Shown in pieces: positions 1-64,000 of a stretch of 64,000 nucleotides of DNA; position 1 is the stretch's first letter; every line of letters starts with the position of its first letter. The notes beneath the pieces were generated by a model that was not told the DNA's origin, did no database searches, and saw nothing but the letters and a program-made list of their open reading frames with translations. Source of the DNA: Pseudomonadota bacterium (GTDB lineage: Bacteria; Pseudomonadota; Alphaproteobacteria; Reyranellales; Reyranellaceae); the NCBI GenBank assembly GCA_018240745.1, contig JAFEFF010000202.1, forward strand, positions 1-64,000. Direction: 5' to 3'. The position numbers and the translations under genes are program-made.

Positions 1-14
1 CATGGGCCGCGGTT

Positions 15-761
15 GTGCGGCGAGCCGGGCAAGAGCGGGCTGGTGCTGGCGCGGACGCGGGAATAGCAAGCAGATGGCTGAAGATCGTTGCGGGGATCTT
101 CAGCCTGGCCGCCGGTGCAGGTCTCCTGGCCCTCGGCATACCGCGAACCATGGCTGCCTTGGAAGACTCCGCGGCCGCCCCCGCGATAGCCAAGTATCAG
201 GCCGACAAGGTTCCGGGACATTCCGAGCTGCTCGATTGCGTCGATGGCGCAGCGAAGGCGCTGTCCTGGATCCGGAGTTCGGTGCGGCTGTCGAATTTGG
301 CAACCTGCGAATTCGGGCTCGCGTCGAAAGGTGCTGTTGGTGATCCCGATGCCGACAAATGGCAGGCCCGCGCCGAGGAGCATCAACTCGAAAGCCTGAA
401 GTTAAATCCCCTCGACGGATATGCATGGCTGCGACTGGCGATCATGCGCAGCCGTCGCGGCGCGCAAAGTCGCGACGTGGTTGCAGCGCTCGTCATGTCG
501 CTCACGACCGCACCCAACGTGCGGTCGATGTGGAATACCCGCGCCTGGTATCTGCTGCGTTATGTGCCGATGATGACCGTCGAGGAACTCACCATGGTGC
601 GCGACCAGTTGCGCACCATCTGGCAGTGGCAGCCTGAAAGCCGCCGCTATCTGGTCGAGACCGCTTTTCGCAACGGCCGCTGGGACATGCTGACCTGGTC
701 CCTGCGCGACGACCGCGACGCGATGACCGAGGTCGAGAAGCTCCTCCAGGCCATCGAATAG
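15..761 (+). CDS. Small membrane-anchored helical-repeat protein, polysaccharide-locus associated
   Basis: Unrecognised protein of 248 residues. One hydrophobic segment at about residues 22-45 suggests an inner-membrane anchor, followed by a soluble, TPR-like helical domain with the phrase GYAWLRLAIMRSRRG. The protein at 30,421-31,191 has the same layout (N-terminal anchor, then a GVAWLRLAAIELD phrase and a similar C-terminal half), so the two look like paralogs bracketing the polysaccharide locus. The start used is GTG at 15, the only usual start codon in frame before the anchor; the frame is open to the window edge, so the gene could begin earlier. A different frame ends with TAG at 64-66 and may be the tail of an upstream gene. 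The function is inferred only from location. Confidence 0.6.
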   Translation: MRRAGQERAGAGADAGIASRWLKIVAGIFSLAAGAGLLALGIPRTMAALEDSAAAPAIAKYQADKVPGHSELLDCVDGAAKALSWIRSSVRLSNLATCEFGLASKGAVGDPDADKWQARAEEHQLESLKLNPLDGYAWLRLAIMRSRRGAQSRDVVAALVMSLTTAPNVRSMWNTRAWYLLRYVPMMTVEELTMVRDQLRTIWQWQPESRRYLVETAFRNGRWDMLTWSLRDDRDAMTEVEKLLQAIE

Positions 762-778
762 CGCCTTGCGGCAAGCGT

Positions 779-1390
779 CTACATCGGCGGCGTCAGCCCA
801 TCCTTACCGACTGCCATGCGCGCGGCGGTCATGGTGCCGTCGGCCGCCTTCTGGGCGATGACGAAGACCTTGGCGCCGACCCGGGCGTCGCTCCGCTGGC
901 CCGGCTGGAAGGTGACGATCGGCGTCCCGGGCTTCACCTTGATGGTCTGCGTGCCGCCGCCCTTGTAGTCGAGCTTCAAGGTCTGGCCGTCGGAGGCGCT
1001 GGCGACCGTGGCCACGGTGGCGTTGGTCATCATGCTGTTGGGCTGGAGATCCCACGCATAATGACCTTCGCCGGTACCGCGCATCGCCTCCGGGAAGACC
1101 AGCACCTCGAGCGCGGTTCGATCGGCATCGGTCCCGGTCGAGGCGATGCCGACGAAGCTGCCCTGCTTCACGTCGGCCAGCGTCAGCGGCGTCACGAGAC
1201 TGGCGCTCCAATTGTCGGCGAGCCGGACGTTGGCCGTGGTGCCATCGCGGACGGCGATCGTCACGGTCTTGTCGTCGATGGCAGTGATCGCGCCGCGCAG
1301 GCGGACCGGCGTGGTTTGGGCCGAGGCGGTGAAGCTCAGGCCGAGGACGGCGGCGGCCAGCATGCCGGCGACGAAGCGGATGGCGAGCAT
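779..1390 (-). CDS. Secreted DUF5666-like protein
   Basis: A 203-residue protein with a clear signal peptide (residues 1-24, ending TASAQ). The rest reads as repeated small beta-barrel (OB-like) units: VRLRGAITAIDDKTVTIAV near the N-terminus is the typical opening of DUF5666 domains, and a second, similar unit follows. It is probably periplasmic. No catalytic motif is visible. It stands alone, leftward, converging with the gene at 15-761. The biochemical role of the family is unknown, so no function is assigned. The start agrees with the signal peptide and with GGAGG about 7 nt upstream of the ATG. Confidence 0.7.
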   Translation of the reverse strand: MLAIRFVAGMLAAAVLGLSFTASAQTTPVRLRGAITAIDDKTVTIAVRDGTTANVRLADNWSASLVTPLTLADVKQGSFVGIASTGTDADRTALEVLVFPEAMRGTGEGHYAWDLQPNSMMTNATVATVASASDGQTLKLDYKGGGTQTIKVKPGTPIVTFQPGQRSDARVGAKVFVIAQKAADGTMTAARMAVGKDGLTPPM

Positions 1391-1577
1391 GTCTCCTCCC
1401 TGACAGGAGGCGGGAGCTTGGCATGCGGAATTCGCACGAACCGCTTACGTTTGAGTGAGGCGTTCGTGAGGACAGATGCGCGCATGTTGCAACCGCACGG
1501 CTTGCTGTCGGGTTGATCGGTCAGGGTGATCGCCAGTCCGGGGTTGGCATTCGCCGCCATACCCTTCGGAGCTGCCG

Positions 1578-1727
1578 ATGTCCGCCGAACATGTTTTCGA
1601 GAACGTGACCCACCTGATCTGGGCGTCAGGGCCCGCTATCCTGGCCATCGGCCTCGGCATTGCCGCCGTGTTTCACCGGCGCTGGGCCAACCGCCAAAAG
1701 CGCCATCCGCCCCTGCTTCGGCACTGA
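1578..1727 (+). CDS. Small single-span membrane protein (49 aa)
   Basis: A short reading frame starting at an ATG with a GGAG element about six bases upstream. It encodes a short polar N-terminus, a hydrophobic span of about 20 residues (GPAILAIGLGIAAVF) and a basic tail (HRRWANRQKRH), so it follows the positive-inside rule with the tail in the cytoplasm. It ends four bases before the converging stop codon of the phosphatase gene. No family is recognised. The ribosome-binding site and topology support it, but a gene this small needs comparative evidence. Confidence 0.5.
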   Translation: MSAEHVFENVTHLIWASGPAILAIGLGIAAVFHRRWANRQKRHPPLLRH

Positions 1728-1731
1728 CGGA

Positions 1732-2514
1732 TCAGGCGGCTGCGGCCGCGTCGCCCGTCGACAGAAAACGTCGCTCGTTGCCGCGCAGCACCAGGCAGGT
1801 AAGCCGTCCGCTCACGAACGCGCCGGTGTCGATGTTGATGCGGTGCCCGCGGTTCTGCGGCAGGTCGCAGATCGTGTGGCCGTGAACCACCACGCGCCCG
1901 GCCAGCGGCGCCCTCACGCGCAGGAAGTCGTCGCGGATCCACAGCAGGTCGGTCGGGGTCTGCTTATCGAGCGTGATGCCCGGCCGTACGCCCGCATGCA
2001 CGAAGACATAGTCGCCGACTTCGTGGTGCAGCGGGCAGTTGCGGAAGAAGGCGACATGCCGTTCGGGCACCGCCTCGATCAGGGCCGCCTGGAGCGCCTT
2101 CACCGCCTCGCCGCTGTTGGGCAGGCTGCGCAGAGGCACGCCGTAAGACAACAGCGTCTCCAGCCCGCCGAACGACAGCCAGTCGCGGCCGTCGCTCTCG
2201 CCGTCGAGGAACGAGAGCATGGCCTCCTCGTGATTGCCCATCAGCCGGACCGTGACGAAGCCCGGCAGCAGGTCGGACATCACGGCGTCCACCACGCCAC
2301 GGCTTTCCGGGCCGCGATCGACGTAGTCGCCGAGGAAGATCAGGCTGCGCCCTGAATCGGACGGATGCTGCGCGACATCGTCACGAATACGCGCCAGCAG
2401 ATCCTCGAGCAGGTCGAGACGGCCGTGGACGTCGCCGATGGCATAGACAGCCTGCCCGGCCGGGACCGTGCCCGGCGGCGTCGCCGGTGCAAGGCCAAAC
2501 AAACGTCGCAGCAT
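1732..2514 (-). CDS. PPP-family metallophosphoesterase (Ser/Thr or bis-nucleoside phosphatase type)
   Basis: A 260-residue calcineurin-like phosphoesterase with the PPP signature blocks in order: GDVHGR near residue 28, GDYVDRGPES near 64 and GNHEEAM near 95, followed by the metal-binding histidines in HAGV and HGHT in the C-terminal half. These bind two metal ions for phosphate-ester hydrolysis. Known relatives dephosphorylate phosphoproteins or cleave diadenosine tetraphosphate. The gene lies 36 bp downstream of the Wzc-like tyrosine kinase and is probably co-transcribed with it, so it may act on the kinase or on a nucleotide-sugar by-product. That link is inference; the fold assignment is firm. 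Confidence 0.85.
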   Translation of the reverse strand: MLRRLFGLAPATPPGTVPAGQAVYAIGDVHGRLDLLEDLLARIRDDVAQHPSDSGRSLIFLGDYVDRGPESRGVVDAVMSDLLPGFVTVRLMGNHEEAMLSFLDGESDGRDWLSFGGLETLLSYGVPLRSLPNSGEAVKALQAALIEAVPERHVAFFRNCPLHHEVGDYVFVHAGVRPGITLDKQTPTDLLWIRDDFLRVRAPLAGRVVVHGHTICDLPQNRGHRINIDTGAFVSGRLTCLVLRGNERRFLSTGDAAAAA

Positions 2515-2550
2515 ACGAAGCGAGTACCCCCGCGAAGCGGGGGACGCAAC

Positions 2551-5037
2551 TCACTTCACCCGTGGCACGATACGCTTGAGCTTGGCGATGCCGCTCTCGT
2601 CCTCGGCTGCGCGGAGTGGGCGACCGGGCTCCGCCTGCGGCCGCTCGCGCAGACCGCCCGCGCCGCTGCCGCCACCGCCGGCGCTCCCGCCCCGCGGATT
2701 GGGGTTGGCGCCGTAGTAGGAGTTGTAGCGCGAGTAGTAATCGCCGTAGTCGCCGTACTCGTAGAGCGCGTGCTTGGCGAGGTTCACCTTGTTGATGACG
2801 ATGCCGACGCGATCGGTCACGCCCAGCAGCGCCGCCACCGCGCTCTTCACCACGTCGCGCGGCGTCTTGGCCCAATGCACGACGAAGATCGTGTAGTCGG
2901 CGAGCTGCGAGATGATGCGGGCATCCGACACCGCCATCACCGGCGGGCTGTCGAGGATCACCAGATCGTAGCGATCCGCGAAGGTCGCGAGCGCGGCCTT
3001 CATGGCGTGCGACTCGAGGATTTCCGGCGCGTTCGGCGTGTCGGCGCGGGCGCAGATGTAGTCCACGCCCGAGACGTCGTGACGATGGATGCACTCGTCC
3101 AGCGTCTTGGTCCCCATCAGGTACTCGTCGATCGTGCCGCCCCGATCCTTGAGGCCGAGCGCGACCGCCAGCTTTGCCTGCCTGAGGTCGAGGTCGACCA
3201 GCAGCACGCGGCGGGAAGCGTTCATCTTGGTAAGCAGGCCGCCCAACGCGGCGGCGAAGGTGGTCTTGCCTTCCGCCGGCGTCGACGACGTCACCGCGAT
3301 CACCCGGGCCGGGCGATCGAGGTTGCTGAGGCTGATCGCGGTGAACACCGCGCGCATCGCCTCCGCTGCCGACGAGGTCGTGCGATCGAGCACCTGCGTG
3401 ACGATGTTGGAACGCAGGCCACCGGCCGAGCCCTTGACCAGCGGCACCATGCCGAGCACCGCGACGCCGGTGGCCTTCTCGACCTGCGAGGCCGAGCGGA
3501 ACACGCGGTCCAGCTTCTCCGCCGCCACCGCCCCGGCCATGCCGAGCAGGCAGCCGATCAGGAAGGCGGCGAACAGCCCAGTCTTGTACTGCGGCGAGCT
3601 GGGCGCGCCGGCCGGCCAGGCATAGGCCAGGATGCGCGCATCGGCCCGCTGGATGTCCTGCTGCTCGCGCAGCTCCTTGAAGCGGTTCAGGAAGCTCTCA
3701 TAGAGGGCGCGATTGGACTGCGCCTCGCGCTCGAGCTGCTTGAGCTCGGCTTCGTACTGGCTGGTCGCCCCCACCATGACCGAGGACTTCTCGACCTGGG
3801 CGCGCAGTTCCTCCTCCTCCGACTTGGCCGCGTCGAGCTCGGCGCGGATCGCGAGGGTGATGCTCTGCGTCGCCGCCAGGAAGCGGCTGCGCACCGACGC
3901 CAGCTCGGCCCGGGCCTGCACGACCTTGGGGTGGTTCGGCCCGAAGGTGGTCTGGTATTCGGCGATGCGCCGGTTGAGGTCGGCTTCCTGCTGGCGCAGC
4001 GTGCTCAGCGTGGCGTTGTTGGCGACCTCGGCGATGTTGGCGACCTCATTGGGGTTGAGACTGGCCTTGGAGAGCGCGACCAGACGGCTCTCCTTCTCGA
4101 TGCGCCGCGTCTTCGCAGCGATGTAGCGCTGGTTGAGGTCCGACAGCGTCTGGGTCGAGACGACGCCCTCGGGGCTGCCCGCCAGGCCCTTGTCGCGGCG
4201 GTAGCTGATGACCGCTTCCTCCGCGACCTGCAGGTTGCGACGGAGCTCGGCCAGGCGCTCTTCCAGCCATTCGGTGGCCCGCCGGTTGGCCTCGTTCTTG
4301 TTGTCGACCTGATCGGCCAGGTAGACCTCGGCGATCGCGTTGGCGATGCGCGCCGACATCGTGCCGTCGGTGCTCTCGACAGTGATCACGATCACGAAGG
4401 TACGGCCGAGCAGGCTGACGGTGAGGTGGCCCGCCACCGTGCCGATCGCAGTGCGACGGCCGGGATCGCTGTCGTCCGCCTTGGCGTTGCGCGTCGGCGC
4501 AGCCGGCGACGCCTGAGGCGCCCGGGCCCGCGGCGGCGCCAGCAGCGAGGCGATGCCCGAGTGCCAGAGCTCGCGGATCGGCGCGAGCGAGCTGTCGAGG
4601 AAGCCGGGCGGCTTGCTGCCGTTGAACTCGGGATTGGAAGCGAGGCCCAGACGGTCGACCACGCGGCCGATCAGGAACTCGGACTGGATGACCTCCAACT
4701 CGCTCTGGATCGCGCCCATGTTCATGGTATCGACGCCGGACAGCGCGGCCTCGGCCTTCACCGGCGTGAAGGTCCGGGTGTCGAGCATGACCCGGGCCGA
4801 CGCCTTATACATCGGCGTCGCCTGCGCGATGATCAGCGCCATCAGCGCGACCGCCAGCAGGCCCGACCCGATGATCAGGGCCTTGCGCCGGTTGAGCAGC
4901 CGCAGCCACTCCCACAACTCGTTGGGGGCCTCCATCGCATGCTGTTGGCCCGAAGAGCTGATGGGATCGGCTGTCTGCGAGATCCGGCCGAAACCGGCCT
5001 CATCGTCCATGTTCGAAACCCTTGAGAAAGTGCCCAT
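2551..5037 (-). CDS. Wzc/GumC-like polysaccharide co-polymerase with BY-kinase domain
   Basis: An 828-residue inner-membrane protein. There is a first membrane span near residues 45-70, a Wzz-type periplasmic region with long coiled coils (about 200-480), a second span near 500-520, then a cytoplasmic bacterial tyrosine-kinase domain. The kinase has a Walker A motif STPAEGKTT near 585, a Walker A' motif VLLVDLDLRQ and a Walker B motif LVILDSPP. The C-terminus carries a tyrosine cluster (YEYGDYGDYYSRYNSYYG), the usual autophosphorylation tail. Such proteins control polymer length and export together with a Wza-type outer-membrane channel, encoded just upstream. The start at 5037 follows GGGGTGG by about seven bases; an in-frame ATG at 5010 is an alternative. 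Confidence 0.93.
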   Translation of the reverse strand: MGTFSRVSNMDDEAGFGRISQTADPISSSGQQHAMEAPNELWEWLRLLNRRKALIIGSGLLAVALMALIIAQATPMYKASARVMLDTRTFTPVKAEAALSGVDTMNMGAIQSELEVIQSEFLIGRVVDRLGLASNPEFNGSKPPGFLDSSLAPIRELWHSGIASLLAPPRARAPQASPAAPTRNAKADDSDPGRRTAIGTVAGHLTVSLLGRTFVIVITVESTDGTMSARIANAIAEVYLADQVDNKNEANRRATEWLEERLAELRRNLQVAEEAVISYRRDKGLAGSPEGVVSTQTLSDLNQRYIAAKTRRIEKESRLVALSKASLNPNEVANIAEVANNATLSTLRQQEADLNRRIAEYQTTFGPNHPKVVQARAELASVRSRFLAATQSITLAIRAELDAAKSEEEELRAQVEKSSVMVGATSQYEAELKQLEREAQSNRALYESFLNRFKELREQQDIQRADARILAYAWPAGAPSSPQYKTGLFAAFLIGCLLGMAGAVAAEKLDRVFRSASQVEKATGVAVLGMVPLVKGSAGGLRSNIVTQVLDRTTSSAAEAMRAVFTAISLSNLDRPARVIAVTSSTPAEGKTTFAAALGGLLTKMNASRRVLLVDLDLRQAKLAVALGLKDRGGTIDEYLMGTKTLDECIHRHDVSGVDYICARADTPNAPEILESHAMKAALATFADRYDLVILDSPPVMAVSDARIISQLADYTIFVVHWAKTPRDVVKSAVAALLGVTDRVGIVINKVNLAKHALYEYGDYGDYYSRYNSYYGANPNPRGGSAGGGGSGAGGLRERPQAEPGRPLRAAEDESGIAKLKRIVPRVK

Positions 5038-5185
5038 AGTTTACCACCCCACGAGCGGCTTTGCCGACCGCTTCCACACGCCCAAAGACCGGCCGGCAGT
5101 CCCACGCCGGAAGGTCCTTCTCCGCAGGTCCGAGCCTCCCACAGCCCTGAACCCGAGTTCTGCAGTAATCCTTCTGCCGCAATCC

Positions 5186-5872
5186 CTAGAACCACCTTTC
5201 GCCGACCCGGATCACATCGCCCGGTTCCACGAGGGTATCCTCGGTTACGTATTCTTCTTCCGCCGCCGTGGCGTAAAACCGCTTGATCGTGAGCCGGGCC
5301 TTGCCGGCCCGGCGCGTGAATCCGCCGCCGATGGCGATCGCCTGGATTACCCGCAGGCAGTTCACATAGGGGAACTGGCCGGGCCGGGTCACTTCCCCGA
5401 TAATGTAGAAGGGTCGCATTGATACCAGCTCGACGCTGAGCCGCGGCGATACCAGGTAGCCCTGCGACCGATAGCGCTCGCGCAGCATCTCCTCGATCTC
5501 CGGGATGGTCTTGCCGACCACCTGGAGCGGCCCGAGCATGCGCACCGAGATGCCGCCGGAGGCGTTGACCTCGTAGTCGCCCGAGAACTCGGTGTCCTGC
5601 AGAACGATCACCCGGATCTTGTCGCCCGCCCCGAGCCGATAGCCGGCATCCGGCTGCTTGCAGTCGTTGGTCTTGCCGATGGTCGGACCGTTGATCGGCG
5701 CCGCCTGGTTGAAAGAGGCGACCTCGCGCTGGGGCGGCGCCGGCAGTTGCCACACGCCGGTCGTCCGGCTGTCGCAGGCCGCCGCGCCGAGCAGCGCGGC
5801 CGCGGCCAGCCCGGCGAGAGCCGGCTTGGCGAGCGGGCGGCGATGGAGGCTTCCAGGAAAGAATCTCAGCAC
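5186..5872 (-). CDS. Wza-like polysaccharide export lipoprotein
   Basis: A 228-residue export protein. The N-terminal signal ends in LLGAAAC, a lipobox-like site giving an acylated cysteine near residue 33. A Poly_export domain follows (YRLGAGDKIRVIVLQD at about 75-150) and then an SLBB-type beta-grasp domain (FYIIGEVTRPGQFPY to the C-terminus). It is shorter than E. coli Wza (about 380 residues), as is usual for alphaproteobacterial versions with one SLBB domain and no long C-terminal helix. It should form the periplasmic or outer-membrane part of the secretion channel with the Wzc-like partner encoded downstream. The start is only 4 bp after the stop of the beta-barrel gene, so the genes are co-transcribed. 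Confidence 0.9.
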   Translation of the reverse strand: MLRFFPGSLHRRPLAKPALAGLAAAALLGAAACDSRTTGVWQLPAPPQREVASFNQAAPINGPTIGKTNDCKQPDAGYRLGAGDKIRVIVLQDTEFSGDYEVNASGGISVRMLGPLQVVGKTIPEIEEMLRERYRSQGYLVSPRLSVELVSMRPFYIIGEVTRPGQFPYVNCLRVIQAIAIGGGFTRRAGKARLTIKRFYATAAEEEYVTEDTLVEPGDVIRVGERWF

Positions 5873-5876
5873 GGCA

Positions 5877-7451
5877 TCACCGCTTCGCGATCAATCGAAT
5901 GGAATAGATCTGACGATCATACGACGGCCCGGTCGGATCGGTCGACGAGCCGTGCGAATACTCGAAGAACGGCCCGATCTGGACTTCGGGCTTGATGCTG
6001 TAGAGCAGGCCGATCTGGCCGCGCATGAAGTAGTCGGTTCGGGGATTGACCCCTGTGCCGTCGGCCGGCGCGTAGTCGGCGATGCTGAACAGCAGGCCGC
6101 CGGCCAGCGTCCAGGCGTCGTGGATCACGTAGGTGTAGTCGAGCGCGAAGATGGTCGACGTGTAGTTCTTGTAGTTGCTGAGCGCGGTTTCGTTGATCGA
6201 CCGGGTGATGGTCGGCCGCAGGGTCAGCGGAGCATATCCCGACCACGTGCCCTTGAGGCTGTACGCCAGTCCTGAATCGCTGCCGAATCCCGTCTCGTAG
6301 ACCTTGTTCTGGTAGCCGACCTCGCCTTCCAGCACGCTGAATTCATTCGGCCGCCAGGTCGCGCCGACGCCCAGGATCGAGCCGGTGGAATCGCGCTCCT
6401 GCCCGACCGCGTTGACCTTGTTGACATAGCTGACCTGATTGAGCGACGGGGCGAGGTAGAGATCGAGCGTCTCGCCGACGTGATATCCGAGACGCGCCGT
6501 CTCGGCGTATTCGAAGCGGTCGCGGCTCGAGGCCGGCAGGCCCGACGAGGTGATCAGGCTGTTGTCGTAGTGCCAGAAGCGCGTCGCCCTGGCGCCCACC
6601 TGGTAAAAGACGTCGTTGAACTCCTGGTACAGGCCGATCTCGACGGGCAGCGTGTCGACCACCGTCGGCGCCTGGGCGAACGCCACGTTGGGAGTGCCGA
6701 GCGCTTCGGTCGCGCGCTTGAAGCCGATCGCCCCGGTCACATACACGTCGTGGCGGATGTCGACCCTGCCGTCGACCAGGAGACCGTAGTTCTGGAAGTC
6801 CTGCGTGGGCGCAGAGGCATACCAGCCGAGCGTGCCGCTCGCCACCGCGTGCAGCATGTGGTTGTTCCAATCCGACTTGAGGTCGAGCGACGGCGTCACC
6901 GTGCTGTACAGGGATCCGCTCGTACCGAGCGACGCGGACTGAGCGAAGACGTTGTTGTCGACACCGACATTGAGTTCGAGTTGCGGGATCAGGGTGAAGG
7001 CGCCGAGGGTGATGCCGACGGCATCGCCCGGCGCGCTGCCCCCGCCGGCAGTTCTCGTGGCGGCGATCGGGCTGGTGATGCCGCCGTAGTACGGCACCGA
7101 GGACCCGAACGGCGCATCGACGATCGTCGTGCCAGCCGAGGGCGGCACAACCGGCTGCGCCGTCTGATTGATCTGCTGCTGGTAGCTCGAATAGCCCGGA
7201 TCACCGGGCTTCGGTGCGCCGTACGGTTGCGTCGGGTTGGTCGGCAGGATGATCGGCGCAACCGCGCCACCCGCCGGGACCGACGACGGCATCGTCGGGC
7301 GGCCGCCGGCATCGGCATCCGAGGGAGTCGTGGTTGCTGTCGGCTCCGTCGTCGTCGCCTGCGCATGCACCGACGACACGCTGCACGACAACAGCGCCCA
7401 CCCAATCAAGGGCGACCAGAAGAGCCGGCTGCGCTGGGCACGAATCGTCAT
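5877..7451 (-). CDS. Outer-membrane beta-barrel protein, polysaccharide-export associated
   Basis: About 524 residues from the chosen ATG at 7451, which starts directly at a signal peptide (ending SSVHAQA). The frame is open to 7508, but that start would put 19 residues in front of the signal. Residues about 25-150 are low-complexity Thr/Pro/Gly sequence. The remainder has alternating polar and hydrophobic strands with many aromatics, as in BBP2-type barrels, and ends RLIAKR rather than in the classic terminal Phe. Barrels of this kind are commonly encoded next to Wza/Wzc-like genes; a role in polymer passage or anchoring is inferred. GAAGG precedes the chosen ATG. Confidence 0.8.
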   Translation of the reverse strand: MTIRAQRSRLFWSPLIGWALLSCSVSSVHAQATTTEPTATTTPSDADAGGRPTMPSSVPAGGAVAPIILPTNPTQPYGAPKPGDPGYSSYQQQINQTAQPVVPPSAGTTIVDAPFGSSVPYYGGITSPIAATRTAGGGSAPGDAVGITLGAFTLIPQLELNVGVDNNVFAQSASLGTSGSLYSTVTPSLDLKSDWNNHMLHAVASGTLGWYASAPTQDFQNYGLLVDGRVDIRHDVYVTGAIGFKRATEALGTPNVAFAQAPTVVDTLPVEIGLYQEFNDVFYQVGARATRFWHYDNSLITSSGLPASSRDRFEYAETARLGYHVGETLDLYLAPSLNQVSYVNKVNAVGQERDSTGSILGVGATWRPNEFSVLEGEVGYQNKVYETGFGSDSGLAYSLKGTWSGYAPLTLRPTITRSINETALSNYKNYTSTIFALDYTYVIHDAWTLAGGLLFSIADYAPADGTGVNPRTDYFMRGQIGLLYSIKPEVQIGPFFEYSHGSSTDPTGPSYDRQIYSIRLIAKR

Positions 7452-7520
7452 GGAGCCTTCACGCCATCCCGGGACCGGTCCGATGGTCGGTTGGAAGAAA
7501 TCTTGCACGGCCTTTGATCG

Positions 7521-8243
7521 TCAGGTGCAGCCGCTCGCAAGCGACTGACAGGTCGGCGTGACCACCGGCGGCGGGGTCGGCAGAGTGCATCCCACCGTGC
7601 ATGTCGGCGTCGGCGGAATGCTCGGCGGCGACGGCAGCGTCGGCGTCGGTGGATCGCTCGGTGGCCCCGGCGGAGCGGGCGTCGGCGGATTCGACGGTGG
7701 CGACGGCGGATCGGACGGCGGGTTGGATGGCGGATTCGACGGCGGCAGCGGCAACGCAGCCGGTGGGCCGGCCGGCGGGGTCGGCGGCAGGCCGACCAGG
7801 ATCACCGGCGGCGTATCGGGTGGCAGGCCCAGCGCGAGCCGAGCTGCGCCGAGGTCGGCGGGCCCGCCGGCGACGACCGGCGCGGCGCCCTGGAGCGGAC
7901 CATCGCCCAAAAGCGGACCGGCACCCTGCAACGGACCGGCACCGAGCAGCGGGCCGGCGCCCAGAAGCGGACCCGCACCCTGCAACGGACCGCTGCCGTC
8001 GACCGGATCTGCGCCCTGGAACGGGCCGCCCTGCAGCGGACCGGGGCCCCGAACGGAGTCTGCATTGTGCCGCGGGCCATTGTCTTGCGGGTCGACACCG
8101 TGAAGGGGGCCAATGCCCTGCGGTTCCTGCTGGTTCTGGTGCCGATCCTGCTGCTGACCGGCCACCTGCGCAAACGCGACCGCGCTTCCAAGGACCACGA
8201 ACACGGCGACGATACTCTGCGCTTTTAATGCAACCTTATGCAT
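7521..8243 (-). CDS. Secreted Pro/Gly-rich protein with GPLxGA hexapeptide repeats
   Basis: About 240 residues with a signal peptide (MHKVALKAQS through AFAQVAG); an upstream GTG at 8261 would only add six residues. After a Gln-rich stretch, residues about 55-110 are degenerate hexapeptides of the form G-P-L-[LQ]-G-[AD]. A short ordered-looking piece follows (GAARLALGLPPDTPPVILVGL), then about 80 residues of PSNPPSDPPTPT-type proline-rich sequence. The last 30 residues hold four cysteines. No family is recognised. It is the first gene of the unit that continues into the barrel, Wza and Wzc genes, so a structural role at the surface is plausible but unproven. Confidence 0.7.
   Translation of the reverse strand: MHKVALKAQSIVAVFVVLGSAVAFAQVAGQQQDRHQNQQEPQGIGPLHGVDPQDNGPRHNADSVRGPGPLQGGPFQGADPVDGSGPLQGAGPLLGAGPLLGAGPLQGAGPLLGDGPLQGAAPVVAGGPADLGAARLALGLPPDTPPVILVGLPPTPPAGPPAALPLPPSNPPSNPPSDPPSPPSNPPTPAPPGPPSDPPTPTLPSPPSIPPTPTCTVGCTLPTPPPVVTPTCQSLASGCT
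7888..8046 (-). repeat. Degenerate 18-bp coding repeats (GPLxGA)
   Basis: About eight imperfect 18-bp units inside the gene at 7521-8243, encoding G-P-L-[LQ]-G-[AD]. Copies vary mostly at the fourth residue (Leu or Gln). Such an array can expand or contract by slippage; boundaries are approximate. Confidence 0.75.
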
Positions 8244-8441
8244 TTCGGCCATCCATCTCACCCGGCAGTATAGGAGCTACCCCCGGTGCGCTCATCCCCA
8301 AGCGATTTGGCCCCGACAAGAACGTTCAGGTTCCCACCCAAATCTGCAGTCAAAATACCAAAATCCTTGCCTGATTCCAAGCCGGATAGCGGCGCTGTCG
8401 GCTAACAAATGTATCAGTGACAGGGACTTGGGTACTTTTCC

Positions 8442-9584
8442 TCACGGCCGGACCGAGCGATCTGCCAAGGCCTCCAAGGCCGCCCGCAAGCCCTGCGCAT
8501 CACCACAGGACACCCGCCAATAAGGCACTCCGGATTTCCGGCTGAGCAAGTCTACGTCGGAATCTGCACTTCCGACGAAAACAAGTGGCTTCCGGGACCC
8601 AAGACACGCATAAATCTTAGACGGCATCACGAATCCCACGAACTGGTCTTTCAGGACGACGAGATGGGCGTCGGGCGCTTTCAGCAGCCCCGCCAGCCGT
8701 TCGAGGGGCACCGGCCTGGAGCGATGGAAGGGCAAGCCGAGGGCGCTCAGCCGCCGGGCCACCTCCTCCGCTCCGGCCCCTGTGGCACTGAGCCACAGCC
8801 GAACCCGGCCGCTACCTTCGCAGTGATGCAGCCGGTAACCCTCGACGAAGGTCTCGACCTCATGGGCGATGCCGTAGTTGCCGGAGTAGAGCAGCACGCA
8901 CGATCCGGCGAGTTCCGACGGTATGGGCTCGACGGCGTCGTCATCGCGGAACGCCACCGGCGAACCGTCCCGCACGAGGGTGATCCGGTCGCCGGCGATG
9001 CCCGCCTCGTCGTGCAGCCGGCGCATCTGGTCCTCGCCCAGCACCTCGAAGCGATCGACCCGGCGGCGCCAGAAATTGGTGAGCGAGAGCAGGCTCGTCA
9101 GCAACCGCGAAGGCTTGTCCTGCGCTGCGATCAGGCATTCGGGGTGGAAGTCGGTGATGCGATAGACCAGCCGCCCCCGCCACAGGAACCTCAGCGGCAC
9201 CAGCAGATGGATGAGGAACGGCGGCGAGCCGGTGAACAGGATACCGTCCGCCTCGCGCATCGCCGGGAACGCGCTCCAAATCAGTCGCAGGTTGGTCGAG
9301 ATCGTCCAGGCGAGCCGCGTCACCAGCGAGCCGCGCGGCACCGGCCGCGCCTGCAGCCGCAGCTCGGTCAGCATGCCCTTGCCGATCTCGCGTCGCACGA
9401 CCGATCGTGCCGATGTCGCAAGACCGACCAGGGTCACCTCGTGTCCGCGCTCGGCGAGAGACTCCGCACGCATCTGCATGTACTGGCCGACCGCGCCGAA
9501 ATCGGGCGGCAACCAATCGGCGACGATGACGATCCGCCGCTCGGTCGCGAGATCGAACGGACTCTGTTCCAGCAGTTCCATCAT
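8442..9584 (-). CDS. Glycosyltransferase family 4 (WbuB-like)
   Basis: A 380-residue GT-B enzyme. The N-terminal Rossmann half begins IVIVADWLPPDFGAVGQY, typical of GT4 enzymes binding a lipid-linked acceptor. The C-terminal half has LVVLKDQFVGFVMPSKIY, the nucleotide-sugar site in the WbuB style, where the usual E-x7-E pair is partly replaced. It probably transfers a sugar to the growing repeat unit on the cytoplasmic side. The start at 9584 is chosen because its ATG overlaps the upstream stop as ATGA; the longer frame to 9653 reads an Arg-rich sequence inside the neighbouring gene. Confidence 0.87.
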   Translation of the reverse strand: MMELLEQSPFDLATERRIVIVADWLPPDFGAVGQYMQMRAESLAERGHEVTLVGLATSARSVVRREIGKGMLTELRLQARPVPRGSLVTRLAWTISTNLRLIWSAFPAMREADGILFTGSPPFLIHLLVPLRFLWRGRLVYRITDFHPECLIAAQDKPSRLLTSLLSLTNFWRRRVDRFEVLGEDQMRRLHDEAGIAGDRITLVRDGSPVAFRDDDAVEPIPSELAGSCVLLYSGNYGIAHEVETFVEGYRLHHCEGSGRVRLWLSATGAGAEEVARRLSALGLPFHRSRPVPLERLAGLLKAPDAHLVVLKDQFVGFVMPSKIYACLGSRKPLVFVGSADSDVDLLSRKSGVPYWRVSCGDAQGLRAALEALADRSVRP

Positions 9585-10783
9585 CGCCCGCGCCCACCCT
9601 GCCCGATCGCCCCGCGATAGAGCTCTGTCATGCGCCCGGCCACCGCGTTCCATCCATATTCAGCGATCACCAGGGCGCGGCCACGCTCGCCCATGATGCG
9701 GCCCGCTTCGCGATCCTGGAGCAGCGTCACGAGGCCGCGCGCAATGCCGTGCGGCGAGGGATCGACGATCACACCGGCCTCCGCCTTGGCGACAATCTCC
9801 GACATGCCGACGTCTGGCGTCGCCAGCACCGGCAGACCGCGCCGCATCGCCTCGAAAGCGGCGAGGCCGAAGTTCTCCGACAGCGACGTCGCGGCGAAGG
9901 CCGCCGCCGACGCGAACAACGCTTCCTTGTCGGCGCCGTCGACATGGCGCGCGATGATGGTGACGCGACCGGCGACGTCGAGCTTGCGCGCCTGCGCGGC
10001 CAGCGCCTCCGCCTGCCCGCCGTCCCCACCGGCGACGATCACGCGCGTCGCCGGAACCAGCGGCAGCGCCGCTATCAACCGGTCGAGGCCCTTCTCCCAG
10101 CTGATGCGCCCGAACGCCAGCACGGCCGGCGCGCCGGCGATCGCAGCAGCGATGTCCGGCGACAGCGCCGCACCCGGGATGGCCGACGGATCGTCGACGC
10201 CGTGCGGGATGGTGACGACCTTCGACAGAGGCCAGCCAAAGCCGCGGAGATGATGCGCCTCGACCTCCGACGTGGTGTGCACCGCCGCCGCCCGCTCGAG
10301 GTTGGGTTTCTCGATCAGGCGGATCCACGCCTGCTTGATCCAGCGGTTCTTGCGTTGGATCAGTTGCGGCACCAGCATGCCTCGCGGCGAGACGACATAA
10401 GGCACGCCGCGCGCCCGGGCAGCACGGGCCGCCATCCAGGTCGGCCAGAGATAGATCGCGTGCACATGCACGAGATCGTAGTCGGCAATGCGCGCCAACA
10501 GCGCCCGCCGCATCGGCGGCGACCAGTACAGGCGGCGCAACCGTTTGCTCGGGAAATAGGTGACCTGCACCCCCTCGAGATCGACCGGCCGCTCGAGCGG
10601 CACGGCGCTGTCGCCCGGACCGTCGACGTTGGTGGTGAAGACGTCCGTCACGTGCCCCTGGGCAGCGAGCGCGCGGCAGAGCGCGTGCACCGATCGGATC
10701 GGGCCGCCATAGCGCACGGCCGGCAGGTAGGTCGGCACCACGTGCAGCAGGCGCAGGCGGGCGTCTCCGGAACTTGCAGTCAC
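9581..10783 (-). CDS. Glycosyltransferase family 4
   Basis: A 400-residue GT-B glycosyltransferase. The acceptor domain starts LRLLHVVPTYLPAVRYGGPIR, and the donor domain contains AFGRISWEKGLDRLI and ENFGLAAFEAMRRGLPV, the E-x7-E motif that contacts the nucleotide sugar. It is the first gene of a two-gene leftward unit with the glycosyltransferase that overlaps its stop codon. It diverges from the deacetylase gene at 10,875. Substrate specificity cannot be read from the sequence. Confidence 0.9.
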   Translation of the reverse strand: MTASSGDARLRLLHVVPTYLPAVRYGGPIRSVHALCRALAAQGHVTDVFTTNVDGPGDSAVPLERPVDLEGVQVTYFPSKRLRRLYWSPPMRRALLARIADYDLVHVHAIYLWPTWMAARAARARGVPYVVSPRGMLVPQLIQRKNRWIKQAWIRLIEKPNLERAAAVHTTSEVEAHHLRGFGWPLSKVVTIPHGVDDPSAIPGAALSPDIAAAIAGAPAVLAFGRISWEKGLDRLIAALPLVPATRVIVAGGDGGQAEALAAQARKLDVAGRVTIIARHVDGADKEALFASAAAFAATSLSENFGLAAFEAMRRGLPVLATPDVGMSEIVAKAEAGVIVDPSPHGIARGLVTLLQDREAGRIMGERGRALVIAEYGWNAVAGRMTELYRGAIGQGGRGR

Positions 10784-10874
10784 GGCCGCATCAATAGCAT
10801 TTCAGTCGCGTGCAAAAACGAGCCCCACCCGCTTCCGGTCTGGCATAGTGCCACGGGAACCGCTGCGTCAATCG

Positions 10875-11921
10875 ATGAAACTTCGCCTCTTCGGCCGCCC
10901 CGGGCTCGCGGTCGCCCTTCTCGGCCTGGCAGCGCTGCTGTTCTGGGCGATCGTCGTCGACATCGGCTGGCCGTGGGGCCTGCTCGCCGTGCCGTTTGCC
11001 CTTTTCTACGCGGCGCTTTTCGCCGTGTCGGCGTGGGCGCTGTTGCGCCTGGGGAGCCTGGAGCGCTGGGCCGACTGGAAGAAGCAGCGCCTGCTGATCC
11101 TGGCGCCGCACGAGGACGACTGCGTGATCGCCGCCGGCGGCGTGGGCCCGCGCAACCGCGAGCTCGGCGGTACCACGCGCATTGTCTATCTCGCGCCGGA
11201 TGACGATCCGGCGATGGCTGCGCGTCGGGCCGGCGAGACGCGCGCTGCCTGGCGGCAGGCAGGCTTCGCCGACAGCGATCTCGAGCACCTCGACCTGCTG
11301 CCGCGGCTGCGCCAGCGCGATCCGCAGAAGCTGCGCGCCGCCGGCATCGCCCTGCGCGCGATCATCGACGAGTTCCGGCCATCCGCGATCATCATGCCGA
11401 TGTTCGAAGGCGGCCACATCCAGCACGACATGCTGGCCGGCCTGGTCGGCCGGATCGTCAAGCCGGACGAGCCGATCGAGATCTTCGAGGCACCGGAGTA
11501 CAGCCCCTTCACGTCGCTCGCGTTCACGCCGCATCGCGTGCTGACGCTCACCACGCGCTGGCTGTTCGGCCTCGTGTCCTACTGCGGTCCGCCCGATGGC
11601 ATCGATGGCCGGCCAGTTTTGAAGTTCCGGCTCACGCCGCAGGAACTCGACCGCAAGCGCCGCATGCTGGGCGCCTTCGTCTCGCAGAACGCGCCGTCTC
11701 TCGTCGAGACGCGCGCCTATCCCGACCGCCTGGTGCGCTGGAACCGCAACACCCTGCGGCGCCATCCGTTCGACATTCGAGGGTCTTATCTCGCGCTGGC
11801 GCTCGCGGCGCGGCGCGCGCTGCCGGCGGCGCTGGCCAATCGCCTGCTGCCGGGCGAGCCGGGCACGATCGGCCGGGAGCCGGCACTGACCGACTGGGAC
11901 GCCGAGTACGGCGCTCAGTAG
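10875..11921 (+). CDS. Membrane-anchored PIG-L/LmbE-type deacetylase
   Basis: About 348 residues. Two adjacent hydrophobic spans (residues about 10-60) anchor the protein, followed by a PIG-L domain. LLILAPHEDD is the zinc-binding A-H-x-D-D version of this family, and GGHIQHD further on supplies another metal-ligand histidine. Family members remove acetyl groups from N-acetylglucosaminyl lipids or related sugars. Inside a polysaccharide locus it may deacetylate a lipid-linked intermediate or the polymer. It is the only rightward gene here, and its stop overlaps the converging glycosyltransferase stop by 7 bp. A GTG at 10,848 is an alternative start without an evident ribosome-binding site. 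Confidence 0.85.
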   Translation: MKLRLFGRPGLAVALLGLAALLFWAIVVDIGWPWGLLAVPFALFYAALFAVSAWALLRLGSLERWADWKKQRLLILAPHEDDCVIAAGGVGPRNRELGGTTRIVYLAPDDDPAMAARRAGETRAAWRQAGFADSDLEHLDLLPRLRQRDPQKLRAAGIALRAIIDEFRPSAIIMPMFEGGHIQHDMLAGLVGRIVKPDEPIEIFEAPEYSPFTSLAFTPHRVLTLTTRWLFGLVSYCGPPDGIDGRPVLKFRLTPQELDRKRRMLGAFVSQNAPSLVETRAYPDRLVRWNRNTLRRHPFDIRGSYLALALAARRALPAALANRLLPGEPGTIGREPALTDWDAEYGAQ

Positions 11922-12946
11922 GTGTACTTGTCGGCGAGCGCCACATAGGCCTCCGCCGCCGCCTCGAGCGTCAGGCCCGCATCGAATATCATCTGCCGCG
12001 GCGTGAAGGATCCGGTCTCGACGCCACGCCAGAAGCGCGAGAAGACGTCGCCGAAATCGACGGCGCTGGTGAATTTCTCGCCGCAGCGCGCATCCCAGTA
12101 GGGCACGGTCGTCACCGGGCCGTAGCGCACGCCGCGCAGGAGATACTCCAGGCTTTGCCAGTCGCCGCCGGGATCCCAGGCCATCACCGGCACGTCGGCC
12201 GACAGCATCTGCTCGAGTGCTATGCCCTGCGTCTCGTGTGGGCTGAGATAGATCATCGAGCGCGCGGTCTGGCTGAGCGCCAGCAGCTCGCCCTCGCGAT
12301 ACGAGCCGTAGCGCAGGTGATGGACCGACAAGCCGCGCCGGCGGAGATCGGCGATCAGCGGCTTCAGCAGTTCCACCTGGAAGCGCTCGCGGTCTCGGAA
12401 CAGTTTCTCGTATACCAGCACGTCGACCGTCTTCCTCCTCCCACCGATCGCTGGCGCCCAGAGATCGGTGTCGATGCCGACCGGCCAAACGGAGACGAGG
12501 TCGGGCCACGACCTGGAGAACATGCGCCTGACCCAGTCGCTCGGCACCAGCACCTGGCGAAGAGCGTGGCGGCGCGGCAGATGCTCGTCGTCGACCGGAT
12601 GATTGTAGAGCGCGGTGCCGAACATCATCGGCGTGTGATGCTCGAACCGACGCAACAGGTGCGGTTGGCCGATCAGGCAGACCAGGTCTTCCTGGTTGCT
12701 CCTCGTGTGGCCGAAGTCGTTCACGCGGTAAGGGACACCGATACGGTCGAGGCCCGCCGCCAGGTTGAGGAACACCCGTCGCGCGCCGCTCGCCCGCGCC
12801 GGCCCGCGCACCAGGAAGCGCACCATCCGCCGGGGATAGCGGTCGAGCGGAATCCAGCGGTCGGGATCTGTTTCCTCGAAGAAAAGATTGAGCGGCTGTC
12901 GAACCTTCAACTGATTCTGCCTATCCGGGCCCTGCCGGCCCGGCAC
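11915..12946 (-). CDS. Glycosyltransferase (GT4-like)
   Basis: About 343 residues. It has a GT-B C-terminal half with LSPHETQGIALEQMLSADVPV, which carries the spaced acidic residues of the donor site. The N-terminal part has FLNLAAGLDRIGVPYRVND. It is the last gene of the long operon. The start is uncertain: GTG at 12946 is the far end of the frame, a TTG lies 12 codons in and an ATG 40 codons in. A conserved-looking N-terminal phrase (NLFFEETDPDRWIPLDRYP) favours one of the earlier starts. Confidence 0.8.
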   Translation of the reverse strand: MPGRQGPDRQNQLKVRQPLNLFFEETDPDRWIPLDRYPRRMVRFLVRGPARASGARRVFLNLAAGLDRIGVPYRVNDFGHTRSNQEDLVCLIGQPHLLRRFEHHTPMMFGTALYNHPVDDEHLPRRHALRQVLVPSDWVRRMFSRSWPDLVSVWPVGIDTDLWAPAIGGRRKTVDVLVYEKLFRDRERFQVELLKPLIADLRRRGLSVHHLRYGSYREGELLALSQTARSMIYLSPHETQGIALEQMLSADVPVMAWDPGGDWQSLEYLLRGVRYGPVTTVPYWDARCGEKFTSAVDFGDVFSRFWRGVETGSFTPRQMIFDAGLTLEAAAEAYVALADKYTY

Positions 12947-13020
12947 TCGTTACGCTGGCGACTGGATATCACAACGGCTCCGGGCATTCAGCAGCACTGC
13001 AATGAAAATCGACGTCTCGC

Positions 13021-14379
13021 TCAGGCGGCGCTCTTGCCTGTCGGCCCTGCGAGAATCTCCCGGTACAGCGCTGCCATGTCGGACGCGACATCGCCCATCG
13101 TGCGGCAGGGCTCGATGTTCGCGGCAATCCGCTCGAGCTTCGGACGATCCGTTGCGATTTCCCGGATCGCGGCGGCCCATGCCGCACTGTCGTCGAACGG
13201 CAAGAGCCACCCGTCGACACCGCTGCGGATGCGTTCGCTGATGCCGCCGAGGTCGGCCCCCATGACGGGAACGCCGAAGGTATGCGCCTCCAGCACGACG
13301 AGGGGACCGGTCTCCATGTAGTTGGAGGGCACCGCAAGGACATCGATGCTGCGCAGGAAATCGGGGAGCTCCTCGCGCGAGATCGAGCCGCGGAACTCGA
13401 TGCGCTTGTCCCGGCCCGCCGCCACGATGAGCTTGTGCAGATACTCCGGCTCGGTGCCGCTGCCCGCGACGCGCAGACGAAGCGGCAGATGCTCGGGAAT
13501 CTGCGCCATCGCCTCCAGCAGGATGTGCACGCCCTTGTAGTGCTCGAGCCGGCCGACGAAGCCGACGACCAGATCGTCCGACCGCTGCTTGCGCGAGCCG
13601 CCGGCCGCTTCCTCGACCAATCCGTTCGCGACGCCCTGCCGCGATACGGTGAGCTTGGCGGGGGCGATGCCATTGGCCAGCAGGCCGTCCTGGACCCAGC
13701 GGCTCGGCGCGACGATCTTCTCGCAGTAGCCGACCATCTGCCGCAGCTCGTGCGCCTGATCCACGGCGCGCGAGCGCGCCGACAACAGGGTGACCGCGCG
13801 CGACCATACTTTCGACGGTGGTGCGCCATCGAAGGTCAGCCGCGGCAGCCGCGATACCGCGAAGGCGATCGGCGACGGCAGGCCGCGCAGCTCGGACCAG
13901 CATTGCGCGCAACGCTTCTCGTCGATCCGGCCGTCGCACGCCTCGCGGCCGTGCAGCAGCATGGTCCCGCGCATGCAGAGGGCGGATGGCACGTGCATGG
14001 TGACGATGCACGGAATGCCGAGCTGCGCGATCTGCGACAGATGGACGAGGCCTGCGCCCCTGGTCCAGGAATGGAGGTGGAAGATGTCCGGGCGGTTCTG
14101 GAGGATCAACTCCTGGAACTTGCTGAGCCCCGCGCGCTCGCGAGTTGGCGCGTACTCGCGAATGCTGGCCCAGTTGCTCGGATAGCGGATCACCGGCACG
14201 CCCTGCCAGTCGTACTGACGGTAGACCTCGTCGGTGGCGGCAATGACGTAGCCGCCGACCTCGCGCTTGGCGAGCTCCGACAGCAGGTCCTGCACATAGA
14301 CCTCCGTTCCGCCGACCTGGTCAGGAAAGTAGAATCCGACGCAGTGCGCGATCCGTGGCTGGCGGCTGCCCTCGTTCAT
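13021..14379 (-). CDS. Glycosyltransferase family 4 with Cys-rich insert
   Basis: A 452-residue GT-B enzyme. The N-terminal glycine-rich phrase FYFPDQVGGTEVYVQDL and the C-terminal METGPLVVLEAHTFGVPV are GT4 hallmarks. Between them (about residues 125-165) lies an insert with four cysteines spaced C-x(12)-C-x(8)-C-x(2)-C, which could bind a metal; inserts like this occur in some GT4 proteins that begin from glycan-peptide style acceptors. The ATG at 14379 overlaps the upstream stop (ATGA), which fixes the start; the frame upstream of it is non-coding read-through. Confidence 0.88.
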   Translation of the reverse strand: MNEGSRQPRIAHCVGFYFPDQVGGTEVYVQDLLSELAKREVGGYVIAATDEVYRQYDWQGVPVIRYPSNWASIREYAPTRERAGLSKFQELILQNRPDIFHLHSWTRGAGLVHLSQIAQLGIPCIVTMHVPSALCMRGTMLLHGREACDGRIDEKRCAQCWSELRGLPSPIAFAVSRLPRLTFDGAPPSKVWSRAVTLLSARSRAVDQAHELRQMVGYCEKIVAPSRWVQDGLLANGIAPAKLTVSRQGVANGLVEEAAGGSRKQRSDDLVVGFVGRLEHYKGVHILLEAMAQIPEHLPLRLRVAGSGTEPEYLHKLIVAAGRDKRIEFRGSISREELPDFLRSIDVLAVPSNYMETGPLVVLEAHTFGVPVMGADLGGISERIRSGVDGWLLPFDDSAAWAAAIREIATDRPKLERIAANIEPCRTMGDVASDMAALYREILAGPTGKSAA

Positions 14380-15323
14380 CCGACGGGTCCCGGCGGCGGC
14401 CTGCGGAAGAACGCCCAGGCGCGGATCAGCCGCTCCGTGGTGCGAAAGCCGAGCAGCCGATAGGCCTGGCGGAGAAGCGAGCGGACCGGCGGCACGAAAC
14501 CGGGATCGAGCGTGGTGATCCAGTCCGCGCCCCGTGCCGCCTCGTCGAGCTGGGTTTTCGCGAGGTTGCGCACCACCGGCCAGACTTGCGCAGCAATCGC
14601 TCGGCGGCGGCGCGGCGTGAGCGCCCCCCTCTTCTCCAGGAGGCTGGTGGCCTTCCGGTACACCTCGATGGTCGTCCACTCGGCGAGGCTTCGGCGAAAG
14701 CCGCCATGGCGCTGCAGCCGGGCGCCGCGGTGATGGCGATGGACGAACGCGGGCCGGCGATAGACCGCAAGCCGCGGCCCCTTGATCGCCGCCTCGAGCA
14801 CGAACAGCCGGTCGTCGCGCAGCGCGAACTCCTGGCGATGCGGGATGTCCTGGATGAAGGCGCGTCGGAACAGGAACGCCGAGTAGTGCGAGAAGCTCAC
14901 CTCGCCGAGCTGCTGGGCGACGAAGTCCTCGCAGTCGACCCACGGATGCGGCTCCTGCCTGTCGTCGGCCTCGTAGTAGTCCTGGTAGCCGGCGACGACG
15001 ATATCGGCGCCGGTTTCGCGGGCAAGCGACAGCTGCTCGGCATTGGCTCTCGGCTCGAGCCAGTCGTCGTCGTCAAGGAATCGAATGTACTCTCCTCGCG
15101 CCGCAGCCATGCCGGCGACGACCGCCCAGTCCTTGCCCCAATTGTCCTGGCGGATGCTTACAACATCCTTTCGCTTCTCCAGCCACTCCCAGGTGCCGTC
15201 GGTGCTGCCGTCGTCGATCACCACGACCTCCACTTCGCAGCCGCCGGAGAAGCAGGAATCGACCGCCTTCGGCAACGCCCACAGCCGATTGTAGGTCGGA
15301 ATGATGATCGACAGATCGGTCAT
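14376..15323 (-). CDS. Glycosyltransferase family 2
   Basis: A 315-residue GT-A enzyme: LSIIIPTYNRLWALPKAVDS opens the fold, IDDGSTDGT binds the nucleotide, and FLDDDDWLEP contains the DxD-like metal site near residue 90. The C-terminal third is basic and helical and may lie on the membrane. It sits between the ABC transporter ATPase gene and the Cys-insert glycosyltransferase gene. It probably adds one sugar of the repeat unit; the substrate is unknown. Confidence 0.92.
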   Translation of the reverse strand: MTDLSIIIPTYNRLWALPKAVDSCFSGGCEVEVVVIDDGSTDGTWEWLEKRKDVVSIRQDNWGKDWAVVAGMAAARGEYIRFLDDDDWLEPRANAEQLSLARETGADIVVAGYQDYYEADDRQEPHPWVDCEDFVAQQLGEVSFSHYSAFLFRRAFIQDIPHRQEFALRDDRLFVLEAAIKGPRLAVYRRPAFVHRHHRGARLQRHGGFRRSLAEWTTIEVYRKATSLLEKRGALTPRRRRAIAAQVWPVVRNLAKTQLDEAARGADWITTLDPGFVPPVRSLLRQAYRLLGFRTTERLIRAWAFFRRPPPGPVG

Positions 15324-15356
15324 CGAGCCCGGCGCGTCACTCGGCGGCTGCCAGCA

Positions 15357-16682
15357 TCAGCGCTGGCCCAGACGCTCGTCGGAGTGCAGGTCGGGTATCG
15401 CCGCACCCGCCAGCCGCTCGAAGTGAAGCGGCGCGGTCAGCCGCAGCGCGAGATGACCCGCGCCCTGGTCCTGCCGGAAGTCGTAGCCGACATCACCCGG
15501 ATTGCAGCCGGTGACGTGGAACTGCAGCGCGCCATCGACCCTGTGATCGACGATGATCGCCGTGCTGGTGGTCTGCAGGTCGATGTTGTACTCGCCCGCG
15601 GCGAGGAACAGCTTGTCGAGCGACAGGATGCATTCGTAGCGACCCGCCGTGGTCGGCAGAGCGACACTGCTGAACGGGTCGGAGGAATAGTAGCCGACCG
15701 GCAGGTTGTGCTGGTCGCGCAGGATCATCGACAGCGACATGCCGGGCATGCCGGTCGTGTCGACGACGATCTTCAGCCGCAGCGCCGTGCCCGGCGTGAA
15801 ATGGTCGGTGGCGCAGCCATTCTCGTCGAGCAGCTTGGCCGAGACCAGCGTCGCGTCCTTGCCGCGGCCCCAGTTGCGAGCGGTGCCGCCCCGTCCGAGC
15901 GTCGAAGTGTAGTAGGTCAGGCCGGCCTCGACCGGGCCATCGAAGGCGAGCTTGCCGCCCTCCAGCACGATGCTGCGCTTGGTGAGCGCGCGCACCGCCG
16001 CAAAGTTGTGACTGACGAACAGCACGGTGCGGCCGCTGCCGGCCACCTCCGACATGCGGTTGATGCACTTCGACTGGAACTCGGCGTCGCCGACCGACAG
16101 CACCTCGTCGACCACCAGTATCTCGGCCTCGAGGTGGGCGGCGACCGCAAACGCCAACCGCACATACATGCCCACCGAATAGCGCTTGACCGGCGTGTCG
16201 ATGAATTTGCTCACGCCCGAGAACTCGACGATCTCGTCGAAGCGGCGGCGCATCTCGGCCCGGCTCATGCCGAGGATGGCGCCATTCAGGAAGATGTTCT
16301 CGCGGCCGCTCAGCTCGGGATGGAAGCCGGTGCCGACCTCGAGCAGGCTATTGACCCGGCCGTTGATCTCGACCCGGCCCTCGGTCGGCTCGGTGATGCG
16401 CGACAGGATCTTGAGCAGCGTCGACTTCCCGGCGCCGTTGTGGCCGATGATGCTGACGAGCTCGCCGCGCTTGATCTCGAAGTTGAGATCGCGCACCGCC
16501 CAGAATTCCTCCATCTGGCCGGTCACGCCGCGGGTGCGGCCCTTGATCAGGTCGGCCGTGCGCCGCATCAGCGCGCGCGCGCCGCGGGTCATCGCCTCGC
16601 GCAGGAGGCTGTCCTGCTCGACCTGATGCCCGATGATGAACTTCTTGCTGAGGCCCGTGGTGCGGATGACCGTATCGCTCAT
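15357..16682 (-). CDS. ABC transporter ATPase for polysaccharide export, Wzt-like
   Basis: A 441-residue protein. The nucleotide-binding domain (residues about 10-255) has a Walker A motif GHNGAGKST, the polysaccharide-ABC form of the signature motif (YSVGMYVRL), a Walker B motif ILVVDEVLSVGD and the switch SHN. The C-terminal 180 residues form the Wzt-type beta-sandwich that in studied O-antigen exporters binds the modified end of the glycan. It partners the permease encoded 1 bp upstream. Such transporters export undecaprenyl-linked polymers across the inner membrane. Confidence 0.93.
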   Translation of the reverse strand: MSDTVIRTTGLSKKFIIGHQVEQDSLLREAMTRGARALMRRTADLIKGRTRGVTGQMEEFWAVRDLNFEIKRGELVSIIGHNGAGKSTLLKILSRITEPTEGRVEINGRVNSLLEVGTGFHPELSGRENIFLNGAILGMSRAEMRRRFDEIVEFSGVSKFIDTPVKRYSVGMYVRLAFAVAAHLEAEILVVDEVLSVGDAEFQSKCINRMSEVAGSGRTVLFVSHNFAAVRALTKRSIVLEGGKLAFDGPVEAGLTYYTSTLGRGGTARNWGRGKDATLVSAKLLDENGCATDHFTPGTALRLKIVVDTTGMPGMSLSMILRDQHNLPVGYYSSDPFSSVALPTTAGRYECILSLDKLFLAAGEYNIDLQTTSTAIIVDHRVDGALQFHVTGCNPGDVGYDFRQDQGAGHLALRLTAPLHFERLAGAAIPDLHSDERLGQR

Positions 16683-16683
16683 G

Positions 16684-17529
16684 TCAGATCATGTCCGCAA
16701 AGCCGCGTTCGATGCGTCGAAAGGTGCCGACGCCAAGCCACAGGAAGAAGGCCGTGACGCCGAGGCTGAGCAGGAACCCCGGCAGGTAGATCGGGCTCTC
16801 GCCGCCGACGATGCACCAGCGGAAGCCGTCGATGATGCCGACCATCGGATTGAGATTGTAGATCAGGCGCCACTGTTCGGGCACGACAGAGCTAGGGAAA
16901 CCGACCGGAGAAACATAGAGACCGAACTGGAGCACGAACGGAACGACGAAGCGGAAGTCGCGATACTTCACGACGATCGCCGCCGCCCAGATCGCCGGCC
17001 CGAGGCTTGCCAGCACGGTCAGCACGACGAACGCCGGCAGCAGGAGGATTTGCCAGCCCGGCGCGAAGCCGTACCAGATCATCAGGCCGGCCAGGATCGA
17101 CAGGCTCACGCCAAAGTCGATGACTGCGATCAGCACCGTCGCCAGCGGCACGATCATACGGGGGAAGTAGACCTTGCTGATCAGGTTGGAGTTGGAGATG
17201 ACACTGTTGGAGGCGTCGCCCAGCACCGCCGAGAACAGCGTCCACGGCAGCAGCCCGCCGATCACGATCAGCGCGTAGGGGATGTTCGGATTGGTCTGGA
17301 CCTTGGCGATATGGCCGAACACCACGGTGAAGACGACCAGGGTGATGAACGGGCGGATGAAGGCCCATGCGATGCCGACCGCAGTCTGCTTGTAGCGCAC
17401 CGAAACATCGCGCCACGCCAGGATGAACAGCAGCTCGCGATAGCGCCACAGGTCCTGCCAGTACTGCCGGTCGGCGCGCCCGGCCTCGAGCACGAGCTGC
17501 GGCGCCGCCGAACGATTGTCCACGCTCAT
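16684..17529 (-). CDS. ABC-2 type permease for polysaccharide export, Wzm-like
   Basis: About 281 residues with six predicted membrane spans and the family phrase RYRELLFILAWRDVSVRYKQTAVGIAW just before the first span. It resembles Wzm/TagG/KpsM permeases. The start at 17529 is chosen because its ATG overlaps the upstream stop as ATGA; the frame continues to 17583 but would add 18 residues of Pro/Gln-rich sequence. It forms the membrane half of the exporter with the Wzt-like protein. Confidence 0.93.
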   Translation of the reverse strand: MSVDNRSAAPQLVLEAGRADRQYWQDLWRYRELLFILAWRDVSVRYKQTAVGIAWAFIRPFITLVVFTVVFGHIAKVQTNPNIPYALIVIGGLLPWTLFSAVLGDASNSVISNSNLISKVYFPRMIVPLATVLIAVIDFGVSLSILAGLMIWYGFAPGWQILLLPAFVVLTVLASLGPAIWAAAIVVKYRDFRFVVPFVLQFGLYVSPVGFPSSVVPEQWRLIYNLNPMVGIIDGFRWCIVGGESPIYLPGFLLSLGVTAFFLWLGVGTFRRIERGFADMI

Positions 17530-19031
17530 GCGCGCGCCCGCCGGACCGTGCTGCGACTGCCGCGGGGCGGCCGGTCGAGCCATTCGAGCACCCGGGGATA
17601 GCCGTAGCGCACGAGGATCACGAACACCGCGGTGACCATCAGGAGCGCGCCCAGCAACTTGGGCAGCGAGATTTCCACGCCATCGCGAGCGATCGAGTAC
17701 ACCAGCACCAGGACCGTTCCCTCGCGCACCATCCAGGGTAATCGCCGGCTCATGAAGAAGCGATAGATTCCGCCGGCGATCAGCCCGATCACCAGGATGC
17801 CGGCCAGCATGCCGGGAAAGCCCAGATCCGCGAAGTTCTCACCCATATAGCCGACGCTGATGGAGGTGCCTGTGCGCATCTCTTCCGTCGGATCGCCCTT
17901 GGCCAGCCGCACGTAGACTTCGGTATCAGAGAGCGGCGGCTTGTTCGGGAACAGGAATCGCGGTTGCAGGACGTGGCTCAGCGCCTCTCCCCACTGCCGC
18001 ATGAAGACCGGCTCCGGCGTCGCCTCCTGCACAGTGATGACCGAACCGAAGATATCGACGTAGGCGAAGCGGATGAGCAGGGAGTACGCCGCGTCGTTCC
18101 AGTTGATCGAACTCGGCGTCATTGCACGAGTGCCCAGATAACCCAGCCGGTCGCTGAGCGAAGCGGTGATCGCCTGCGATTCGTCCGAGCCGGTCGCGAC
18201 CTGGCGATACTCGCCTTTTACGCCCGACCAGAAGATGCCGAGAGTGGTGAGAACGACCAACCATACCACCGAGGCGAGGCCCATCGCGAAAGTCCAGCGG
18301 ATGCGCGAGGCAATCGCAGCCAGCGCCAGCAGAAGGAACACCGCCTTGAAATCCGACAGGATGCCGCTGAATCCCGTGATCGTCTCGAACAGCATGACGA
18401 TGATCAGATAGCGGCCCCCCCTGCCGGTCGTCAGAACGTTGGTGAACAGCAGGAACAACGCCAGGATCTTGAGGTGCACCACCGCCTGGAGCGGCTGGTC
18501 GAGCGCGGCGGCGAGAGCACCGGCCCGCTGAGCGATGATCGACAGGGCGAGGGTGCCGGCGTAGACGACCATCAAGTCACGGGCCTGCCATCGGGCATGC
18601 CAATTCCGATCCTGCGGCGTCGGCGTTCGCACGCCACCGAGCGTGGCGCGCATGCACAGCGCGAGCACCAGCACGCTCGCCAGCATGTACCAATAGGCCC
18701 GCTCGACGTTCGGGCCGAACAGGCCGCCTCCAATTGCCTCGCCGTCGGGCAGGGTTTGCACGGCTCGCGCGAAGGTTTGTCCCCACTGCCATATGACCAG
18801 GTAGATGACGCCAACCGGCATATTGGGCCGGCCAATGATCAACATCAGCACCCAGGGAAAGAAGCCGCCGACACCGAAGGCAATCGGATTTCGGGTGAAT
18901 GGACAGAACACCAGGAGTGCGATGCCGAAAAACAGGAAGAAGCGCTTCAGGAATCCATAGTCCAGGCGTGTCTCGACGTCCCGCTTTCGCGCATTGGCGC
19001 CGACCCTGAAAGCTGCAGTGGGTTGTCGCAT
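17526..19031 (-). CDS. Polytopic membrane protein, probable polysaccharide polymerase (Wzy-like)
   Basis: A 501-residue protein with about ten hydrophobic spans and a long periplasmic-type loop in the second half (about residues 285-400). No sequence-specific motif is recognised. The architecture and the location between glycosyltransferase and ABC transporter genes resemble Wzy-type or EpsG-like polymerases. The ATG at 19031 begins 5 bp after the stop of the upstream glycosyltransferase; the much longer open frame upstream is antisense-like read-through of other genes. A different role, such as a polymer-modifying membrane enzyme, is possible. Confidence 0.75.
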   Translation of the reverse strand: MRQPTAAFRVGANARKRDVETRLDYGFLKRFFLFFGIALLVFCPFTRNPIAFGVGGFFPWVLMLIIGRPNMPVGVIYLVIWQWGQTFARAVQTLPDGEAIGGGLFGPNVERAYWYMLASVLVLALCMRATLGGVRTPTPQDRNWHARWQARDLMVVYAGTLALSIIAQRAGALAAALDQPLQAVVHLKILALFLLFTNVLTTGRGGRYLIIVMLFETITGFSGILSDFKAVFLLLALAAIASRIRWTFAMGLASVVWLVVLTTLGIFWSGVKGEYRQVATGSDESQAITASLSDRLGYLGTRAMTPSSINWNDAAYSLLIRFAYVDIFGSVITVQEATPEPVFMRQWGEALSHVLQPRFLFPNKPPLSDTEVYVRLAKGDPTEEMRTGTSISVGYMGENFADLGFPGMLAGILVIGLIAGGIYRFFMSRRLPWMVREGTVLVLVYSIARDGVEISLPKLLGALLMVTAVFVILVRYGYPRVLEWLDRPPRGSRSTVRRARA

Positions 19032-19036
19032 CGAGC

Positions 19037-20203
19037 TCAGAGCCTTGCGCCTGGTTGATAATGGCCGGCCGCGACAGCGGCGGCGGCGTCCATGATACCT
19101 TGTGCCGTCCGTTCGGGCGAATAGACCGCCATTTTTGCCGCGATCGCTGCACGGCTGCGGGCCGGATCGAGTGCCAATACACGGTCGATGGCACGCGCGA
19201 ACGCCGTCGTATCGCCCAGAGGAAACACCGCGCCGGTCCGCCCTTCCTCGATCAGATCGGGGCCGCACCCCACGGCGTCGGACACGACCGCCGGCAGGCC
19301 GCAGGCCATCGCCTCGTTCACCACCAGGCCCCAGGTCTCGACCGACGGCGAGACGATCGCATCGGCTCCGGCATACACTGCCGGCAACGCACTTTGGTTG
19401 ACGAACCCATGGAAGACGGCGGGGACGCCGTGCCCCGCTGCGGCCTGCTTGAGCCTTGCCTCCGCCTCCCCTGCGCCGGCGAAGGCAACCTCGATGCGAC
19501 GGCCCTGAATCCTGGCCGCCGCCTCGACGAGGTCGAGCGGCCGCTTGCTGTCGACGAGCTTGCCGACAAACAGAAGCCTTGCCGGCGCCTTCGGGTCGCG
19601 CGGCGATTTCACCCGGGCAGCCTCGCTGCCGATGCGGAAGGCTTCGTTGTCGATGCAGTGGGGTGAGAAGAACAGCCGGTCCGGCCGAACGCCGTAGTGC
19701 TGCAAATACTCGCGATTCCTCAGCCCGACATAGAGGAAGCCGTCGAAGCGGCGGAGAAACAGGGGGAACGCCATCGCCTTGGCCATGCGCAGCGCGCCGC
19801 CGCGCTGGCTGGCGAGTTGCGAATCGCCGCGCACCAGCACAGGCACCCGCGCCCGACGGCAAGCGCGCGCCGCCTGCAGGTAAGACTTCAGACCCCAGCC
19901 CGGCACGAGGAAGGCATCGAAACGCCCCGGCCCGATCTCCTGCGCGATCCCCGGCGTATCGCAGCCGGCGAACACATCGGTCGAGGGCTGGCGCGACACG
20001 TTGGTCAGGTAGTGACTGTCGTAGCCCGACAGCAGATCGACGTCCCACTGGAAGGTGACACCGTAGCCCGCCTTCGCCTGCCCCTCCGCCGTCTGGCGAT
20101 GGGCGAAAAATACCGTGAGATCGCAGCGCCGGGCGAGCGCGCGGAAGATCGGCGCGTAATACTGGATCGGATGGCTGACCAGGAAGCCGATGCGCAAGCT
20201 CAT
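19037..20203 (-). CDS. Glycosyltransferase family 4
   Basis: A 388-residue GT-B enzyme starting LRIGFLVSHPIQYYAPIFRAL, as in GT4 enzymes of exopolysaccharide operons. The donor half has LLFVGKLVDSKRPLDLVEA and VETWGLVVNEAMACGLPAV with the E-x7-E pair. Its ATG overlaps the upstream stop (ATGA at 20,200-20,203). The substrate is unknown. Confidence 0.9.
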   Translation of the reverse strand: MSLRIGFLVSHPIQYYAPIFRALARRCDLTVFFAHRQTAEGQAKAGYGVTFQWDVDLLSGYDSHYLTNVSRQPSTDVFAGCDTPGIAQEIGPGRFDAFLVPGWGLKSYLQAARACRRARVPVLVRGDSQLASQRGGALRMAKAMAFPLFLRRFDGFLYVGLRNREYLQHYGVRPDRLFFSPHCIDNEAFRIGSEAARVKSPRDPKAPARLLFVGKLVDSKRPLDLVEAAARIQGRRIEVAFAGAGEAEARLKQAAAGHGVPAVFHGFVNQSALPAVYAGADAIVSPSVETWGLVVNEAMACGLPAVVSDAVGCGPDLIEEGRTGAVFPLGDTTAFARAIDRVLALDPARSRAAIAAKMAVYSPERTAQGIMDAAAAVAAGHYQPGARL

Positions 20204-21489
20204 GCGCCCCTCCGCGTACAGGCCTGGTCGAGGGCGTCGGCCAACGCCTTGGCCGACGCCCGCGCCGACAGGGAGTCGAACGCCGAGCCGTCGACCGCAC
20301 GCGCGTCGTAAGACGGTGCCTCGATCAGCTCTTGCAGAGCTTCGGCGACGGCCGCGGGGCCGGGCATGGTCTGCTCGGTGAGCGGCAGAACCTTTCCTGC
20401 CCTCGCCCGTTCGATCATGCCGATCGCCGTGCTCTCAGCGTGCAGAATCGCAAAGACCGGCCGTTTCGACAGGATCGCCTGGAACACCTTCGACGGTGTG
20501 TAGTGCCGCTCGGTCGAGCCCAGCACCAGCACTGCACCGCTCTGCTCGAGATGATTGAGTGTGTCGACGAAGCCGATGCGATGCGGATGTTCGTCGACCA
20601 TCTCCTCGACGCCGGCGGCGCAGGCGCGCGGCAGGACCTGATGGCCGTTCGGATCGTCCGGCGAGGTGCCTGTGCCGACGAAATGCACCTTGAGGCGCGA
20701 CGCCAGAGCAGGCGATCGCTCGCGCAGCGCCCGCAGGCCCGCGAGCAAGGCCTCGAGCACGACGATGCCGGCGGGCAGCAAAGCGCCCGCATAGATCATA
20801 TGGAAGCGGCCGTCGTCGGGATCGAACAGGAACGGCGGGCGATGCATCGCCCGCACCAGCTCATAGTCCTCGGGCGCGCTGCCCATCGGCATGGTCGCGA
20901 CGACGGCGTGTCTGGCCACCTCGGGATTGCGCTCGAGCATGCCGGCGAGGTAGCCCGGCGCCATCCCGGTGATCAGCGCGGCATCGCGCACCGACCACGG
21001 CTCGAGCCAGGTCGCGAGCCTGTAGGACCACCAGGCGCGCGAATACTTGCGGTCGACGCCCGGCCACCACGCCACCCAGGGATCCTGGTAGTCGATGCCG
21101 AACGGCACGCCAAAGCGGCCATGCACCAGCCTGCCAAGCGGCGCCAGGAAGTTCGACGGGATGGTCACCAGCAGGAAATCGGCCCGCCGCTGCCGAACCA
21201 GCCCGGAGACGGCGCGGTAGCAGCCCCAGAAGGCGCGCACGCCGACGTCGCCGACCAGCTTGATCGGCCGCGCCGGGAGGGTCGCGGCATGAACGACCTC
21301 CAGTCCCGGTGCGACCAGCCGCTCGAGATCGGGGTCGGGCCGCTCCTCGTAGTGCCGCGGGTCGCCGGTCACGACGGTGGGCTCCCAGCCGAACTCCGGC
21401 AGGTAACGCGACCACAGCCGCGCACGATGCCCGCCCACAAGATTGGACGGCGCGAAGTGGCTGCTCACCAGGACGAGGCGCCGGCTCAT
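20200..21489 (-). CDS. Glycosyltransferase (GT-B, GT4-like)
   Basis: A 429-residue GT-B protein. The N-terminus (LVLVSSHFAPSNLVGGHRARL) matches GT4-type acceptor domains. The C-terminal half has VLVLGSTERHYTPSKVFQAI, where the donor-site Glu pair is not in the standard form, like the WbuB-type enzyme at 8442. The ATG overlaps the upstream stop codon. It is likely one of several enzymes building the same oligosaccharide. Confidence 0.82.
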   Translation of the reverse strand: MSRRLVLVSSHFAPSNLVGGHRARLWSRYLPEFGWEPTVVTGDPRHYEERPDPDLERLVAPGLEVVHAATLPARPIKLVGDVGVRAFWGCYRAVSGLVRQRRADFLLVTIPSNFLAPLGRLVHGRFGVPFGIDYQDPWVAWWPGVDRKYSRAWWSYRLATWLEPWSVRDAALITGMAPGYLAGMLERNPEVARHAVVATMPMGSAPEDYELVRAMHRPPFLFDPDDGRFHMIYAGALLPAGIVVLEALLAGLRALRERSPALASRLKVHFVGTGTSPDDPNGHQVLPRACAAGVEEMVDEHPHRIGFVDTLNHLEQSGAVLVLGSTERHYTPSKVFQAILSKRPVFAILHAESTAIGMIERARAGKVLPLTEQTMPGPAAVAEALQELIEAPSYDARAVDGSAFDSLSARASAKALADALDQACTRRGA

Positions 21490-22529
21490 CCGGCCTTCCT
21501 TGCGACCAAACGCGTGTAAAGCTCGAGGTAGCGGGCCAGCACGGCGTCGGCGGAGAAGTGCTCGACTGCGCGGTGGCGACAGGTGGCGCGATCGATCGTG
21601 CCGAGCTTGCCGACGGCTTCGCAGCCCTCCTCGATCGACTGGATCAGGAAACCGTCGACGCCCTGCCGCACGATCTCCGGCAGGGCGCCGGTCGGGCAGG
21701 AGATCACCGGCGTTCCGCAGGCCAGGGCCTCGGCGAAGACGATGCCGAACGGCTCGTTCCAGCGGATCGGCACCACCATCGCCCGCGCGCCTCCCAGCAG
21801 CCTGTCCTTCTGCACGTCATCGACCGGACCGACGTATTCGACTCCATCGTGGCCGATCTCGGGCGCGATCTTGCTGTGCCAGTACTCGCCCTCTGGCCCG
21901 CTGTCGGAATGGTTGCCCGCGATGATCAGCCTGTTGCCGGTGCGGCGCGCGATCTCGATCGCCCAGTGCGCGCCCTTGATCTCCTCGACGCGGCTCAGGA
22001 ACACCAGCGGCGCATCCGCCGGCACGCTCGGGCTGAAATGCAGGTTCTCGGTGTCGGCGAAATTGTGGATGCCGAGCCACTCACCGCCGCTCGGCCGGCC
22101 GATGCGGGCAATGTAATCGCTGCAGCCGGTGAAGATGAGCCTGCCCGGCGCGGCGAGCCTGGCCGCCAGGCCGACCGTCCGTGGCGTCGGATCGCGCTGG
22201 AACGACATCACCAGCGGCACCGCTCCGCGCAGATGAGGTAGCAGATAGGCGATGCGCGAGAAGCTGTGGATCAGGTCCGGCCGGAAATCGCGCCTAGCCT
22301 TCCACAGTGCCATGCTGTTCGACAGCGTGTCGGCCTTCGACTGCGAGCGCTGGCCCGGCCAGGGATAGAAAGCGTCCGCCGGGCAGGTCGAGCCGGCGCG
22401 CGCGACCAGGCCGACCCGATGGCCCTTGGCCTGCAGGCGGCGCACCAGCACGTCGACGATACGCTCGATGCCGCCATAGAGCCGCGGCGGCACCTCGATC
22501 TCGGGATCGGCGGTCAGCAGCAGGCGCAT
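21486..22529 (-). CDS. Glycosyltransferase family 4
   Basis: 347 residues. The N-terminus, MRLLLTADPEIEVPPRLYGGIERIV in two adjoining parts, places the acceptor-site glycines (YGGIER) early. The donor site reads RWNEPFGIVFAEALACGTPVI with the E-x7-E pair. The start is set by a TGATG overlap with the stop of the methyltransferase gene (22,527-22,531); the longer frame upstream is read-through of that gene. Confidence 0.9.
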   Translation of the reverse strand: MRLLLTADPEIEVPPRLYGGIERIVDVLVRRLQAKGHRVGLVARAGSTCPADAFYPWPGQRSQSKADTLSNSMALWKARRDFRPDLIHSFSRIAYLLPHLRGAVPLVMSFQRDPTPRTVGLAARLAAPGRLIFTGCSDYIARIGRPSGGEWLGIHNFADTENLHFSPSVPADAPLVFLSRVEEIKGAHWAIEIARRTGNRLIIAGNHSDSGPEGEYWHSKIAPEIGHDGVEYVGPVDDVQKDRLLGGARAMVVPIRWNEPFGIVFAEALACGTPVISCPTGALPEIVRQGVDGFLIQSIEEGCEAVGKLGTIDRATCRHRAVEHFSADAVLARYLELYTRLVARKAG

Positions 22530-23251
22530 CAGCGGCGCGCCTCCATGTAGAGCGAGTAGCCCGCGTGCTGCTCGCGGTCGATCGCGCCGCCGGGAAAGCG
22601 GCCGGTACGCCAGTCGACCTGCTCGATGTCGTCGAAGCCCGCCTTGGCGAGCGTGTTGCGCAGGTACTCGGCGTCGAAGCCGCCATAATGCTCGCCGTCC
22701 TGGACGAACACGTGGTTCAGCGCCTCGATCTTGGTCGCGAAGGTGTCCTGAGGGCGCTCGCCGCCACAGCCGACCTGGTTCAGCACATCCCACCCCGGCG
22801 CGAGGTACGCCTCGATGTACTTGCGCATGTCGGGCACCACGATGCGCAGGATGCCGCCCGGCTGTAGACAGCGCCGGCAGTCGGCGAGGAAGCGCGGCCG
22901 TTCGATGGTCGGTTCGAGATGCTCGAAGTAGTGCTCGACGTGGATGCCCTTGGCGGCGCCGTCGGCGAGCGGCAGGCCCCAGCGGGCATCGACGCGCATG
23001 GTCACGCCCGGTGCCGGGAAGAGATCGAGATTGACCCAACCCTCCTGGCCGAACGGGCCACAGCCGATGTTCACCAGCAGGTCGCGCCTCTGCTCGAGGG
23101 CGCGGCGCTGGGCGATGCGACCGGGTAGGATACGATTGAGCATCCGGGTCAGGAACGCGTTGGATTCGACCCGGACGGTCATGAAGACCCAAGGATTGAC
23201 CGGCAGCCGCGGCTTCAGCCACGCGCCGAGGCGCTGCTTCAGCGACGGCAT
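22529..23251 (-). CDS. SAM-dependent class I methyltransferase
   Basis: A 240-residue protein with motif I LLVNIGCGPFGQEGWVNLD (SAM binding), HVEHYFEHL at the motif II/III region and LQPGGILRIVVPDMRKYI. Methyltransferases in such loci O-methylate sugars or cap the chain; a capped end is what Wzt-type C-terminal domains recognise in some O-antigen systems, so it may act with the ABC exporter here (inference). The start at 23251 gives MPSLKQRLG; it overlaps the upstream gene by 13 bp, and the frame extends to 23311 without a better start. Confidence 0.85.
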   Translation of the reverse strand: MPSLKQRLGAWLKPRLPVNPWVFMTVRVESNAFLTRMLNRILPGRIAQRRALEQRRDLLVNIGCGPFGQEGWVNLDLFPAPGVTMRVDARWGLPLADGAAKGIHVEHYFEHLEPTIERPRFLADCRRCLQPGGILRIVVPDMRKYIEAYLAPGWDVLNQVGCGGERPQDTFATKIEALNHVFVQDGEHYGGFDAEYLRNTLAKAGFDDIEQVDWRTGRFPGGAIDREQHAGYSLYMEARR

Positions 23252-24465
23252 GATCCCTCCGCGAACGCTCGGTCGACCGAGGCGAGCAGGGCCTTTTTCT
23301 CCACGTCCCAATTGTAGCGCTGATGGCCGAGACGTGCGGCATGCGCCTTGGCGGCATCGAGCCTCGCCGCCAACCGGTCGATTGCGGCAGCAATGACCGG
23401 CGGATCGGAAAGCGGGACGAGCGCCGCGGCCTCGCCGAGATCGGTGGCGAGCTGGCGTTGCGCCGGCGTGTCGCTCATCACCACCGGCACGCCGGCGAGC
23501 AGGTAGGTGAAGATCTTGTTGGTGAGGCAGAGCTGGCGGTTCTCGCTGACATCGGTCTCCAGTGACAGACCGAGATCGTAGGCGGCCGCGAGCCGCACCA
23601 TCTCCTCCGGCGCAGCCATGGGCAGCAGCCGCACACGATCGCCGATGCCGAGATCCCTCGCCATTGCCAGCAGGGTCGAGCCATGGCCCCAGCGATCGTC
23701 GCCGCGCAGCTCCAGCTCGATCTGCGCGTTCGCCTTGGCCATGCCCTGCAGGAACGGCTGAAGCCCGCGATCAAGGCCAATCGTTTGCGAGAACCAGTAG
23801 GCGCGCAGCGGCACGCCGGCGCGAGGCGGCGCGACCACCTGTGCAGGCGCCATCCTGAGCGGAAAGACGTTCAGCACCGTCGCTGGCTGAGCGAGATCGT
23901 AGCGCTCGGCATAGGCCTTCCCGATCAGCGGCGCGGCGGCCGTGAAATGCCGGCAGCGCGGCAGCCACTCGAGTTCGACCACCCGCACGATCCCGGTGCG
24001 CCAGTCGTCGCGTTCTTCGCCGGAATGAAAATCCTCGGCATCGAAGCCCAGCAGTGCCTGGTGCTGCCGCGCGGCGCTGCCCGCGGCATGCAGGCCGCCA
24101 ATGTAGTGGCCGATATAGAGATCGGCCGGCACGGAGGCAGCGGCCTGCTGCAGCGGTCCGATCGGGCCGCCATAGGCACGCGCGGCGATGGCCGGCGAGG
24201 ATTCCCCGCCCAATCCGTCGGCCAGTCTGGCGACGAGCCGCGCGGCAGCGCTGACATAGCGCTCGGCCCGGGAGCGCCGCGCGCGCACGATTTTCCACGG
24301 CGCGCGACTGGCGATCTCGGCGTCGAAGCCGCGCAGGCCGGTCGAGTAGTCCGATACGACGACGGTTACGGCGTAGCCGGCCTCGTGCAAAGCGTCGGCT
24401 TCCTTGAGGATGCGCGGGTTGGCGGCTGGGTTGCCGGGGCTGACGATGCAGACGCTGCGGGCCAT
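23239..24465 (-). CDS. Glycosyltransferase family 4
   Basis: 408 residues. It starts SVCIVSPGNPAANPRILKEA, a common opening of GT4 proteins that lack a glycine loop. The C-terminal half has NKIFTYLLAGVPVVMSDTP in the donor-site position. It begins six bases after the stop of the neighbouring GT4 gene, so translation is probably coupled. The substrate is unknown. Confidence 0.87.
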   Translation of the reverse strand: MARSVCIVSPGNPAANPRILKEADALHEAGYAVTVVVSDYSTGLRGFDAEIASRAPWKIVRARRSRAERYVSAAARLVARLADGLGGESSPAIAARAYGGPIGPLQQAAASVPADLYIGHYIGGLHAAGSAARQHQALLGFDAEDFHSGEERDDWRTGIVRVVELEWLPRCRHFTAAAPLIGKAYAERYDLAQPATVLNVFPLRMAPAQVVAPPRAGVPLRAYWFSQTIGLDRGLQPFLQGMAKANAQIELELRGDDRWGHGSTLLAMARDLGIGDRVRLLPMAAPEEMVRLAAAYDLGLSLETDVSENRQLCLTNKIFTYLLAGVPVVMSDTPAQRQLATDLGEAAALVPLSDPPVIAAAIDRLAARLDAAKAHAARLGHQRYNWDVEKKALLASVDRAFAEGSCRR

Positions 24466-24471
24466 GAGGGT

Positions 24472-25557
24472 CTATCGGCCTCGCGCAACGAGCCGGACCA
24501 GCAGCCGGCGCGCCGCCTCGGTGAAATGATTGCGGCGGTAGGGCTCGACTGCCGCGGGGTCAACGCGACCGCGGCCGAGCTGATCGACGATCGCGGCTAT
24601 CAACGCCGCCTCGTCTGAAGGATCGACCAGCACGCCGACCTTTTCATTGGGCACGGCATCGGCGCTGCCGCCACCGATACCGCCCACCACACGGAGGCCG
24701 CAGCCGGCAGCCTCGAGATAGACGATACCGAAGCCCTCCTCGGTGCTCGGCATGACGTAGAGATCCGCCAAGCGATAGAGGTCGAGCAACTCCTCCTCCG
24801 GCACGAAGCCCAGGAAGCGCACCACATCCGGACCCGCCAGCTCGCGCGCCCGCCGCTCCATGTGGGCGCGATCGTCGCCGCTGCCGGCGACCAGATGGAC
24901 AAGCGTCGGGAACCGCTTGCGCAGTTCCGGCAGCGCCGCGAACACTTCTTCGTGGCCCTTGTAGCGCTCGCCGGCGGAAAGTCGCCCGACCGTGAGCAGG
25001 ATCGGCCCCGCTCCCAATGCCATGCGCTCGCGCAGGCCCTCCGGCACGGGACCGGGCACGAACTTGTCCTGCACCGTGTCGGGCAGGACGCGCACGCGAT
25101 CCGGCGGCAGGTCGACCCAGCCGAGGAGGCTGTGACGCGTGCCGCGGCTCACGGTCGTCACGAGATCGGCCGCTTCGATCGCGTGGCGCAACAGAACGGG
25201 ACGCGTCTTCCAGATCTCGGCGCCATGGGTCTGCAGCCAGTAGCGCGCCCTCGAGAGTCGCGCGACAGCCCAGGCGATCGGCGCCATGTAGGCATGGCCG
25301 CAGAACACGACGTCGAACGGACCTTTGCGCCAGGCGAGCCAGAGAGCCGCCAGCGGATAGCGCAACCGGCTGAAGATCGCCGGCTCCTGGCGAATGCCCC
25401 TGGGCAGCGCAACGCCCGCGAGATTGCCGTGGCGCGGCAGCACGACGATGTCCGCACCGCTTGCGGCCAGGCCTTCGAACAGGTCCTGGTTGTAGCGGGC
25501 AATGCCGCCACCGATGCCGTAGCAATCGCTGACGAGCGCGAGCATGCGAACGGCCAT
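24472..25557 (-). CDS. Glycosyltransferase family 4
   Basis: A 361-residue GT-B enzyme: YGIGGGIARYNQDLF in the acceptor domain, TVGRLSAGERYKGHEEV at the start of the donor domain, and EEGFGIVYLEAAGCGLRVVGG with the E-x7-E pair. The start lies 3 bp after the asnB stop. All motifs of the family are intact, so it is probably active; the sugar transferred is unknown. Confidence 0.92.
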   Translation of the reverse strand: MAVRMLALVSDCYGIGGGIARYNQDLFEGLAASGADIVVLPRHGNLAGVALPRGIRQEPAIFSRLRYPLAALWLAWRKGPFDVVFCGHAYMAPIAWAVARLSRARYWLQTHGAEIWKTRPVLLRHAIEAADLVTTVSRGTRHSLLGWVDLPPDRVRVLPDTVQDKFVPGPVPEGLRERMALGAGPILLTVGRLSAGERYKGHEEVFAALPELRKRFPTLVHLVAGSGDDRAHMERRARELAGPDVVRFLGFVPEEELLDLYRLADLYVMPSTEEGFGIVYLEAAGCGLRVVGGIGGGSADAVPNEKVGVLVDPSDEAALIAAIVDQLGRGRVDPAAVEPYRRNHFTEAARRLLVRLVARGR

Positions 25558-25560
25558 GGA

Positions 25561-27390
25561 TCAGGCCGCCGCCGAGCCGGTCCAGCCGGCCCGCCAGACG
25601 CGTAGCGCCCAGGCGCGCGAGGCATTGGAGAAGGAGACTTCCTCATTGGCGCCGCTCGCCTCGCGCATCCATCGGCCAACCGGCGTCACGAAGCCGGTCT
25701 TGGCGCGGTTGCGGCTGACATCGGGCAGCGGGGGCAGCGGCACGTCAGCGACGGCTTCCTTGGCCTTGATCTGCGCGAGCACGTCACCCGGCGGCAGGGC
25801 GGCAAGGAAGAACGGATCCACGTACGGCACACGGATCTCGATCGAGTTGGCCATGCCGGCCCAGTCGGCGTCGCGCAGCAGCTGGTTGCGCATGTAGAGC
25901 GAGGTCTCGAGCGCGGCGACGCGATCGAAGTCGCCGAGCGGACGGCCGGCCTGCAGCTCGTTGGCGATGTGACTGAGCGGCGCGAGACGGCGCAACCCCT
26001 CCTCCACCAATGCGGGGTCGAGCAAGTGGTCGAGCTCCCACGGCATGTAGACGCTGCGCCGGAGCAGGTAGGCACCGGCCCAGTCGCCGCCATACTGCAG
26101 CACGCCGGCCGACTTCGGATGCAGTCGCGCGCCCGAGGCGATGGTCGACGACATCAGCCGGCGCACCAGCCCGCCGAGGCCCGGAATGAATCGGAACGGC
26201 CGCAGCAGGTGCACGCTGCGCGGCACGTCCTTGAACGACGGATAGCCGCCGAAGCATTCGTCGGCGCCCAGCCCGCTCAGCGCGACCTTGATGCCGGCCT
26301 CGCGTGCAGCCTTGGCAACGAACCAGGTGTTGATGCCGTCGATGGTCGGCAGGTCCATCGCGTCGAGGATCGCCGGCAGGTCGCGTTCGAATTCGGCGCG
26401 ATCGACGGTGCGCACGACGTGGCGCGCGCCGTAGCGCTGCGCGACCTCGGCGGCGATCGGCGCCTCGTCGTGACGATCGCCCCTGAACTCGGCGAAGCTG
26501 AGCGTGACGGCAAGCGTGTCGCGCACGCCGAGCTCGGCCATCGTGCCGAGTAGCGCACCGGAATCGAGGCCGGCGGAGAGGAACACCGCGACCGGCACGT
26601 CGGCCACCAGATGGTGGCGCACCGAGTCGTGCACCGCCGCGCTCATCTGCTGGCGTGCGGCCTCGGCCTTCATGCCATTGCCGGTGCGGCGGCCGAGCGA
26701 TTGGGCGACGCTGTAGTAGACCTGCGGCGCGTTGGGGCCGGCGGCATCGACGATCACCGTGGCGCCCGACGGCACCGAGCGGATGCCGCGCCACACGGTG
26801 AAGGGCTCGGGTACGCTGCCCAGCAGGTGGAATCCGACGATACCGGCCGGGTCGGGATCGCGGCTGACGGCGCCGCCCGCGAGCAGCGCCTTGGCCTGCG
26901 AGGCGAAGCGAAACGTCCAGCCGTCGTCGGCATAGTAGAGCGGCTTGATGCCGAGCGGATCGCGCGCCAGCAGGAGCTGCCGGGTCCGCGAATCCCACAG
27001 TCCGAAGGCGAACATGCCGCGCAGCGCCTCGACCATCGACGGGCCGCGGTCGGCATAGAGCTGCAGCAGCACCTCGGTGTCCGACTCGGAGCGAAAGCGG
27101 TGGCCCTTCGCCTCGAGCCCGGCCTTGAGCTCCTTGTAGTTGTAGATCTCGCCGTTGAACGTGATCGTCAGCGATCCATCGGCGCTGTGCATCGGCTGCG
27201 CGCCGCGCTCGCTGAGATCGATGATCGCAAGCCGGCGATGGGTGAAGCCGACGCGGCCGTCGGCGGAGAACCAGTCGCCGCTGCCGTCGGGCCCGCGCGG
27301 CGCCATGCGCGCGTTCATGCGCGCAAGCTCGGCGCGGTCGACCGGCGGGGCGACGTCGAGATAGGCGTAGAGGCCGGCTATGCCGCACAT
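25561..27390 (-). CDS. asnB: Asparagine synthase, glutamine-hydrolysing (AsnB type)
   Basis: A 609-residue protein. The class II glutamine amidotransferase domain begins MCGIAGLY with the catalytic Cys2. The synthetase domain has the PP-loop LSAGLDSGA near residue 270. Family chemistry is ATP-dependent transfer of glutamine nitrogen to a carboxylate. In polysaccharide loci such enzymes often amidate sugar acids (uronamides) rather than make free asparagine, so this copy may modify the polymer (inference from location). It lies between the initiating transferase and the glycosyltransferases. Confidence 0.9.
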   Translation of the reverse strand: MCGIAGLYAYLDVAPPVDRAELARMNARMAPRGPDGSGDWFSADGRVGFTHRRLAIIDLSERGAQPMHSADGSLTITFNGEIYNYKELKAGLEAKGHRFRSESDTEVLLQLYADRGPSMVEALRGMFAFGLWDSRTRQLLLARDPLGIKPLYYADDGWTFRFASQAKALLAGGAVSRDPDPAGIVGFHLLGSVPEPFTVWRGIRSVPSGATVIVDAAGPNAPQVYYSVAQSLGRRTGNGMKAEAARQQMSAAVHDSVRHHLVADVPVAVFLSAGLDSGALLGTMAELGVRDTLAVTLSFAEFRGDRHDEAPIAAEVAQRYGARHVVRTVDRAEFERDLPAILDAMDLPTIDGINTWFVAKAAREAGIKVALSGLGADECFGGYPSFKDVPRSVHLLRPFRFIPGLGGLVRRLMSSTIASGARLHPKSAGVLQYGGDWAGAYLLRRSVYMPWELDHLLDPALVEEGLRRLAPLSHIANELQAGRPLGDFDRVAALETSLYMRNQLLRDADWAGMANSIEIRVPYVDPFFLAALPPGDVLAQIKAKEAVADVPLPPLPDVSRNRAKTGFVTPVGRWMREASGANEEVSFSNASRAWALRVWRAGWTGSAAA

Positions 27391-27414
27391 GATCGGGAGC
27401 GAAGGGTCAGCGGC

Positions 27415-28740
27415 CTAGCGCGCACCGGCGCCGCCGAGCAGAACGGCGAAGGTGCGCAGGACGATCATGACATCCAGCCACAACGAGCAGTGCTTCAGGT
27501 AGTAGAGATCGTACTCCAGCTTGTGGCGCATTTCCTCGGCCTCGTGCGCATAGCCCTGGTTGATCTGCGCCCAGCCGGTTACGCCCGGCCGCACGATGCC
27601 GCGGAGGGCAAAATGCGGGATGTCGCGCACATATTCCTCGTCGAGCGTCAGCGCCTCGGGGCGCGGCCCCACCCAACTCATGTCGCCACGGAGCACGTTG
27701 ACCAGTTGCGGCACCTCGTCGAGCCGGTAGCGGCGCAGCACGCCGCCGATTCGCGTCACACGCTTGTCGCCGGTCGTGGTGAAGCTCGGCCCGCCGGCGT
27801 TGTGATGCATGGTGCGGAACTTGACCATGCGGAACACGCGGCCGCGCCGGCCGACGCGGTTCTGCAGGAAGAAGATCGGCCCCGAGCTGTCGAGTCGCAC
27901 CAGCAGCGCCACGACGGCGATGACCGGCAGGAGGATCGGCAGCACCAGCACGGTCAGCAGCAGCTCGAGGCCGCGCCGGATCACCAGGTACTGGCGCGAC
28001 GGCAGCAGCGCACCGAATTCGTTGGGCGTCAGTCCGCCGAGCGGCGTGCGGCCGGTCATCGTCTCGACGATGTAACGGCGGTCGAGCACCGGGACGCCGG
28101 CGATCGCCGCAGCGGCCAGAGCCGAAACCTGCGCCTCGGTGAGATCGGGACCGAGATCGGCGATCATCGCATCGACCCGCAGGCCCGCCGCCTCCACCTC
28201 CTCGTAGGTCAGCCAGCGACAGGCCGACGTCTCGGGCATCTGCGGCAAGAGGCTCGACGGCACGACGGCGTAGTCGCGGATCAGGTAGCGGGCGCGCAGC
28301 TGCGCGACGAAGGCCATCCACACGATGGTGAGCAAGCCCGAGCCGAACAGCTGGACGCGCGAATAGTCGGAGCGCAGCAGCAGCAGCAGCACGGCGATGG
28401 CGGCATAGGCGATGGCGGCGACCGGGGCGACGTAGCCCACGTTGCCTTGCAGGGTGGCCCGCGGGAAGGCATCGAGGCGACGCCCGCAGTACCACACGAT
28501 CACGTAGGCGACGGCGGTCGAAAGGATGGTCTGCTCGGTGGCGCCGATGCCCTTCGCGAACGGCTCGCCGGTGGCATAGAACGGAATTGGCAGCACGACG
28601 CTGAACAGGAACCCGCCCAGCGCGTCGAGCCACGTCTCGAAGAATCGCTCGGGCGCCGACCGGATGGCCGGCTTGCCGCGAGACGACTCCGCTTCAGCCC
28701 GGGGAGGCTGTGCGGCCCCCGCCGGCATCGCTTCGTGCAA
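27415..28740 (-). CDS. Initiating polyprenyl glycosylphosphotransferase
   Basis: About 441 residues. Several N-terminal membrane spans and a Rossmann-like middle lead to the C-terminal bacterial sugar transferase domain, with FFLQNRVGRRGRVFRMVKFRTM, RYRLDEVPQLVNVLRGDMS and VGPRPEA. It links the first sugar phosphate to undecaprenyl phosphate. Start: AAGGAG lies six bases before a TTG at 28740, while the first ATG (28,728) is 18 bases from that element, so a TTG start is favoured. The frame upstream is open much further but belongs to non-coding sequence and another gene. It is the first gene of the long operon. Confidence 0.9.
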   Translation of the reverse strand: MHEAMPAGAAQPPRAEAESSRGKPAIRSAPERFFETWLDALGGFLFSVVLPIPFYATGEPFAKGIGATEQTILSTAVAYVIVWYCGRRLDAFPRATLQGNVGYVAPVAAIAYAAIAVLLLLLRSDYSRVQLFGSGLLTIVWMAFVAQLRARYLIRDYAVVPSSLLPQMPETSACRWLTYEEVEAAGLRVDAMIADLGPDLTEAQVSALAAAAIAGVPVLDRRYIVETMTGRTPLGGLTPNEFGALLPSRQYLVIRRGLELLLTVLVLPILLPVIAVVALLVRLDSSGPIFFLQNRVGRRGRVFRMVKFRTMHHNAGGPSFTTTGDKRVTRIGGVLRRYRLDEVPQLVNVLRGDMSWVGPRPEALTLDEEYVRDIPHFALRGIVRPGVTGWAQINQGYAHEAEEMRHKLEYDLYYLKHCSLWLDVMIVLRTFAVLLGGAGAR

Positions 28741-28879
28741 AACAGTCTCCTTCCGGGGGCGAGACGCCGCCGTCCCGGCGCGAAGGTCTACCCCGCCCGG
28801 ACGCTGCAAAAACACTCCAAATTGTAACCCAGGTTTCGTGCTTCCCACACACACTGACTGCACCCGGAATGTGATTAGT
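28741..28879 (-). promoter_or_regulatory. AT-richer leader of the long polysaccharide operon
   Basis: About 140 bp between the ligase stop and the initiating transferase, clearly lower in GC than the flanking genes. On the minus strand it holds TACAAT (28,826-28,821), a good -10 match, without a convincing -35 partner. The AAGGAG of the first gene is inside it. It is the only gap over 100 bp before the operon, so the main promoter is probably here. Confidence 0.4.
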
Positions 28880-30424
28880 TTATTCCTCTGCCTCCGTAAA
28901 GACAGCAGTTGCCGGCGGCGTGCGATAAAATGTCTGGGCCCAGCCCATGCCCAGGAAGGCCGCTGAAACATAGGCGATGGCGGGAATCTGCAGGCTGAAG
29001 TCCACGCAGGAATGCACGATGGCAATGCCGGGCACCGCCACGGCCGCCACCATCAGGTACCGGTGCCGCCGCCGGCGCCAGGCGCCAAGCAGGCAGATGC
29101 CCCACGGGACCACGACCAGCAGGACGCCAGGAACCAGCCCGAGCCAGCCCGCCTCGACGAACAACTCGATCGGGGTCGAATGGGCCTTGTCATTGGCCTG
29201 GCGTATCTCGGCCGGCTGATAGGCGGCGTAGATATTGGTGTAAGTGCCGAGCCCCCAGCCCAGCCACGGCGATCCCTGGGCGGCTCGGATGGAACTCTGC
29301 CAGATGATGGTGCGGTTGAAGTTGCCGACCTCCGACAGCAGCGAGACCTTGCGCAGCATCGCTCCGCCCGCGATCAGCAGAACGACCAGCCCGATCGCGC
29401 CGCCGGCGATCATCGTGCGGCGGATGTGGGCGCCCGAGCGCCAGCGGCCGCGCATCGACAGGAACAGCAGGACAGCCATCATCGTCACGGTAGCGGCGAA
29501 GGCCGCACGAGAGGACGAGAAGAGCTGCGCGCCGAGGAACAGCAGCGCGAGCGCAAGATAGATCGGCGTGCCGCCGGCCATCTTGCGCAGGAACTGGTCG
29601 GCCGGGTTGGAGTCATCGTCCTCGGCCTCGAGGGCGCGACGGCGACGGCGTTCCTGCAGCACCAGAGCGACCGCGGCGGCGAGCGCCATGCCCGCGAAGC
29701 AGCCGAACGAATTGCTGTTGGCGAACGTGCCCGACATCAGGCAGCGGTCGTTGGTGTAGTCGCCCTGTTTCTTCAGCAGCGTGCCGACATAGCAGCCGCC
29801 GGTGGAAATCTGGGCGGCGAGCGCATAGGCCATCACCATCACCGCGCTCAGGAGGAAGGCGTAGAGCAGCCAGCGTGCGCGGCCGGGCTCGCGGAACAAC
29901 GCGCGGGCGAGCACGAAGATCAGCACGCAGGCGAGCCCGCGCAGCAGCGCGTTGCGCGTCTGGTCGACCGACAGCGTCGGCACGACATCGTGCGCCTGGC
30001 CGAGCAACGCGCGGGCGCGGGCGTAGAACTCCGCACTGCCGACCGGCGGAGCGTAGTTGGAGACCTGCAAGAGTCCCACGAAGGTGAAGGCGAGGAAGCA
30101 CAGCAGCAGCATGAGCAGCGGCCAGCGCTCCTCCGGCTCGACGCTGAAGCCGCGCGGATTGCCGAGCCCGAGCGCCACCAGCAGCGAAAGCCCGCCCAGC
30201 CCGACCAGGATCGGGGCCCATGCCCACTCGCGGTTGGCGCCGAGCGGCAGCGGCGCCAGCACGATCAGCAGCAGGAAGGCCAGCAGCACCAGGCCGTTGG
30301 CGATCATCAGCATGAAGCGCGGCCAGTCGACGCGGCCGACCTCCGGGCGGCCCTCCTCCGCATCCCATGTCCGCCGCCGGCGCCGCGAGCGCCGCCGCCG
30401 GTGCCGCTGCTCCTGCCCACTCAT
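28880..30424 (-). CDS. O-antigen-ligase-like (Wzy_C) membrane protein
   Basis: 514 residues. After a strongly basic N-terminus (HRRRRSRRRRRTWD) there are 10-12 membrane spans and a large loop containing SPWLGWGLGTYTNIYAAYQ and KAHSTPIELFVEAGWLGL, the Wzy_C signature shared by WaaL ligases and some polymerases. It could join the polymer to an acceptor or polymerise repeat units. The start overlaps the upstream stop as ATGA; the longer frame is read-through. Confidence 0.87.
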   Translation of the reverse strand: MSGQEQRHRRRRSRRRRRTWDAEEGRPEVGRVDWPRFMLMIANGLVLLAFLLLIVLAPLPLGANREWAWAPILVGLGGLSLLVALGLGNPRGFSVEPEERWPLLMLLLCFLAFTFVGLLQVSNYAPPVGSAEFYARARALLGQAHDVVPTLSVDQTRNALLRGLACVLIFVLARALFREPGRARWLLYAFLLSAVMVMAYALAAQISTGGCYVGTLLKKQGDYTNDRCLMSGTFANSNSFGCFAGMALAAAVALVLQERRRRRALEAEDDDSNPADQFLRKMAGGTPIYLALALLFLGAQLFSSSRAAFAATVTMMAVLLFLSMRGRWRSGAHIRRTMIAGGAIGLVVLLIAGGAMLRKVSLLSEVGNFNRTIIWQSSIRAAQGSPWLGWGLGTYTNIYAAYQPAEIRQANDKAHSTPIELFVEAGWLGLVPGVLLVVVPWGICLLGAWRRRRHRYLMVAAVAVPGIAIVHSCVDFSLQIPAIAYVSAAFLGMGWAQTFYRTPPATAVFTEAEE

Positions 30425-31191
30425 TGTTTGTTCACGCGCTTGATGATGTCGGCCAGCTCCTGCGGCGCGCCGGGCTCGTCGCGCAGGAACCAGGTGAGGA
30501 TCGCATGGTCGGCCGCCGAACGCGTGACGTAGCCGAACAGCCGCCGGTCGCCCTTCGATTGCCGCCAGGTCATCACGATGTAGGCGCGCAGCCGCTCCTT
30601 CTCGGCGTCGGTGAAGTATGGCCAGCAGTCGAGGATCACGCGCATGCGCGATTCCCACGTCTGCGGCAGGCGGGCGGCCATGTCCATCGAGGTGAACATC
30701 AGCGCGATCACCCGCCGCGATGCGCCGTAGAGATCGAGCTCGATCGCGGCCAGCCGCAGCCAGGCGACCCCATGTGCAGGGGCGCCGGCAAGTCCGACGA
30801 CCAGGTCGTCGCGGGCGCGGTTCAGCCAGTCCCTGCGCGTTGCCGCATCGAGCGTGAGACCCGGGTCGAGCGCGGCGCTGGCCAGCAGGTCCGAGCGCAG
30901 GAGGAAGCGCGTCGGCACGCGATCGAGCTCGATCGCACGGCTGAGCCCGTCGAGACCGCCGTCGACCGCCTTGCGACCGACCGCATGATCGGTGCGCAGA
31001 TTGTAGAATACGTCGTCCGCCCGCTGTGCCTGCCACGCCGCCTGCGCGATCGGCCAGCCGAGCGTCACGGCGAGCACCCCGCCAACGATCGTGAGGCCCC
31101 GGACCAGCCAGTTCAGGAACAGCGACAGAGAACTCCCCCGACATGCGCTTATGATTGTGGCCAGTCCACCGTCATCCCCTTGCAAAGTCAA
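30421..31191 (-). CDS. Small membrane-anchored helical-repeat protein
   Basis: 256 residues of unknown family. One hydrophobic anchor lies near residues 28-50, then a helical soluble domain with GVAWLRLAAIELD and SRRVIALMFTSMDMA. It shares layout and short phrases with the protein at 15-761, so the two are probably paralogs. It is co-transcribed with the O-antigen-ligase-like gene (4-bp overlap), which suggests a partner or scaffold role for the ligase. No catalytic motif is seen. Confidence 0.7.
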   Translation of the reverse strand: MTLQGDDGGLATIISACRGSSLSLFLNWLVRGLTIVGGVLAVTLGWPIAQAAWQAQRADDVFYNLRTDHAVGRKAVDGGLDGLSRAIELDRVPTRFLLRSDLLASAALDPGLTLDAATRRDWLNRARDDLVVGLAGAPAHGVAWLRLAAIELDLYGASRRVIALMFTSMDMAARLPQTWESRMRVILDCWPYFTDAEKERLRAYIVMTWRQSKGDRRLFGYVTRSAADHAILTWFLRDEPGAPQELADIIKRVNKQ

Positions 31192-31357
31192 AGGGGCTTG
31201 GCGACGCCAGCCCTCGATGAAAATTGAAGTTCACGGCGCAGCAGGACGATGAAGATAGCGCCGGAGTCGTCGCGTTCGACCAAGCACTCCACCGGGCTGC
31301 CGCAGACCCAATACGATCCCCACGGTGACAGGCCGCCGTAAGGTAGACACACTAAGA

Positions 31358-31552
31358 ATGACCCTGATGCAATTGTCGTTGCTCGACCGACTCGTGCGCC
31401 TGTTCGATCCCGTGCCGCCACTCGGCGTACCGCGGGATCTGCACGAGGCGTCGTTGCGCGCGGCGGACGGGGACGCCAAGCTGCGTCTGGGTTTGGGACT
31501 GGCTGCTGTCGGGATCGTGGCTGTCGCCCTCTACTGGGCTTGCTTCGCGTAA
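31358..31552 (+). CDS. Small C-tail-anchored membrane protein
   Basis: A 64-residue product from ATG 31358; an upstream ATG at 31325 is also in frame. It has a polar, leucine-rich N-terminus and a C-terminal hydrophobic span (LGLGLAAVGIVAVALYWACF) that ends at the stop. It is divergent from the helical-repeat gene. No family is recognised. Support is the plausible topology and the absence of a competing frame on the other strand; the ribosome-binding site is weak. Confidence 0.45.
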   Translation: MTLMQLSLLDRLVRLFDPVPPLGVPRDLHEASLRAADGDAKLRLGLGLAAVGIVAVALYWACFA

Positions 31553-31613
31553 CCATGATGCCGTCGGCGTGGGATGCCGCCCAACCGCCACCCTCTGCTG
31601 TGCTGACGGAGGC

Positions 31614-32399
31614 TCATACCCGCAGCAGGCTGCCGTAGCCCTCGACCCCCGTTCGCACGCCGGCGGTGCGCAGGCAGTGCCACAGGCTCGCCTGGTTGGC
31701 CGACACCACGGGACGACCGAGATCCTGCTCGAGCGCGTCGAGGATTGCCACGCAACGGAAGCCGGTGCCGGCGATCAGCACGCCATCGGCGTCGGGCGGG
31801 CAGAGGCCTCGGATCTGCACGTAGAGCGGCTCGACCTCCTGCGCGAAGCCCGCGCCCTGCGGCACCAGCTCGTTGGGCGCAAGGTCGCGCCACTTGCGGC
31901 CGGGGTCGTAGCGGTGATGGCCGGCCGGACCGAGGCCCGCCTCCTCGTAGTAGCGCACGCCCGCTGTCACCGTCTCGTCGTTGTACCAGGGTGGCAGCAC
32001 CAGGAACGGCCGGCGCACATGCAACGCCCTGAGCGCCGCCTGCGTGTCGAGCCCGTTGGTGGTGAGGAACGGCCCCGCACCCACTACCGGCTTCAGTGCC
32101 TCGATCGTTGCGTCGTCCCAGCCCGTGCCGCCCATCATGCTGCTCGAGCTGTGGCCGACCGTGACGGCCGAGAGCTTCATCGCCGCGAACTGCTTGGCCC
32201 CCCGCGCGAGGTCGTCGTCCAGCGCGACGGCGCTCCGGTCGGCGTTCCAGCGCGCCCACGGCGCCCGCGCCGTCACGCGCGCAGCGTGGACCGACACGCC
32301 CGCTGGCGCCATCGCCCACCATTCGGCCTCGGGCACCGCCTCGTTGCCGACGATGAACATGCCGATGCGGGCCCGCCAGCCCCAGTTGTCGTTGCTCAT
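31614..32399 (-). CDS. Maleate-isomerase/arylmalonate-decarboxylase-like protein (Asp/Glu racemase superfamily)
   Basis: A 261-residue protein. The fold family is suggested by VTVGHSSSSMMGGTGWD in the first half and GVLIAGTGFRCVAILDALEQ with PVVSANQASLWHCLR in the second. Active members use cysteines in the two half-sites (in maleate isomerase, one Cys in each). Here the first site reads GHSSSS and the second AGTGFR, with no cysteine at either expected position, so the chemistry may differ or be absent. The start overlaps the upstream methyltransferase stop (ATGA). Confidence 0.75.
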   Translation of the reverse strand: MSNDNWGWRARIGMFIVGNEAVPEAEWWAMAPAGVSVHAARVTARAPWARWNADRSAVALDDDLARGAKQFAAMKLSAVTVGHSSSSMMGGTGWDDATIEALKPVVGAGPFLTTNGLDTQAALRALHVRRPFLVLPPWYNDETVTAGVRYYEEAGLGPAGHHRYDPGRKWRDLAPNELVPQGAGFAQEVEPLYVQIRGLCPPDADGVLIAGTGFRCVAILDALEQDLGRPVVSANQASLWHCLRTAGVRTGVEGYGSLLRV

Positions 32400-33322
32400 G
32401 CGATCACTCTCAGCCAGCACGCACTCGGGAAATGGCCCTCGCCCGCGCGCAGGCCGTCGGCATTGGGCGCGGGCCTGTACTTCGGCATCAGCGCCGCGAG
32501 CGCCTGCGGGCGCGCGTAGTGCAGCAGGCTCAGGCCGACCTCGATGCGGAAGCGCGGATTGCCGGCGAGGAAGGCGTAGAGCAGCCCCGACTCCTGCGGG
32601 AACAGCATGTCGCCGTCGAGCGTGTCGCGCGCGTAGTCGTAGGGGAAGTAGATGTCGTGGAAGTGCACCCACACGCCGGGCCGCAGACGCGGCAGCACCT
32701 CGTGGATGAGCCAGTTGACCTCGCTGCCGGGCTTCACCGCATGGGTCGAGTCGATGAACATGAGATCGCCCTCGCCGAGATCGGCGACCGCGGCGGGATC
32801 GAGCGTCTGCGCCATCTGCGGCACCAGGCGGATGCGGCCCTCGTCGTTTCGTGCCCGGAGCCAGGCGCTGGGATAGGGCTCGAGGCAGACGATCTCGGGC
32901 TTGTAGGGCGCGCGCTCTGCCGCCGCGAGCACGATCGCGGTGCTGACGCCGCAGCCGACCTGGGTCACGCGGCTGGGCATGGTGGTGGCGACGAAGCCGT
33001 ACAGCACCTCGGCCTCGATCTCGCCGTAGCCGCCGTCCGAGCCGCCGCCGACGAAGCCCTCGCGATGGACCGAGCGGCTCTGCAGGATCTGCTGGTGCGG
33101 CCGCAACCACTCGCCGAGCAACGCCAATTGGCCGTCGAGGTCGCGCTGGCCGATGCCGTGCATGCTGCGCGGCCTGCGCCAGTCCTGGCGGCGCTCGAGC
33201 TCGCGGAGGTTGGGCACGGCCGAGTAGAAATGCTCGGGCAGCAGGTTCACGCCCGTGCGCTGCAGCAGGCGGAAGGCGCTGTGCCAGCCCTGCTTCGCCA
33301 GGGTCTTGAGCGCACGCGTCAC
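32396..33322 (-). CDS. SAM-dependent methyltransferase (Methyltransf_24-like)
   Basis: 308 residues. VTQVGCGVSTAIVLAAAE is a SAM-binding motif I, LMFIDSTHAVKPGSEVNWL resembles the Asp/His region of the family, and VWVHFHDIYFPYDYARD follows. Related proteins are common in surface-polysaccharide and natural-product gene sets. The start overlaps the stop of the DUF2161 gene, so 33,978 to 31,614 is one three-gene unit. The substrate is unknown. Confidence 0.8.
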   Translation of the reverse strand: MTRALKTLAKQGWHSAFRLLQRTGVNLLPEHFYSAVPNLRELERRQDWRRPRSMHGIGQRDLDGQLALLGEWLRPHQQILQSRSVHREGFVGGGSDGGYGEIEAEVLYGFVATTMPSRVTQVGCGVSTAIVLAAAERAPYKPEIVCLEPYPSAWLRARNDEGRIRLVPQMAQTLDPAAVADLGEGDLMFIDSTHAVKPGSEVNWLIHEVLPRLRPGVWVHFHDIYFPYDYARDTLDGDMLFPQESGLLYAFLAGNPRFRIEVGLSLLHYARPQALAALMPKYRPAPNADGLRAGEGHFPSACWLRVIA

Positions 33323-33978
33323 GAGGGCTCCTTCCAGCCATGTTGTTGCAAGCCTTCGCGGCCTTTGGGGGTGAGCGCGTAGATGCCGCGCTCCGTGCGC
33401 TCGAACCAGCCGTAATGGTCAGCCGACAGGATCGCCGCCGCCTTGGGCGCATCGGCCGCGAGCCGGATGGCGGCGACCTTCATCGGCCCGTTCTTGGCGA
33501 GGAAGCCCGCGCAGCGCAGCGCCTCCTGCCGGTAGGCGGTCATCAGCGGCACCCTGGTCGAGGAGCCGCCAAGGGTGGGATCGCCGACCCGGCGCGCATG
33601 CTCGCCCAGCAGCCTGCCAAGCCTGCGCTTGTCCTTGCGCGGCTTGACCGGCGGCGGCGCGGGATCGAGCAGGACGTCGGCCCGGCCCTTCATCACGACG
33701 ATGAGGCCGAGCCCGAGCCGGCGGCAGAGCTTGCGGACATTGCGGATGTTGTTGGGCCAGGCGCCGACCGCGAGGTAGACGTGGTCGGAGATTGCGAGGC
33801 GGCTGACGCCCTGCAGCACCACGGCGATGCCGAATGCGCGCTTGAGCTCGACGATGATGGGCGGTTCCACGCCGCGCACGGCCACGACGTCGCAGCCCCT
33901 GACCTCGCCCTTGACGGAGTATCCCTGCCCTTCCAGCAGCGCCTTGACCGGCGCATAGAGGTCGCTTTCCAACGACAT
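33319..33978 (-). CDS. DUF2161 protein, PD-(D/E)XK nuclease-like
   Basis: A 219-residue protein. Its N-terminal half shows the PD-(D/E)XK pattern: an N-terminal helix with LYAPVKALLEGQGY, then GCDVVAVRG (the D) and PIIVELKRAF (the E-x-K). The C-terminal 80 residues resemble a winged helix. This matches DUF2161, annotated as putative PD-(D/E)XK phosphodiesterases; no activity has been established to my knowledge. It is divergent from the YcaQ-like gene with only 20 bp between, so both promoters must overlap coding or leader sequence. Confidence 0.85.
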   Translation of the reverse strand: MSLESDLYAPVKALLEGQGYSVKGEVRGCDVVAVRGVEPPIIVELKRAFGIAVVLQGVSRLAISDHVYLAVGAWPNNIRNVRKLCRRLGLGLIVVMKGRADVLLDPAPPPVKPRKDKRRLGRLLGEHARRVGDPTLGGSSTRVPLMTAYRQEALRCAGFLAKNGPMKVAAIRLAADAPKAAAILSADHYGWFERTERGIYALTPKGREGLQQHGWKEPS

Positions 33979-33998
33979 GTCGGGCTAGCGTACCAAGG

Positions 33999-35186
33999 AT
34001 GAGAGCGAGGCGCGAGAAACTGTCGGCCGACGCGGCTCGACGCATTGCGCTCGCAGCGTCGGGCTTCGGTACGGCGCGACTGCAGGCGGTGAATGCCGGC
34101 CGGATGCAGCGCTGCATCGAGCGGCTGGGTTTGCTGCAGATCGATTCGGTGAACGTGCTCGCACGCGCACACTACCTGCCGCTGTTCTCGCGGCTCGGCA
34201 ATTACTCACAGGCTTTGCTCGATCGCGCCGCCTGGGGCCGCAAGAGCCAGCGCCGGCTGTTCGAGTTCTGGGCGCACGAGGCCTCGCTGCTGCCGATCGA
34301 CAGCCATCCGCTGCTGCGCTGGCGCATGCAGCGTGCGGCCAGCAACGCCGGCGACGGCAAGGGCAAATTGCATCTCTTCCGGAAGGAGAAGACGGCCTTC
34401 ATCGACGAGGTGCGGCGCGAGATCGCCGATCGCGGGCCGCTCGCCGCATCCGACCTCAACAACGGCGGCAAGGCCCGCGGCGCCTGGTGGGGCTGGAGCG
34501 ACGGCAAGTATGCCGTCGAATGGCTGTTCTTCGCCGGCGAGGTCACGACCGCGACGCGGCGCGGCAACTTCGAGCGCGTCTATGATCTCACCGAGCGCGT
34601 GCTGCCGGTCGAGGTGCTGAAGCGGCCGACGCCGGTGGCCGAGGAGGCCCAGCGCGAGCTGCTCCGCCGGTCGGCCCGGGCGCTGGGCGTGGCGACCGAG
34701 TTCGACCTGCGCGACTACTTCCGCCTCGGTGTCGCCGATACCAAGGCGCGGCTCGCCGAACTGGTGGAGGCGGGCGAGCTGCTGCCGGTGACGGTCGAGG
34801 GCTGGAACCGCCCGGCGTATCTCGATCCGCAGGCACGGATGCCGCGGCGGGTCGAGGCGCGGGCACTTTTGGCGCCGTTCGATCCGCTGGTGTGGGAGCG
34901 CGACCGTACGCACCGCATCTTCGACTTCTTCTACCGCATCGAGATCTACACGCCGCTGAACAAGCGCAATTACGGCTATTACGTATTGCCCTTCCTGCTC
35001 GGCGAGCGGCTGGTGGGCCGCGTCGATCTCAAGGCCGACCGCGCCAACGGTGCGCTGCTGGCCAAGGCGCATGTCGAGCCGGGCATCGACAAGCGGAAGG
35101 TCGAGGAACCGCTCCGCGACGAGCTGCGCCTGATGGCCGACTGGCTCGGCCTCGAACGTGTTATCCGGACTCCTCTCGCCCGCTAG
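33999..35186 (+). CDS. YcaQ/AlkX-type winged-helix DNA glycosylase
   Basis: A 395-residue HTH_42 family protein. The N-terminal half carries LGLLQIDSVNVLARAHYLPLFSRLG in two adjoining parts, and the C-terminus WERDRTHRIFDFFYRIEIYTP. In E. coli YcaQ unhooks DNA interstrand crosslinks and other alkylated bases. The gene pairs divergently with the nuclease-like DUF2161 gene, which may point to a shared DNA-damage role (inference). Confidence 0.85.
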   Translation: MRARREKLSADAARRIALAASGFGTARLQAVNAGRMQRCIERLGLLQIDSVNVLARAHYLPLFSRLGNYSQALLDRAAWGRKSQRRLFEFWAHEASLLPIDSHPLLRWRMQRAASNAGDGKGKLHLFRKEKTAFIDEVRREIADRGPLAASDLNNGGKARGAWWGWSDGKYAVEWLFFAGEVTTATRRGNFERVYDLTERVLPVEVLKRPTPVAEEAQRELLRRSARALGVATEFDLRDYFRLGVADTKARLAELVEAGELLPVTVEGWNRPAYLDPQARMPRRVEARALLAPFDPLVWERDRTHRIFDFFYRIEIYTPLNKRNYGYYVLPFLLGERLVGRVDLKADRANGALLAKAHVEPGIDKRKVEEPLRDELRLMADWLGLERVIRTPLAR

Positions 35187-35243
35187 GGTAGGTTCATGCC
35201 GGTTCCCGGCGGGGGAGAGGAATTCGAGTGTCGAGGTGATTCA

Positions 35244-36371
35244 ATGAACGATCTGGTGTTGAAGGGCGGACGGCTGATCGATCCGTCGCAGGCGATCGAC
35301 AAGGTGATGGATATCGCATTCGCCGATGGCAAGGTTTCGGCGGTCGGCGGCGACCTCGACGGCCAGGATGTGCGCGATCTCAGAGGCAAGATCGTCACGC
35401 CTGGCCTGATCGACCTGCACACCCACGTCTACTGGGGCGGCACCTCGCTCGGCGTCGAGGCCGAGCTGCTGGCCCGCACCGGCGGCGTCACCACCTTCAT
35501 CGATGCCGGCAGCGCCGGGCCGGGCAACTTCCACGGCTTCCGCCGCCACGTGATCGAGCCGTCGCCAGTCCGCATCCTGCCTTACATGAACGTCTCGTTT
35601 CCCGGCATCTTCGCCTTCTCCAAGACGGTGATGGTGGGCGAGAGCGCGGACATGCGCTTGATCGACCCGCGGGAAGCGGTGCGGGTCGCGCGCGAGCACA
35701 AGGACCTGATCCTCGGCATCAAGGTGCGTGTCGGGAAGTCGGCGAGCGGCAACTCCGGCGCCCAGCCGCTCTACATGGCGCTCGACGTCGCCGAGGAGAC
35801 CGGGCTGCCGGTGATGGCGCATCTCGACAACCCGCCGCCCGCCCGTCACGAGGTCGTGAGCCAGCTCCGACGCGGCGACATCCTCACCCACTGCTTCCGT
35901 CCATTCCCGAATGCCCCGGTGCGTGCCGACGGCCGTGTGCGCGACGAGATCCTGGCGGCGCGCGACCGCGGCGTCATCTTCGATATCGGCCACGGCGGCG
36001 GCTCGTTCGGCTTCGGCACCACGCGCGCGATGCTGGCCGCCGGCTTCCTGCCGGACGTGATCTCGTCGGACGTGCATGCCGTTTCCATCGAGGGACCGGC
36101 CTTCGACCTGCTGACGACGATGTCGAAGTTCCTGTGCCTCGGCATCGATCTCTCCACCGTGATCAAGCTCGCCACCGTGAACCCGGCGGCGGCGATCAAA
36201 CGGCCCGATCTCGGAACGCTGCGGGTTGGAAGCGTCGGCGAGGCGACCGTGCTCGACGAGAAGAGCGGTCAGTTCGACTACACCGATTGCATCGGCGAGC
36301 GGCTGGTTGGGGATAAGCGCCTGATAGCGGCAGGCGTCGTGCTTGCCGGCCGCTGGTGGCATCCGCTCTGA
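35244..36371 (+). CDS. Amidohydrolase/deacetylase-family metallohydrolase
   Basis: About 375 residues of the dihydroorotase-like amidohydrolase superfamily. Metal ligands are visible: DLHTH near residue 58, a likely carboxylated Lys in LGIKVRV, His in VMAHLDNPP and TLTHCF-like ILTHCF, and the final Asp in SSDVHAVS. The N-terminal LVLKGGRLIDPSQAID strand is typical. The start ATG at 35244 follows GAGGTG by six bases. It probably hydrolyses a cyclic amide or N-acyl compound; the substrate is unknown. Confidence 0.87.
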   Translation: MNDLVLKGGRLIDPSQAIDKVMDIAFADGKVSAVGGDLDGQDVRDLRGKIVTPGLIDLHTHVYWGGTSLGVEAELLARTGGVTTFIDAGSAGPGNFHGFRRHVIEPSPVRILPYMNVSFPGIFAFSKTVMVGESADMRLIDPREAVRVAREHKDLILGIKVRVGKSASGNSGAQPLYMALDVAEETGLPVMAHLDNPPPARHEVVSQLRRGDILTHCFRPFPNAPVRADGRVRDEILAARDRGVIFDIGHGGGSFGFGTTRAMLAAGFLPDVISSDVHAVSIEGPAFDLLTTMSKFLCLGIDLSTVIKLATVNPAAAIKRPDLGTLRVGSVGEATVLDEKSGQFDYTDCIGERLVGDKRLIAAGVVLAGRWWHPL

Positions 36372-36601
36372 AGCCTGCGAGGCTCCGGGCAGGTTCGTAC
36401 TCGCCCGGCCAAGTCGTTGGGAACAGGGAGAAAAGCTCTTTTCCTCAAAGTCCTTGGGGAGATTAGTCAGGTTTTTTGAACTTTCCCAGGATGCTTCGCA
36501 ACCAATCCGCTGGCCGTGTCGTTGTCTGCATGTGACCGGGTCACTTGGCGTCGCCCCTGCCCCCCGCTCTGCGATGCCACCCTCCCCGCCTGGTCATTCA
36601 T

Positions 36602-36630
36602 GCCCGCCCTAGAGTCCCTCTAGGGCGGGC
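36602..36630. terminator. Strong hairpin between convergent genes
   Basis: GCCCGCCCTAGA and TCTAGGGCGGGC form a perfect 12-bp stem with a five-base loop (36,614-36,618). It has no long T-run on either strand. With the next hairpin it lies in the gap of about 298 bp between the amidohydrolase stop (36,371) and the egtD stop (36,670), where no gene was found. Confidence 0.6.
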
Positions 36631-36640
36631 TGCCTCTTCC

Positions 36641-36666
36641 AGGGCCCTGCCTCCGGACAGGGCCCT
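36641..36666. terminator. Second hairpin, near the egtD stop
   Basis: AGGGCCCTG and CAGGGCCCT form a nine-base-pair stem with an eight-base loop, 3 bp before the egtD stop. On the plus strand it is followed by TTCC only. It may act with the neighbouring hairpin as a bidirectional terminator. Confidence 0.5.
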
Positions 36667-36669
36667 TTC

Positions 36670-37638
36670 CTATGTGCGGCGGATGCTTTCCAGATAGGCG
36701 ACCGCGAACAGCCGCTCGGGATCGGTCCAGATGTCGGCGAGGCGGAAGCCACCGGCCTCCGCCAGGCCTGCCAGATCGTCCGCGTCGTACTTGTACGAAT
36801 ACTCGGTGTGCACGCGCTCACCGGCAGCGAACTCGAAGCGCTGGCCCGCCACCGTCACCGTCTGTTGCCTGAGGCTGCGGAAGTAGATCTCGATCCGGCC
36901 CTCGGCCTCGTCATAGAAGGCCTCGTGCGCGAAGGCGGACAGGTCGAACGTGGCCTGCAGCTCTCGGTTCATCCGCCGCAGCAGGTTGAGCGTGAACGCC
37001 GCCGTGACACCGGCCTGGTCGTTGTAGGCGTCGTGCAGACGCTGCGGGTCCTTCTTGAGGTCCGCGCCCAGCACCAGCGCACCATCGTCGCCGACCAGAG
37101 CCCGCACGTTGCGCAGGAACGCCGTCGCCTCCCCGGTCGTGAGGTTGCCGATCGTCGAGCCCGGAAAGAATCCCAGGCGGCGTCCTCTGCTCTCGATTGG
37201 CGGCACCGGCCCCATGAAGTCGGCGCATACCGGGTCGACCTTCAGGTTCGGATAGTCGCGACGCAGTTGGGATGCCGTCGCATCGAGGTGCTCTCGCGAG
37301 ATGTCGATCGGCGCGTAGAGCGCGAGTTCCGGCAGCGCGTCGATCAAGAGCCGCGACTTCACGCTCGAGCCGCTGCCGAACTCGATCAGCGCGCAGCCCG
37401 GCCCTGCACGCCGGCCGATCTCGGCGGCGCGCTGCTTCAGGATCTCGGTCTCGGTGCGGGTGAGATAGTACTCCGGCAGCTCGCAGATCTCGTCGAACAG
37501 TGCCGAGCCGCGGGCGTCGTACAGGAACTTCGCCGGGATGGCGCGCGGGCGCGCCGACAGCCCGTCCAGCACCGCGCGACGGAACTCCTCGCGGTCGGCC
37601 GTCTCCTCGACCTTGAGACCAACAAGTGGACCGTTCAT
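36670..37638 (-). CDS. egtD: Ergothioneine synthesis: histidine N-alpha-methyltransferase
   Basis: A 322-residue protein that matches EgtD throughout: KFLYDARGSALFDEICELPEYY at the N-terminus in two adjoining parts, LIEFGSGSSVKSRLLID for SAM binding, and FFPGSTIGNL in the core. EgtD methylates the amino group of histidine three times to hercynine. The start overlaps the egtB stop as ATGA, confirming a two-gene operon; the longer open frame upstream is read-through of egtB. Confidence 0.95.
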   Translation of the reverse strand: MNGPLVGLKVEETADREEFRRAVLDGLSARPRAIPAKFLYDARGSALFDEICELPEYYLTRTETEILKQRAAEIGRRAGPGCALIEFGSGSSVKSRLLIDALPELALYAPIDISREHLDATASQLRRDYPNLKVDPVCADFMGPVPPIESRGRRLGFFPGSTIGNLTTGEATAFLRNVRALVGDDGALVLGADLKKDPQRLHDAYNDQAGVTAAFTLNLLRRMNRELQATFDLSAFAHEAFYDEAEGRIEIYFRSLRQQTVTVAGQRFEFAAGERVHTEYSYKYDADDLAGLAEAGGFRLADIWTDPERLFAVAYLESIRRT

Positions 37639-38900
37639 CGGAGATCCTCTGCCAGGCGAATCCCCCCGAACATCCAGCGCGCGTCCGGCGGAAAGAAGTT
37701 GCGATAGGTCGCACGGATATGGTCTCGCGGAGTCGCCGCGCACCCGCCACGCAGCACCATCTGGTTGGCCATGAATTTGCCGTTGTACTCGCCAATCGCG
37801 CCCGGCGGCTCGCGAAATCCCGGGTAGGCGACGTAGGGGCTGGCGGTCCACTCCCACACGTCGCCGATCATCTGCGCGAGTCCTTCGCTGTGCGCCGGCA
37901 CCGGATGAAGGTGGCGGGCATCGAGCATGTTGGCGCCCACCATGCTGGCACACGACGTAACGTCAGGCGCGGCAAGCTCCCACTCCTCCTCGCGCGGCAG
38001 GCGCTTGCCGGCCCACTTGGCGTACGCCGCCGCCTCGTAGAAACTGACATGACAGACCGGCTCTTCGGCACGCCGCGGCCGCAGGCCGGCGAGCGTGAAG
38101 ATGCCGTCCTCGTGCCAATAGAGCGGCGCTTGCCAGCCGCGCTGCTTCACGAGATCCCACCCGGCCGACAGCCAGAACTCCGGCCGGCGATAGCCGCCCT
38201 CGTCGACGAAGGCCTGGTACTCGCCGCAGGTGACGAGGCGCGTCGCCAGCGCAAACGGATCGACCCACGAGCGATGGCGCGGGCCCTCGTTGTCGAACGC
38301 AAACCCCTCGCCCGCGTGCCCGGTCTCGACCAGCCCGCCCTCGAAGTCGATCCAGCCCAGCGACGCACCCGAGGCTTTTGGCGCGCGCTCCGGGGCATAG
38401 GCCGGGAACAGCGGGTTCAGCGACAGCGCGTGCTTGATATCCATCAGGATCAACTCCTGATGCTGCTGCTCGTGGTGTAGCCCGAGTTCGATCAGTCCGG
38501 TCTCCTCGCTGCGGTTCGACCCGATCAGCTCGGCCATCGCCTCGGTGACGGATCGGCGATAGGCGAGGATCTCACCGACACCGGGCCGGGTGATCAGGCC
38601 GCGCTGGGGCCGCGGATGACGTGGACCGACCGCCTCGTAGTAGGAGTTGAACAGGTACTCGTAGGCGGGCTCGAATGCGCGATAGTGGGGGAGCCGGGGC
38701 TTGAGCACAAAGGTTTCGAAGAACCACGTGGTGTGCGCCAGATGCCACTTGGTCGGGCTGGCGTCGGGCATCGACTGGACGGTCTGGTCTTCGGGAGAGA
38801 GAGGTTCGGCAAGCGCTTCGGTCTGGCGACGAACCCTTCGGAACCGGTCGAGCAGCGGGAGGGCGTGCGCGGGCACGCTACGCGTTGTCAGTTTCGGCAC
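37635..38900 (-). CDS. egtB: Ergothioneine synthesis: hercynylcysteine sulfoxide synthase
   Basis: A 421-residue EgtB. The DinB-like domain supplies the iron ligands: WHLAHTTWFFETF near residue 52 and LHHEQQHQEL near 144, which together give the three-histidine site. The FGE-sulfatase domain follows, with GDVWEWTASPY and LRGGCAATPRDHIR. It joins hercynine with a thiol (gamma-glutamylcysteine or cysteine, depending on type) using oxygen. No egtA or egtC is nearby. A GSR-type promoter element lies just upstream (38,921-38,946). Confidence 0.95.
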   Translation of the reverse strand: MPKLTTRSVPAHALPLLDRFRRVRRQTEALAEPLSPEDQTVQSMPDASPTKWHLAHTTWFFETFVLKPRLPHYRAFEPAYEYLFNSYYEAVGPRHPRPQRGLITRPGVGEILAYRRSVTEAMAELIGSNRSEETGLIELGLHHEQQHQELILMDIKHALSLNPLFPAYAPERAPKASGASLGWIDFEGGLVETGHAGEGFAFDNEGPRHRSWVDPFALATRLVTCGEYQAFVDEGGYRRPEFWLSAGWDLVKQRGWQAPLYWHEDGIFTLAGLRPRRAEEPVCHVSFYEAAAYAKWAGKRLPREEEWELAAPDVTSCASMVGANMLDARHLHPVPAHSEGLAQMIGDVWEWTASPYVAYPGFREPPGAIGEYNGKFMANQMVLRGGCAATPRDHIRATYRNFFPPDARWMFGGIRLAEDLR

Positions 38901-38920
38901 GACACCTCCGCATCGCGACT

Positions 38921-38946
38921 AACGCGAGCTGAGAATACCCGGTTGC
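38921..38946 (-). promoter_or_regulatory. Candidate EcfG (GSR) promoter of egtBD
   Basis: On the minus strand GCAAC (38,946-38,942), 17 bases, then CGTT (38,924-38,921), which is 20 bases before the egtB start. The known EcfG consensus is GGAAC-N16/17-CGTT, so only the second base differs, a difference shared by several elements in this window. Confidence 0.5.
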
Positions 38947-38991
38947 CGGACCTATGTTAGCGTTGTCTCCGTACCGGAGAAGGGAAAGAAC

Positions 38992-39900
38992 GTGCCGGTT
39001 TGCGAAATCGATCCCTGGCGTACCCAGTATTTCACGCGGGTCCCCTGTCCCGACGACGTCTTCATCCCGACTGAGGACTGCGACGCCTGGTTGTGGAACC
39101 CCAACCACCGCTGGGTCTACGACAAGCTCGCCGTGGCGTTGAGCCAGGGGCTCGAGGCAGCGCCGCATGGCGTTAACCCTCCGAACTATCCGGTCTTTTC
39201 CAAGCCGATCTACAACCTGAAAGGGATGGGCGTGGGCAGCCGCCCCCTGCATTCTGAATCGGACTACATCGCCGCATATCGACCGGGACATTTCTGGACG
39301 ACCCTGCTGGAGGGCGACCATGTGAGCAGTGACGTCGTGGTAATTGACGGCGAGCCGAAATGGTGGCGGCACGCCCATGGCGTCACCGGCGAGCAGGGGA
39401 CGTTCGACTGCTGGGAGATCGGTGCCGGCCACAATCCGGCGGTCGAGGGCTGGGTCAGGCAATGGAGCCGCGAGCATCTCAAGGGTTATAGCGGCATCGT
39501 CAATCTCGAGACGATTGGCGCGCGCATCATCGAGGTGCATCTGCGCTTCGCGGACCAGTGGCCCGATCTCTATGGGGGCGATCCGTGGGTAGCGGCTTTG
39601 GTGCGGCTCTACAAGGATCACATCTGGGAATTCGACGACAGCAAGCGGCGCACCGGCTACAGCGTGGTGCTGTTCTCGCCGCATGGGCGACGGTATCGCC
39701 ATCCGCCCACGAAGCTGCAGGACGAGATCGTCGCCATGCCCGGCGTCTCGAGCCTGCAGATCACTTTCCACGAGCACTGGGCGCCCGAGCGCCACGCCAT
39801 GCCCCCCGGCGGTTTTCGGGTGGCCATTGTCAATTGCTGGAATCGCGCCGCCGGCAACGCCGCCCGCGAAAAGCTGCGCGCCCACTTCGATCAGGCGTAA
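38992..39900 (+). CDS. ATP-grasp-like hypothetical protein
   Basis: 302 residues, not assigned to a named family. Several phrases follow the order seen in ATP-grasp enzymes: PVFSKPIYNLKGMGVGS (nucleotide-binding lysine and flexible loop), VVVIDGEPKWW, and IVNLETIGARIIEVHLRF, which resembles the C-terminal metal-binding E...N/H site. It is unusually rich in Trp and His. GTG start at 38,992 with AGAAGGG about eight bases upstream. If ATP-grasp, it would ligate a carboxylate and an amine; the partner is unknown. Confidence 0.5.
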   Translation: MPVCEIDPWRTQYFTRVPCPDDVFIPTEDCDAWLWNPNHRWVYDKLAVALSQGLEAAPHGVNPPNYPVFSKPIYNLKGMGVGSRPLHSESDYIAAYRPGHFWTTLLEGDHVSSDVVVIDGEPKWWRHAHGVTGEQGTFDCWEIGAGHNPAVEGWVRQWSREHLKGYSGIVNLETIGARIIEVHLRFADQWPDLYGGDPWVAALVRLYKDHIWEFDDSKRRTGYSVVLFSPHGRRYRHPPTKLQDEIVAMPGVSSLQITFHEHWAPERHAMPPGGFRVAIVNCWNRAAGNAAREKLRAHFDQA

Positions 39901-39969
39901 CAGTCACACCCGAGGCCAAAGGCCGAAGGAGATCCTCGAAGATCCTTCTTCGCTCGGGAGGGCAGAGCG

Positions 39970-40287
39970 CTATATCGGCCGGCGGTAGTCGATCTCGCGG
40001 CGCACGCAGCGATCGAAACGACTGGTGCCGCGCGACAGGCCGTAGGACAGGCACGCCTCCTGCGCATCCGCCTCGAGCCGGGTTGCGGCATAGCCCGCCG
40101 CCATGCGGCCCCGTGCGCGTGCCGCGGCCTCGCGTTCGGCGCAGATGCGATGGGCCTGGGTGCCGGGCGCATAACCGTAGGCGCTGCAGGCATCGTCGAC
40201 CCGCGGCGCCGGAACGACGGTGCGACTTTCCTGGATGGTGCAGGCCGCCGCAAGCGCGCCGGCCAACACGACGATCGCGAAACGCAT
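39970..40287 (-). CDS. Lipoprotein with duplicated CxxYGxxxGT motif
   Basis: A 105-residue lipoprotein with a signal ending LAAAC. The mature part contains two copies of a Cys motif: ACSAYGYAPGTQAHRIC and ACLSYGLSRGTSRFDRC, joined by an Arg/Ala helix. The same motif occurs once in the lipoprotein at 41,492-41,698. The paired cysteines, 15 residues apart in each unit, may form disulfides in the periplasm. It lies 17 bp downstream of the DUF1328 gene and probably shares its GSR-type promoter. Function unknown. Confidence 0.75.
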   Translation of the reverse strand: MRFAIVVLAGALAAACTIQESRTVVPAPRVDDACSAYGYAPGTQAHRICAEREAAARARGRMAAGYAATRLEADAQEACLSYGLSRGTSRFDRCVRREIDYRRPI

Positions 40288-40304
40288 CACGGACCTCTCC
40301 AGGT

Positions 40305-40472
40305 TCACGGGCTGCGCCGCAGGAAGTTCGCGAGCAGGCTCACGACGAACAGCACGAGCGCGACCACGAAAAGGATTTGCGCAATGCCGGTGGCGGTCGA
40401 GGCGATGCCGCCGAAGCCGAAGATGGCGGCGATCAAGGCCACGACCAGGAACATCAACGCCCAATAAAGCAT
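40305..40472 (-). CDS. DUF1328 small membrane protein (YtjA type)
   Basis: A 55-residue protein of two membrane spans ([20 protein letters not shown]; then [19 protein letters not shown]). The FGFGGIAS turn between spans is the DUF1328 signature. AGGAG lies eight bases upstream of the ATG. Genes of this family are frequent members of stress regulons; here a canonical EcfG-type promoter lies 43 bases before the start. Confidence 0.9.
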
Positions 40473-40514
40473 GGGTCTCTCTCCTGGGTTGAGGGGTGTC
40501 GTTTGGCCCCCGTT

Positions 40515-40539
40515 AACGTGGCCCCGGCAAGGCGGTTCC
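40515..40539 (-). promoter_or_regulatory. Canonical EcfG promoter of the DUF1328 operon
   Basis: Minus strand GGAAC (40,539-40,535), exactly 16 bases, CGTT (40,518-40,515), then 42 bases to the ATG at 40,472. It is a full match to the published alphaproteobacterial GSR consensus. Confidence 0.7.
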
Positions 40540-40541
40540 GG

Positions 40542-40566
40542 GCAACTCCTGCGACTAGGGATCGTT
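40542..40566 (+). promoter_or_regulatory. Distal candidate EcfG promoter, divergent region
   Basis: GCAAC (40,542-40,546), 16 bases, CGTT (40,563-40,566) on the plus strand. It lies just outside the oppositely directed DUF1328 promoter and would give a leader of about 115 bases to the gene at 40,688. Confidence 0.35.
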
Positions 40567-40618
40567 AGGGTGGGAATGCAGCTACCCAAGGGCTGCGGCA
40601 AAAAGGCGGAACCGCCGG

Positions 40619-40643
40619 GCAACCGCAAGAGGGCACCGGCGTT
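40619..40643 (+). promoter_or_regulatory. Proximal candidate EcfG promoter of the 45-residue gene
   Basis: GCAAC (40,619-40,623), 16 bases, CGTT (40,640-40,643), 44 bases before the ATG at 40,688. It has the same second-base variant as the egtB and csbD elements. Confidence 0.45.
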
Positions 40644-40687
40644 CAACACTGCTAAGGCCCCCTTGAACGACCAACGGAGGCTACTCC

Positions 40688-40825
40688 ATGCGACGCGAAG
40701 TTAGTCCGGTTGAATCGCGCGGCGGTGTCGTCAGCGGTCGTGTCATGCTCGTGCTGGCGTCCTCGGTCGTAGGTGCCATCATCGCACTTGCGCTCGCCTG
40801 GGCCTTGTTCATCCGGCCGCATTGA
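40688..40825 (+). CDS. Small single-span membrane protein (45 aa)
   Basis: A 45-residue reading frame: basic, polar N-terminus ([13 protein letters not shown]), one hydrophobic span ([23 protein letters not shown]) and a short RPH tail. CGGAGG is placed about seven bases before the ATG, a good ribosome-binding site. Two GSR-like promoter elements lie upstream. No named family is recognised. Confidence 0.7.
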
Positions 40826-40859
40826 GCGCCTCGCCCCTTCTTTCACCGAGTAGCGTTGG

Positions 40860-41108
40860 ATGAGCCCGCCCGGTCACAAGCTAACCGACGCCGAAGGCGC
40901 CCTGCTCGACGAGATCGCCATCCTGGCCCGCAGCGAAGGGCCCGAGGTGCCGATCAAGGATCTCGAATTGCGGCTCGAGGACCGTGGCTTCACCGACATC
41001 CAGACGCGCCGGGCACTGATGTCCCTGCTGCGGCGCGGGCAGGTGGCGCTGTCCGGCGCCAAACGTGTGAGCTGGAGGGGCGCTGGCCCGAACGGGCATC
41101 CGCATTGA
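40860..41108 (+). CDS. Small winged-helix-like protein
   Basis: 82 residues. The order of predicted helices (LTDAEGALLDEIAILAR; PIKDLELRLEDRGF; DIQTRRALMSLLRRGQV) followed by a short strand pair resembles a winged-helix fold. No known family name. It follows the 45-residue gene by 34 bp in the same direction and may share its promoter. The ribosome-binding site is weak. Confidence 0.6.
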   Translation: MSPPGHKLTDAEGALLDEIAILARSEGPEVPIKDLELRLEDRGFTDIQTRRALMSLLRRGQVALSGAKRVSWRGAGPNGHPH

Positions 41109-41205
41109 TCGGAGCGCCGTAAATTTCAGGCAAGTCTTTGCCCGCTGTTGCCGATCTACCTGCCCACGGCACGTGTGGGCTCCGGCTTGGATGCGCTGGA
41201 CGAGC

Positions 41206-41466
41206 CTACTCGCGATACTCCGGATGGCGGCGAACGAACGCCACGACGAAGCTGCAGGCCGGCTGGATCTCGAGGCCGGCGCGGCGGGTGTCGTCGAGCG
41301 CCTCCTTGACGAGCTGCGAGGCATACCCTTTGCCCTCGTCCTCGGCCGGCACCTCCGTATGGGTGAAGACGCGCCGGCCGCCCTGCTGGTGATAGACCGC
41401 CAGCGCGAGCCCGTGCTCCGTCTTCATCTCGTAACGATTGAGCGCCGGGTTGTGCTTTACGGCCAC
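41206..41466 (-). CDS. Small GNAT-type acetyltransferase (YjdJ/NATD1-like)
   Basis: 86 residues, the compact GNAT subtype. It has VFTHTEVPAEDEGKGYASQLVKEAL, here quoted in two parts as VFTHTEVPAEDEGKG and YASQLVKEAL, which holds the acetyl-CoA loop (EGKGYAS). PACSFVVAFVRRHPEY near the end is also typical. It is probably co-transcribed with the lipoprotein gene 25 bp upstream. The substrate is unknown. Confidence 0.88.
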   Translation of the reverse strand: MAVKHNPALNRYEMKTEHGLALAVYHQQGGRRVFTHTEVPAEDEGKGYASQLVKEALDDTRRAGLEIQPACSFVVAFVRRHPEYRE

Positions 41467-41491
41467 TGGCGGCCTCCCGCGAGCGACCTCG

Positions 41492-41698
41492 CTAATGGAC
41501 CGGGTCGCCCATCACCCGGAGATGCCCGGTACCCGGCGCCTTCGCTTCCTGCTCCGTGCACAGGCGGTAGCGCGGCGTGCCGACATGGTAGCCGTAGGAG
41601 GTACAGGCATCGTCCGCCACGACGTAGGAGCGGTGCTCCGTCGTGCAGGAGGCAAGGCAGATCACGGCCATGGCAGCAACGATATGCTGTCGAATCAT
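41492..41698 (-). CDS. Small lipoprotein with one CxxYGxxxGT motif
   Basis: A 68-residue lipoprotein with lipobox LASC near residue 18 and one ACTSYGYHVGTPRYRLC unit, clearly related to both units of the lipoprotein at 39,970-40,287. A promoter-like element lies immediately upstream. Function unknown. Confidence 0.75.
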   Translation of the reverse strand: MIRQHIVAAMAVICLASCTTEHRSYVVADDACTSYGYHVGTPRYRLCTEQEAKAPGTGHLRVMGDPVH

Positions 41699-41706
41699 GC
41701 GGACCC

Positions 41707-41731
41707 AACGTCCGCCCCGCAGGACGGTTAC
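41707..41731 (-). promoter_or_regulatory. Weak candidate EcfG promoter
   Basis: Minus strand GTAAC (41,731-41,727), 16 bases, CGTT (41,710-41,707). It ends eight bases before the lipoprotein ATG, so transcription from it would be nearly leaderless. It is weaker than the other elements. Confidence 0.25.
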
Positions 41732-41743
41732 CCGGGTGCGTCA

Positions 41744-43315
41744 TCATGTGCGGTCCACCTGCCAGAACATCGGATAGGAGGATTGGATCAAGCCCTTCAG
41801 GTCGCTGCGATAGCCTGCCGGGATGGTGAACTGGCCCCACATGACCGACGGCGTGAGCGCGTAGGCCGCGGCCTGGATCTCGGCGGCGATCTTGCGCCGC
41901 TCCTCCAGCGTCGCGGCCTGTGTGAAGGATTTGAGAAGCCCCGGAATCTTGTCGTCGCACGACCAGCCGGGGTAGTCGGCGCTGCAGGTCGACGCGACAT
42001 AGAAGTGCGACAGCGGCGAGAACATGTCGGTGCCGTTGGAGTAGACCGGGAACATCGACCAGCCCTCCTTCTTCGACCGGCGCGCCAGCACGGTCGGCCA
42101 GTCGCGCGGCTGCTGATCGACGGTGAAGCCGATGTCCTTCATGTTCTGCACCAGCACGCGCGAGGCAGTCTGGCTGATCGAGCCCGACACCTCGAGGATG
42201 ATCACCGGCTCGCCCTTGTAGCCTGAAGCCTTGAGCTCGGCCTTGGCCGCCGCCAGGTCGAACTTGTTGCCGCCGGCGCCGGCCTCGGTGGTGAGCGGCG
42301 TGCCGCACATCCAGAAGGACGAACAGGACTGGGCGCGGTACTTCTCCGGCACGCCGATCGCCGTCAGGATCGCATCCTGGTCGACCAGCTTCCACATCAC
42401 CTTGCGCACTGCCGGATTGTCGAACGGCGGTGCGGCGTGATTGAGCCGGAAGTTGCCCTGGAACTGATGGATGCCTCCCAGGCCCATCAGCTTCACGCTC
42501 TTCTCCTGCTCGAGGATCGGCAGCATGTCGAAGGGCAGGTACTGCATGTAATCGATCTCGCCCGCCATCAGCGCGTTGGCGCCGGTCGACTGGTCGGGCA
42601 TGACACGGAGCGTCAGCCGGTCGATCTTCACGCGCTTGCCGCCGGCCAGAAAATCCGGTGCCTCGGCGCGCGGCACGTAGTCGGAATTGCGCTCCAGCAC
42701 CATCACGTTGCCGGGGCGCCATTCGCTCTTCACGAACCGGAACGGGCCCGAGCCGATCGGCTCGGCGATCTGCTGGGTGGCCGCAGTGGCGGCGATACGC
42801 GCCGGCATGATCACCGGCAGCGGCGCGTTGGGCTTGCCGAGCACGTCGAGGATCATCGGGAACGGCTGCTTGAGCACGAACTCGAAGATGCGCGCTTCCT
42901 TGGCATCGAGCGTGGCGGTGTCGGCCATCAGCATCTTGCCCAGCGGATCGCGCATCGCCCAGCGCTTGACCGAGGCCACGACGTCGGACGCCGTTACCGG
43001 CGAACCGTCGTGGAATTTCAGGCCGTCGCGCAGGGTGAAGGTCCAGGTGAGCTTGTCGGCGCTCGCGTCCCAGCTCTCGACCATCTGCGGCTTGATCTGG
43101 CCCGCCTCGTTCATCGCGAACAGCATGTCGAAGACATGCAGCCCGAAGGTGCGGCTGATGGTGGCCGTGGTGAAATGGGGATCGAGGATCGTGACCTCCG
43201 ACTCCCACACCACCGTCATCGCTTTGGCGGCGCGCGCCTCGCGCGGCCGGATCAGGGAGGCGGCGGCCAATGCGGCGCCTCCCGCCAAAGTCGTTCGCCG
43301 CCCCAATCCGCTCAT
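41744..43315 (-). CDS. ABC transporter substrate-binding protein, family 5 (peptide/opine type)
   Basis: A 523-residue solute-binding protein. The N-terminus has a twin-arginine-like signal (GRRTTLAGGAALAAASL). The family-5 core includes LTWTFTLRDGLKFHDGSPVTASDVV. Such proteins deliver oligopeptides, dipeptides, opines or glutathione to an ABC permease. No permease or ATPase gene adjoins it, so it is an orphan here. The start fits the signal peptide. Confidence 0.92.
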   Translation of the reverse strand: MSGLGRRTTLAGGAALAAASLIRPREARAAKAMTVVWESEVTILDPHFTTATISRTFGLHVFDMLFAMNEAGQIKPQMVESWDASADKLTWTFTLRDGLKFHDGSPVTASDVVASVKRWAMRDPLGKMLMADTATLDAKEARIFEFVLKQPFPMILDVLGKPNAPLPVIMPARIAATAATQQIAEPIGSGPFRFVKSEWRPGNVMVLERNSDYVPRAEAPDFLAGGKRVKIDRLTLRVMPDQSTGANALMAGEIDYMQYLPFDMLPILEQEKSVKLMGLGGIHQFQGNFRLNHAAPPFDNPAVRKVMWKLVDQDAILTAIGVPEKYRAQSCSSFWMCGTPLTTEAGAGGNKFDLAAAKAELKASGYKGEPVIILEVSGSISQTASRVLVQNMKDIGFTVDQQPRDWPTVLARRSKKEGWSMFPVYSNGTDMFSPLSHFYVASTCSADYPGWSCDDKIPGLLKSFTQAATLEERRKIAAEIQAAAYALTPSVMWGQFTIPAGYRSDLKGLIQSSYPMFWQVDRT

Positions 43316-43370
43316 ACGCTACTCCCTGTCGTTGCGGCCTGGAGCGTAGCGTCGATCGCCCGCCAGCGAA

Positions 43371-43396
43371 AAGGGCCGGCACGCCGGCCGGCCCTT
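43371..43396 (-). terminator. Intrinsic terminator after the gene at 43422
   Basis: AAGGGCCGGC and GCCGGCCCTT form a 10-bp stem with a 6-base loop, followed on the minus strand by TTTTCGC overlapping the stem end. It fits the end of the leftward csbD-like unit (44,323 to 43,422). Confidence 0.6.
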
Positions 43397-43421
43397 CACG
43401 CGAAATGCGGACGGGGTGACG

Positions 43422-43991
43422 CTACGTCGGCGCCATCGGCAGGCAGGCGACCGTGTCGACGAACATGTCGACGCGCGGCCCGCGCACCGCCATGCCGAGC
43501 CGCTCGCCCGGGCCGGCCGGCGGCACGATCAGCCGCACCGATTCGACCTTCTGGCCGTGGTTCGTGAAGTGGCAGTCGACGATCGGATTGATCGTCGCGC
43601 CGCTGTTGTTGGTGACGTACAGGATCGCGATCCAGCGCTTGCCCGGAACCGCCTGCAGCGACGGCGTGTCGATGGTCATGATCGGCACGGTCGGGCCGGC
43701 GGTGATCGGCACGGTGCCCATCAGCTCGGCCCTGGGGTGAAGCTCTACCATTCCGGGGATGCTTGCCCGCTGGTCGCGCGGGTTGAATTCGCGGTTCACC
43801 GGGTGATTTGGATCGGTCGGCTGATAGGCATCGAGCGAATCCAGGTTCGGCGTCCACACCTTGCCGGTACGGGTATCGGTGATGTGGCCGGAATATTCGG
43901 TACCGGCCGCGAGGTTCTGGGCCAGCGCCGAGCCGGCCAGGGCGAGCGCCGCGACCGAGGCGGCGACCGCTGCGAAGCGAGAGGCCTTCAT
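43422..43991 (-). CDS. Secreted protein of unknown function
   Basis: 189 residues with a signal peptide ending GSALA. The mature part reads as a beta-rich domain with KRWIAILYVTNNSGATINPIVD and VRLIVPPAGPGERLGMAV. Two cysteines lie in the second half. No family is recognised. It follows the exported CsbD-like gene by 11 bp and probably shares its GSR-type promoter. Confidence 0.75.
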   Translation of the reverse strand: MKASRFAAVAASVAALALAGSALAQNLAAGTEYSGHITDTRTGKVWTPNLDSLDAYQPTDPNHPVNREFNPRDQRASIPGMVELHPRAELMGTVPITAGPTVPIMTIDTPSLQAVPGKRWIAILYVTNNSGATINPIVDCHFTNHGQKVESVRLIVPPAGPGERLGMAVRGPRVDMFVDTVACLPMAPT

Positions 43992-44002
43992 CGCCCGCTC
44001 TC

Positions 44003-44323
44003 CTACATGCTCTTGTACTTGTGCTCCCAGCCGCTCACTTGCGCCTCGGCCTGCTCCTGGCTGATGCCGTAGCGCATCTGGATCTTGCCGACGAGCTGGT
44101 CGCGGCGGCCCTGGATCTCCATCAGGTCATCGTCAGTGAGCTTGCCCCACTGTTCCTTGACGGCGCCCTTGGCGGTGTTCCAGCTTCCCTTGATCTTCTG
44201 CCAGATCGCGTTGGTGTCGGTCTTGACCGTCGTCGTCGTGGTCGTCGTGCTCTGGGCATGGACGACCGGCGAGGCCACGAGCGACGCCACGGCGAATGCG
44301 GCGAGAATTGTGATGGAACGCAC
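44003..44323 (-). CDS. Exported CsbD-domain protein
   Basis: 106 residues. A cleavable signal peptide (ending SPVVHAQ) precedes a run of threonines and a complete CsbD domain: IKGSWNTAKGAVKEQWGKLTDDDL with a helical C-terminal half (GKIQMRYGISQEQAEAQV). CsbD proteins are abundant, small, cytoplasmic stress proteins of unknown mechanism; export of one is unusual. A GSR-like promoter lies upstream at 44,365-44,389. Confidence 0.87.
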   Translation of the reverse strand: MRSITILAAFAVASLVASPVVHAQSTTTTTTTVKTDTNAIWQKIKGSWNTAKGAVKEQWGKLTDDDLMEIQGRRDQLVGKIQMRYGISQEQAEAQVSGWEHKYKSM

Positions 44324-44364
44324 GGCAACCTCCTGTGCTTTGGTCGCGCGATTGATGGCCGATT

Positions 44365-44389
44365 AACGGCGCGCTCGAGCGAAGGTTGC
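44365..44389 (-). promoter_or_regulatory. Candidate EcfG promoter of the exported CsbD gene
   Basis: Minus strand GCAAC (44,389-44,385), 16 bases, CGTT (44,368-44,365), 41 bases before the ATG. It is the same variant as the element of the other csbD gene. Confidence 0.5.
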
Positions 44390-44401
44390 GACTGCGAAGG
44401 A

Positions 44402-44566
44402 CTAGAAGAAGAACGACTTCAGCAGGAGCGCCAGCGGGACGACGATCAGGATGGCCACGTAAAGATCGGCCAACTCGCCGTCCAAAGGACCGTTCGAGTG
44501 CTCCGGATGCAGATCGGTATGGGCTTCCGCGACGCGCGAATTCCCACGCTGTTGAAGCCTGAACAT
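44402..44566 (-). CDS. Small C-tail-anchored membrane protein (54 aa)
   Basis: 54 residues from ATG 44566, which GAGGGG precedes by about six bases. A polar, His/Glu-rich N-terminus (AEAHTDLHPEHSNG) is followed by one hydrophobic span (LYVAILIVVPLALLLKSFFF) at the very C-terminus. A GSR-like promoter lies just upstream. No named family is recognised. Confidence 0.65.
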   Translation of the reverse strand: MFRLQQRGNSRVAEAHTDLHPEHSNGPLDGELADLYVAILIVVPLALLLKSFFF

Positions 44567-44597
44567 GTCGCGCCCCTCAATCGGTCCGTGCAAAATG

Positions 44598-44623
44598 AAC
44601 GTCCGCTGGACCGAGGGGGTTGC
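44598..44623 (-). promoter_or_regulatory. Candidate EcfG promoter of the 54-residue gene
   Basis: Minus strand GCAAC (44,623-44,619), 17 bases, CGTT (44,601-44,598), 31 bases before the ATG at 44,566. Confidence 0.5.
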
Positions 44624-44636
44624 GGCGGCAGCGCGA

Positions 44637-47177
44637 CTAAGCTGTGGCACTGTTGCGGGCGACCTCGTCGAGTGCCTGCTGCAGGTCGATCGAGGAATAG
44701 GGTTTGCCGATGAAGCGCAGGCCGCCGGGCTGCGAATCGCTCTTGCCGTAGCCGCTGGCGATGATGACCGGCAGGTCGGGCAAACGCCGCCGGACCTCGG
44801 CCGCCAGCTCCTCGCCGCTCATGCCCGGCAGGCCGAGGTCGGTCAGCAGCAGGCCGAACCGGTCGCCGCGGTCGAGCAGCTCCAGGGCCTGCTCGGCGCT
44901 GCCGACGGCGGAAACCATGCATCCCAGCCGCTCCAGCATGTCGACGGTCGACATGCGCAGGACGACCTCGTCCTCGACGAACAGCACGTGCGGGGCGTGG
45001 CCGGTCCGCGCCACCGGGGCGTGCCCGGGCGCCGGGGCCGGCGCCGCTGGCGGACGGCGCCCCGCGAGGACGGTCCGCACCCGGGCGGCCAGGTCCTCGC
45101 TCCGGTAGGGCTTGGCGATCAGGGGGAATTCGCTCCCGGCCTCCCGCGGGATCAGGTCGCGCGCATAACCCGAAGTCAGCAGGACGCCGATATTGGGCCG
45201 GTGCTGCCGCGCGATGCCGGCCAGTTCGACCGCCGTCAGCGTGCCCGGCATAACCACGTCGGTGAACAGAAGGTCGAATGCGGAATCGGTCTGGAGCAGT
45301 TGGGCCGCAGCGTCGGGGTTCTCCACCGCGACGACGCGGTACCCCCATCCCTTCAGCATGTCGATGACCGCGCGCCGGACATCCTCGTTGTCCTCGACCA
45401 CCAGGATGCGCTCGCTGCCGGCCGCGGGGGCCAGGGCCTGTACTTCGCTCTGGGGGACCGGATCGAGGCTGCGCGGCAGGTAAAGCTTCACGCTGGTCCC
45501 CTGCCCGATCGCGCTGTCGATGCGGATATGGCCGTTGGACTGGCGAACGAAGCCGTAGACCATCGAGAGGCCGAGGCCGGTGCCGCGGCCCTCGTTCTTG
45601 GTCGTGAAGAAGGGATCGAAGGCCTGCGCCACGACGTCGGCCGGCATACCGGTTCCGGTATCGCTCACTGCGACGAGCACATAGGGTCCCGGCGCGACGT
45701 CCGGATGCAGGGCTGCGTAACGGCGATCGAGCGTGGCGTTCGATACCTCGATCCGCACCACGCCGCCATCGGGCATCGCATCGCGCGCATTGAGCGCGAG
45801 GTTGAGGATCGCGTTCTCGAGCTGGCTGGGATCGATGCGCGCATTCCAGGCATCGTCGGCGATGGCGTATTCGAGTTGCACGCGCTCGCCCAGCGCATGG
45901 CGCAGCAACTCGGCCATGTCGGCGGCGAGCCGCGCCACGTGGGTCGGTTGCGGCGTGAGCGGCTGGCGGCGCGCAAAGGCGAGGAGCTGCTGAGTGAGCC
46001 GCGCGCCCCGGTCGGCCGCCGCACTGGCACTGTGCAGACGGCCAAGCGCCTCGGGATTGTCCTCCACGGTCGACTTCATCAGGTCGATGTTGGCCTGGAT
46101 GACCTGCAGGATGTTGTTGAAGTCGTGCGCCATGCCGCCCGTGAGCTGGCCGATCGCCTCCATCTTCTGGCCCTGGCGCAGCGCAGCCTCGTCGCGCAGC
46201 TTGTCGGTGACGTCGGCACAGCGCACCACCGCGCCGCCGCCGGCCATCTCGCCGCGCGAGACCTCGTACTCGCGATTGTCGTAGGAGACGCGCGCGGTCG
46301 TATGAGGCTGGCCGGGCTGCAGCGGCTGAAGCAGGGCGTGGGTCGCCGGGAAGCGTTCCGACTGGAGCTGCTCGAGCGTCGGCGGCGGGTCGCGCTGCGG
46401 GTCCCACGCGATCATTCGCGCGAACGCTTCATTCCAGGCCACGACGCGGGCGGCGGCGTCGAGCACGAAGATCGGATCCTGCAGGGTCTCGAGCGTGGTC
46501 TGCAGCAACTGCGTGCGCGCCGACAGTTGCTGCTGGGCCTCCTCGAGCCGCGTGCCGCCGCGCACGATCAGGTACATGCCGATGATCAGGCAGGCGAAGG
46601 CGCCGCTCAGCACAAGGATGCCGGCAAGATCGGCCTGCTCCTGCTCGGTGCGCAGGGTCGCGAGGCGGTTGGACAGCATCAGGCGCTGACCCTCGACGAA
46701 GGCGTCGGCGACCTGGCGGATGTGATCGGTGGTGGCGCGCCCGGCGTTGCGCGGCAGGACGGCCTCCTTGCCGTAGAGCTGGAAGGCAACGATGGTCGAG
46801 TTCAGCTCGTCCATCTTCTCGGCGGCAGCGGTGCGGAACTCGGCGATCTGGCGCAGCGCCTCGGGATCGTCGCCCGACGAGGCCTCGAGCTGGCGCATGA
46901 TCGGGTCGAGCCGCAGCCGCGCGCGCTCATAGGGCTCGAGGTTGGCGACGTCGCCGGTAAGCAGGTAGGCGCGCTGCCCGACCTCGCTGTCCTGCAGCAC
47001 GATCAGCGCCTGGCGCATCAGTGAGATGGTCTCGTAGTTGTTGACCACCAGACGCTGCTGCTTGTTGGCCGAGTTGTAGTGCACGAAGGTGAGGAACGCT
47101 CCGGTCGCCACGAGCACCGCGATGGTGAGGCCCACCACCAACCCGGTCGAGCGTGCGGTGCGCCTCACCTTAGCCAT
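44637..47177 (-). CDS. Hybrid sensor histidine kinase: CHASE3, PAS, HisKA, HATPase, two receiver domains
   Basis: 846 residues. In order: membrane span about 12-33; CHASE3 sensor domain about 40-180 ([16 protein letters not shown]); second span about 188-210; PAS about 235-335; HisKA with [10 protein letters not shown], His near 350; HATPase to about 575 ([29 protein letters not shown]); receiver 1 (VVEDNED, TDVVMPG); receiver 2 at the end (FVEDEVV, TDLGLPG). Such kinases sense periplasmic cues. It overlaps the next kinase gene by 8 bp, so the two are co-expressed beside phyR; it may feed the GSR, but its class differs from known PhyR kinases. Confidence 0.92.
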
Positions 47178-48912
47178 GGGTGGTCGCGCCGTAAGCCGGC
47201 TCGTCGCGCGGCACCGGGAAAGTGACGACGACGCGCGTGCCGCCGCTCTCCCGCGGCGCGATGGCGATGTCGCCGCCGAGCTGCATGGCGAGGCCCCGGA
47301 TCAGGGTGAGACCGAAGCTGCCGCGGCCGCCGACGCCGGCCGGAGCGCCCTGCGGCGGATCGAGGCCGTTGTCCTCGATCACCAGCTCGACCTCCTCGCC
47401 CCGCTCATGCGCCTCGATTCGGATTTCGGGCGTGGCGACCGAGCTGAAGTCGTGGTTGAGCGCCCGCCCGACCGCCTCGGTGACGATCAGGCCGATCGGA
47501 ATGGCGATGTCGGGACCGACCGCCATGATCGGCGCGCGAATCGTGTAGCGCGGCGTCGGCCGCTCGAGGCCGGGCCGCGCCACCGAAATCTGCCGCACCA
47601 GGTCGCTGATGAACTGCTGGAAGTCGACCAGCGACCAGCTCGAGCGCTCGTAGAGGTGGCGGTGCAGGATCGACAGGGTCAGTACGCGGTTCTGCGCATC
47701 GCCGAAGAAGCGGCGGATGCGCGGCGAGCGGATCTCGCCGGCCTGCAGGTTCAGCAGGCTCGAGATCATCTGCAGGTTGTTCTTCACCCGGTGATGGATC
47801 TCGCGCAGCATGTGGTCGCGCTGCTCGAGGCCGGCCTTCAGCTCGTGCTCGCGGCTGTCGATTGCCGCTGCCATCTCGCTCACGCGCGTGCCGACCGTCG
47901 AGATCTCGGGTCCCCAGGAATAGGGCGGCGCGAAGTCCGCCGGCTCGCCGCGGGCGACCCGGGCGGCGAATTCCTGGATGTAGCGCAGCGGCCGCACGCA
48001 CCAGCGATCGGCGCCCAGCCAGATTGCCAGCAGCACGACCACGCTGGCCAGCACGATGGCCGCAAACTCACCCCAATCGAGCAACAGCGCCGAGAAGTTG
48101 CGGTCGAACGGGATCGCGCCGACCGCAAACAGCGTGCCGCCTGCGAGCGGCCGGATGCTGAAATCATAGGCGCTGCCGTTCTGGCCGTTGTCGGAGAAGG
48201 ATGGTTCGTCGGCGGCGATCGCCGCCGAGAGCCGCGACGCGACCGGCAGTGCCGCAACCGCGCGCGGATCGCCGCCGAGGGGCGAACCGTCCCGATCGAC
48301 CAGCGCCACGCCGGCCACCCCGGCCGACTGCGGTGCGCCGAGTTGCTCGGCGACGCTGCGCAGCGACAGGCCGAGCGAGCACATGCCCAGGAACTGGCCG
48401 TCGCGCAGGATCGGCACCCCCATTGGCACCACCGTGCTGGGCGTCAATCGGCTTGCAACGTAGGAACCGACACCGAACGCGTGCGACTGCTGCACCGCCT
48501 TGAAGAGCTCGCGGTCGGAGAACGTCATGCCGCGAGCGCGCGCCGTGCTGGCGCAACGGGCGGTACCGCGGTCGTCGGTAACCAGCAGGGCGGAATAGTC
48601 GGAGGGAAAACGCCGCAACAGCCGCGCGAGGTAGGACTCGCAGCGATCCAGATCGGCCGGCGGCGCATCGGCGACCACTGCGCGGCGCAGCGCGTCGTCG
48701 TCGCAGGCCGCGACCAGCAGCCGGCGCGAGCCTTCGAGCAACTCGCGGTAGCGTGCGGCCGCCTGCTCGGCCACCACCGTGGCGGCGTCCGCGCGACGCG
48801 CCTGCGCGGCACGCGAATCGATATAGGCGCGCCAACCCGAGAGAAGGAGAATCGGTAGCAGCGCGAGCGCCGCAACCGCCACCAGCTTGGTGCGGAGCGA
48901 CCAGCGGGCCAT
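47170..48912 (-). CDS. HisKA_2/HWE-type sensor histidine kinase, probable PhyR kinase
   Basis: 580 residues. A first membrane span lies near 10-28, then a periplasmic sensor region with cache-like features (about 30-270), a second span near 285-305 and a linker. The HisKA_2 motif REIHHRVKNNLQMISSLLNLQ has His near 373, and the HATPase domain ends with GSFGLTLIRGLAMQLGG. HWE/HisKA_2 kinases are the class that phosphorylates PhyR in several Alphaproteobacteria, and this gene ends 15 bp from phyR with the same direction; a PhyR-kinase role is therefore likely. Confidence 0.9.
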   Translation of the reverse strand: MARWSLRTKLVAVAALALLPILLLSGWRAYIDSRAAQARRADAATVVAEQAAARYRELLEGSRRLLVAACDDDALRRAVVADAPPADLDRCESYLARLLRRFPSDYSALLVTDDRGTARCASTARARGMTFSDRELFKAVQQSHAFGVGSYVASRLTPSTVVPMGVPILRDGQFLGMCSLGLSLRSVAEQLGAPQSAGVAGVALVDRDGSPLGGDPRAVAALPVASRLSAAIAADEPSFSDNGQNGSAYDFSIRPLAGGTLFAVGAIPFDRNFSALLLDWGEFAAIVLASVVVLLAIWLGADRWCVRPLRYIQEFAARVARGEPADFAPPYSWGPEISTVGTRVSEMAAAIDSREHELKAGLEQRDHMLREIHHRVKNNLQMISSLLNLQAGEIRSPRIRRFFGDAQNRVLTLSILHRHLYERSSWSLVDFQQFISDLVRQISVARPGLERPTPRYTIRAPIMAVGPDIAIPIGLIVTEAVGRALNHDFSSVATPEIRIEAHERGEEVELVIEDNGLDPPQGAPAGVGGRGSFGLTLIRGLAMQLGGDIAIAPRESGGTRVVVTFPVPRDEPAYGATTHG

Positions 48913-48927
48913 TGTCGGATGGCGCCG

Positions 48928-49728
48928 CTAGATCGAGACGGTATCCAGCGCCTGGGCGATCGCCGCACGCAGAAGGTCGGGGTCGAAAGGCTTGGATATC
49001 ACGAAGGCAGGCTCGAGCTGCGTGCCGGTCAGCAGGCGCTCGGGATAGCCGGTCACGAAGATTACCGGCACGGCCATCGACTGCAGGATCTCGCGCACGG
49101 CGGAGATGCCGCTGTCGGAGCCGCGCAGCTGGATGTCGGCCAGCACGAGATGCGGCGAATGCTTCGTGGCAAGTTCGACGGCCGCTTTCTCGGTCGCCGC
49201 GATGCCCACCACCTCATGGCCCGCGTTGCGCACGATATCGGCGACGTCGAGCGCGATCACCGCCTCGTCCTCGATCACCAGTACGCGCACGGAAGCGACG
49301 CGCTGCAGTTCGCGGCGCGCCTCCTGCAGGCTGCGCTCGGCCTTGTCGACGTCGATGTTGAGGATATGCGCGGCGTCGCCGACCGTGAAGCCTTCCAGCA
49401 CGGTGAGCAACAGCACCTGGCGCTGCAATGGCGCCATCTCGGTCAGGGACTCTTTCAGCCGCCCGCTGACGCTGCCAGCGTCGCCCGCCTGCTCGAGGCT
49501 GCCAAACGGCTGCTGCAGGCGATGGAACAGCGCGAACACGCCGAGCTTGGTGTCTTCCGCGTCCTTGATCAGCTCGGGCTGGCGCACCGCCACTTCGGCA
49601 CACAGCCGCACCCATTCGTCACCGCGTTGCTGGGAGCCCGTCACGGCGCGCGCGTAGCGCCGCAGGAACGGCAGCGTCTTGGTGATCGCCTCGGATAGTT
49701 TCTTGTTGTTTGCCGGTCCGTTTGACAC
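48928..49728 (-). CDS. phyR: General stress response regulator PhyR
   Basis: 266 residues. The N-terminal half (about 1-140) is a sigma-like domain with region 2- and region 4-type helices (LPFLRRYARAVTG; MAPLQRQVLLLTVLEGFTVGDAA). The C-terminal half is a receiver domain with VLVIEDEAV and the phospho-acceptor in VLADIQ near residue 197, ending VISKPFD. In known systems phosphorylated PhyR binds the anti-sigma factor NepR and frees EcfG. The arrangement is diagnostic for PhyR. Confidence 0.96.
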   Translation of the reverse strand: MSNGPANNKKLSEAITKTLPFLRRYARAVTGSQQRGDEWVRLCAEVAVRQPELIKDAEDTKLGVFALFHRLQQPFGSLEQAGDAGSVSGRLKESLTEMAPLQRQVLLLTVLEGFTVGDAAHILNIDVDKAERSLQEARRELQRVASVRVLVIEDEAVIALDVADIVRNAGHEVVGIAATEKAAVELATKHSPHLVLADIQLRGSDSGISAVREILQSMAVPVIFVTGYPERLLTGTQLEPAFVISKPFDPDLLRAAIAQALDTVSI

Positions 49729-49766
49729 GAGCGACCCCCTTTAACTCTCAGGATGCGCGGGCGCGT

Positions 49767-49794
49767 AGAGTACGCCCTGATCCCCATCTGACAA
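49767..49794 (-). promoter_or_regulatory. Candidate housekeeping promoter of phyR
   Basis: Minus strand TTGTCA (49,794-49,789), 16 bases, TACTCT (49,772-49,767). It is a moderate sigma-70 match 39 bases before the phyR start. No EcfG element was found here. Confidence 0.3.
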
Positions 49795-49807
49795 CCCACG
49801 AATCGAA

Positions 49808-49832
49808 CTCCCGGCCGAAAGCAGGCCGGGAG
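49808..49832 (-). terminator. Hairpin between the glycine-zipper gene and phyR
   Basis: CTCCCGGCC and GGCCGGGAG form a perfect 9-bp stem with a 7-base loop. It lies 39 bp after the stop of the leftward glycine-zipper gene and has only a weak T-run (GTTCGATTCG) on that strand. Confidence 0.45.
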
Positions 49833-49870
49833 CCGAGCAACTCATCGAAATTCCGTCTCTCGTCGCACGC

Positions 49871-50113
49871 CTAGTAGCGATAGTAGTAGCGCGGCTGCTC
49901 CGGCGTTGTCGCTGCGCCGACCACCGCGCCCGCCGCACCGCCGACCACCGCGCCGGCGATCGGCGCGCCGACCGTCGAGCCGACCACGGCGCCTGTGCCT
50001 GCACCGATTGCGCCGCCCGTCAGGGCGCGGTCCGTCGGGTTGTTGCCGCACGCCGCGGTCAGAAGCCCCAGGCCCACCAGGGCCGCCAGCGGCGCCATGT
50101 TGGTGAACGACAT
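49871..50113 (-). CDS. Glycine-zipper lipoprotein
   Basis: 80 residues from ATG 50113 (AAGGAGG upstream; the adjacent ATG at 50,116 is too close to it). Lipobox LTAAC near residue 22. The mature chain is a glycine-zipper (GGAIGAGTGAVVGSTVGA, then GAVVGGAAGAVVGA), which packs as membrane-associated helices. It ends in a tyrosine-rich RYYYRY. Such proteins sit in the outer membrane, some as stress-induced structural elements. It is downstream of the 27-residue gene and its canonical GSR promoter. Confidence 0.85.
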   Translation of the reverse strand: MSFTNMAPLAALVGLGLLTAACGNNPTDRALTGGAIGAGTGAVVGSTVGAPIAGAVVGGAAGAVVGAATTPEQPRYYYRY

Positions 50114-50136
50114 CATTGCCTCCTTGTGCAAAAGCT

Positions 50137-50220
50137 CTAGTGAAGCCAGCCCAGTGCCCACATCAGCACCAGCACCGGGATCGGAACCCCCAGCAACCAG
50201 AGCACGGCAGCTCGTCCCAT
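50137..50220 (-). CDS. 27-residue membrane peptide
   Basis: A tiny frame, ATG 50220 to TAG 50137, almost entirely one hydrophobic span with a conspicuous GVPIPVLVLMWALGWLH ending. CGAGGA precedes the ATG by about nine bases. Very short proteins of the general form MGRA-LLWLLG-P-P are known to me from rhizobial annotations, but no function is established. A perfect EcfG promoter lies 30 bases upstream, which strongly supports expression. Confidence 0.65.
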   Translation of the reverse strand: MGRAAVLWLLGVPIPVLVLMWALGWLH

Positions 50221-50250
50221 CTCATCATCGTCCTCGTGAGTCTCGGAGCT

Positions 50251-50275
50251 AACGCCGAACCTTCTGTTCGGTTCC
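50251..50275 (-). promoter_or_regulatory. Canonical EcfG promoter of the 27-residue gene
   Basis: Minus strand GGAAC (50,275-50,271), exactly 16 bases, CGTT (50,254-50,251). The ATG follows 30 bases later. Full match to the GSR consensus. Confidence 0.7.
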
Positions 50276-50295
50276 CGTTCTCGGTGGCCGCTCCG

Positions 50296-50333
50296 CGGCA
50301 GGTCCGGGACCAAGGGAAACCCCGAACCTGCCG
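50296..50333 (-). terminator. Hairpin after csbD
   Basis: CGGCAGGTCCGGG and CCCGAACCTGCCG pair with one mismatch around a 12-base loop, 10 bp after the csbD stop. No T-run follows. Confidence 0.4.
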
Positions 50334-50343
50334 AGCGGCAGAC

Positions 50344-50541
50344 CTAGAGACCGCCTGCCCAAGTCTTGACCTGCCTTTCGGCTTCATCCTTGGCGACGCC
50401 ATAGCGCTCCTGGATGCGACCGACGAGCTGGTCCTGCTTGCCGTTGATAACGGTAATGTCGTCCTCGGTGAGCTTGCCCCACTTCTCCTTCACTTTGCCG
50501 GCGAACTGCTTCCAGTTGCCCTCGACACGATCCCAATTCAT
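50344..50541 (-). CDS. CsbD-family stress protein
   Basis: 65 residues, a complete single CsbD domain: MNWDRVEGNWKQFAGKVKEK then WGKLTEDDITVINGKQDQLV and GRIQERYGVAKDEAERQV. It is highly charged, helical and cytoplasmic. In many bacteria csbD genes are among the most strongly stress-induced, but the molecular role is unknown. A GSR-like promoter element lies 50 bases before the start. Confidence 0.95.
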   Translation of the reverse strand: MNWDRVEGNWKQFAGKVKEKWGKLTEDDITVINGKQDQLVGRIQERYGVAKDEAERQVKTWAGGL

Positions 50542-50591
50542 CGCGCGCTCCTTTCAATGCGTGCAGCGCAAAGCGCGCCGCCAGTCGGGTC

Positions 50592-50617
50592 AACGCGAGT
50601 GCGGAAGAGGCGGTTGC
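50592..50617 (-). promoter_or_regulatory. Candidate EcfG promoter of csbD
   Basis: Minus strand GCAAC (50,617-50,613), 17 bases, CGTT (50,595-50,592). Confidence 0.5.
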
Positions 50618-50664
50618 CCGGTCGATTTTCCTTTGCGACCGCGTTCGCAGGGCCCACATAAGGG

Positions 50665-50689
50665 GGCACCGAACGCCACGTCAGGCGTT
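50665..50689 (+). promoter_or_regulatory. Weak candidate EcfG promoter of the first sigma gene
   Basis: GGCAC (50,665-50,669), 16 bases, CGTT (50,686-50,689), 27 bases before the ATG at 50,717. The -35 part deviates at one position (C for A). Confidence 0.3.
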
Positions 50690-50716
50690 AGCGTGGCCGG
50701 AGCATTCTCGACTCAT

Positions 50717-51184
50717 ATGGTGAAGGACGACATCGTCGCGTTGCTGCCGGACTTGCGGGCGTTCGCGCGCTTCATGTGCCGCGAGCGCGAGGCTGCGGAC
50801 GATCTGGTGCAGAACACCGTGCTCGCCGCGCTCGACAAGCAGGCGCAGTTCGAGCCCGGCACCAACCTCAAGGGCTGGTTGTTCACCATCATGCGCAACC
50901 GCTTCTATTCGGACCTGCGCGCACAGCGGCGACGGCCAACCGCAATCGAGGATGTGAGCGCCACGCCTGTCGCCGCGGCCGACAACCCGGAGGCGACGCT
51001 CGAGCTGAGGGAGCTGTCCTCGGCCCTGTGGAAACTTTCTCCCCAGGCTCGCGAAGCGCTGATCCTGGTGGGCGCCGGCGGATTCTCCTATGAGGAGGCG
51101 GCCCGCCTCTGCGACTGCTCGGTGGGCACGCTGAAGGCCCGGGTATCCCGCGCCCGCAAGCTGCTTGCCGACAAGATGCGCTAA
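50717..51184 (+). CDS. ECF sigma factor, EcfG-like (first copy)
   Basis: 155 residues. Region 2 is LRAFARFMCREREAADDLVQNTVL with FEPGTNLKGWLFTIMRNRFYSDLR; region 4 is SPQAREALILVGAGGFSYEEAA with GTLKARVSRARKLL. The FxPGTN-LKxWLFTIxRN phrase is typical of the ECF15/EcfG group that responds to PhyR/NepR. It is shorter than the second copy and lacks its charged C-terminal tail. The frame is open further upstream, but the ATG at 50,717 is the first start inside the sigma-2 alignment. The symbol is left blank because two copies are present. Confidence 0.9.
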   Translation: MVKDDIVALLPDLRAFARFMCREREAADDLVQNTVLAALDKQAQFEPGTNLKGWLFTIMRNRFYSDLRAQRRRPTAIEDVSATPVAAADNPEATLELRELSSALWKLSPQAREALILVGAGGFSYEEAARLCDCSVGTLKARVSRARKLLADKMR

Positions 51185-51270
51185 AAATCAGAGGGTTAGA
51201 CGGATCGTTCCGCGCCTGTAACCTTTCGGCGTGCCCGGCATTGGTCCAGCACGAACTACCGGAGACGATC

Positions 51271-51876
51271 ATGGCCATCGCCAATGCGAAAAAGAGCAAG
51301 ACGGCGAAGAACGACATCAACGATTTCCATGAGCAGCTCAAAGCCATTCTGCCCCGGCTTCGCGTTTATGCGCTGTCGCTGACGCGCGATCGCGATGCTG
51401 CCGACGATCTCGTGCACGACACCGTCATCAAGGCCCTGACGGGGCGCGAGAGCTTCGAGCCCGGCACCAACCTGTCGGCCTGGGTGTTCCGTATCCAGCG
51501 CAACGAATTCATTTCCGGCTTGCGCCGCATGCGGCCGTCGGTGCCGGTCGACTCGGCGATCGCCGAGACGCTGTCGCATCAGCCGCACCAGGAGAGCCGC
51601 TTGGTGATGCGCGAGTTCATGTCGGCCTTCGGCAAGCTTGCGCCGACACAGCGCGAGGCGCTGCTGCTCGCGGTGCTCGAGGGCCAATCGTACGAGGTCA
51701 TTGCCGCGCATACCGGCGTCTCGGTCGGGACGGTGAAGAGCCGCATCTCGCGCGCCCGCGACATGCTCGAGCGCCTGCTGCTGGAGGGCGATGTCAAGGA
51801 GCGCAGCGAGACCGTCACGCGGCCATCGACACACGCCGACGACGAAGAGACCGATGTCCGGATCCACGAGCGCTGA
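51271..51876 (+). CDS. ecfG: ECF sigma factor EcfG (second copy, next to nepR)
   Basis: 201 residues. It shows the same group signatures as the first copy (SFEPGTNLSAWVFRIQRNEF; GQSYEVIAAHTGVSVGTVKSRISRARDML). It carries a Lys-rich N-terminus and a charged tail of about 30 residues. The ATG at 51,271 follows GGAG by about eight bases; the frame opens 10 codons earlier. It lies 83 bp upstream of nepR in the same direction. A degenerate GTAAC-N16-CATT element at 51,218-51,242 is the only promoter-like match upstream. Confidence 0.9.
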   Translation: MAIANAKKSKTAKNDINDFHEQLKAILPRLRVYALSLTRDRDAADDLVHDTVIKALTGRESFEPGTNLSAWVFRIQRNEFISGLRRMRPSVPVDSAIAETLSHQPHQESRLVMREFMSAFGKLAPTQREALLLAVLEGQSYEVIAAHTGVSVGTVKSRISRARDMLERLLLEGDVKERSETVTRPSTHADDEETDVRIHER

Positions 51877-51959
51877 CGCTTGCCGATAATCCCGCATGGA
51901 CGTGTAAGTTAAAGGTGGGCATTCTCTTGGGGAGAGACGTGTGCCTCGGAGGGAAATCC

Positions 51960-52208
51960 GTGGAAGCCTCCTCGCTCCACGCGCAGTGTGCCATGGCGAA
52001 TGACAACAAGCCGCAAAAGGACCGGGCCGCCGAGGCGGCCCGGGACAAAAAAGTGAAAGAGCCTGCAGAACGGCCTTTCGATATGTGGCTGCAGAAGCAA
52101 CTGCACGCGATGTACGACGAGATCGCCGCCGAACCACTGCCCAACGATCTCGTCAATCTGATCGAGCGCGATGCCAGCAGGAGCAAGCCGCCGCGCAAGA
52201 AAAAGTAA
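51960..52208 (+). CDS. nepR: Anti-sigma factor NepR
   Basis: 82 residues. The core FDMWLQKQLHAMYDEIAAEP with LPNDLVNLI is the NepR signature: two amphipathic helices that clamp EcfG and are captured by phosphorylated PhyR. Flanks are Lys/Arg-rich and probably disordered. Start: a GTG at 51,960 follows GGAGGG by six bases and is preferred; an ATG at 51,993 has no clear ribosome-binding site. In many relatives nepR precedes ecfG; here it follows it. Confidence 0.93.
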   Translation: MEASSLHAQCAMANDNKPQKDRAAEAARDKKVKEPAERPFDMWLQKQLHAMYDEIAAEPLPNDLVNLIERDASRSKPPRKKK

Positions 52209-52248
52209 GAGGGCAACGGGGCGACCTCCTCTCCTTGCAATCGGGAGC

Positions 52249-52416
52249 AAAAAAGAATGGCGGCGGTCTTGCGACCGCCGCCATTCCCGGTTCGCGGCGC
52301 GCCAGTCAGCCCGGCCGGCGCGCAGCGAACTCGTCTTGAAGAGGTCGGTAGCGCACAACGCCAAGAGAACGGCGGCCAAGGCCGGGCCTCGCCATGTTTC
52401 CTCCCAACTCTTCGAT
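52249..52416 (-). ncRNA. Predicted GSR-dependent small RNA (or short mRNA)
   Basis: Predicted from its ends. A canonical EcfG promoter (52,447-52,423) would start transcription near 52,416, and a strong intrinsic terminator ends at a T-run at 52,254-52,249, giving about 168 nt. No annotated gene lies on this strand in the gap. The RNA contains GGGAGG four bases before an ATG at 52,395, opening a 29-codon frame (52,306-52,395, basic product), so it could encode a peptide; alternatively the GGAGG may be an exposed loop. The region sits between nepR and the SDR gene. Existence is inference until expression is shown. Confidence 0.45.
52255..52286 (-). terminator. Strong intrinsic terminator on the minus strand
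   Basis: GAATGGCGGCGGTC and GACCGCCGCCATTC form a perfect 14-bp stem with a 4-base loop, followed on the minus strand by six T (52,254-52,249). On the plus strand it lacks a T-run. No leftward protein gene ends here. Confidence 0.75.
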
Positions 52417-52420
52417 CGAA

Positions 52421-52445
52421 GGAACGCGCCAGCCGGTTTGAGGTT
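52421..52445 (+). promoter_or_regulatory. Candidate EcfG promoter of the SDR gene, overlapping a divergent one
   Basis: Plus strand GGAAC (52,421-52,425), 16 bases, GGTT (52,442-52,445). The -10 has one mismatch from CGTT. It lies 44 bases before the SDR start and overlaps the minus-strand element almost completely. Confidence 0.35.
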
Positions 52446-52447
52446 CC
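52423..52447 (-). promoter_or_regulatory. Canonical EcfG promoter facing nepR
   Basis: Minus strand GGAAC (52,447-52,443), exactly 16 bases, CGTT (52,426-52,423). Full consensus match. No protein gene follows on this strand before the terminator at 52,286-52,249. Confidence 0.65.
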
Positions 52448-52489
52448 CTCGCTGGCCGCTATACAAGCGACCAACCGGAGGAAAACCCC

Positions 52490-53251
52490 ATGAAGCTGTT
52501 CGATCTCTCTGGCCGGGTCGCGGTGATCACCGGCGGCAATGGCGGCATCGGCCTCGGCATGGCCAAAGGCATGGCGGCCGCCGGCGCCACGATCGTGGTC
52601 GCCGGACGCGACGCCGCGAAGAACGGCGCCGCGGTGAAGGAGCTGAAGGACGCCGGCGGCCAGGCGACCGCTATTCCGGTCGACGTGCTGAAGGAAGAAT
52701 CGTGTCGCTCGCTGATCGACCAGACCGTGAAGGCGCATGGCCGGCTCGACATCCTGGTCAACAATGCCGGCATGAGCATCCGCAAGCAGCCCGAGCAGTA
52801 CACGCTCGCCGAGTGGCACACGGTGCTCGACAGCAATCTCACCAGCGCTTTCCTGTGCAGCCACGCCGCCTATCCGGCGCTGAAGCGGCGCGGCGGCAAG
52901 ATCATCAACATCGGCTCGATGATGTCGATCTTCGGCGCACCGTTCGCCACCGCCTATGCCGCGAGCAAGGGCGGCATGGTGCAGATGACCAAGTCGATGG
53001 CGACGGCGTGGGCCAAGGACAATATCCAGGTCAATGCCATCCTGCCGGGCTGGATCGACACCGCCCTCACCCGTCGCGCGCGCGAGCAGGTGCAGGGCCT
53101 GCACGACTCGGTGTTGAAGCGCACGCCGGCCGCGCGCTGGGGCGTGCCCGACGACTTCGCCGGCATCGCGGTTTTCCTCTCGTCACCCGCCTCGGATTTC
53201 GTCACCGGCGCCACGATCGCCGTCGACGGCGGCTACTCCTCGCTCGCCTAG
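52490..53251 (+). CDS. SDR-family oxidoreductase
   Basis: 253 residues, a classical short-chain dehydrogenase. TGGNGGIG (the TGxxxGxG cofactor loop) is near residue 14, LVNNAG near 91, catalytic Ser in INIGSMMS, the YAASK motif (Tyr and Lys) near 162, and PGWIDT after it. The sequence resembles gluconate/2-deoxygluconate dehydrogenases and 3-oxoacyl reductases; the substrate cannot be told. AACCGGAGG precedes the ATG. It follows the GSR region and may belong to it through the element at 52,421-52,445. Confidence 0.92.
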   Translation: MKLFDLSGRVAVITGGNGGIGLGMAKGMAAAGATIVVAGRDAAKNGAAVKELKDAGGQATAIPVDVLKEESCRSLIDQTVKAHGRLDILVNNAGMSIRKQPEQYTLAEWHTVLDSNLTSAFLCSHAAYPALKRRGGKIINIGSMMSIFGAPFATAYAASKGGMVQMTKSMATAWAKDNIQVNAILPGWIDTALTRRAREQVQGLHDSVLKRTPAARWGVPDDFAGIAVFLSSPASDFVTGATIAVDGGYSSLA

Positions 53252-53272
53252 ACTGGGCTCGCCTAGACTGGG
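53243..53272. repeat. 15-bp tandem duplication across the SDR stop codon
   Basis: Two exact adjacent copies of CTCGCCTAGACTGGG. The first contains the SDR stop; the second ends directly at the converging tadD stop (53,273). It looks like a recent slippage duplication with no coding effect. Confidence 0.9.
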
Positions 53273-54112
53273 CTAGAGGCCGGCTGTGGCGTGCGGGGCG
53301 CCCTGCGGCGCGAACATGGGATTGCGACGGAACTCGGCGCTGCGCATCTCCGGCGGCAGCGAGCGCAGTTGGGCGTAGTAGGCGAGCTGGCGCTGGGCAT
53401 AGATCTCGTCCATGTCGCGCCGGCAAAGCTGCAGGGCATTGCCGAGATCGCCGGCCATGGCATAGGCAAAGGCCAGGTTCTGACGGATGCGCGGCGTCGA
53501 CTGCCGGCTGCTGGCCACCGGCACGAGCAGGCCGATCGCCGCCTGCGCCTGGCCGGTGATGGCGAGCGACAGGCCGTAGTTGCTGCGCAGCCCCGGATCG
53601 TCGGGCATGAGATCGAGGCCGCGGCGATAGTTGGCCTGCGCCTCCGCATGCCGTCCCTGCATGTCGAGCAGCACGCCCAGCAGATTGAGGGCCCGGTAAT
53701 CGTTGGCGTTGGCGCGAAGAGCCTCGTCGACCTGCTGCTCGGCCAGCGTTGGCTGGCCCATCGCGATCAGCGCCGCCGCAAGCCCCCGTCGTGCCGTGCT
53801 GTTATCACCGTGCCGGGCAAGCACGTCCCGGAACTGCGCCGCCGCCTGTTCCGCTGCGCCGATGGCGAGCAGGGCCTGACCGAGACCGAGCTTGGCCTCG
53901 CTGCCCTGTGGATTGGCCTGCAGCGCGCGGTCGTAGAGCGGGATCGCGGTATCCATGTTGCCGGCGACCCGCGCCGCGTCGGCCTCGCGCAGGGCCGCCT
54001 GGTAGTCGTCTCCATGCGTGAGGTCGGGAGGGTCGCAGGCCCCCAACATGAGCGCCAGGCCCGCAACGACGATGCGGGCCAGTTGCAGGTGGGTCGCTCC
54101 AAGCCTGGCCAT
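53273..54112 (-). CDS. tadD: Tad pilus assembly lipoprotein TadD (TPR)
   Basis: 279 residues. Lipobox LMLGAC near residue 21, then at least five TPR units (such as AIPLYDRALQANPQGSEAKL, AEQQVDEALRANANDYRAL, AEAQANYRRGLDLMPDDPGL). This matches TadD, which helps assemble the Tad secretion channel in the outer membrane. The ATG at 54,112 begins the signal; the frame upstream is longer but has no signal. It is the last gene of the leftward cluster. Confidence 0.9.
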   Translation of the reverse strand: MARLGATHLQLARIVVAGLALMLGACDPPDLTHGDDYQAALREADAARVAGNMDTAIPLYDRALQANPQGSEAKLGLGQALLAIGAAEQAAAQFRDVLARHGDNSTARRGLAAALIAMGQPTLAEQQVDEALRANANDYRALNLLGVLLDMQGRHAEAQANYRRGLDLMPDDPGLRSNYGLSLAITGQAQAAIGLLVPVASSRQSTPRIRQNLAFAYAMAGDLGNALQLCRRDMDEIYAQRQLAYYAQLRSLPPEMRSAEFRRNPMFAPQGAPHATAGL

Positions 54113-54204
54113 TTTTTCAAGAATATCAAAATCTTGGGCGTCATCGCAACAAAGACTGCTAGGTCTTGGGTATAACCCCTTGCGGCATCTCGACTTGTTA
54201 TCGG

Positions 54205-54618
54205 TTATTGCACGCGCACTGCTTGGGCGCTGGCCCTGAGCACCGGGTTGCCGAGCTTCAGGAAACTGGCCACCGAGACGAACGTATAGGTGGCGGTGAT
54301 GGTCGTACACGTCACGGCGGAGTTGCCGTTGCAGCTCGAGACGTCGATGTACTGCGGCGCCGGGATGCCCGAGCCCATGCCCCCGGCCATGGCGTTGCGC
54401 AAGACCGTGGTGACGGCGTCCTGCGTGGCGGAGGGGTTGACCATGTAGTACCGGGCCGCCTGCTCGATCGCGTATTCCAGCGATTCGCGAACGTAGAACA
54501 TGCGTCCCATCTCGACGATGCCCAGCAGGAGCGCGAAGAGCAGCGGTCCGACGATCGCGAATTCCAGGGCGGCGACTCCGCGGGTATCCGCCCTCAGGGC
54601 CTGCAGCAGCCTGCGCAT
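54205..54618 (-). CDS. TadE-like minor pseudopilin
   Basis: 137 residues. TRGVAALEFAIVGPLLFALLLGIVEMG is a TadE signature (quoted here as TRGVAALEFAIVGPLLFALL plus the following turn), with the prepilin-like Glu in ALEFA. A single membrane segment is followed by a small beta-rich extracytoplasmic part with a cysteine pair. TadE/TadF proteins are processed pseudopilins needed for pilus biogenesis. Confidence 0.88.
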   Translation of the reverse strand: MRRLLQALRADTRGVAALEFAIVGPLLFALLLGIVEMGRMFYVRESLEYAIEQAARYYMVNPSATQDAVTTVLRNAMAGGMGSGIPAPQYIDVSSCNGNSAVTCTTITATYTFVSVASFLKLGNPVLRASAQAVRVQ

Positions 54619-54619
54619 G

Positions 54620-55108
54620 TCAGGGCACGATCATCGTGATCGAGGCCGAAACGCTGGTGGGCGGCGTCCAGCTGCCGATCCATCCGTTCGACCCATTCAG
54701 GCCAAAGGTGGTCGTGGCTGGCGCCAGGACGGAGCGGAATGGAGCACTGGTCGTCACCACCACGTACTGCTTGATCGCTGCCCCGCCCGAACAGGTCGTG
54801 GTGCAGGCGACCTGCGTGCCGGAGACGCATTCGCAGAATGTCGAAGTCGTGGCCGTGGCGCCGGTAACGCCCGTCGCGTTCGTCGCTGTCGTTTGGATGT
54901 TGGTCGTATCGGCGGGTGCCTGAATGCCATACTGCGCGCCTTCCCGTGCGCCCTGCAGCAGCGCCGACTTCTCTATGCTCAGCCGCCCGAGATCGAGCAG
55001 ACCGGCCAGCAACAGCAGCAGGATCGGCAGCGCCAGGGCGAGCTCGATGGCGAAGTTGCCCCGGCGATCCCCAAGCAGATCCTTCAGGCGGTGCATGACG
55101 TCGACCAT
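54620..55108 (-). CDS. TadE/TadF-like minor pseudopilin
   Basis: 162 residues. RRGNFAIELALALPILLLLL is the TadE-like N-terminus with Glu in AIELA. A central Thr/Ala-rich region holds three cysteine groups (CECVSG; ACTTTCSGG). It is 1 bp from the neighbouring pseudopilin gene and so translationally coupled to it. It starts at ATG 55108; another Met at codon 5 is possible. Confidence 0.87.
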   Translation of the reverse strand: MVDVMHRLKDLLGDRRGNFAIELALALPILLLLLAGLLDLGRLSIEKSALLQGAREGAQYGIQAPADTTNIQTTATNATGVTGATATTSTFCECVSGTQVACTTTCSGGAAIKQYVVVTTSAPFRSVLAPATTTFGLNGSNGWIGSWTPPTSVSASITMIVP

Positions 55109-55115
55109 GGCGCTC

Positions 55116-56591
55116 CTACTGGACCACTTTGCCCTTGGTGACGGTGCTGGTGGTGGTCGTGGTCGTCGTCGTCGTGACGCCCGGGACTTCGGTGTTGTAG
55201 TAGGTCTTGCAGCCGCCCTTGTAGTTGTTGTTGAACGACGAGAACTTGAGATAGCGGCCCACCCAGACGGTGCAGGACGTGTTCGCGCCGCCGCTGCCGA
55301 AATTGTTGATGCTCGAGATGTCGATGCGGTTCTGCGGGAAGTAGATCGCGCCCGAAAGCGTCGCGTTGTTGAGCGACGCCACGGTGAAGATCTTCGAACC
55401 CGAGGTCATCGTGCCGGCGGGAACGCGCCGGTCCTGATAGAACAGGATGCCCTTGTAGGGATTGTCCGCGGGCCCGCCGGGTGCGTTCAGGGTGACGTTG
55501 TTCATCGACGAGATGCTGACGCCGCCGATATCGCTGTTGTTCCCGGTGGTCTGGGTCAGGATGAAGGTGGTGCCGGTCGTCGAGGTGGCGGTGGAGCTCA
55601 CGCTGCAGGTCGGGCACGACACGTTGTTGTCGGACCGGATCACCAGGTCGCCGTTGGCGATGTAGTAGGTGCCGGGCGTGAAATAGACGTTGCTGTTGTT
55701 GGCTGCGAGGAGCCCGCCGCAGTAGGTGCCTGGATAGAGCGTGACGCTGCTCCCGGCGGGGGCGCTGTAATTGGTGTAGTTGCAGGTGCCCGGTGAGGGC
55801 GTCGGCAGGTTCGCATACGAGTCGTAGATGGTTCCGGTCTGGTTCGTGCGGGCGGAGACGGTCAGCGTCGGTGGGCTGCTCTTCGGATAGTCGAACGAAC
55901 CGCGCGTCCACACCGAGTACATCGTGGCGTGGTTGTAGCTGGTCATACCGATCGAAGCGTTGCTGCCGGTCCCGGTCGCCGTGCCGTTCGACATGACCGT
56001 GCAGTCGGACGAGAAGTTGTTGAAGCTGCCGAGGCTGACGCCCTGCTCATTGTTGGGCGTGAGCGCGATCATGCAGCCTTCGCCGCTGCTGCCGGTGGCC
56101 GTCGTGGTGGTGGTCACGGTGTTCGAGCCGGGGGCGCCGACGGCGCTGGCGCGGATGGTGAAGTTGCTGAGCGAACCGTTGAGCAGCGCCGAGCCGATGC
56201 TGAAGCCCATGCTCTTCTGGATCGTCACCTGCACCGCGTTGGTGGTGCCGGCGTAGCTGCCCGAGGTCGGCGCGGCCACGGTGACCGTCACGCCGTTGAC
56301 GCCGTCGGCGAAGCCGTTGCGCTGCGCTTCGTACTTCCCGGTGGCCGTCGCCGTGGTCATGCTCTTGCCGTTCATCAGGTCGACCGAGGCCGACAGGGCC
56401 GCCGCGTCGGCAGACACCTGCATCTGGCGCTTCACGCGATAGACCTCGCCGGTCTCGACGCCTATGGCGACCGCTCCCGCGAGGACCGGCAGCGTGGTCA
56501 AGATGGTGATGATCGAACCCGACTCATCCCGGCGCAACCGATCCCAGGCGCTGCGGGCACTGCAAACCACGCGCGATGCGAACTGCATCAT
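55116..56591 (-). CDS. TadG-like pilus-associated protein with beta-helix-like body
   Basis: About 491 residues. The N-terminus has the TadG/Tad domain: ESGSIITILTTLPVLAGAVA, then VYRVKRQMQVSADAAALSAS. The rest is Ser/Thr/Asn-rich and built from repeats of short strands with paired Asn (SSMNNVTLNAPGG, SLNNATLSGAIYF, SSINNFGSGG), which suggests a right-handed beta-helix rather than the von Willebrand domain of many TadG proteins. ATG 56,591 has GGAGAG five bases upstream; an ATG at 56,603 is an alternative. Confidence 0.85.
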   Translation of the reverse strand: MMQFASRVVCSARSAWDRLRRDESGSIITILTTLPVLAGAVAIGVETGEVYRVKRQMQVSADAAALSASVDLMNGKSMTTATATGKYEAQRNGFADGVNGVTVTVAAPTSGSYAGTTNAVQVTIQKSMGFSIGSALLNGSLSNFTIRASAVGAPGSNTVTTTTTATGSSGEGCMIALTPNNEQGVSLGSFNNFSSDCTVMSNGTATGTGSNASIGMTSYNHATMYSVWTRGSFDYPKSSPPTLTVSARTNQTGTIYDSYANLPTPSPGTCNYTNYSAPAGSSVTLYPGTYCGGLLAANNSNVYFTPGTYYIANGDLVIRSDNNVSCPTCSVSSTATSTTGTTFILTQTTGNNSDIGGVSISSMNNVTLNAPGGPADNPYKGILFYQDRRVPAGTMTSGSKIFTVASLNNATLSGAIYFPQNRIDISSINNFGSGGANTSCTVWVGRYLKFSSFNNNYKGGCKTYYNTEVPGVTTTTTTTTTSTVTKGKVVQ

Positions 56592-56667
56592 GGCGCTCTC
56601 CATCCATCAATGTTCGCCCCTGGCGGGCGGAAAACCAATTTATGCGAAACTATAAGAATACGGCGTA

Positions 56668-56697
56668 ACTCTAGAAACCTGCGTGGAAATCTGTCAA
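56668..56697 (-). promoter_or_regulatory. Candidate sigma-70 promoter for the TadG/TadE genes
   Basis: Minus strand TTGACA (56,697-56,692), 18 bases, TAGAGT (56,673-56,668). It sits in an AT-rich gap of about 110 bp between tadC and the TadG-like gene, so the pseudopilin genes may have a separate transcript. Confidence 0.45.
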
Positions 56698-56711
56698 CGG
56701 GCTGATACAAT

Positions 56712-57665
56712 TTACATCAAGGAGAACGCGTTCATGATGGCCGGCGCGATCAGCACCGTGATCAGCGTCGGCAGGATGAAAACCATCAGCGGCACGGTCA
56801 TGAGGGCTGGCATGCGCGCGCCTTTCTCCTCCGCTTTGGACGCCCGGGTCTGGCGGAATTCCTGGCTCAGGATGCGCAGCGACGCGGCCAGCGGCGTGCC
56901 GTACTTCTCGGTCTGCCGCAGCGCATTCACCAAGGCACCGACGGCGGGCGAATCGGACCGCTCGCTCATGTTCTCCAGCGCCTGCTGGCGGTCCGGCAGG
57001 TAGGTGAGCTCGATCGCCGTCATCTCGAACTCGGCGGCAAGCTCGGGCATGGTGGTCTGCATCTCGCGGCTGACGCGGCGGAAAGCCGCATCGATGCTGA
57101 GGCCGGCCTCGACGCAGATCGTCAGCAGGTCGAGCCCCTCGGGCAGCAGGTAGTTGAGCGTCTCGCGGCGCTTCTGGGCGATGTTCTTGACGTAGGCCTC
57201 CGGCAGCACGAAGCCGGCCAGCACCGCGCCGATGCAGACCGGCAGGACGAGGTCGTCGGACACGTGGATGATGCCCGTGATCGAGGTCAGCACGATCATC
57301 ACGAAGCCCAGCCCGAGCGGCAGGGCGAGCTTCACGAACAAGAAGACGACGGTGGCGTCGCGCGACAGGAAGCCGGCGAGCCTCAGCTTGCGCGTCGTCT
57401 GGTCGGCCGCCGAGCCGCGCAGCAGGTTCAGCCGGTCGGCGACGGTGCGCATGAAGCCGATCGACGTGGCCTTGGTCGAGGCCTTGGCGGCGGTGAGGGT
57501 CTGCTCGTTGCGGGTCTTCATGCGGCGCGTCTGCAGCGCCTTCAGCCTGGCCTCGATCGGCGGCTTCCAGGTCACCGCGGTCCAGAGCGCCCAGAAGACC
57601 ACGAACGCCGCCACGGCGACGAGGACCGTGAAGTTCTTCTCCGAGGCGATCAGGTCGAATTCCAT
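56712..57665 (-). CDS. tadC: Tad pilus inner-membrane platform protein TadC
   Basis: 317 residues, type II secretion F-domain protein. Hydrophobic spans lie near 15-33, in the middle and at the C-terminus. The F domain contains LLPEGLDLLTICVEAGLSIDAAF and GTPLAASLRILSQEFRQTRA (each shown in part). With TadB it forms the platform that couples the ATPase to pilin extraction. It lies 10 bp downstream of tadB. Confidence 0.93.
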   Translation of the reverse strand: MEFDLIASEKNFTVLVAVAAFVVFWALWTAVTWKPPIEARLKALQTRRMKTRNEQTLTAAKASTKATSIGFMRTVADRLNLLRGSAADQTTRKLRLAGFLSRDATVVFLFVKLALPLGLGFVMIVLTSITGIIHVSDDLVLPVCIGAVLAGFVLPEAYVKNIAQKRRETLNYLLPEGLDLLTICVEAGLSIDAAFRRVSREMQTTMPELAAEFEMTAIELTYLPDRQQALENMSERSDSPAVGALVNALRQTEKYGTPLAASLRILSQEFRQTRASKAEEKGARMPALMTVPLMVFILPTLITVLIAPAIMNAFSLM

Positions 57666-57675
57666 GCCGTCCCGC

Positions 57676-58680
57676 CTAGACCTTGATCGTCGCGATCTTG
57701 TTCATGATGAAGATGCCCAGCCCCATGCTGCAGGCTGCGGCGGCCGCCACCATCTGGCCGGTCGGCGTGGTGAACAGGGGGCCGATGTATTTCGGCGAGA
57801 TCAGGAACAGCCCGCCGCCGACCAGGAACGGCAGGCCGGCCATGATGAGCATCGTCGCGCGAGCCTCCGAGGTGAAGGCCCGAATCTTGAGACGGAGCTG
57901 CTGGCGCGAGCGCAACAGCGCGCTGAGATTGGCCAGCGTCTCGGCGAGGTTGCCGCCGGTCTCGCGCTGGATCGACAGCGCCACGATCAGGAAGTTGAAC
58001 TCGTCGGTCTGCACCGTGCGCGCGACGCGCCACAGGGCCTGCTCGATCGGCACGCCGAGCTGGATTTCCTGCTGCGCGCGCTTGAACACGCCGCCGACCG
58101 GATCCTTGATGTCGCGCGCCACGTTGCCGACCGCCTCCTGCACCGGCAGGCCGGCGCGCAGCGCACGCACGATCAGGTCGACCGCCTCGGGGAACAGGAG
58201 ATTGAACTGACGGCCGCGCTTCTTGGCCTTGAAGCCGACAACGAGATTGGGGATGCCGACGCCCACCAGCAGCGCTGCGACCAGGACCATACCCGGCGGC
58301 AGGTCGAGGAACAGGTAGAGCGCGAAGGCGATGCCGACCGCGAGCGCGATCGCGGCGAAGGCGAAGTCGCCGAGCGTGATGTTCATGCCGCTGGTTTGCA
58401 GCTTCTGGCGGATCTTGCTGGCGTTGGGGAACCACTGCCACAGCAGCTTGTCGAGGGTGGGCAGCCGGCTTTGCTGCTCGGCGCGACGCAGCGTCGCCAT
58501 CTGCAGCGTGCGCTTGCCGGTGCGGGCGCGCCCTTCGAGATCCTCGAGCCGGTCATTCAGGCGGCGCTCGGCCAGGAAGCCGCTGAACACGACGTACAGC
58601 GCAACGGAGGTCGCCGTCACGCCAGCCGCAATCAGGATCGCGGCCTGGTCGAGCGTCAGCGCGTGACCCAGCCCGGACAT
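57676..58680 (-). CDS. tadB: Tad pilus inner-membrane platform protein TadB
   Basis: 334 residues with N-terminal and C-terminal membrane spans and an F domain containing LFPEAVDLIVRALRAGLPVQ and RETGGNLAETLANLSALLR. Paired with TadC as in all Tad systems. Its ATG shares one base with the stop of the ATPase gene (TGATG at 58,678-58,682), which indicates translational coupling. Confidence 0.94.
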   Translation of the reverse strand: MSGLGHALTLDQAAILIAAGVTATSVALYVVFSGFLAERRLNDRLEDLEGRARTGKRTLQMATLRRAEQQSRLPTLDKLLWQWFPNASKIRQKLQTSGMNITLGDFAFAAIALAVGIAFALYLFLDLPPGMVLVAALLVGVGIPNLVVGFKAKKRGRQFNLLFPEAVDLIVRALRAGLPVQEAVGNVARDIKDPVGGVFKRAQQEIQLGVPIEQALWRVARTVQTDEFNFLIVALSIQRETGGNLAETLANLSALLRSRQQLRLKIRAFTSEARATMLIMAGLPFLVGGGLFLISPKYIGPLFTTPTGQMVAAAAACSMGLGIFIMNKIATIKV

Positions 58681-60530
58681 CAGCCCATCGCCTCCATCAG
58701 CACCCGGTCGAGGCCGTAGTAGGCCGCGCGCGGCAGGAAATGCGGGCGCAGGCCGGAGCTCTTGAAGGCGCCGGCAAGCGTGCCGTCGGATGCCTCGCCC
58801 TTGAACTCGTAGGTGAACAGGTCCTGGGTGATGACCACCTCGCCCTCCATGCCCATCACCTCGGTGATGTGCGTGACGCGGCGCACGCCGTCGCGCATGC
58901 GGCTGATCTGCACGATCATCTGCAGCGAGCCCGCGATCTGGGTGCGGATCGCCTTGGGCGGCAGGCTGGCGACGCCCATCGTCACCATGTTCTCCAGACG
59001 CGTCAGCGCCTCGCGCGGCCGGTTGGCGTGCAACGTGCCCATCGAGCCGTCGTGGCCGGTGTTCATCGCCTGCAACAGGTCGATCGCCTCCGGACCGCGC
59101 ACCTCGCCCAGGATGATGCGGTCGGGGCGCATACGCAGGGCGTTCTTGACGAGGTCGCGCATGTTGACCTCACCGTTGCCCTCGAGATTGGCGGGCCGCG
59201 TCTCGAGGCGGACGACGTGCGGCTGCTGCAGGCGCAGCTCGGCGGCGTCCTCGATGGTGACCACGCGCTCGCCGTTCTCGATCATGCCCGAGAGCGCGTT
59301 TAGCATCGTCGTCTTGCCCGAGCCGGTGCCGCCCGAGATGATGACGTTGAGCCGGCAGCGTGCGGCGATGCGCAGCACCGTCGCCATGGCGGGCGAGATG
59401 TTGCCCTGCTGCGCCATCTGGTCGAAGCCGATCTGGCGCTTGCCGAACTTGCGGATCGACACCGACGCGCCGTCGATGGCGAGCGGCGGGATGATGATGT
59501 TGACGCGGCTGCCGTCCTGCAGGCGGGCGTCGCAGATCGGGCTCGCCTCGTCGACGCGCCGGCCGACGCGGCTGACGATGCGGTTGCAGATGTTGAGGAG
59601 ATGGGCGCCGTCCTCGAAGGTGACCGAGGTCAGCTCGAGCTTGCCGCGCTTCTCGATGTAGATCTGCTTGGGCCCGTTGATCATGATGTCGGTGACGGCC
59701 TCGTCCTCGAGCAGCGGCTCGAGCGGGCCCAGCCCCATCATGTCGTTGACGATCTGGTAGACGAGGTCGTCCTGCTCCGGCCGGTTGAGCTGCATGCGCT
59801 GCTCGGCAAGCAGCTCGGCGGCGAGCCCCTCGAGCTGCCGGATCAGCTCCTTGCGCGGCAGGCTGACCGCCGCGGCCAGGTCGATGCGGCTCATGACCAG
59901 CGGCTGCAGCTTGCGGCGCGCCTGGTCGACCTTGTTGCGCGATACCCGGCTGGTCTTCTCGGCCGCGTCCTGGCGCGGCGCCGTGCTGTCGGTTTCCCAC
60001 GGCATCGGCTTGAGGGCGGCCGGCTTGAGATCGGGAGCCGGCACGGGCGGGACCGGCGCCGCCTGGACCGGTGCAGCCGCCACCGGCGGGGCCTCGACGC
60101 CGGCAGCCACCGACGGGCCGGCCTCGGCGGCCGGTGCCAGCGGCGCGTTCTCGAACGGCGCGGGCGCGGGCTCGGGTTCGGGTGCGTTGAAGGTCCTGGC
60201 CGGCAGCAGCGGGCGCAACACCTCGGCGACGTAGCCACGCAACTCGAGCGGCGACAGCATCACGCCGTTCTGGCGGAAATGGATCTGGACCTGCTGGCCG
60301 GCCTGGCGGGCGATCTCGCCGGCAGGCATGCCGCTCGCGACCAGCTCCCGCAGCCGGGGCGCCACGGACAAGGCAAGGCTGGCCGCGGCAGTGGTGCGCT
60401 TGGTGTCACGATCGGCTGGTGCAGCTTCGGCGCGTCCATCCGTTGCGCTGCGGCGGCCGAGACGATCGAGCGGGCCGACCGGCGCCGCGGGCGCGCTCTC
60501 GGAACTCTTGTTGAGCAGGCCGAATACCAC
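58680..60530 (-). CDS. cpaF: Tad pilus ATPase CpaF/TadA
   Basis: 616 residues, longer than typical CpaF (about 450-500). Residues about 1-200 are an Ala/Pro-rich extension with a low-complexity part (about 115-190). The conserved core follows: N-terminal helical domain, DIMINGPKQIYIEKRGK, Walker A GGTGSGKTT near 403, the Asp box and Walker B region MRPDRIILGEVRGPEA, and the His box TGHDGSMGTLHA. It powers pilus assembly on the cytoplasmic face. The extra N-terminus may bind CpaE or a localisation factor (inference). Confidence 0.95.
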   Translation of the reverse strand: MVFGLLNKSSESAPAAPVGPLDRLGRRSATDGRAEAAPADRDTKRTTAAASLALSVAPRLRELVASGMPAGEIARQAGQQVQIHFRQNGVMLSPLELRGYVAEVLRPLLPARTFNAPEPEPAPAPFENAPLAPAAEAGPSVAAGVEAPPVAAAPVQAAPVPPVPAPDLKPAALKPMPWETDSTAPRQDAAEKTSRVSRNKVDQARRKLQPLVMSRIDLAAAVSLPRKELIRQLEGLAAELLAEQRMQLNRPEQDDLVYQIVNDMMGLGPLEPLLEDEAVTDIMINGPKQIYIEKRGKLELTSVTFEDGAHLLNICNRIVSRVGRRVDEASPICDARLQDGSRVNIIIPPLAIDGASVSIRKFGKRQIGFDQMAQQGNISPAMATVLRIAARCRLNVIISGGTGSGKTTMLNALSGMIENGERVVTIEDAAELRLQQPHVVRLETRPANLEGNGEVNMRDLVKNALRMRPDRIILGEVRGPEAIDLLQAMNTGHDGSMGTLHANRPREALTRLENMVTMGVASLPPKAIRTQIAGSLQMIVQISRMRDGVRRVTHITEVMGMEGEVVITQDLFTYEFKGEASDGTLAGAFKSSGLRPHFLPRAAYYGLDRVLMEAMG

Positions 60531-60533
60531 TGG

Positions 60534-61805
60534 CTACTTCCTCTTGAGCTGCAGGCCCTTGGTGAAGCGCATGAAGGTGCGCGTCGCGCCCTTTGCCGCC
60601 GGCGCCCCCTCGTCAACCGGTTCGTCGAGCGCGGCAACCAGCGGGCGCAGCGCCTTGACGATGGGGCTGGTCGGAGCGGCCTCCGGCAAAGGTTTTCCGA
60701 AATTCACCGCGGCCAGCGCCGACGGCACGTCGGCCGGAAGCTGGCAGTCGACCTTGCGCTTCATGGTGCGCTCGAGGTCGGCGACCTTGACCGCCGAGCG
60801 GCGCGGATCGAGCACGCCGCCGGTCACGAGATGCAGCCGCGCGCTGGGCGCCACGTCGTGCGCCAACTGCTGCAGCCGCATCGCGTCGCGCACGCCGGGC
60901 AGCGACAGGTCGGTGACCAGCACCACGTCGGTCGACGCCTCCATCACCTGGCGCTGGATCACCGGATCGCCGCGCGGCACGTCGGCCACGATCCAGCGGA
61001 AGCGCCGGTGCACCGAGCGCAGGAAGTCGGAGGCAGCGTGCGGACGGGCCTGGAAGCCGCCGCCCGGCGGCTCCTCGGCGCCGATCGCGTACAAGAGATC
61101 GCTTTTCTTCTGCGCCACCTGCTGGATGAACAGCGCGTCGATGCGGTCGGGCTGGTCGAGCGCCTCGCGCAGCGCGTCGATCGCCTCGAGGTCGAGCGCC
61201 AGCATCATCGAGCCGTAGTGCAGGTCGAAGTCGATCAGCAGCACCTCTTCCTGGAGCCGCGTGCCGAGCATGCTCGCCAGGCTCACCGCGAGGGTCGTCG
61301 CTCCGACACCGCCGCGCGCACCGACCACGCACAGCGTGCGCGGCTTGGCGGCGCTCTTGGCGGCATTGGCCACCGGTCCGGCGCCACGCTCGCGCAGCTC
61401 CAGGGCGCGATCGACCGCCCTCCCCATCGCACCCTCGGGCAGCGGCAGCGAGAGGTAGTCGTTGAAGCCCACCGCCATCAGATCGCGGTAGAGCGCCACG
61501 TCGTTGATGCGACCGACGCCGATCACCATGCAGCTACCGGGCAACGCCGTCTTCAGCGCCGCAGCGTCCGCCACCGGGTCATGCGCCGTGGCAAGGTCGA
61601 CGATCAGCAGGTCGAGGTCGCGTGGCCATTCGCTGAGCGCCAGCGCCGTGTCGATCGAGCCCTCGCGAACGTTCGCCTTTCCGAGCGTGACCCCGAACAG
61701 GTCGCCGGAGATCCTCGCCTGCGCCACCGAATCGGTGATGAAGGCCATGGCGGAGATGGACCGGTTCTCTTCGGCGTTGGACTGAGCGACAGCGGTTGCG
61801 GCCAT
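60534..61805 (-). CDS. cpaE: Tad pilus localisation ATPase CpaE/TadZ
   Basis: 423 residues. An N-terminal receiver-like domain (about 20-140) is followed by a MinD/ParA-like ATPase with a deviant Walker A GARGGVGATTLAVSLA near 160 (Thr in place of the second Lys), and VLLIDFDLHYGSM as Walker A'. TadZ proteins place the Tad machine in the cell. The variant P-loop KGGVGAT/RGGVGAT is usual for the CpaE family. Confidence 0.92.
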   Translation of the reverse strand: MAATAVAQSNAEENRSISAMAFITDSVAQARISGDLFGVTLGKANVREGSIDTALALSEWPRDLDLLIVDLATAHDPVADAAALKTALPGSCMVIGVGRINDVALYRDLMAVGFNDYLSLPLPEGAMGRAVDRALELRERGAGPVANAAKSAAKPRTLCVVGARGGVGATTLAVSLASMLGTRLQEEVLLIDFDLHYGSMMLALDLEAIDALREALDQPDRIDALFIQQVAQKKSDLLYAIGAEEPPGGGFQARPHAASDFLRSVHRRFRWIVADVPRGDPVIQRQVMEASTDVVLVTDLSLPGVRDAMRLQQLAHDVAPSARLHLVTGGVLDPRRSAVKVADLERTMKRKVDCQLPADVPSALAAVNFGKPLPEAAPTSPIVKALRPLVAALDEPVDEGAPAAKGATRTFMRFTKGLQLKRK

Positions 61806-61814
61806 GGTTCTCCC

Positions 61815-62498
61815 TCAGCTTCCGGGTGTTGATGGGGCGCCGGCGCCGGCTCCGCCGCCGGCGCCGCCGGTCGCTCCGCCGCTGCCGATGCTCACTCCCG
61901 CGCCTCCCCGCACATGGCCCTCGCGGTACCGTTGAACGGCGTCCGCGTTGACCTGGCCATCGGCGGGACCGGGCGCGCGGCCGACCGCGCCGTCGCGCGG
62001 CCGAGCCAGCATCTGGCCCATGTTGTAGGCGTCGGCGCAGCCGAACCCGGCCATGTCCGACTCGTTGGGATTCCAGATGGTCGACGGCGTGTAGCTCGGG
62101 CAGTTCCTCTCGCCGATGCGATACTCGGAGCGCACCACGACGATCTGGTCGGGACCACGGGTCATCGACGGCTCGACCGAAGCCGTCACCCAGCGTGCGC
62201 CGGCCTGCGACAGCCGGCTTGCGACATGCGCGGCCCGGCGCTGCTGCATCGCGCCGCCGAAGCCGTCGGTCACGACCACGAACTCGTCGCGCTGGCCGTG
62301 CCGGTCGGCAACCAGGGCCCGCACCTGGCCTTCCTGCGACGGATCGAGCTGCACGCTGCCGGGCGCAAAGTCGAATGCCATCAGCGAATCGGCGCGCTCG
62401 GGCGTATAGCGCGCCTCTCCGACGGCCTGCTGAGCGACCGGATCGGCACAACCCGCCAGGGCCAGAGCGGCAAGCGCCAAGAGGAGGATCGATTTCAT
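61815..62498 (-). CDS. cpaD: Tad pilus lipoprotein CpaD
   Basis: 227 residues. Lipobox LALAGC near residue 16. The CpaD core includes VVVRSEYRIGERNCPSYTPS and NPNESDMAGFGCADAYNMG, with two conserved cysteines. The C-terminal 35 residues are Gly/Ala low-complexity. CpaD acts at the outer membrane with the secretin encoded upstream. Confidence 0.92.
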   Translation of the reverse strand: MKSILLLALAALALAGCADPVAQQAVGEARYTPERADSLMAFDFAPGSVQLDPSQEGQVRALVADRHGQRDEFVVVTDGFGGAMQQRRAAHVASRLSQAGARWVTASVEPSMTRGPDQIVVVRSEYRIGERNCPSYTPSTIWNPNESDMAGFGCADAYNMGQMLARPRDGAVGRAPGPADGQVNADAVQRYREGHVRGGAGVSIGSGGATGGAGGGAGAGAPSTPGS

Positions 62499-62510
62499 CG
62501 TTGTTGTCTC

Positions 62511-64000
62511 CTACTCCAGCGTGAAGCCGGCGGCGGGTCCGGCAAACTGCTCACGGCCCACCGTCAGCCGCTGCGGCGGCGTCGGATGGTTGAAGCGCTG
62601 CATCACGATGCGGTCGACATCGGTCGGCGGAACGCGCCGGTCGAGCGGCGTCCGCAGCTTGCCGCTGGTCGGCTCGACGAAGTACGGCGTGACGATGATC
62701 ACCAGCTCGGTCTCGGTGCGCTGGTAGGCGTCCGACTTGAAGAGCGTGCCGAGCACCGGGACGTCGCCCAGCCAGGGCATCTTCTTGATGTCCTGCTCCG
62801 ACGTGCGCTGCAGCAGGCCGGCGATGGCGAAGCTCTGGCCGCTGCCGAGCTCGATGGTTGTCTGGGCGCGCCGCGTCTGCGTGCCCGGGATCGTCACCGT
62901 CGAGGTCGGCGTCAGCGGCACCTGGATCGAGTTGGCGGTGGAGACCTGGCTGACCTCGGGCGCGACCTTGAGGTTGATGCGGTCGCCGACGATGGTCGGC
63001 GTGAAGGCCAGGCTGATCCCCACCTGCTTGTAGGTGACGGTGATCGTATTGCTCACCGAGCCGCCCTGCGGCGTGATCACCGGGATCTCGCCGCCCGCCA
63101 GGAAGCTCGCGGTTTCGCCCGACATGGCAACCAGATTGGGCTCGGCCAGGATGGTGGCCTGGTTCTGCGTCGCCAGGAAATCGATCAGGGCGTCGAAGTT
63201 GCCGGCGGTAACGCGCGCCACGGCGGACGGCAGGCCGCCGACCGACTGGGAGGTGGCGATGCCGAAGCCGCTGCTCACCGCGCCGAACAAGGGCGCCACG
63301 CCGACGGTGCCGTTGGCGATGTTCTGCCAGTTGACGCCGATGCGCTTCAGCGCCTCGCGATGGACCTCGGCGATCTTGACCTTCAGCTGCACCTGATTGG
63401 GTGCCTCGACGAGGATGTTGTTGATGACCTTGGTGGCGGCGCCGCCGACATGCTGCAGCGCCATCCGGCGGGCATCGTCGGCGGCCACGGCGGACCGCGC
63501 GACGCCGCTCAGCACGATCGATTCGCCCTGGTTGTCGATCTGTATGGCGTTGCCGGGATGCAGCGCATCGAGCTGCGCCTTCATGCGGCTGATCGGCGAG
63601 GTCACGCTCACGATCGTGTTCAGCAGGACCCGGTCCTGGTCGTCGACGGCGTAGAGCACCGTCTCGCCGGGCTTCTTGGCGAAGACGTAGATCATGGTCG
63701 GCGACTTCACCTGCACATCGGCGATGTCGGGCGAGGCGACGAACACGGTGGTGGCCGCGCGCGGCAGCTTGACCGCCGTGCCCTTCTGCACCTCGAGCTT
63801 GAGCGTCGGCTGCTGCGGCGGCACGATCTCGCTCTGGCCGAACGGCCGGCCGGGTGCGCCGCTGGTCACGGCCGGCGGGGCCGGCGGGTTGCCTGCCGGT
63901 GGCTGGATCGGCGTCGGAGTCGGCGGGCGGGCCTGCGCCTGGCGCGGCTGCGGCGCCGGGGCTGCGAAATCGGGCGTGGCGGTCGGGCTCGGCGAGGGAG
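62511..64000 (-). CDS. cpaC: Tad pilus secretin CpaC/RcpA (5' end outside the window)
   Basis: At least 496 residues are present; the frame is open to the window edge, so the start and signal peptide are missing. Visible parts, from the edge: a Pro/Ala-rich linker, an N-domain with VAASPDIADVQVKSPT-like FVASPDIADVQVKSPT, a BON-like segment, then the secretin domain with VPLTPTSTVTIPGTQTRRAQ and FAIAGLLQRTSEQDIKKMPW and GDVPVLGTLFKS. It forms the outer-membrane pore of the Tad system. A GTG at 63,869 is an internal codon and not the likely start. Confidence 0.93.
   Translation of the reverse strand, partial: PSPSPTATPDFAAPAPQPRQAQARPPTPTPIQPPAGNPPAPPAVTSGAPGRPFGQSEIVPPQQPTLKLEVQKGTAVKLPRAATTVFVASPDIADVQVKSPTMIYVFAKKPGETVLYAVDDQDRVLLNTIVSVTSPISRMKAQLDALHPGNAIQIDNQGESIVLSGVARSAVAADDARRMALQHVGGAATKVINNILVEAPNQVQLKVKIAEVHREALKRIGVNWQNIANGTVGVAPLFGAVSSGFGIATSQSVGGLPSAVARVTAGNFDALIDFLATQNQATILAEPNLVAMSGETASFLAGGEIPVITPQGGSVSNTITVTYKQVGISLAFTPTIVGDRINLKVAPEVSQVSTANSIQVPLTPTSTVTIPGTQTRRAQTTIELGSGQSFAIAGLLQRTSEQDIKKMPWLGDVPVLGTLFKSDAYQRTETELVIIVTPYFVEPTSGKLRTPLDRRVPPTDVDRIVMQRFNHPTPPQRLTVGREQFAGPAAGFTLE

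Follow-up and report, generated by a model that had tools for sequence, protein, structure and literature searches.

Organization of the region between nepR and the SDR gene

The window, that is the whole stretch of 64,000 nucleotides analysed here, comes from a bacterium of the genus Reyranella. It carries the general stress response (GSR) genes phyR, ecfG and nepR, a second EcfG-like sigma factor gene, a HisKA_2 histidine kinase gene and an SDR-family oxidoreductase gene (Table 1). The ecf-ecfG-nepR-SDR order is conserved in the genus, and in most of the Reyranella genomes read the second EcfG-like gene lies directly upstream of ecfG. The nepR gene was assigned by synteny and by a Pfam NepR match of 21.9 bits, which is under the cut-off of 25.7.

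The original prediction placed a stress-induced small RNA, or a peptide mRNA, on the minus strand between nepR and the SDR gene. The elements on which it was built are all present as described: a GGAAC-N16-CGTT motif (52447-52423), a 14-bp hairpin followed by six T (52286-52249) and a 29-codon frame (52395-52306) behind GGGAGG-AAAC-ATG, with no other leftward gene between promoter and terminator. The GGGAGG ribosome-binding sequence occupies 52405-52400. On the minus strand the terminator reads GAATGGCGGCGGTC-GCAA-GACCGCCGCCATTC-TTTTTT, its last base being 52249. Transcription would start near 52416, as placed by the usual distance from the -10 element, and the predicted leftward RNA would be about 168 nt long in the window and about 90-150 nt in relatives. 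A further hairpin just 5′ of the terminator, SL1, had been overlooked and is the most informative part of the locus.

The GGAACC box of the RNA gene overlaps a TTGAGG-like -35 element of the divergent SDR gene (-10 TATACA; 52421-52470, plus strand), and the two promoters may compete. In several relatives (L008-L012, L016, L019) nepR and the RNA gene are separated by a plus-strand gene of about 90 aa. It has no Pfam match and possesses its own GGAAC-N16/17-CGTT promoter (MLASEDKKKALTNPSS... in L008).

Table 1. Features of the candidate RNA gene and its neighbourhood (positions in the window).
Feature	Position	Strand	Basis or remark
EcfG-type -35 element GGAAC (GGAACC)	52443..52447	-	Sequence; predicted promoter
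EcfG-type -10 element CGTT, spacer 16 nt	52423..52426	-	Sequence and promoter comparison; predicted
29-codon frame MARPGLGRRSLGVVRYRPLQDEFAARRPG*	52306..52395	-	Remnant of lipoprotein gene, by comparison with intact genes
SL1, covarying 15-bp hairpin	52290..52330	-	Alignment, pair counts, fold
SL1 apical loop CCGGGCUGA	52306..52314	-	Alignment; proposed recognition site
SL2, 14-bp terminator hairpin	52255..52286	-	Sequence, terminator scan, pair counts
Intrinsic-terminator U-run	52249..52254	-	Sequence
SDR-family oxidoreductase gene	52490..53251	+	Divergent from RNA gene; conserved synteny partner
nepR, anti-sigma factor gene	51993..52208	+	Convergent with RNA gene; Pfam NepR and synteny
ecfG, sigma factor predicted to use the promoter	51271..51876	+	Domain search
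Second EcfG-like ECF sigma factor gene	50717..51184	+	46% identical to EcfG; start codon by inspection
phyR, anti-anti-sigma response regulator	48928..49728	-	Domain search

Conservation of the EcfG-type promoter

The exact GGAAC-N16-CGTT motif occurs three times in the window (0.62 expected) and 101 times genome-wide, compared to 85 matches for the reversed control. A single exact promoter match is weak evidence by itself. The hairpin is the top terminator-like site within its 14-kb stretch, in which such sites show no overall enrichment (6 found, 7.2 expected). What raises the locus above chance is comparison. Among 46 nepR-SDR intergenic regions, many of them from MAGs, G[GC]AACC-N16/17-CGTT was found upstream in 35 of the 37 module-bearing syntenic Reyranella loci, where dinucleotide shuffles gave an expectation of 0.125. 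The search pattern could begin with GG or GC, and AAC and GTT were held constant; the C after AAC and the first C of the -10 element were free or nearly so, yet both are invariant. AACC is present in 35 of 35 promoters found, preceded by GG or GC variants of the first two bases (the -35 element is GCAAC in some species). This is the conserved GGAAC-N16/17-CGTT promoter by which the EcfG regulon is recognized.

All three copies of the motif in the window precede leftward GSR-type genes. The third exact copy (50275-50251, minus strand) lies ahead of an operon made of a short ORF and a glycine-zipper lipoprotein gene, and a CsbD-like gene is located nearby (50541-50344, minus strand). Another copy, GGAACC-N16-CGTT at 40539-40515 on the minus strand, precedes an operon containing a DUF1328-type gene (40472-40305) and a lipoprotein gene (40287-39970). 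EcfG control of the RNA gene, as originally proposed, is a prediction well supported by the motif, by the synteny with ecfG-nepR and by the same motif ahead of these other GSR-type operons.

A covarying RNA module on the minus strand

The conserved 3′ part of the locus is an 85-nt module composed of SL1 (15 pairs) and the terminator hairpin SL2 (14 pairs). In 34 aligned sequences 94.1% of the cells are paired, compared to 54-60% in the best slid controls; this figure is flattered by the derivation of alignment and structure from the same sequences, and the double changes and strand bias are less so. Changes on both sides were observed in 15 of the 29 pairs. Double-change cells amount to 60 against 22.8 in shuffles, and no structure slid by 1-3 columns exceeds 20. 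Moreover, G-U cells outnumber A-C cells (158 vs 16), an excess indicating an RNA structure on the minus strand. The loop CCGGGCUGA is nearly invariant, the exceptions being L064, where one C is missing, and L082, where one G is changed to A. The leader before SL1, unlike the loop, is not conserved. In the ORF-less clade formed by L073-L078 and L100, inspection by eye and a fold of L073 revealed an apparent extra GC-rich hairpin between the promoter and SL1. The original prediction required that close relatives should have kept the promoter and the terminator; both extend over much of the genus, together with the covarying structure.

A covariance model of the module, R1, detects it in 39 of 65 Reyranella genomes, each with a single clear copy. 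Outside Reyranella, nothing credible was found in a sample of 289 genomes of the class. Matches of 34-39 bits elsewhere in the class, and weak second matches in genomes G013, G041 and G009, were put down to chance or to reverse-strand echoes; at the second site of G013, which was inspected, promoter and loop match are both absent. No Rfam family matched at gathering score anywhere in the window, and a permissive scan of 52200-52490 gave sub-threshold matches only, the best being RsmW (20.6 bits for a cut-off of 52). The accessible literature on sRNAs in Reyranella yielded no related work.

The module overlaps the end of a lipoprotein gene

In 11 of the 46 syntenic loci, the same promoter stands ahead of a gene encoding a lipoprotein of 77-105 aa. 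In 26 loci the lipoprotein is gone while promoter, RNA module and terminator remain, and in 8 the module has been lost altogether; the module is thus not essential. The module lies 231-330 nt from the -10 element in coding loci and 7-64 nt from it in 24 ORF-less loci, with the window (87 nt) in between. The lipoprotein ends in ...EFAARRP[GVA]* or a close variant, and the 5′ arm and loop of SL1 are formed by its last codons and stop. In L061, L062, L067 and L069-L071 the module shares the terminator of the parental mRNA, as expected for a 3′-end-derived sRNA.

The intact genes compared were those of L061, L062, L067, L069-L071, L085, L091, L095 and L099. Synonymous changes were counted in pairwise comparisons of codons for conserved residues, which are not independent. 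For coding forms with the module (L067, L069-L071) they affect 6 of 51 comparisons in the last 9 codons and 210 of 413 before, as against 20 of 47 and 160 of 474 in the coding clade without a recognizable module (L085, L091, L095, L099). This comparison shows that the last lipoprotein codons of the module-bearing coding forms are constrained at the RNA level. The coding forms are also under protein selection, with dN well below dS.

Neither Pfam nor NCBIfam contains a family for this lipoprotein. Paralogues are found elsewhere in these genomes, with a common CxxYG...C pattern and RRPx* ends, and a GGAACC-N16-CGTT promoter is present at four of the five read. One of them is the lipoprotein gene at 40287-39970 on the minus strand of the window, which is intact and of the CxxYG type. 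Such paralogues could cover for the lost protein. In the window, the frame at the candidate RNA locus has inherited the RBS and start, is frameshifted after MARP, lacks the middle of the gene and rejoins the original frame in the tail. Judged against the intact genes, the window locus is an intermediate between the coding and the ORF-less forms.

Repeated loss of the lipoprotein ORF

On a tree of EcfG, NepR and SDR sequences the coding forms fall into three separated groups, and the window lies beside the coding loci L061 and L062. Five changes of state are required on this tree when absent loci are left out. The AU test rejects a single clade of all ORF-less forms (p 8e-46), the joining of the two large ORF-less clades (p 0.001) and a clade of the window with L066 and L121 (p 0.007); these p-values are weakened by the fact that the groups were named after inspection of the tree. 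These data imply that the lipoprotein ORF was probably lost about four or five times, a number kept approximate by the unsure root of the tree. Rooting with Vineibacter gave an outgroup branch of 1.39, too long to decide the root. However, the 5′ arm of SL1 is homologous to the ends of the paralogous lipoproteins (...RRPx*), which indicates that the coding state came first. Intergenic recombination between species could mimic some of the parallel losses. In most ORF-less forms the predicted transcript contains no ORF preceded by a Shine-Dalgarno sequence, and in several it contains no ORF at all. Promoter, hairpin and terminator outlast repeated loss of the protein, suggesting that the function resides in the RNA.

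Proposed function and alternative explanations

We consider it likely, from sequence comparison, that the locus is a Reyranella general-stress sRNA gene, driven by EcfG and derived from the 3′ end of a lipoprotein mRNA. Its working part would be the 85-nt module, with SL1 presenting the loop CCGGGCUGA ahead of the terminator hairpin. The module would have originated in the 3′ region of a lipoprotein mRNA under GSR control, overlapping the last codons and the stop; the ORF would then have eroded several times independently while promoter and module were retained, the window being caught midway. Under stress, EcfG freed from NepR would lead to accumulation of the RNA, and the SL1 loop would recognize target RNAs by base pairing. 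With somewhat less assurance, we also favour the view that a stress-controlled lipoprotein mRNA first gained a 3′ RNA regulator across its stop codon, and that about five Reyranella lineages then separately discarded the protein, leaving only an sRNA gene driven by the unchanged EcfG promoter.

Searches for targets were made with the complement of the loop. The 10-mer complement is not enriched in 8 genomes. Among 15 katG upstream regions, whose gene starts were roughly placed, complements of at least 7 nt occur in two, at no consistent site. Genes neighbouring the locus gave 278 loop-complement matches compared to 244 in two of three controls, and hence no target signal. A recurring AGCCCGGC match, located about 800 nt ahead of the nepR stop and in or close to ecfG, is apparently explained by conserved codons (...PGTNL...) and is not put forward as a target.

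A different partner for the RNA is conceivable in cis. Being tail-to-tail with nepR, or with the next small GSR gene, it could pair with a read-through ecfG-nepR mRNA and promote its processing, giving feedback on the stress switch. The convergent layout is found in all syntenic loci, and in the window no plus-strand U-run terminator for nepR precedes the module. The loop also contains CUGA, which fits YUNR, the pattern of antisense recognition loops that arises by chance in about one third of 9-nt loops. However, cis pairing needs neither a conserved loop nor strand-specific G-U pairs, and both are observed; furthermore, the plus-strand neighbour varies and its distance ranges from tens to hundreds of bases. 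We therefore regard cis-antisense pairing as unlikely.

That the functional product is instead a translated peptide, encoded by the 29-codon frame or by a short one with an EFAxRRPG end, has a very low probability. The good RBS and ATG of the window are inherited from the intact gene, and frames of 22-24 codons with the same or a similar tail do exist in L073, L075, L089 and L100. However, many ORF-less forms have no in-frame start, the gap from the -10 element to SL1 being 7-22 nt in L066, L079, L092, L096, L121 and others. The window frame has neither signal peptide nor lipobox, the sister species L073 and L074 differ in their frames, and SL1 pairing accounts for the tail codons. Among the alternatives originally offered (an sRNA, a peptide mRNA or both), the evidence favours the sRNA, and the 29-codon frame is a lipoprotein remnant, not a conserved peptide.

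The view of the locus as an inert relic, in which a lipoprotein gene is dying and simply has not yet shed its promoter and terminator, is equally hard to credit. In its favour, the gene is clearly broken in the window, the locus has been lost from eight relatives and intact paralogues are available that could take over. However, loop, covarying stems and promoter persist long after ORF loss in two large clades (14 and 9 tree rows), in which the sequence between the conserved parts has diverged. Finally, it is extremely improbable that the hairpins and promoter-like box act as a DNA-level or boundary element serving the divergent SDR gene, or in termination only: the GGAACC box does overlap the SDR -35 element and adjoins a sigma-70-type -10 TATACA, but CGTT at 16-17 nt on the minus strand is invariant in the promoters found, the minus-strand pairing is RNA-like and SL1 is unnecessary for termination.

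Relation to known systems and significance

The preferred reading, a general-stress sRNA gene, invites comparison with GsrN of Caulobacter crescentus, which activates katG mRNA by pairing through a conserved C-rich loop (PMC5869019). BLASTn matches to GsrN are confined to Caulobacteraceae, and other GsrN-like RNAs have been proposed by position and promoter (PMC5869019). The Reyranella locus has both of these features, a predicted sigma-EcfG promoter and a gene beside ecfG/nepR/phyR. Like GsrN, the predicted RNA is short, with a hairpin that exposes a conserved loop ahead of a terminator; in Reyranella the loop lies near the 5′ end in the compact forms only, and CCGGGCUGA has three C in nine positions. 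The loop sequence itself, the origin from a lipoprotein gene and the restriction to one genus set it apart, and the roughly placed katG leaders gave no consistent signal. On grounds of location and promoter GsrN can be called an analogue, not a demonstrated homologue.

As in SgrS/SgrT of enteric bacteria, a 5′ ORF, a conserved pairing region and a terminator are combined in one stress-induced RNA, which in Reyranella is predicted. On comparative evidence, ORF and RNA function appear to share one transcript, with the ORF dispensable in some species, as in dual-function RNAs. In Yersinia, SgrS has lost the ORF and its RNA is shortened to about 85-140 nt (PMC4021124). Unlike SgrT, the Reyranella ORF belongs to a paralogous lipoprotein family; its last codons and stop are overlapped by the module, and it was probably lost on about four or five occasions within one genus. 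No homology to sgrS was found, since there is no Rfam match at gathering score and sgrS is absent among the weak matches. In the 3′-end sRNAs (CpxQ, MicL, SdhX and others), too, the regulatory module forms the 3′ part of a stress mRNA and uses that mRNA's intrinsic terminator (PMC9438474). They are excised or internally promoted while the gene stays (PMC9438474), whereas in Reyranella deletion of the gene body would place the RNA directly under the mRNA promoter.

The birth of sRNA genes is usually guessed from single end points. Reyranella offers an apparent series, from a lipoprotein without module to a lipoprotein with module, a broken intermediate and the RNA alone, at one syntenic place and with one promoter. 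It would also add a predicted family of GSR-linked sRNAs outside the groups in which GsrN-like RNAs have been proposed, with a loop defined for mutation.
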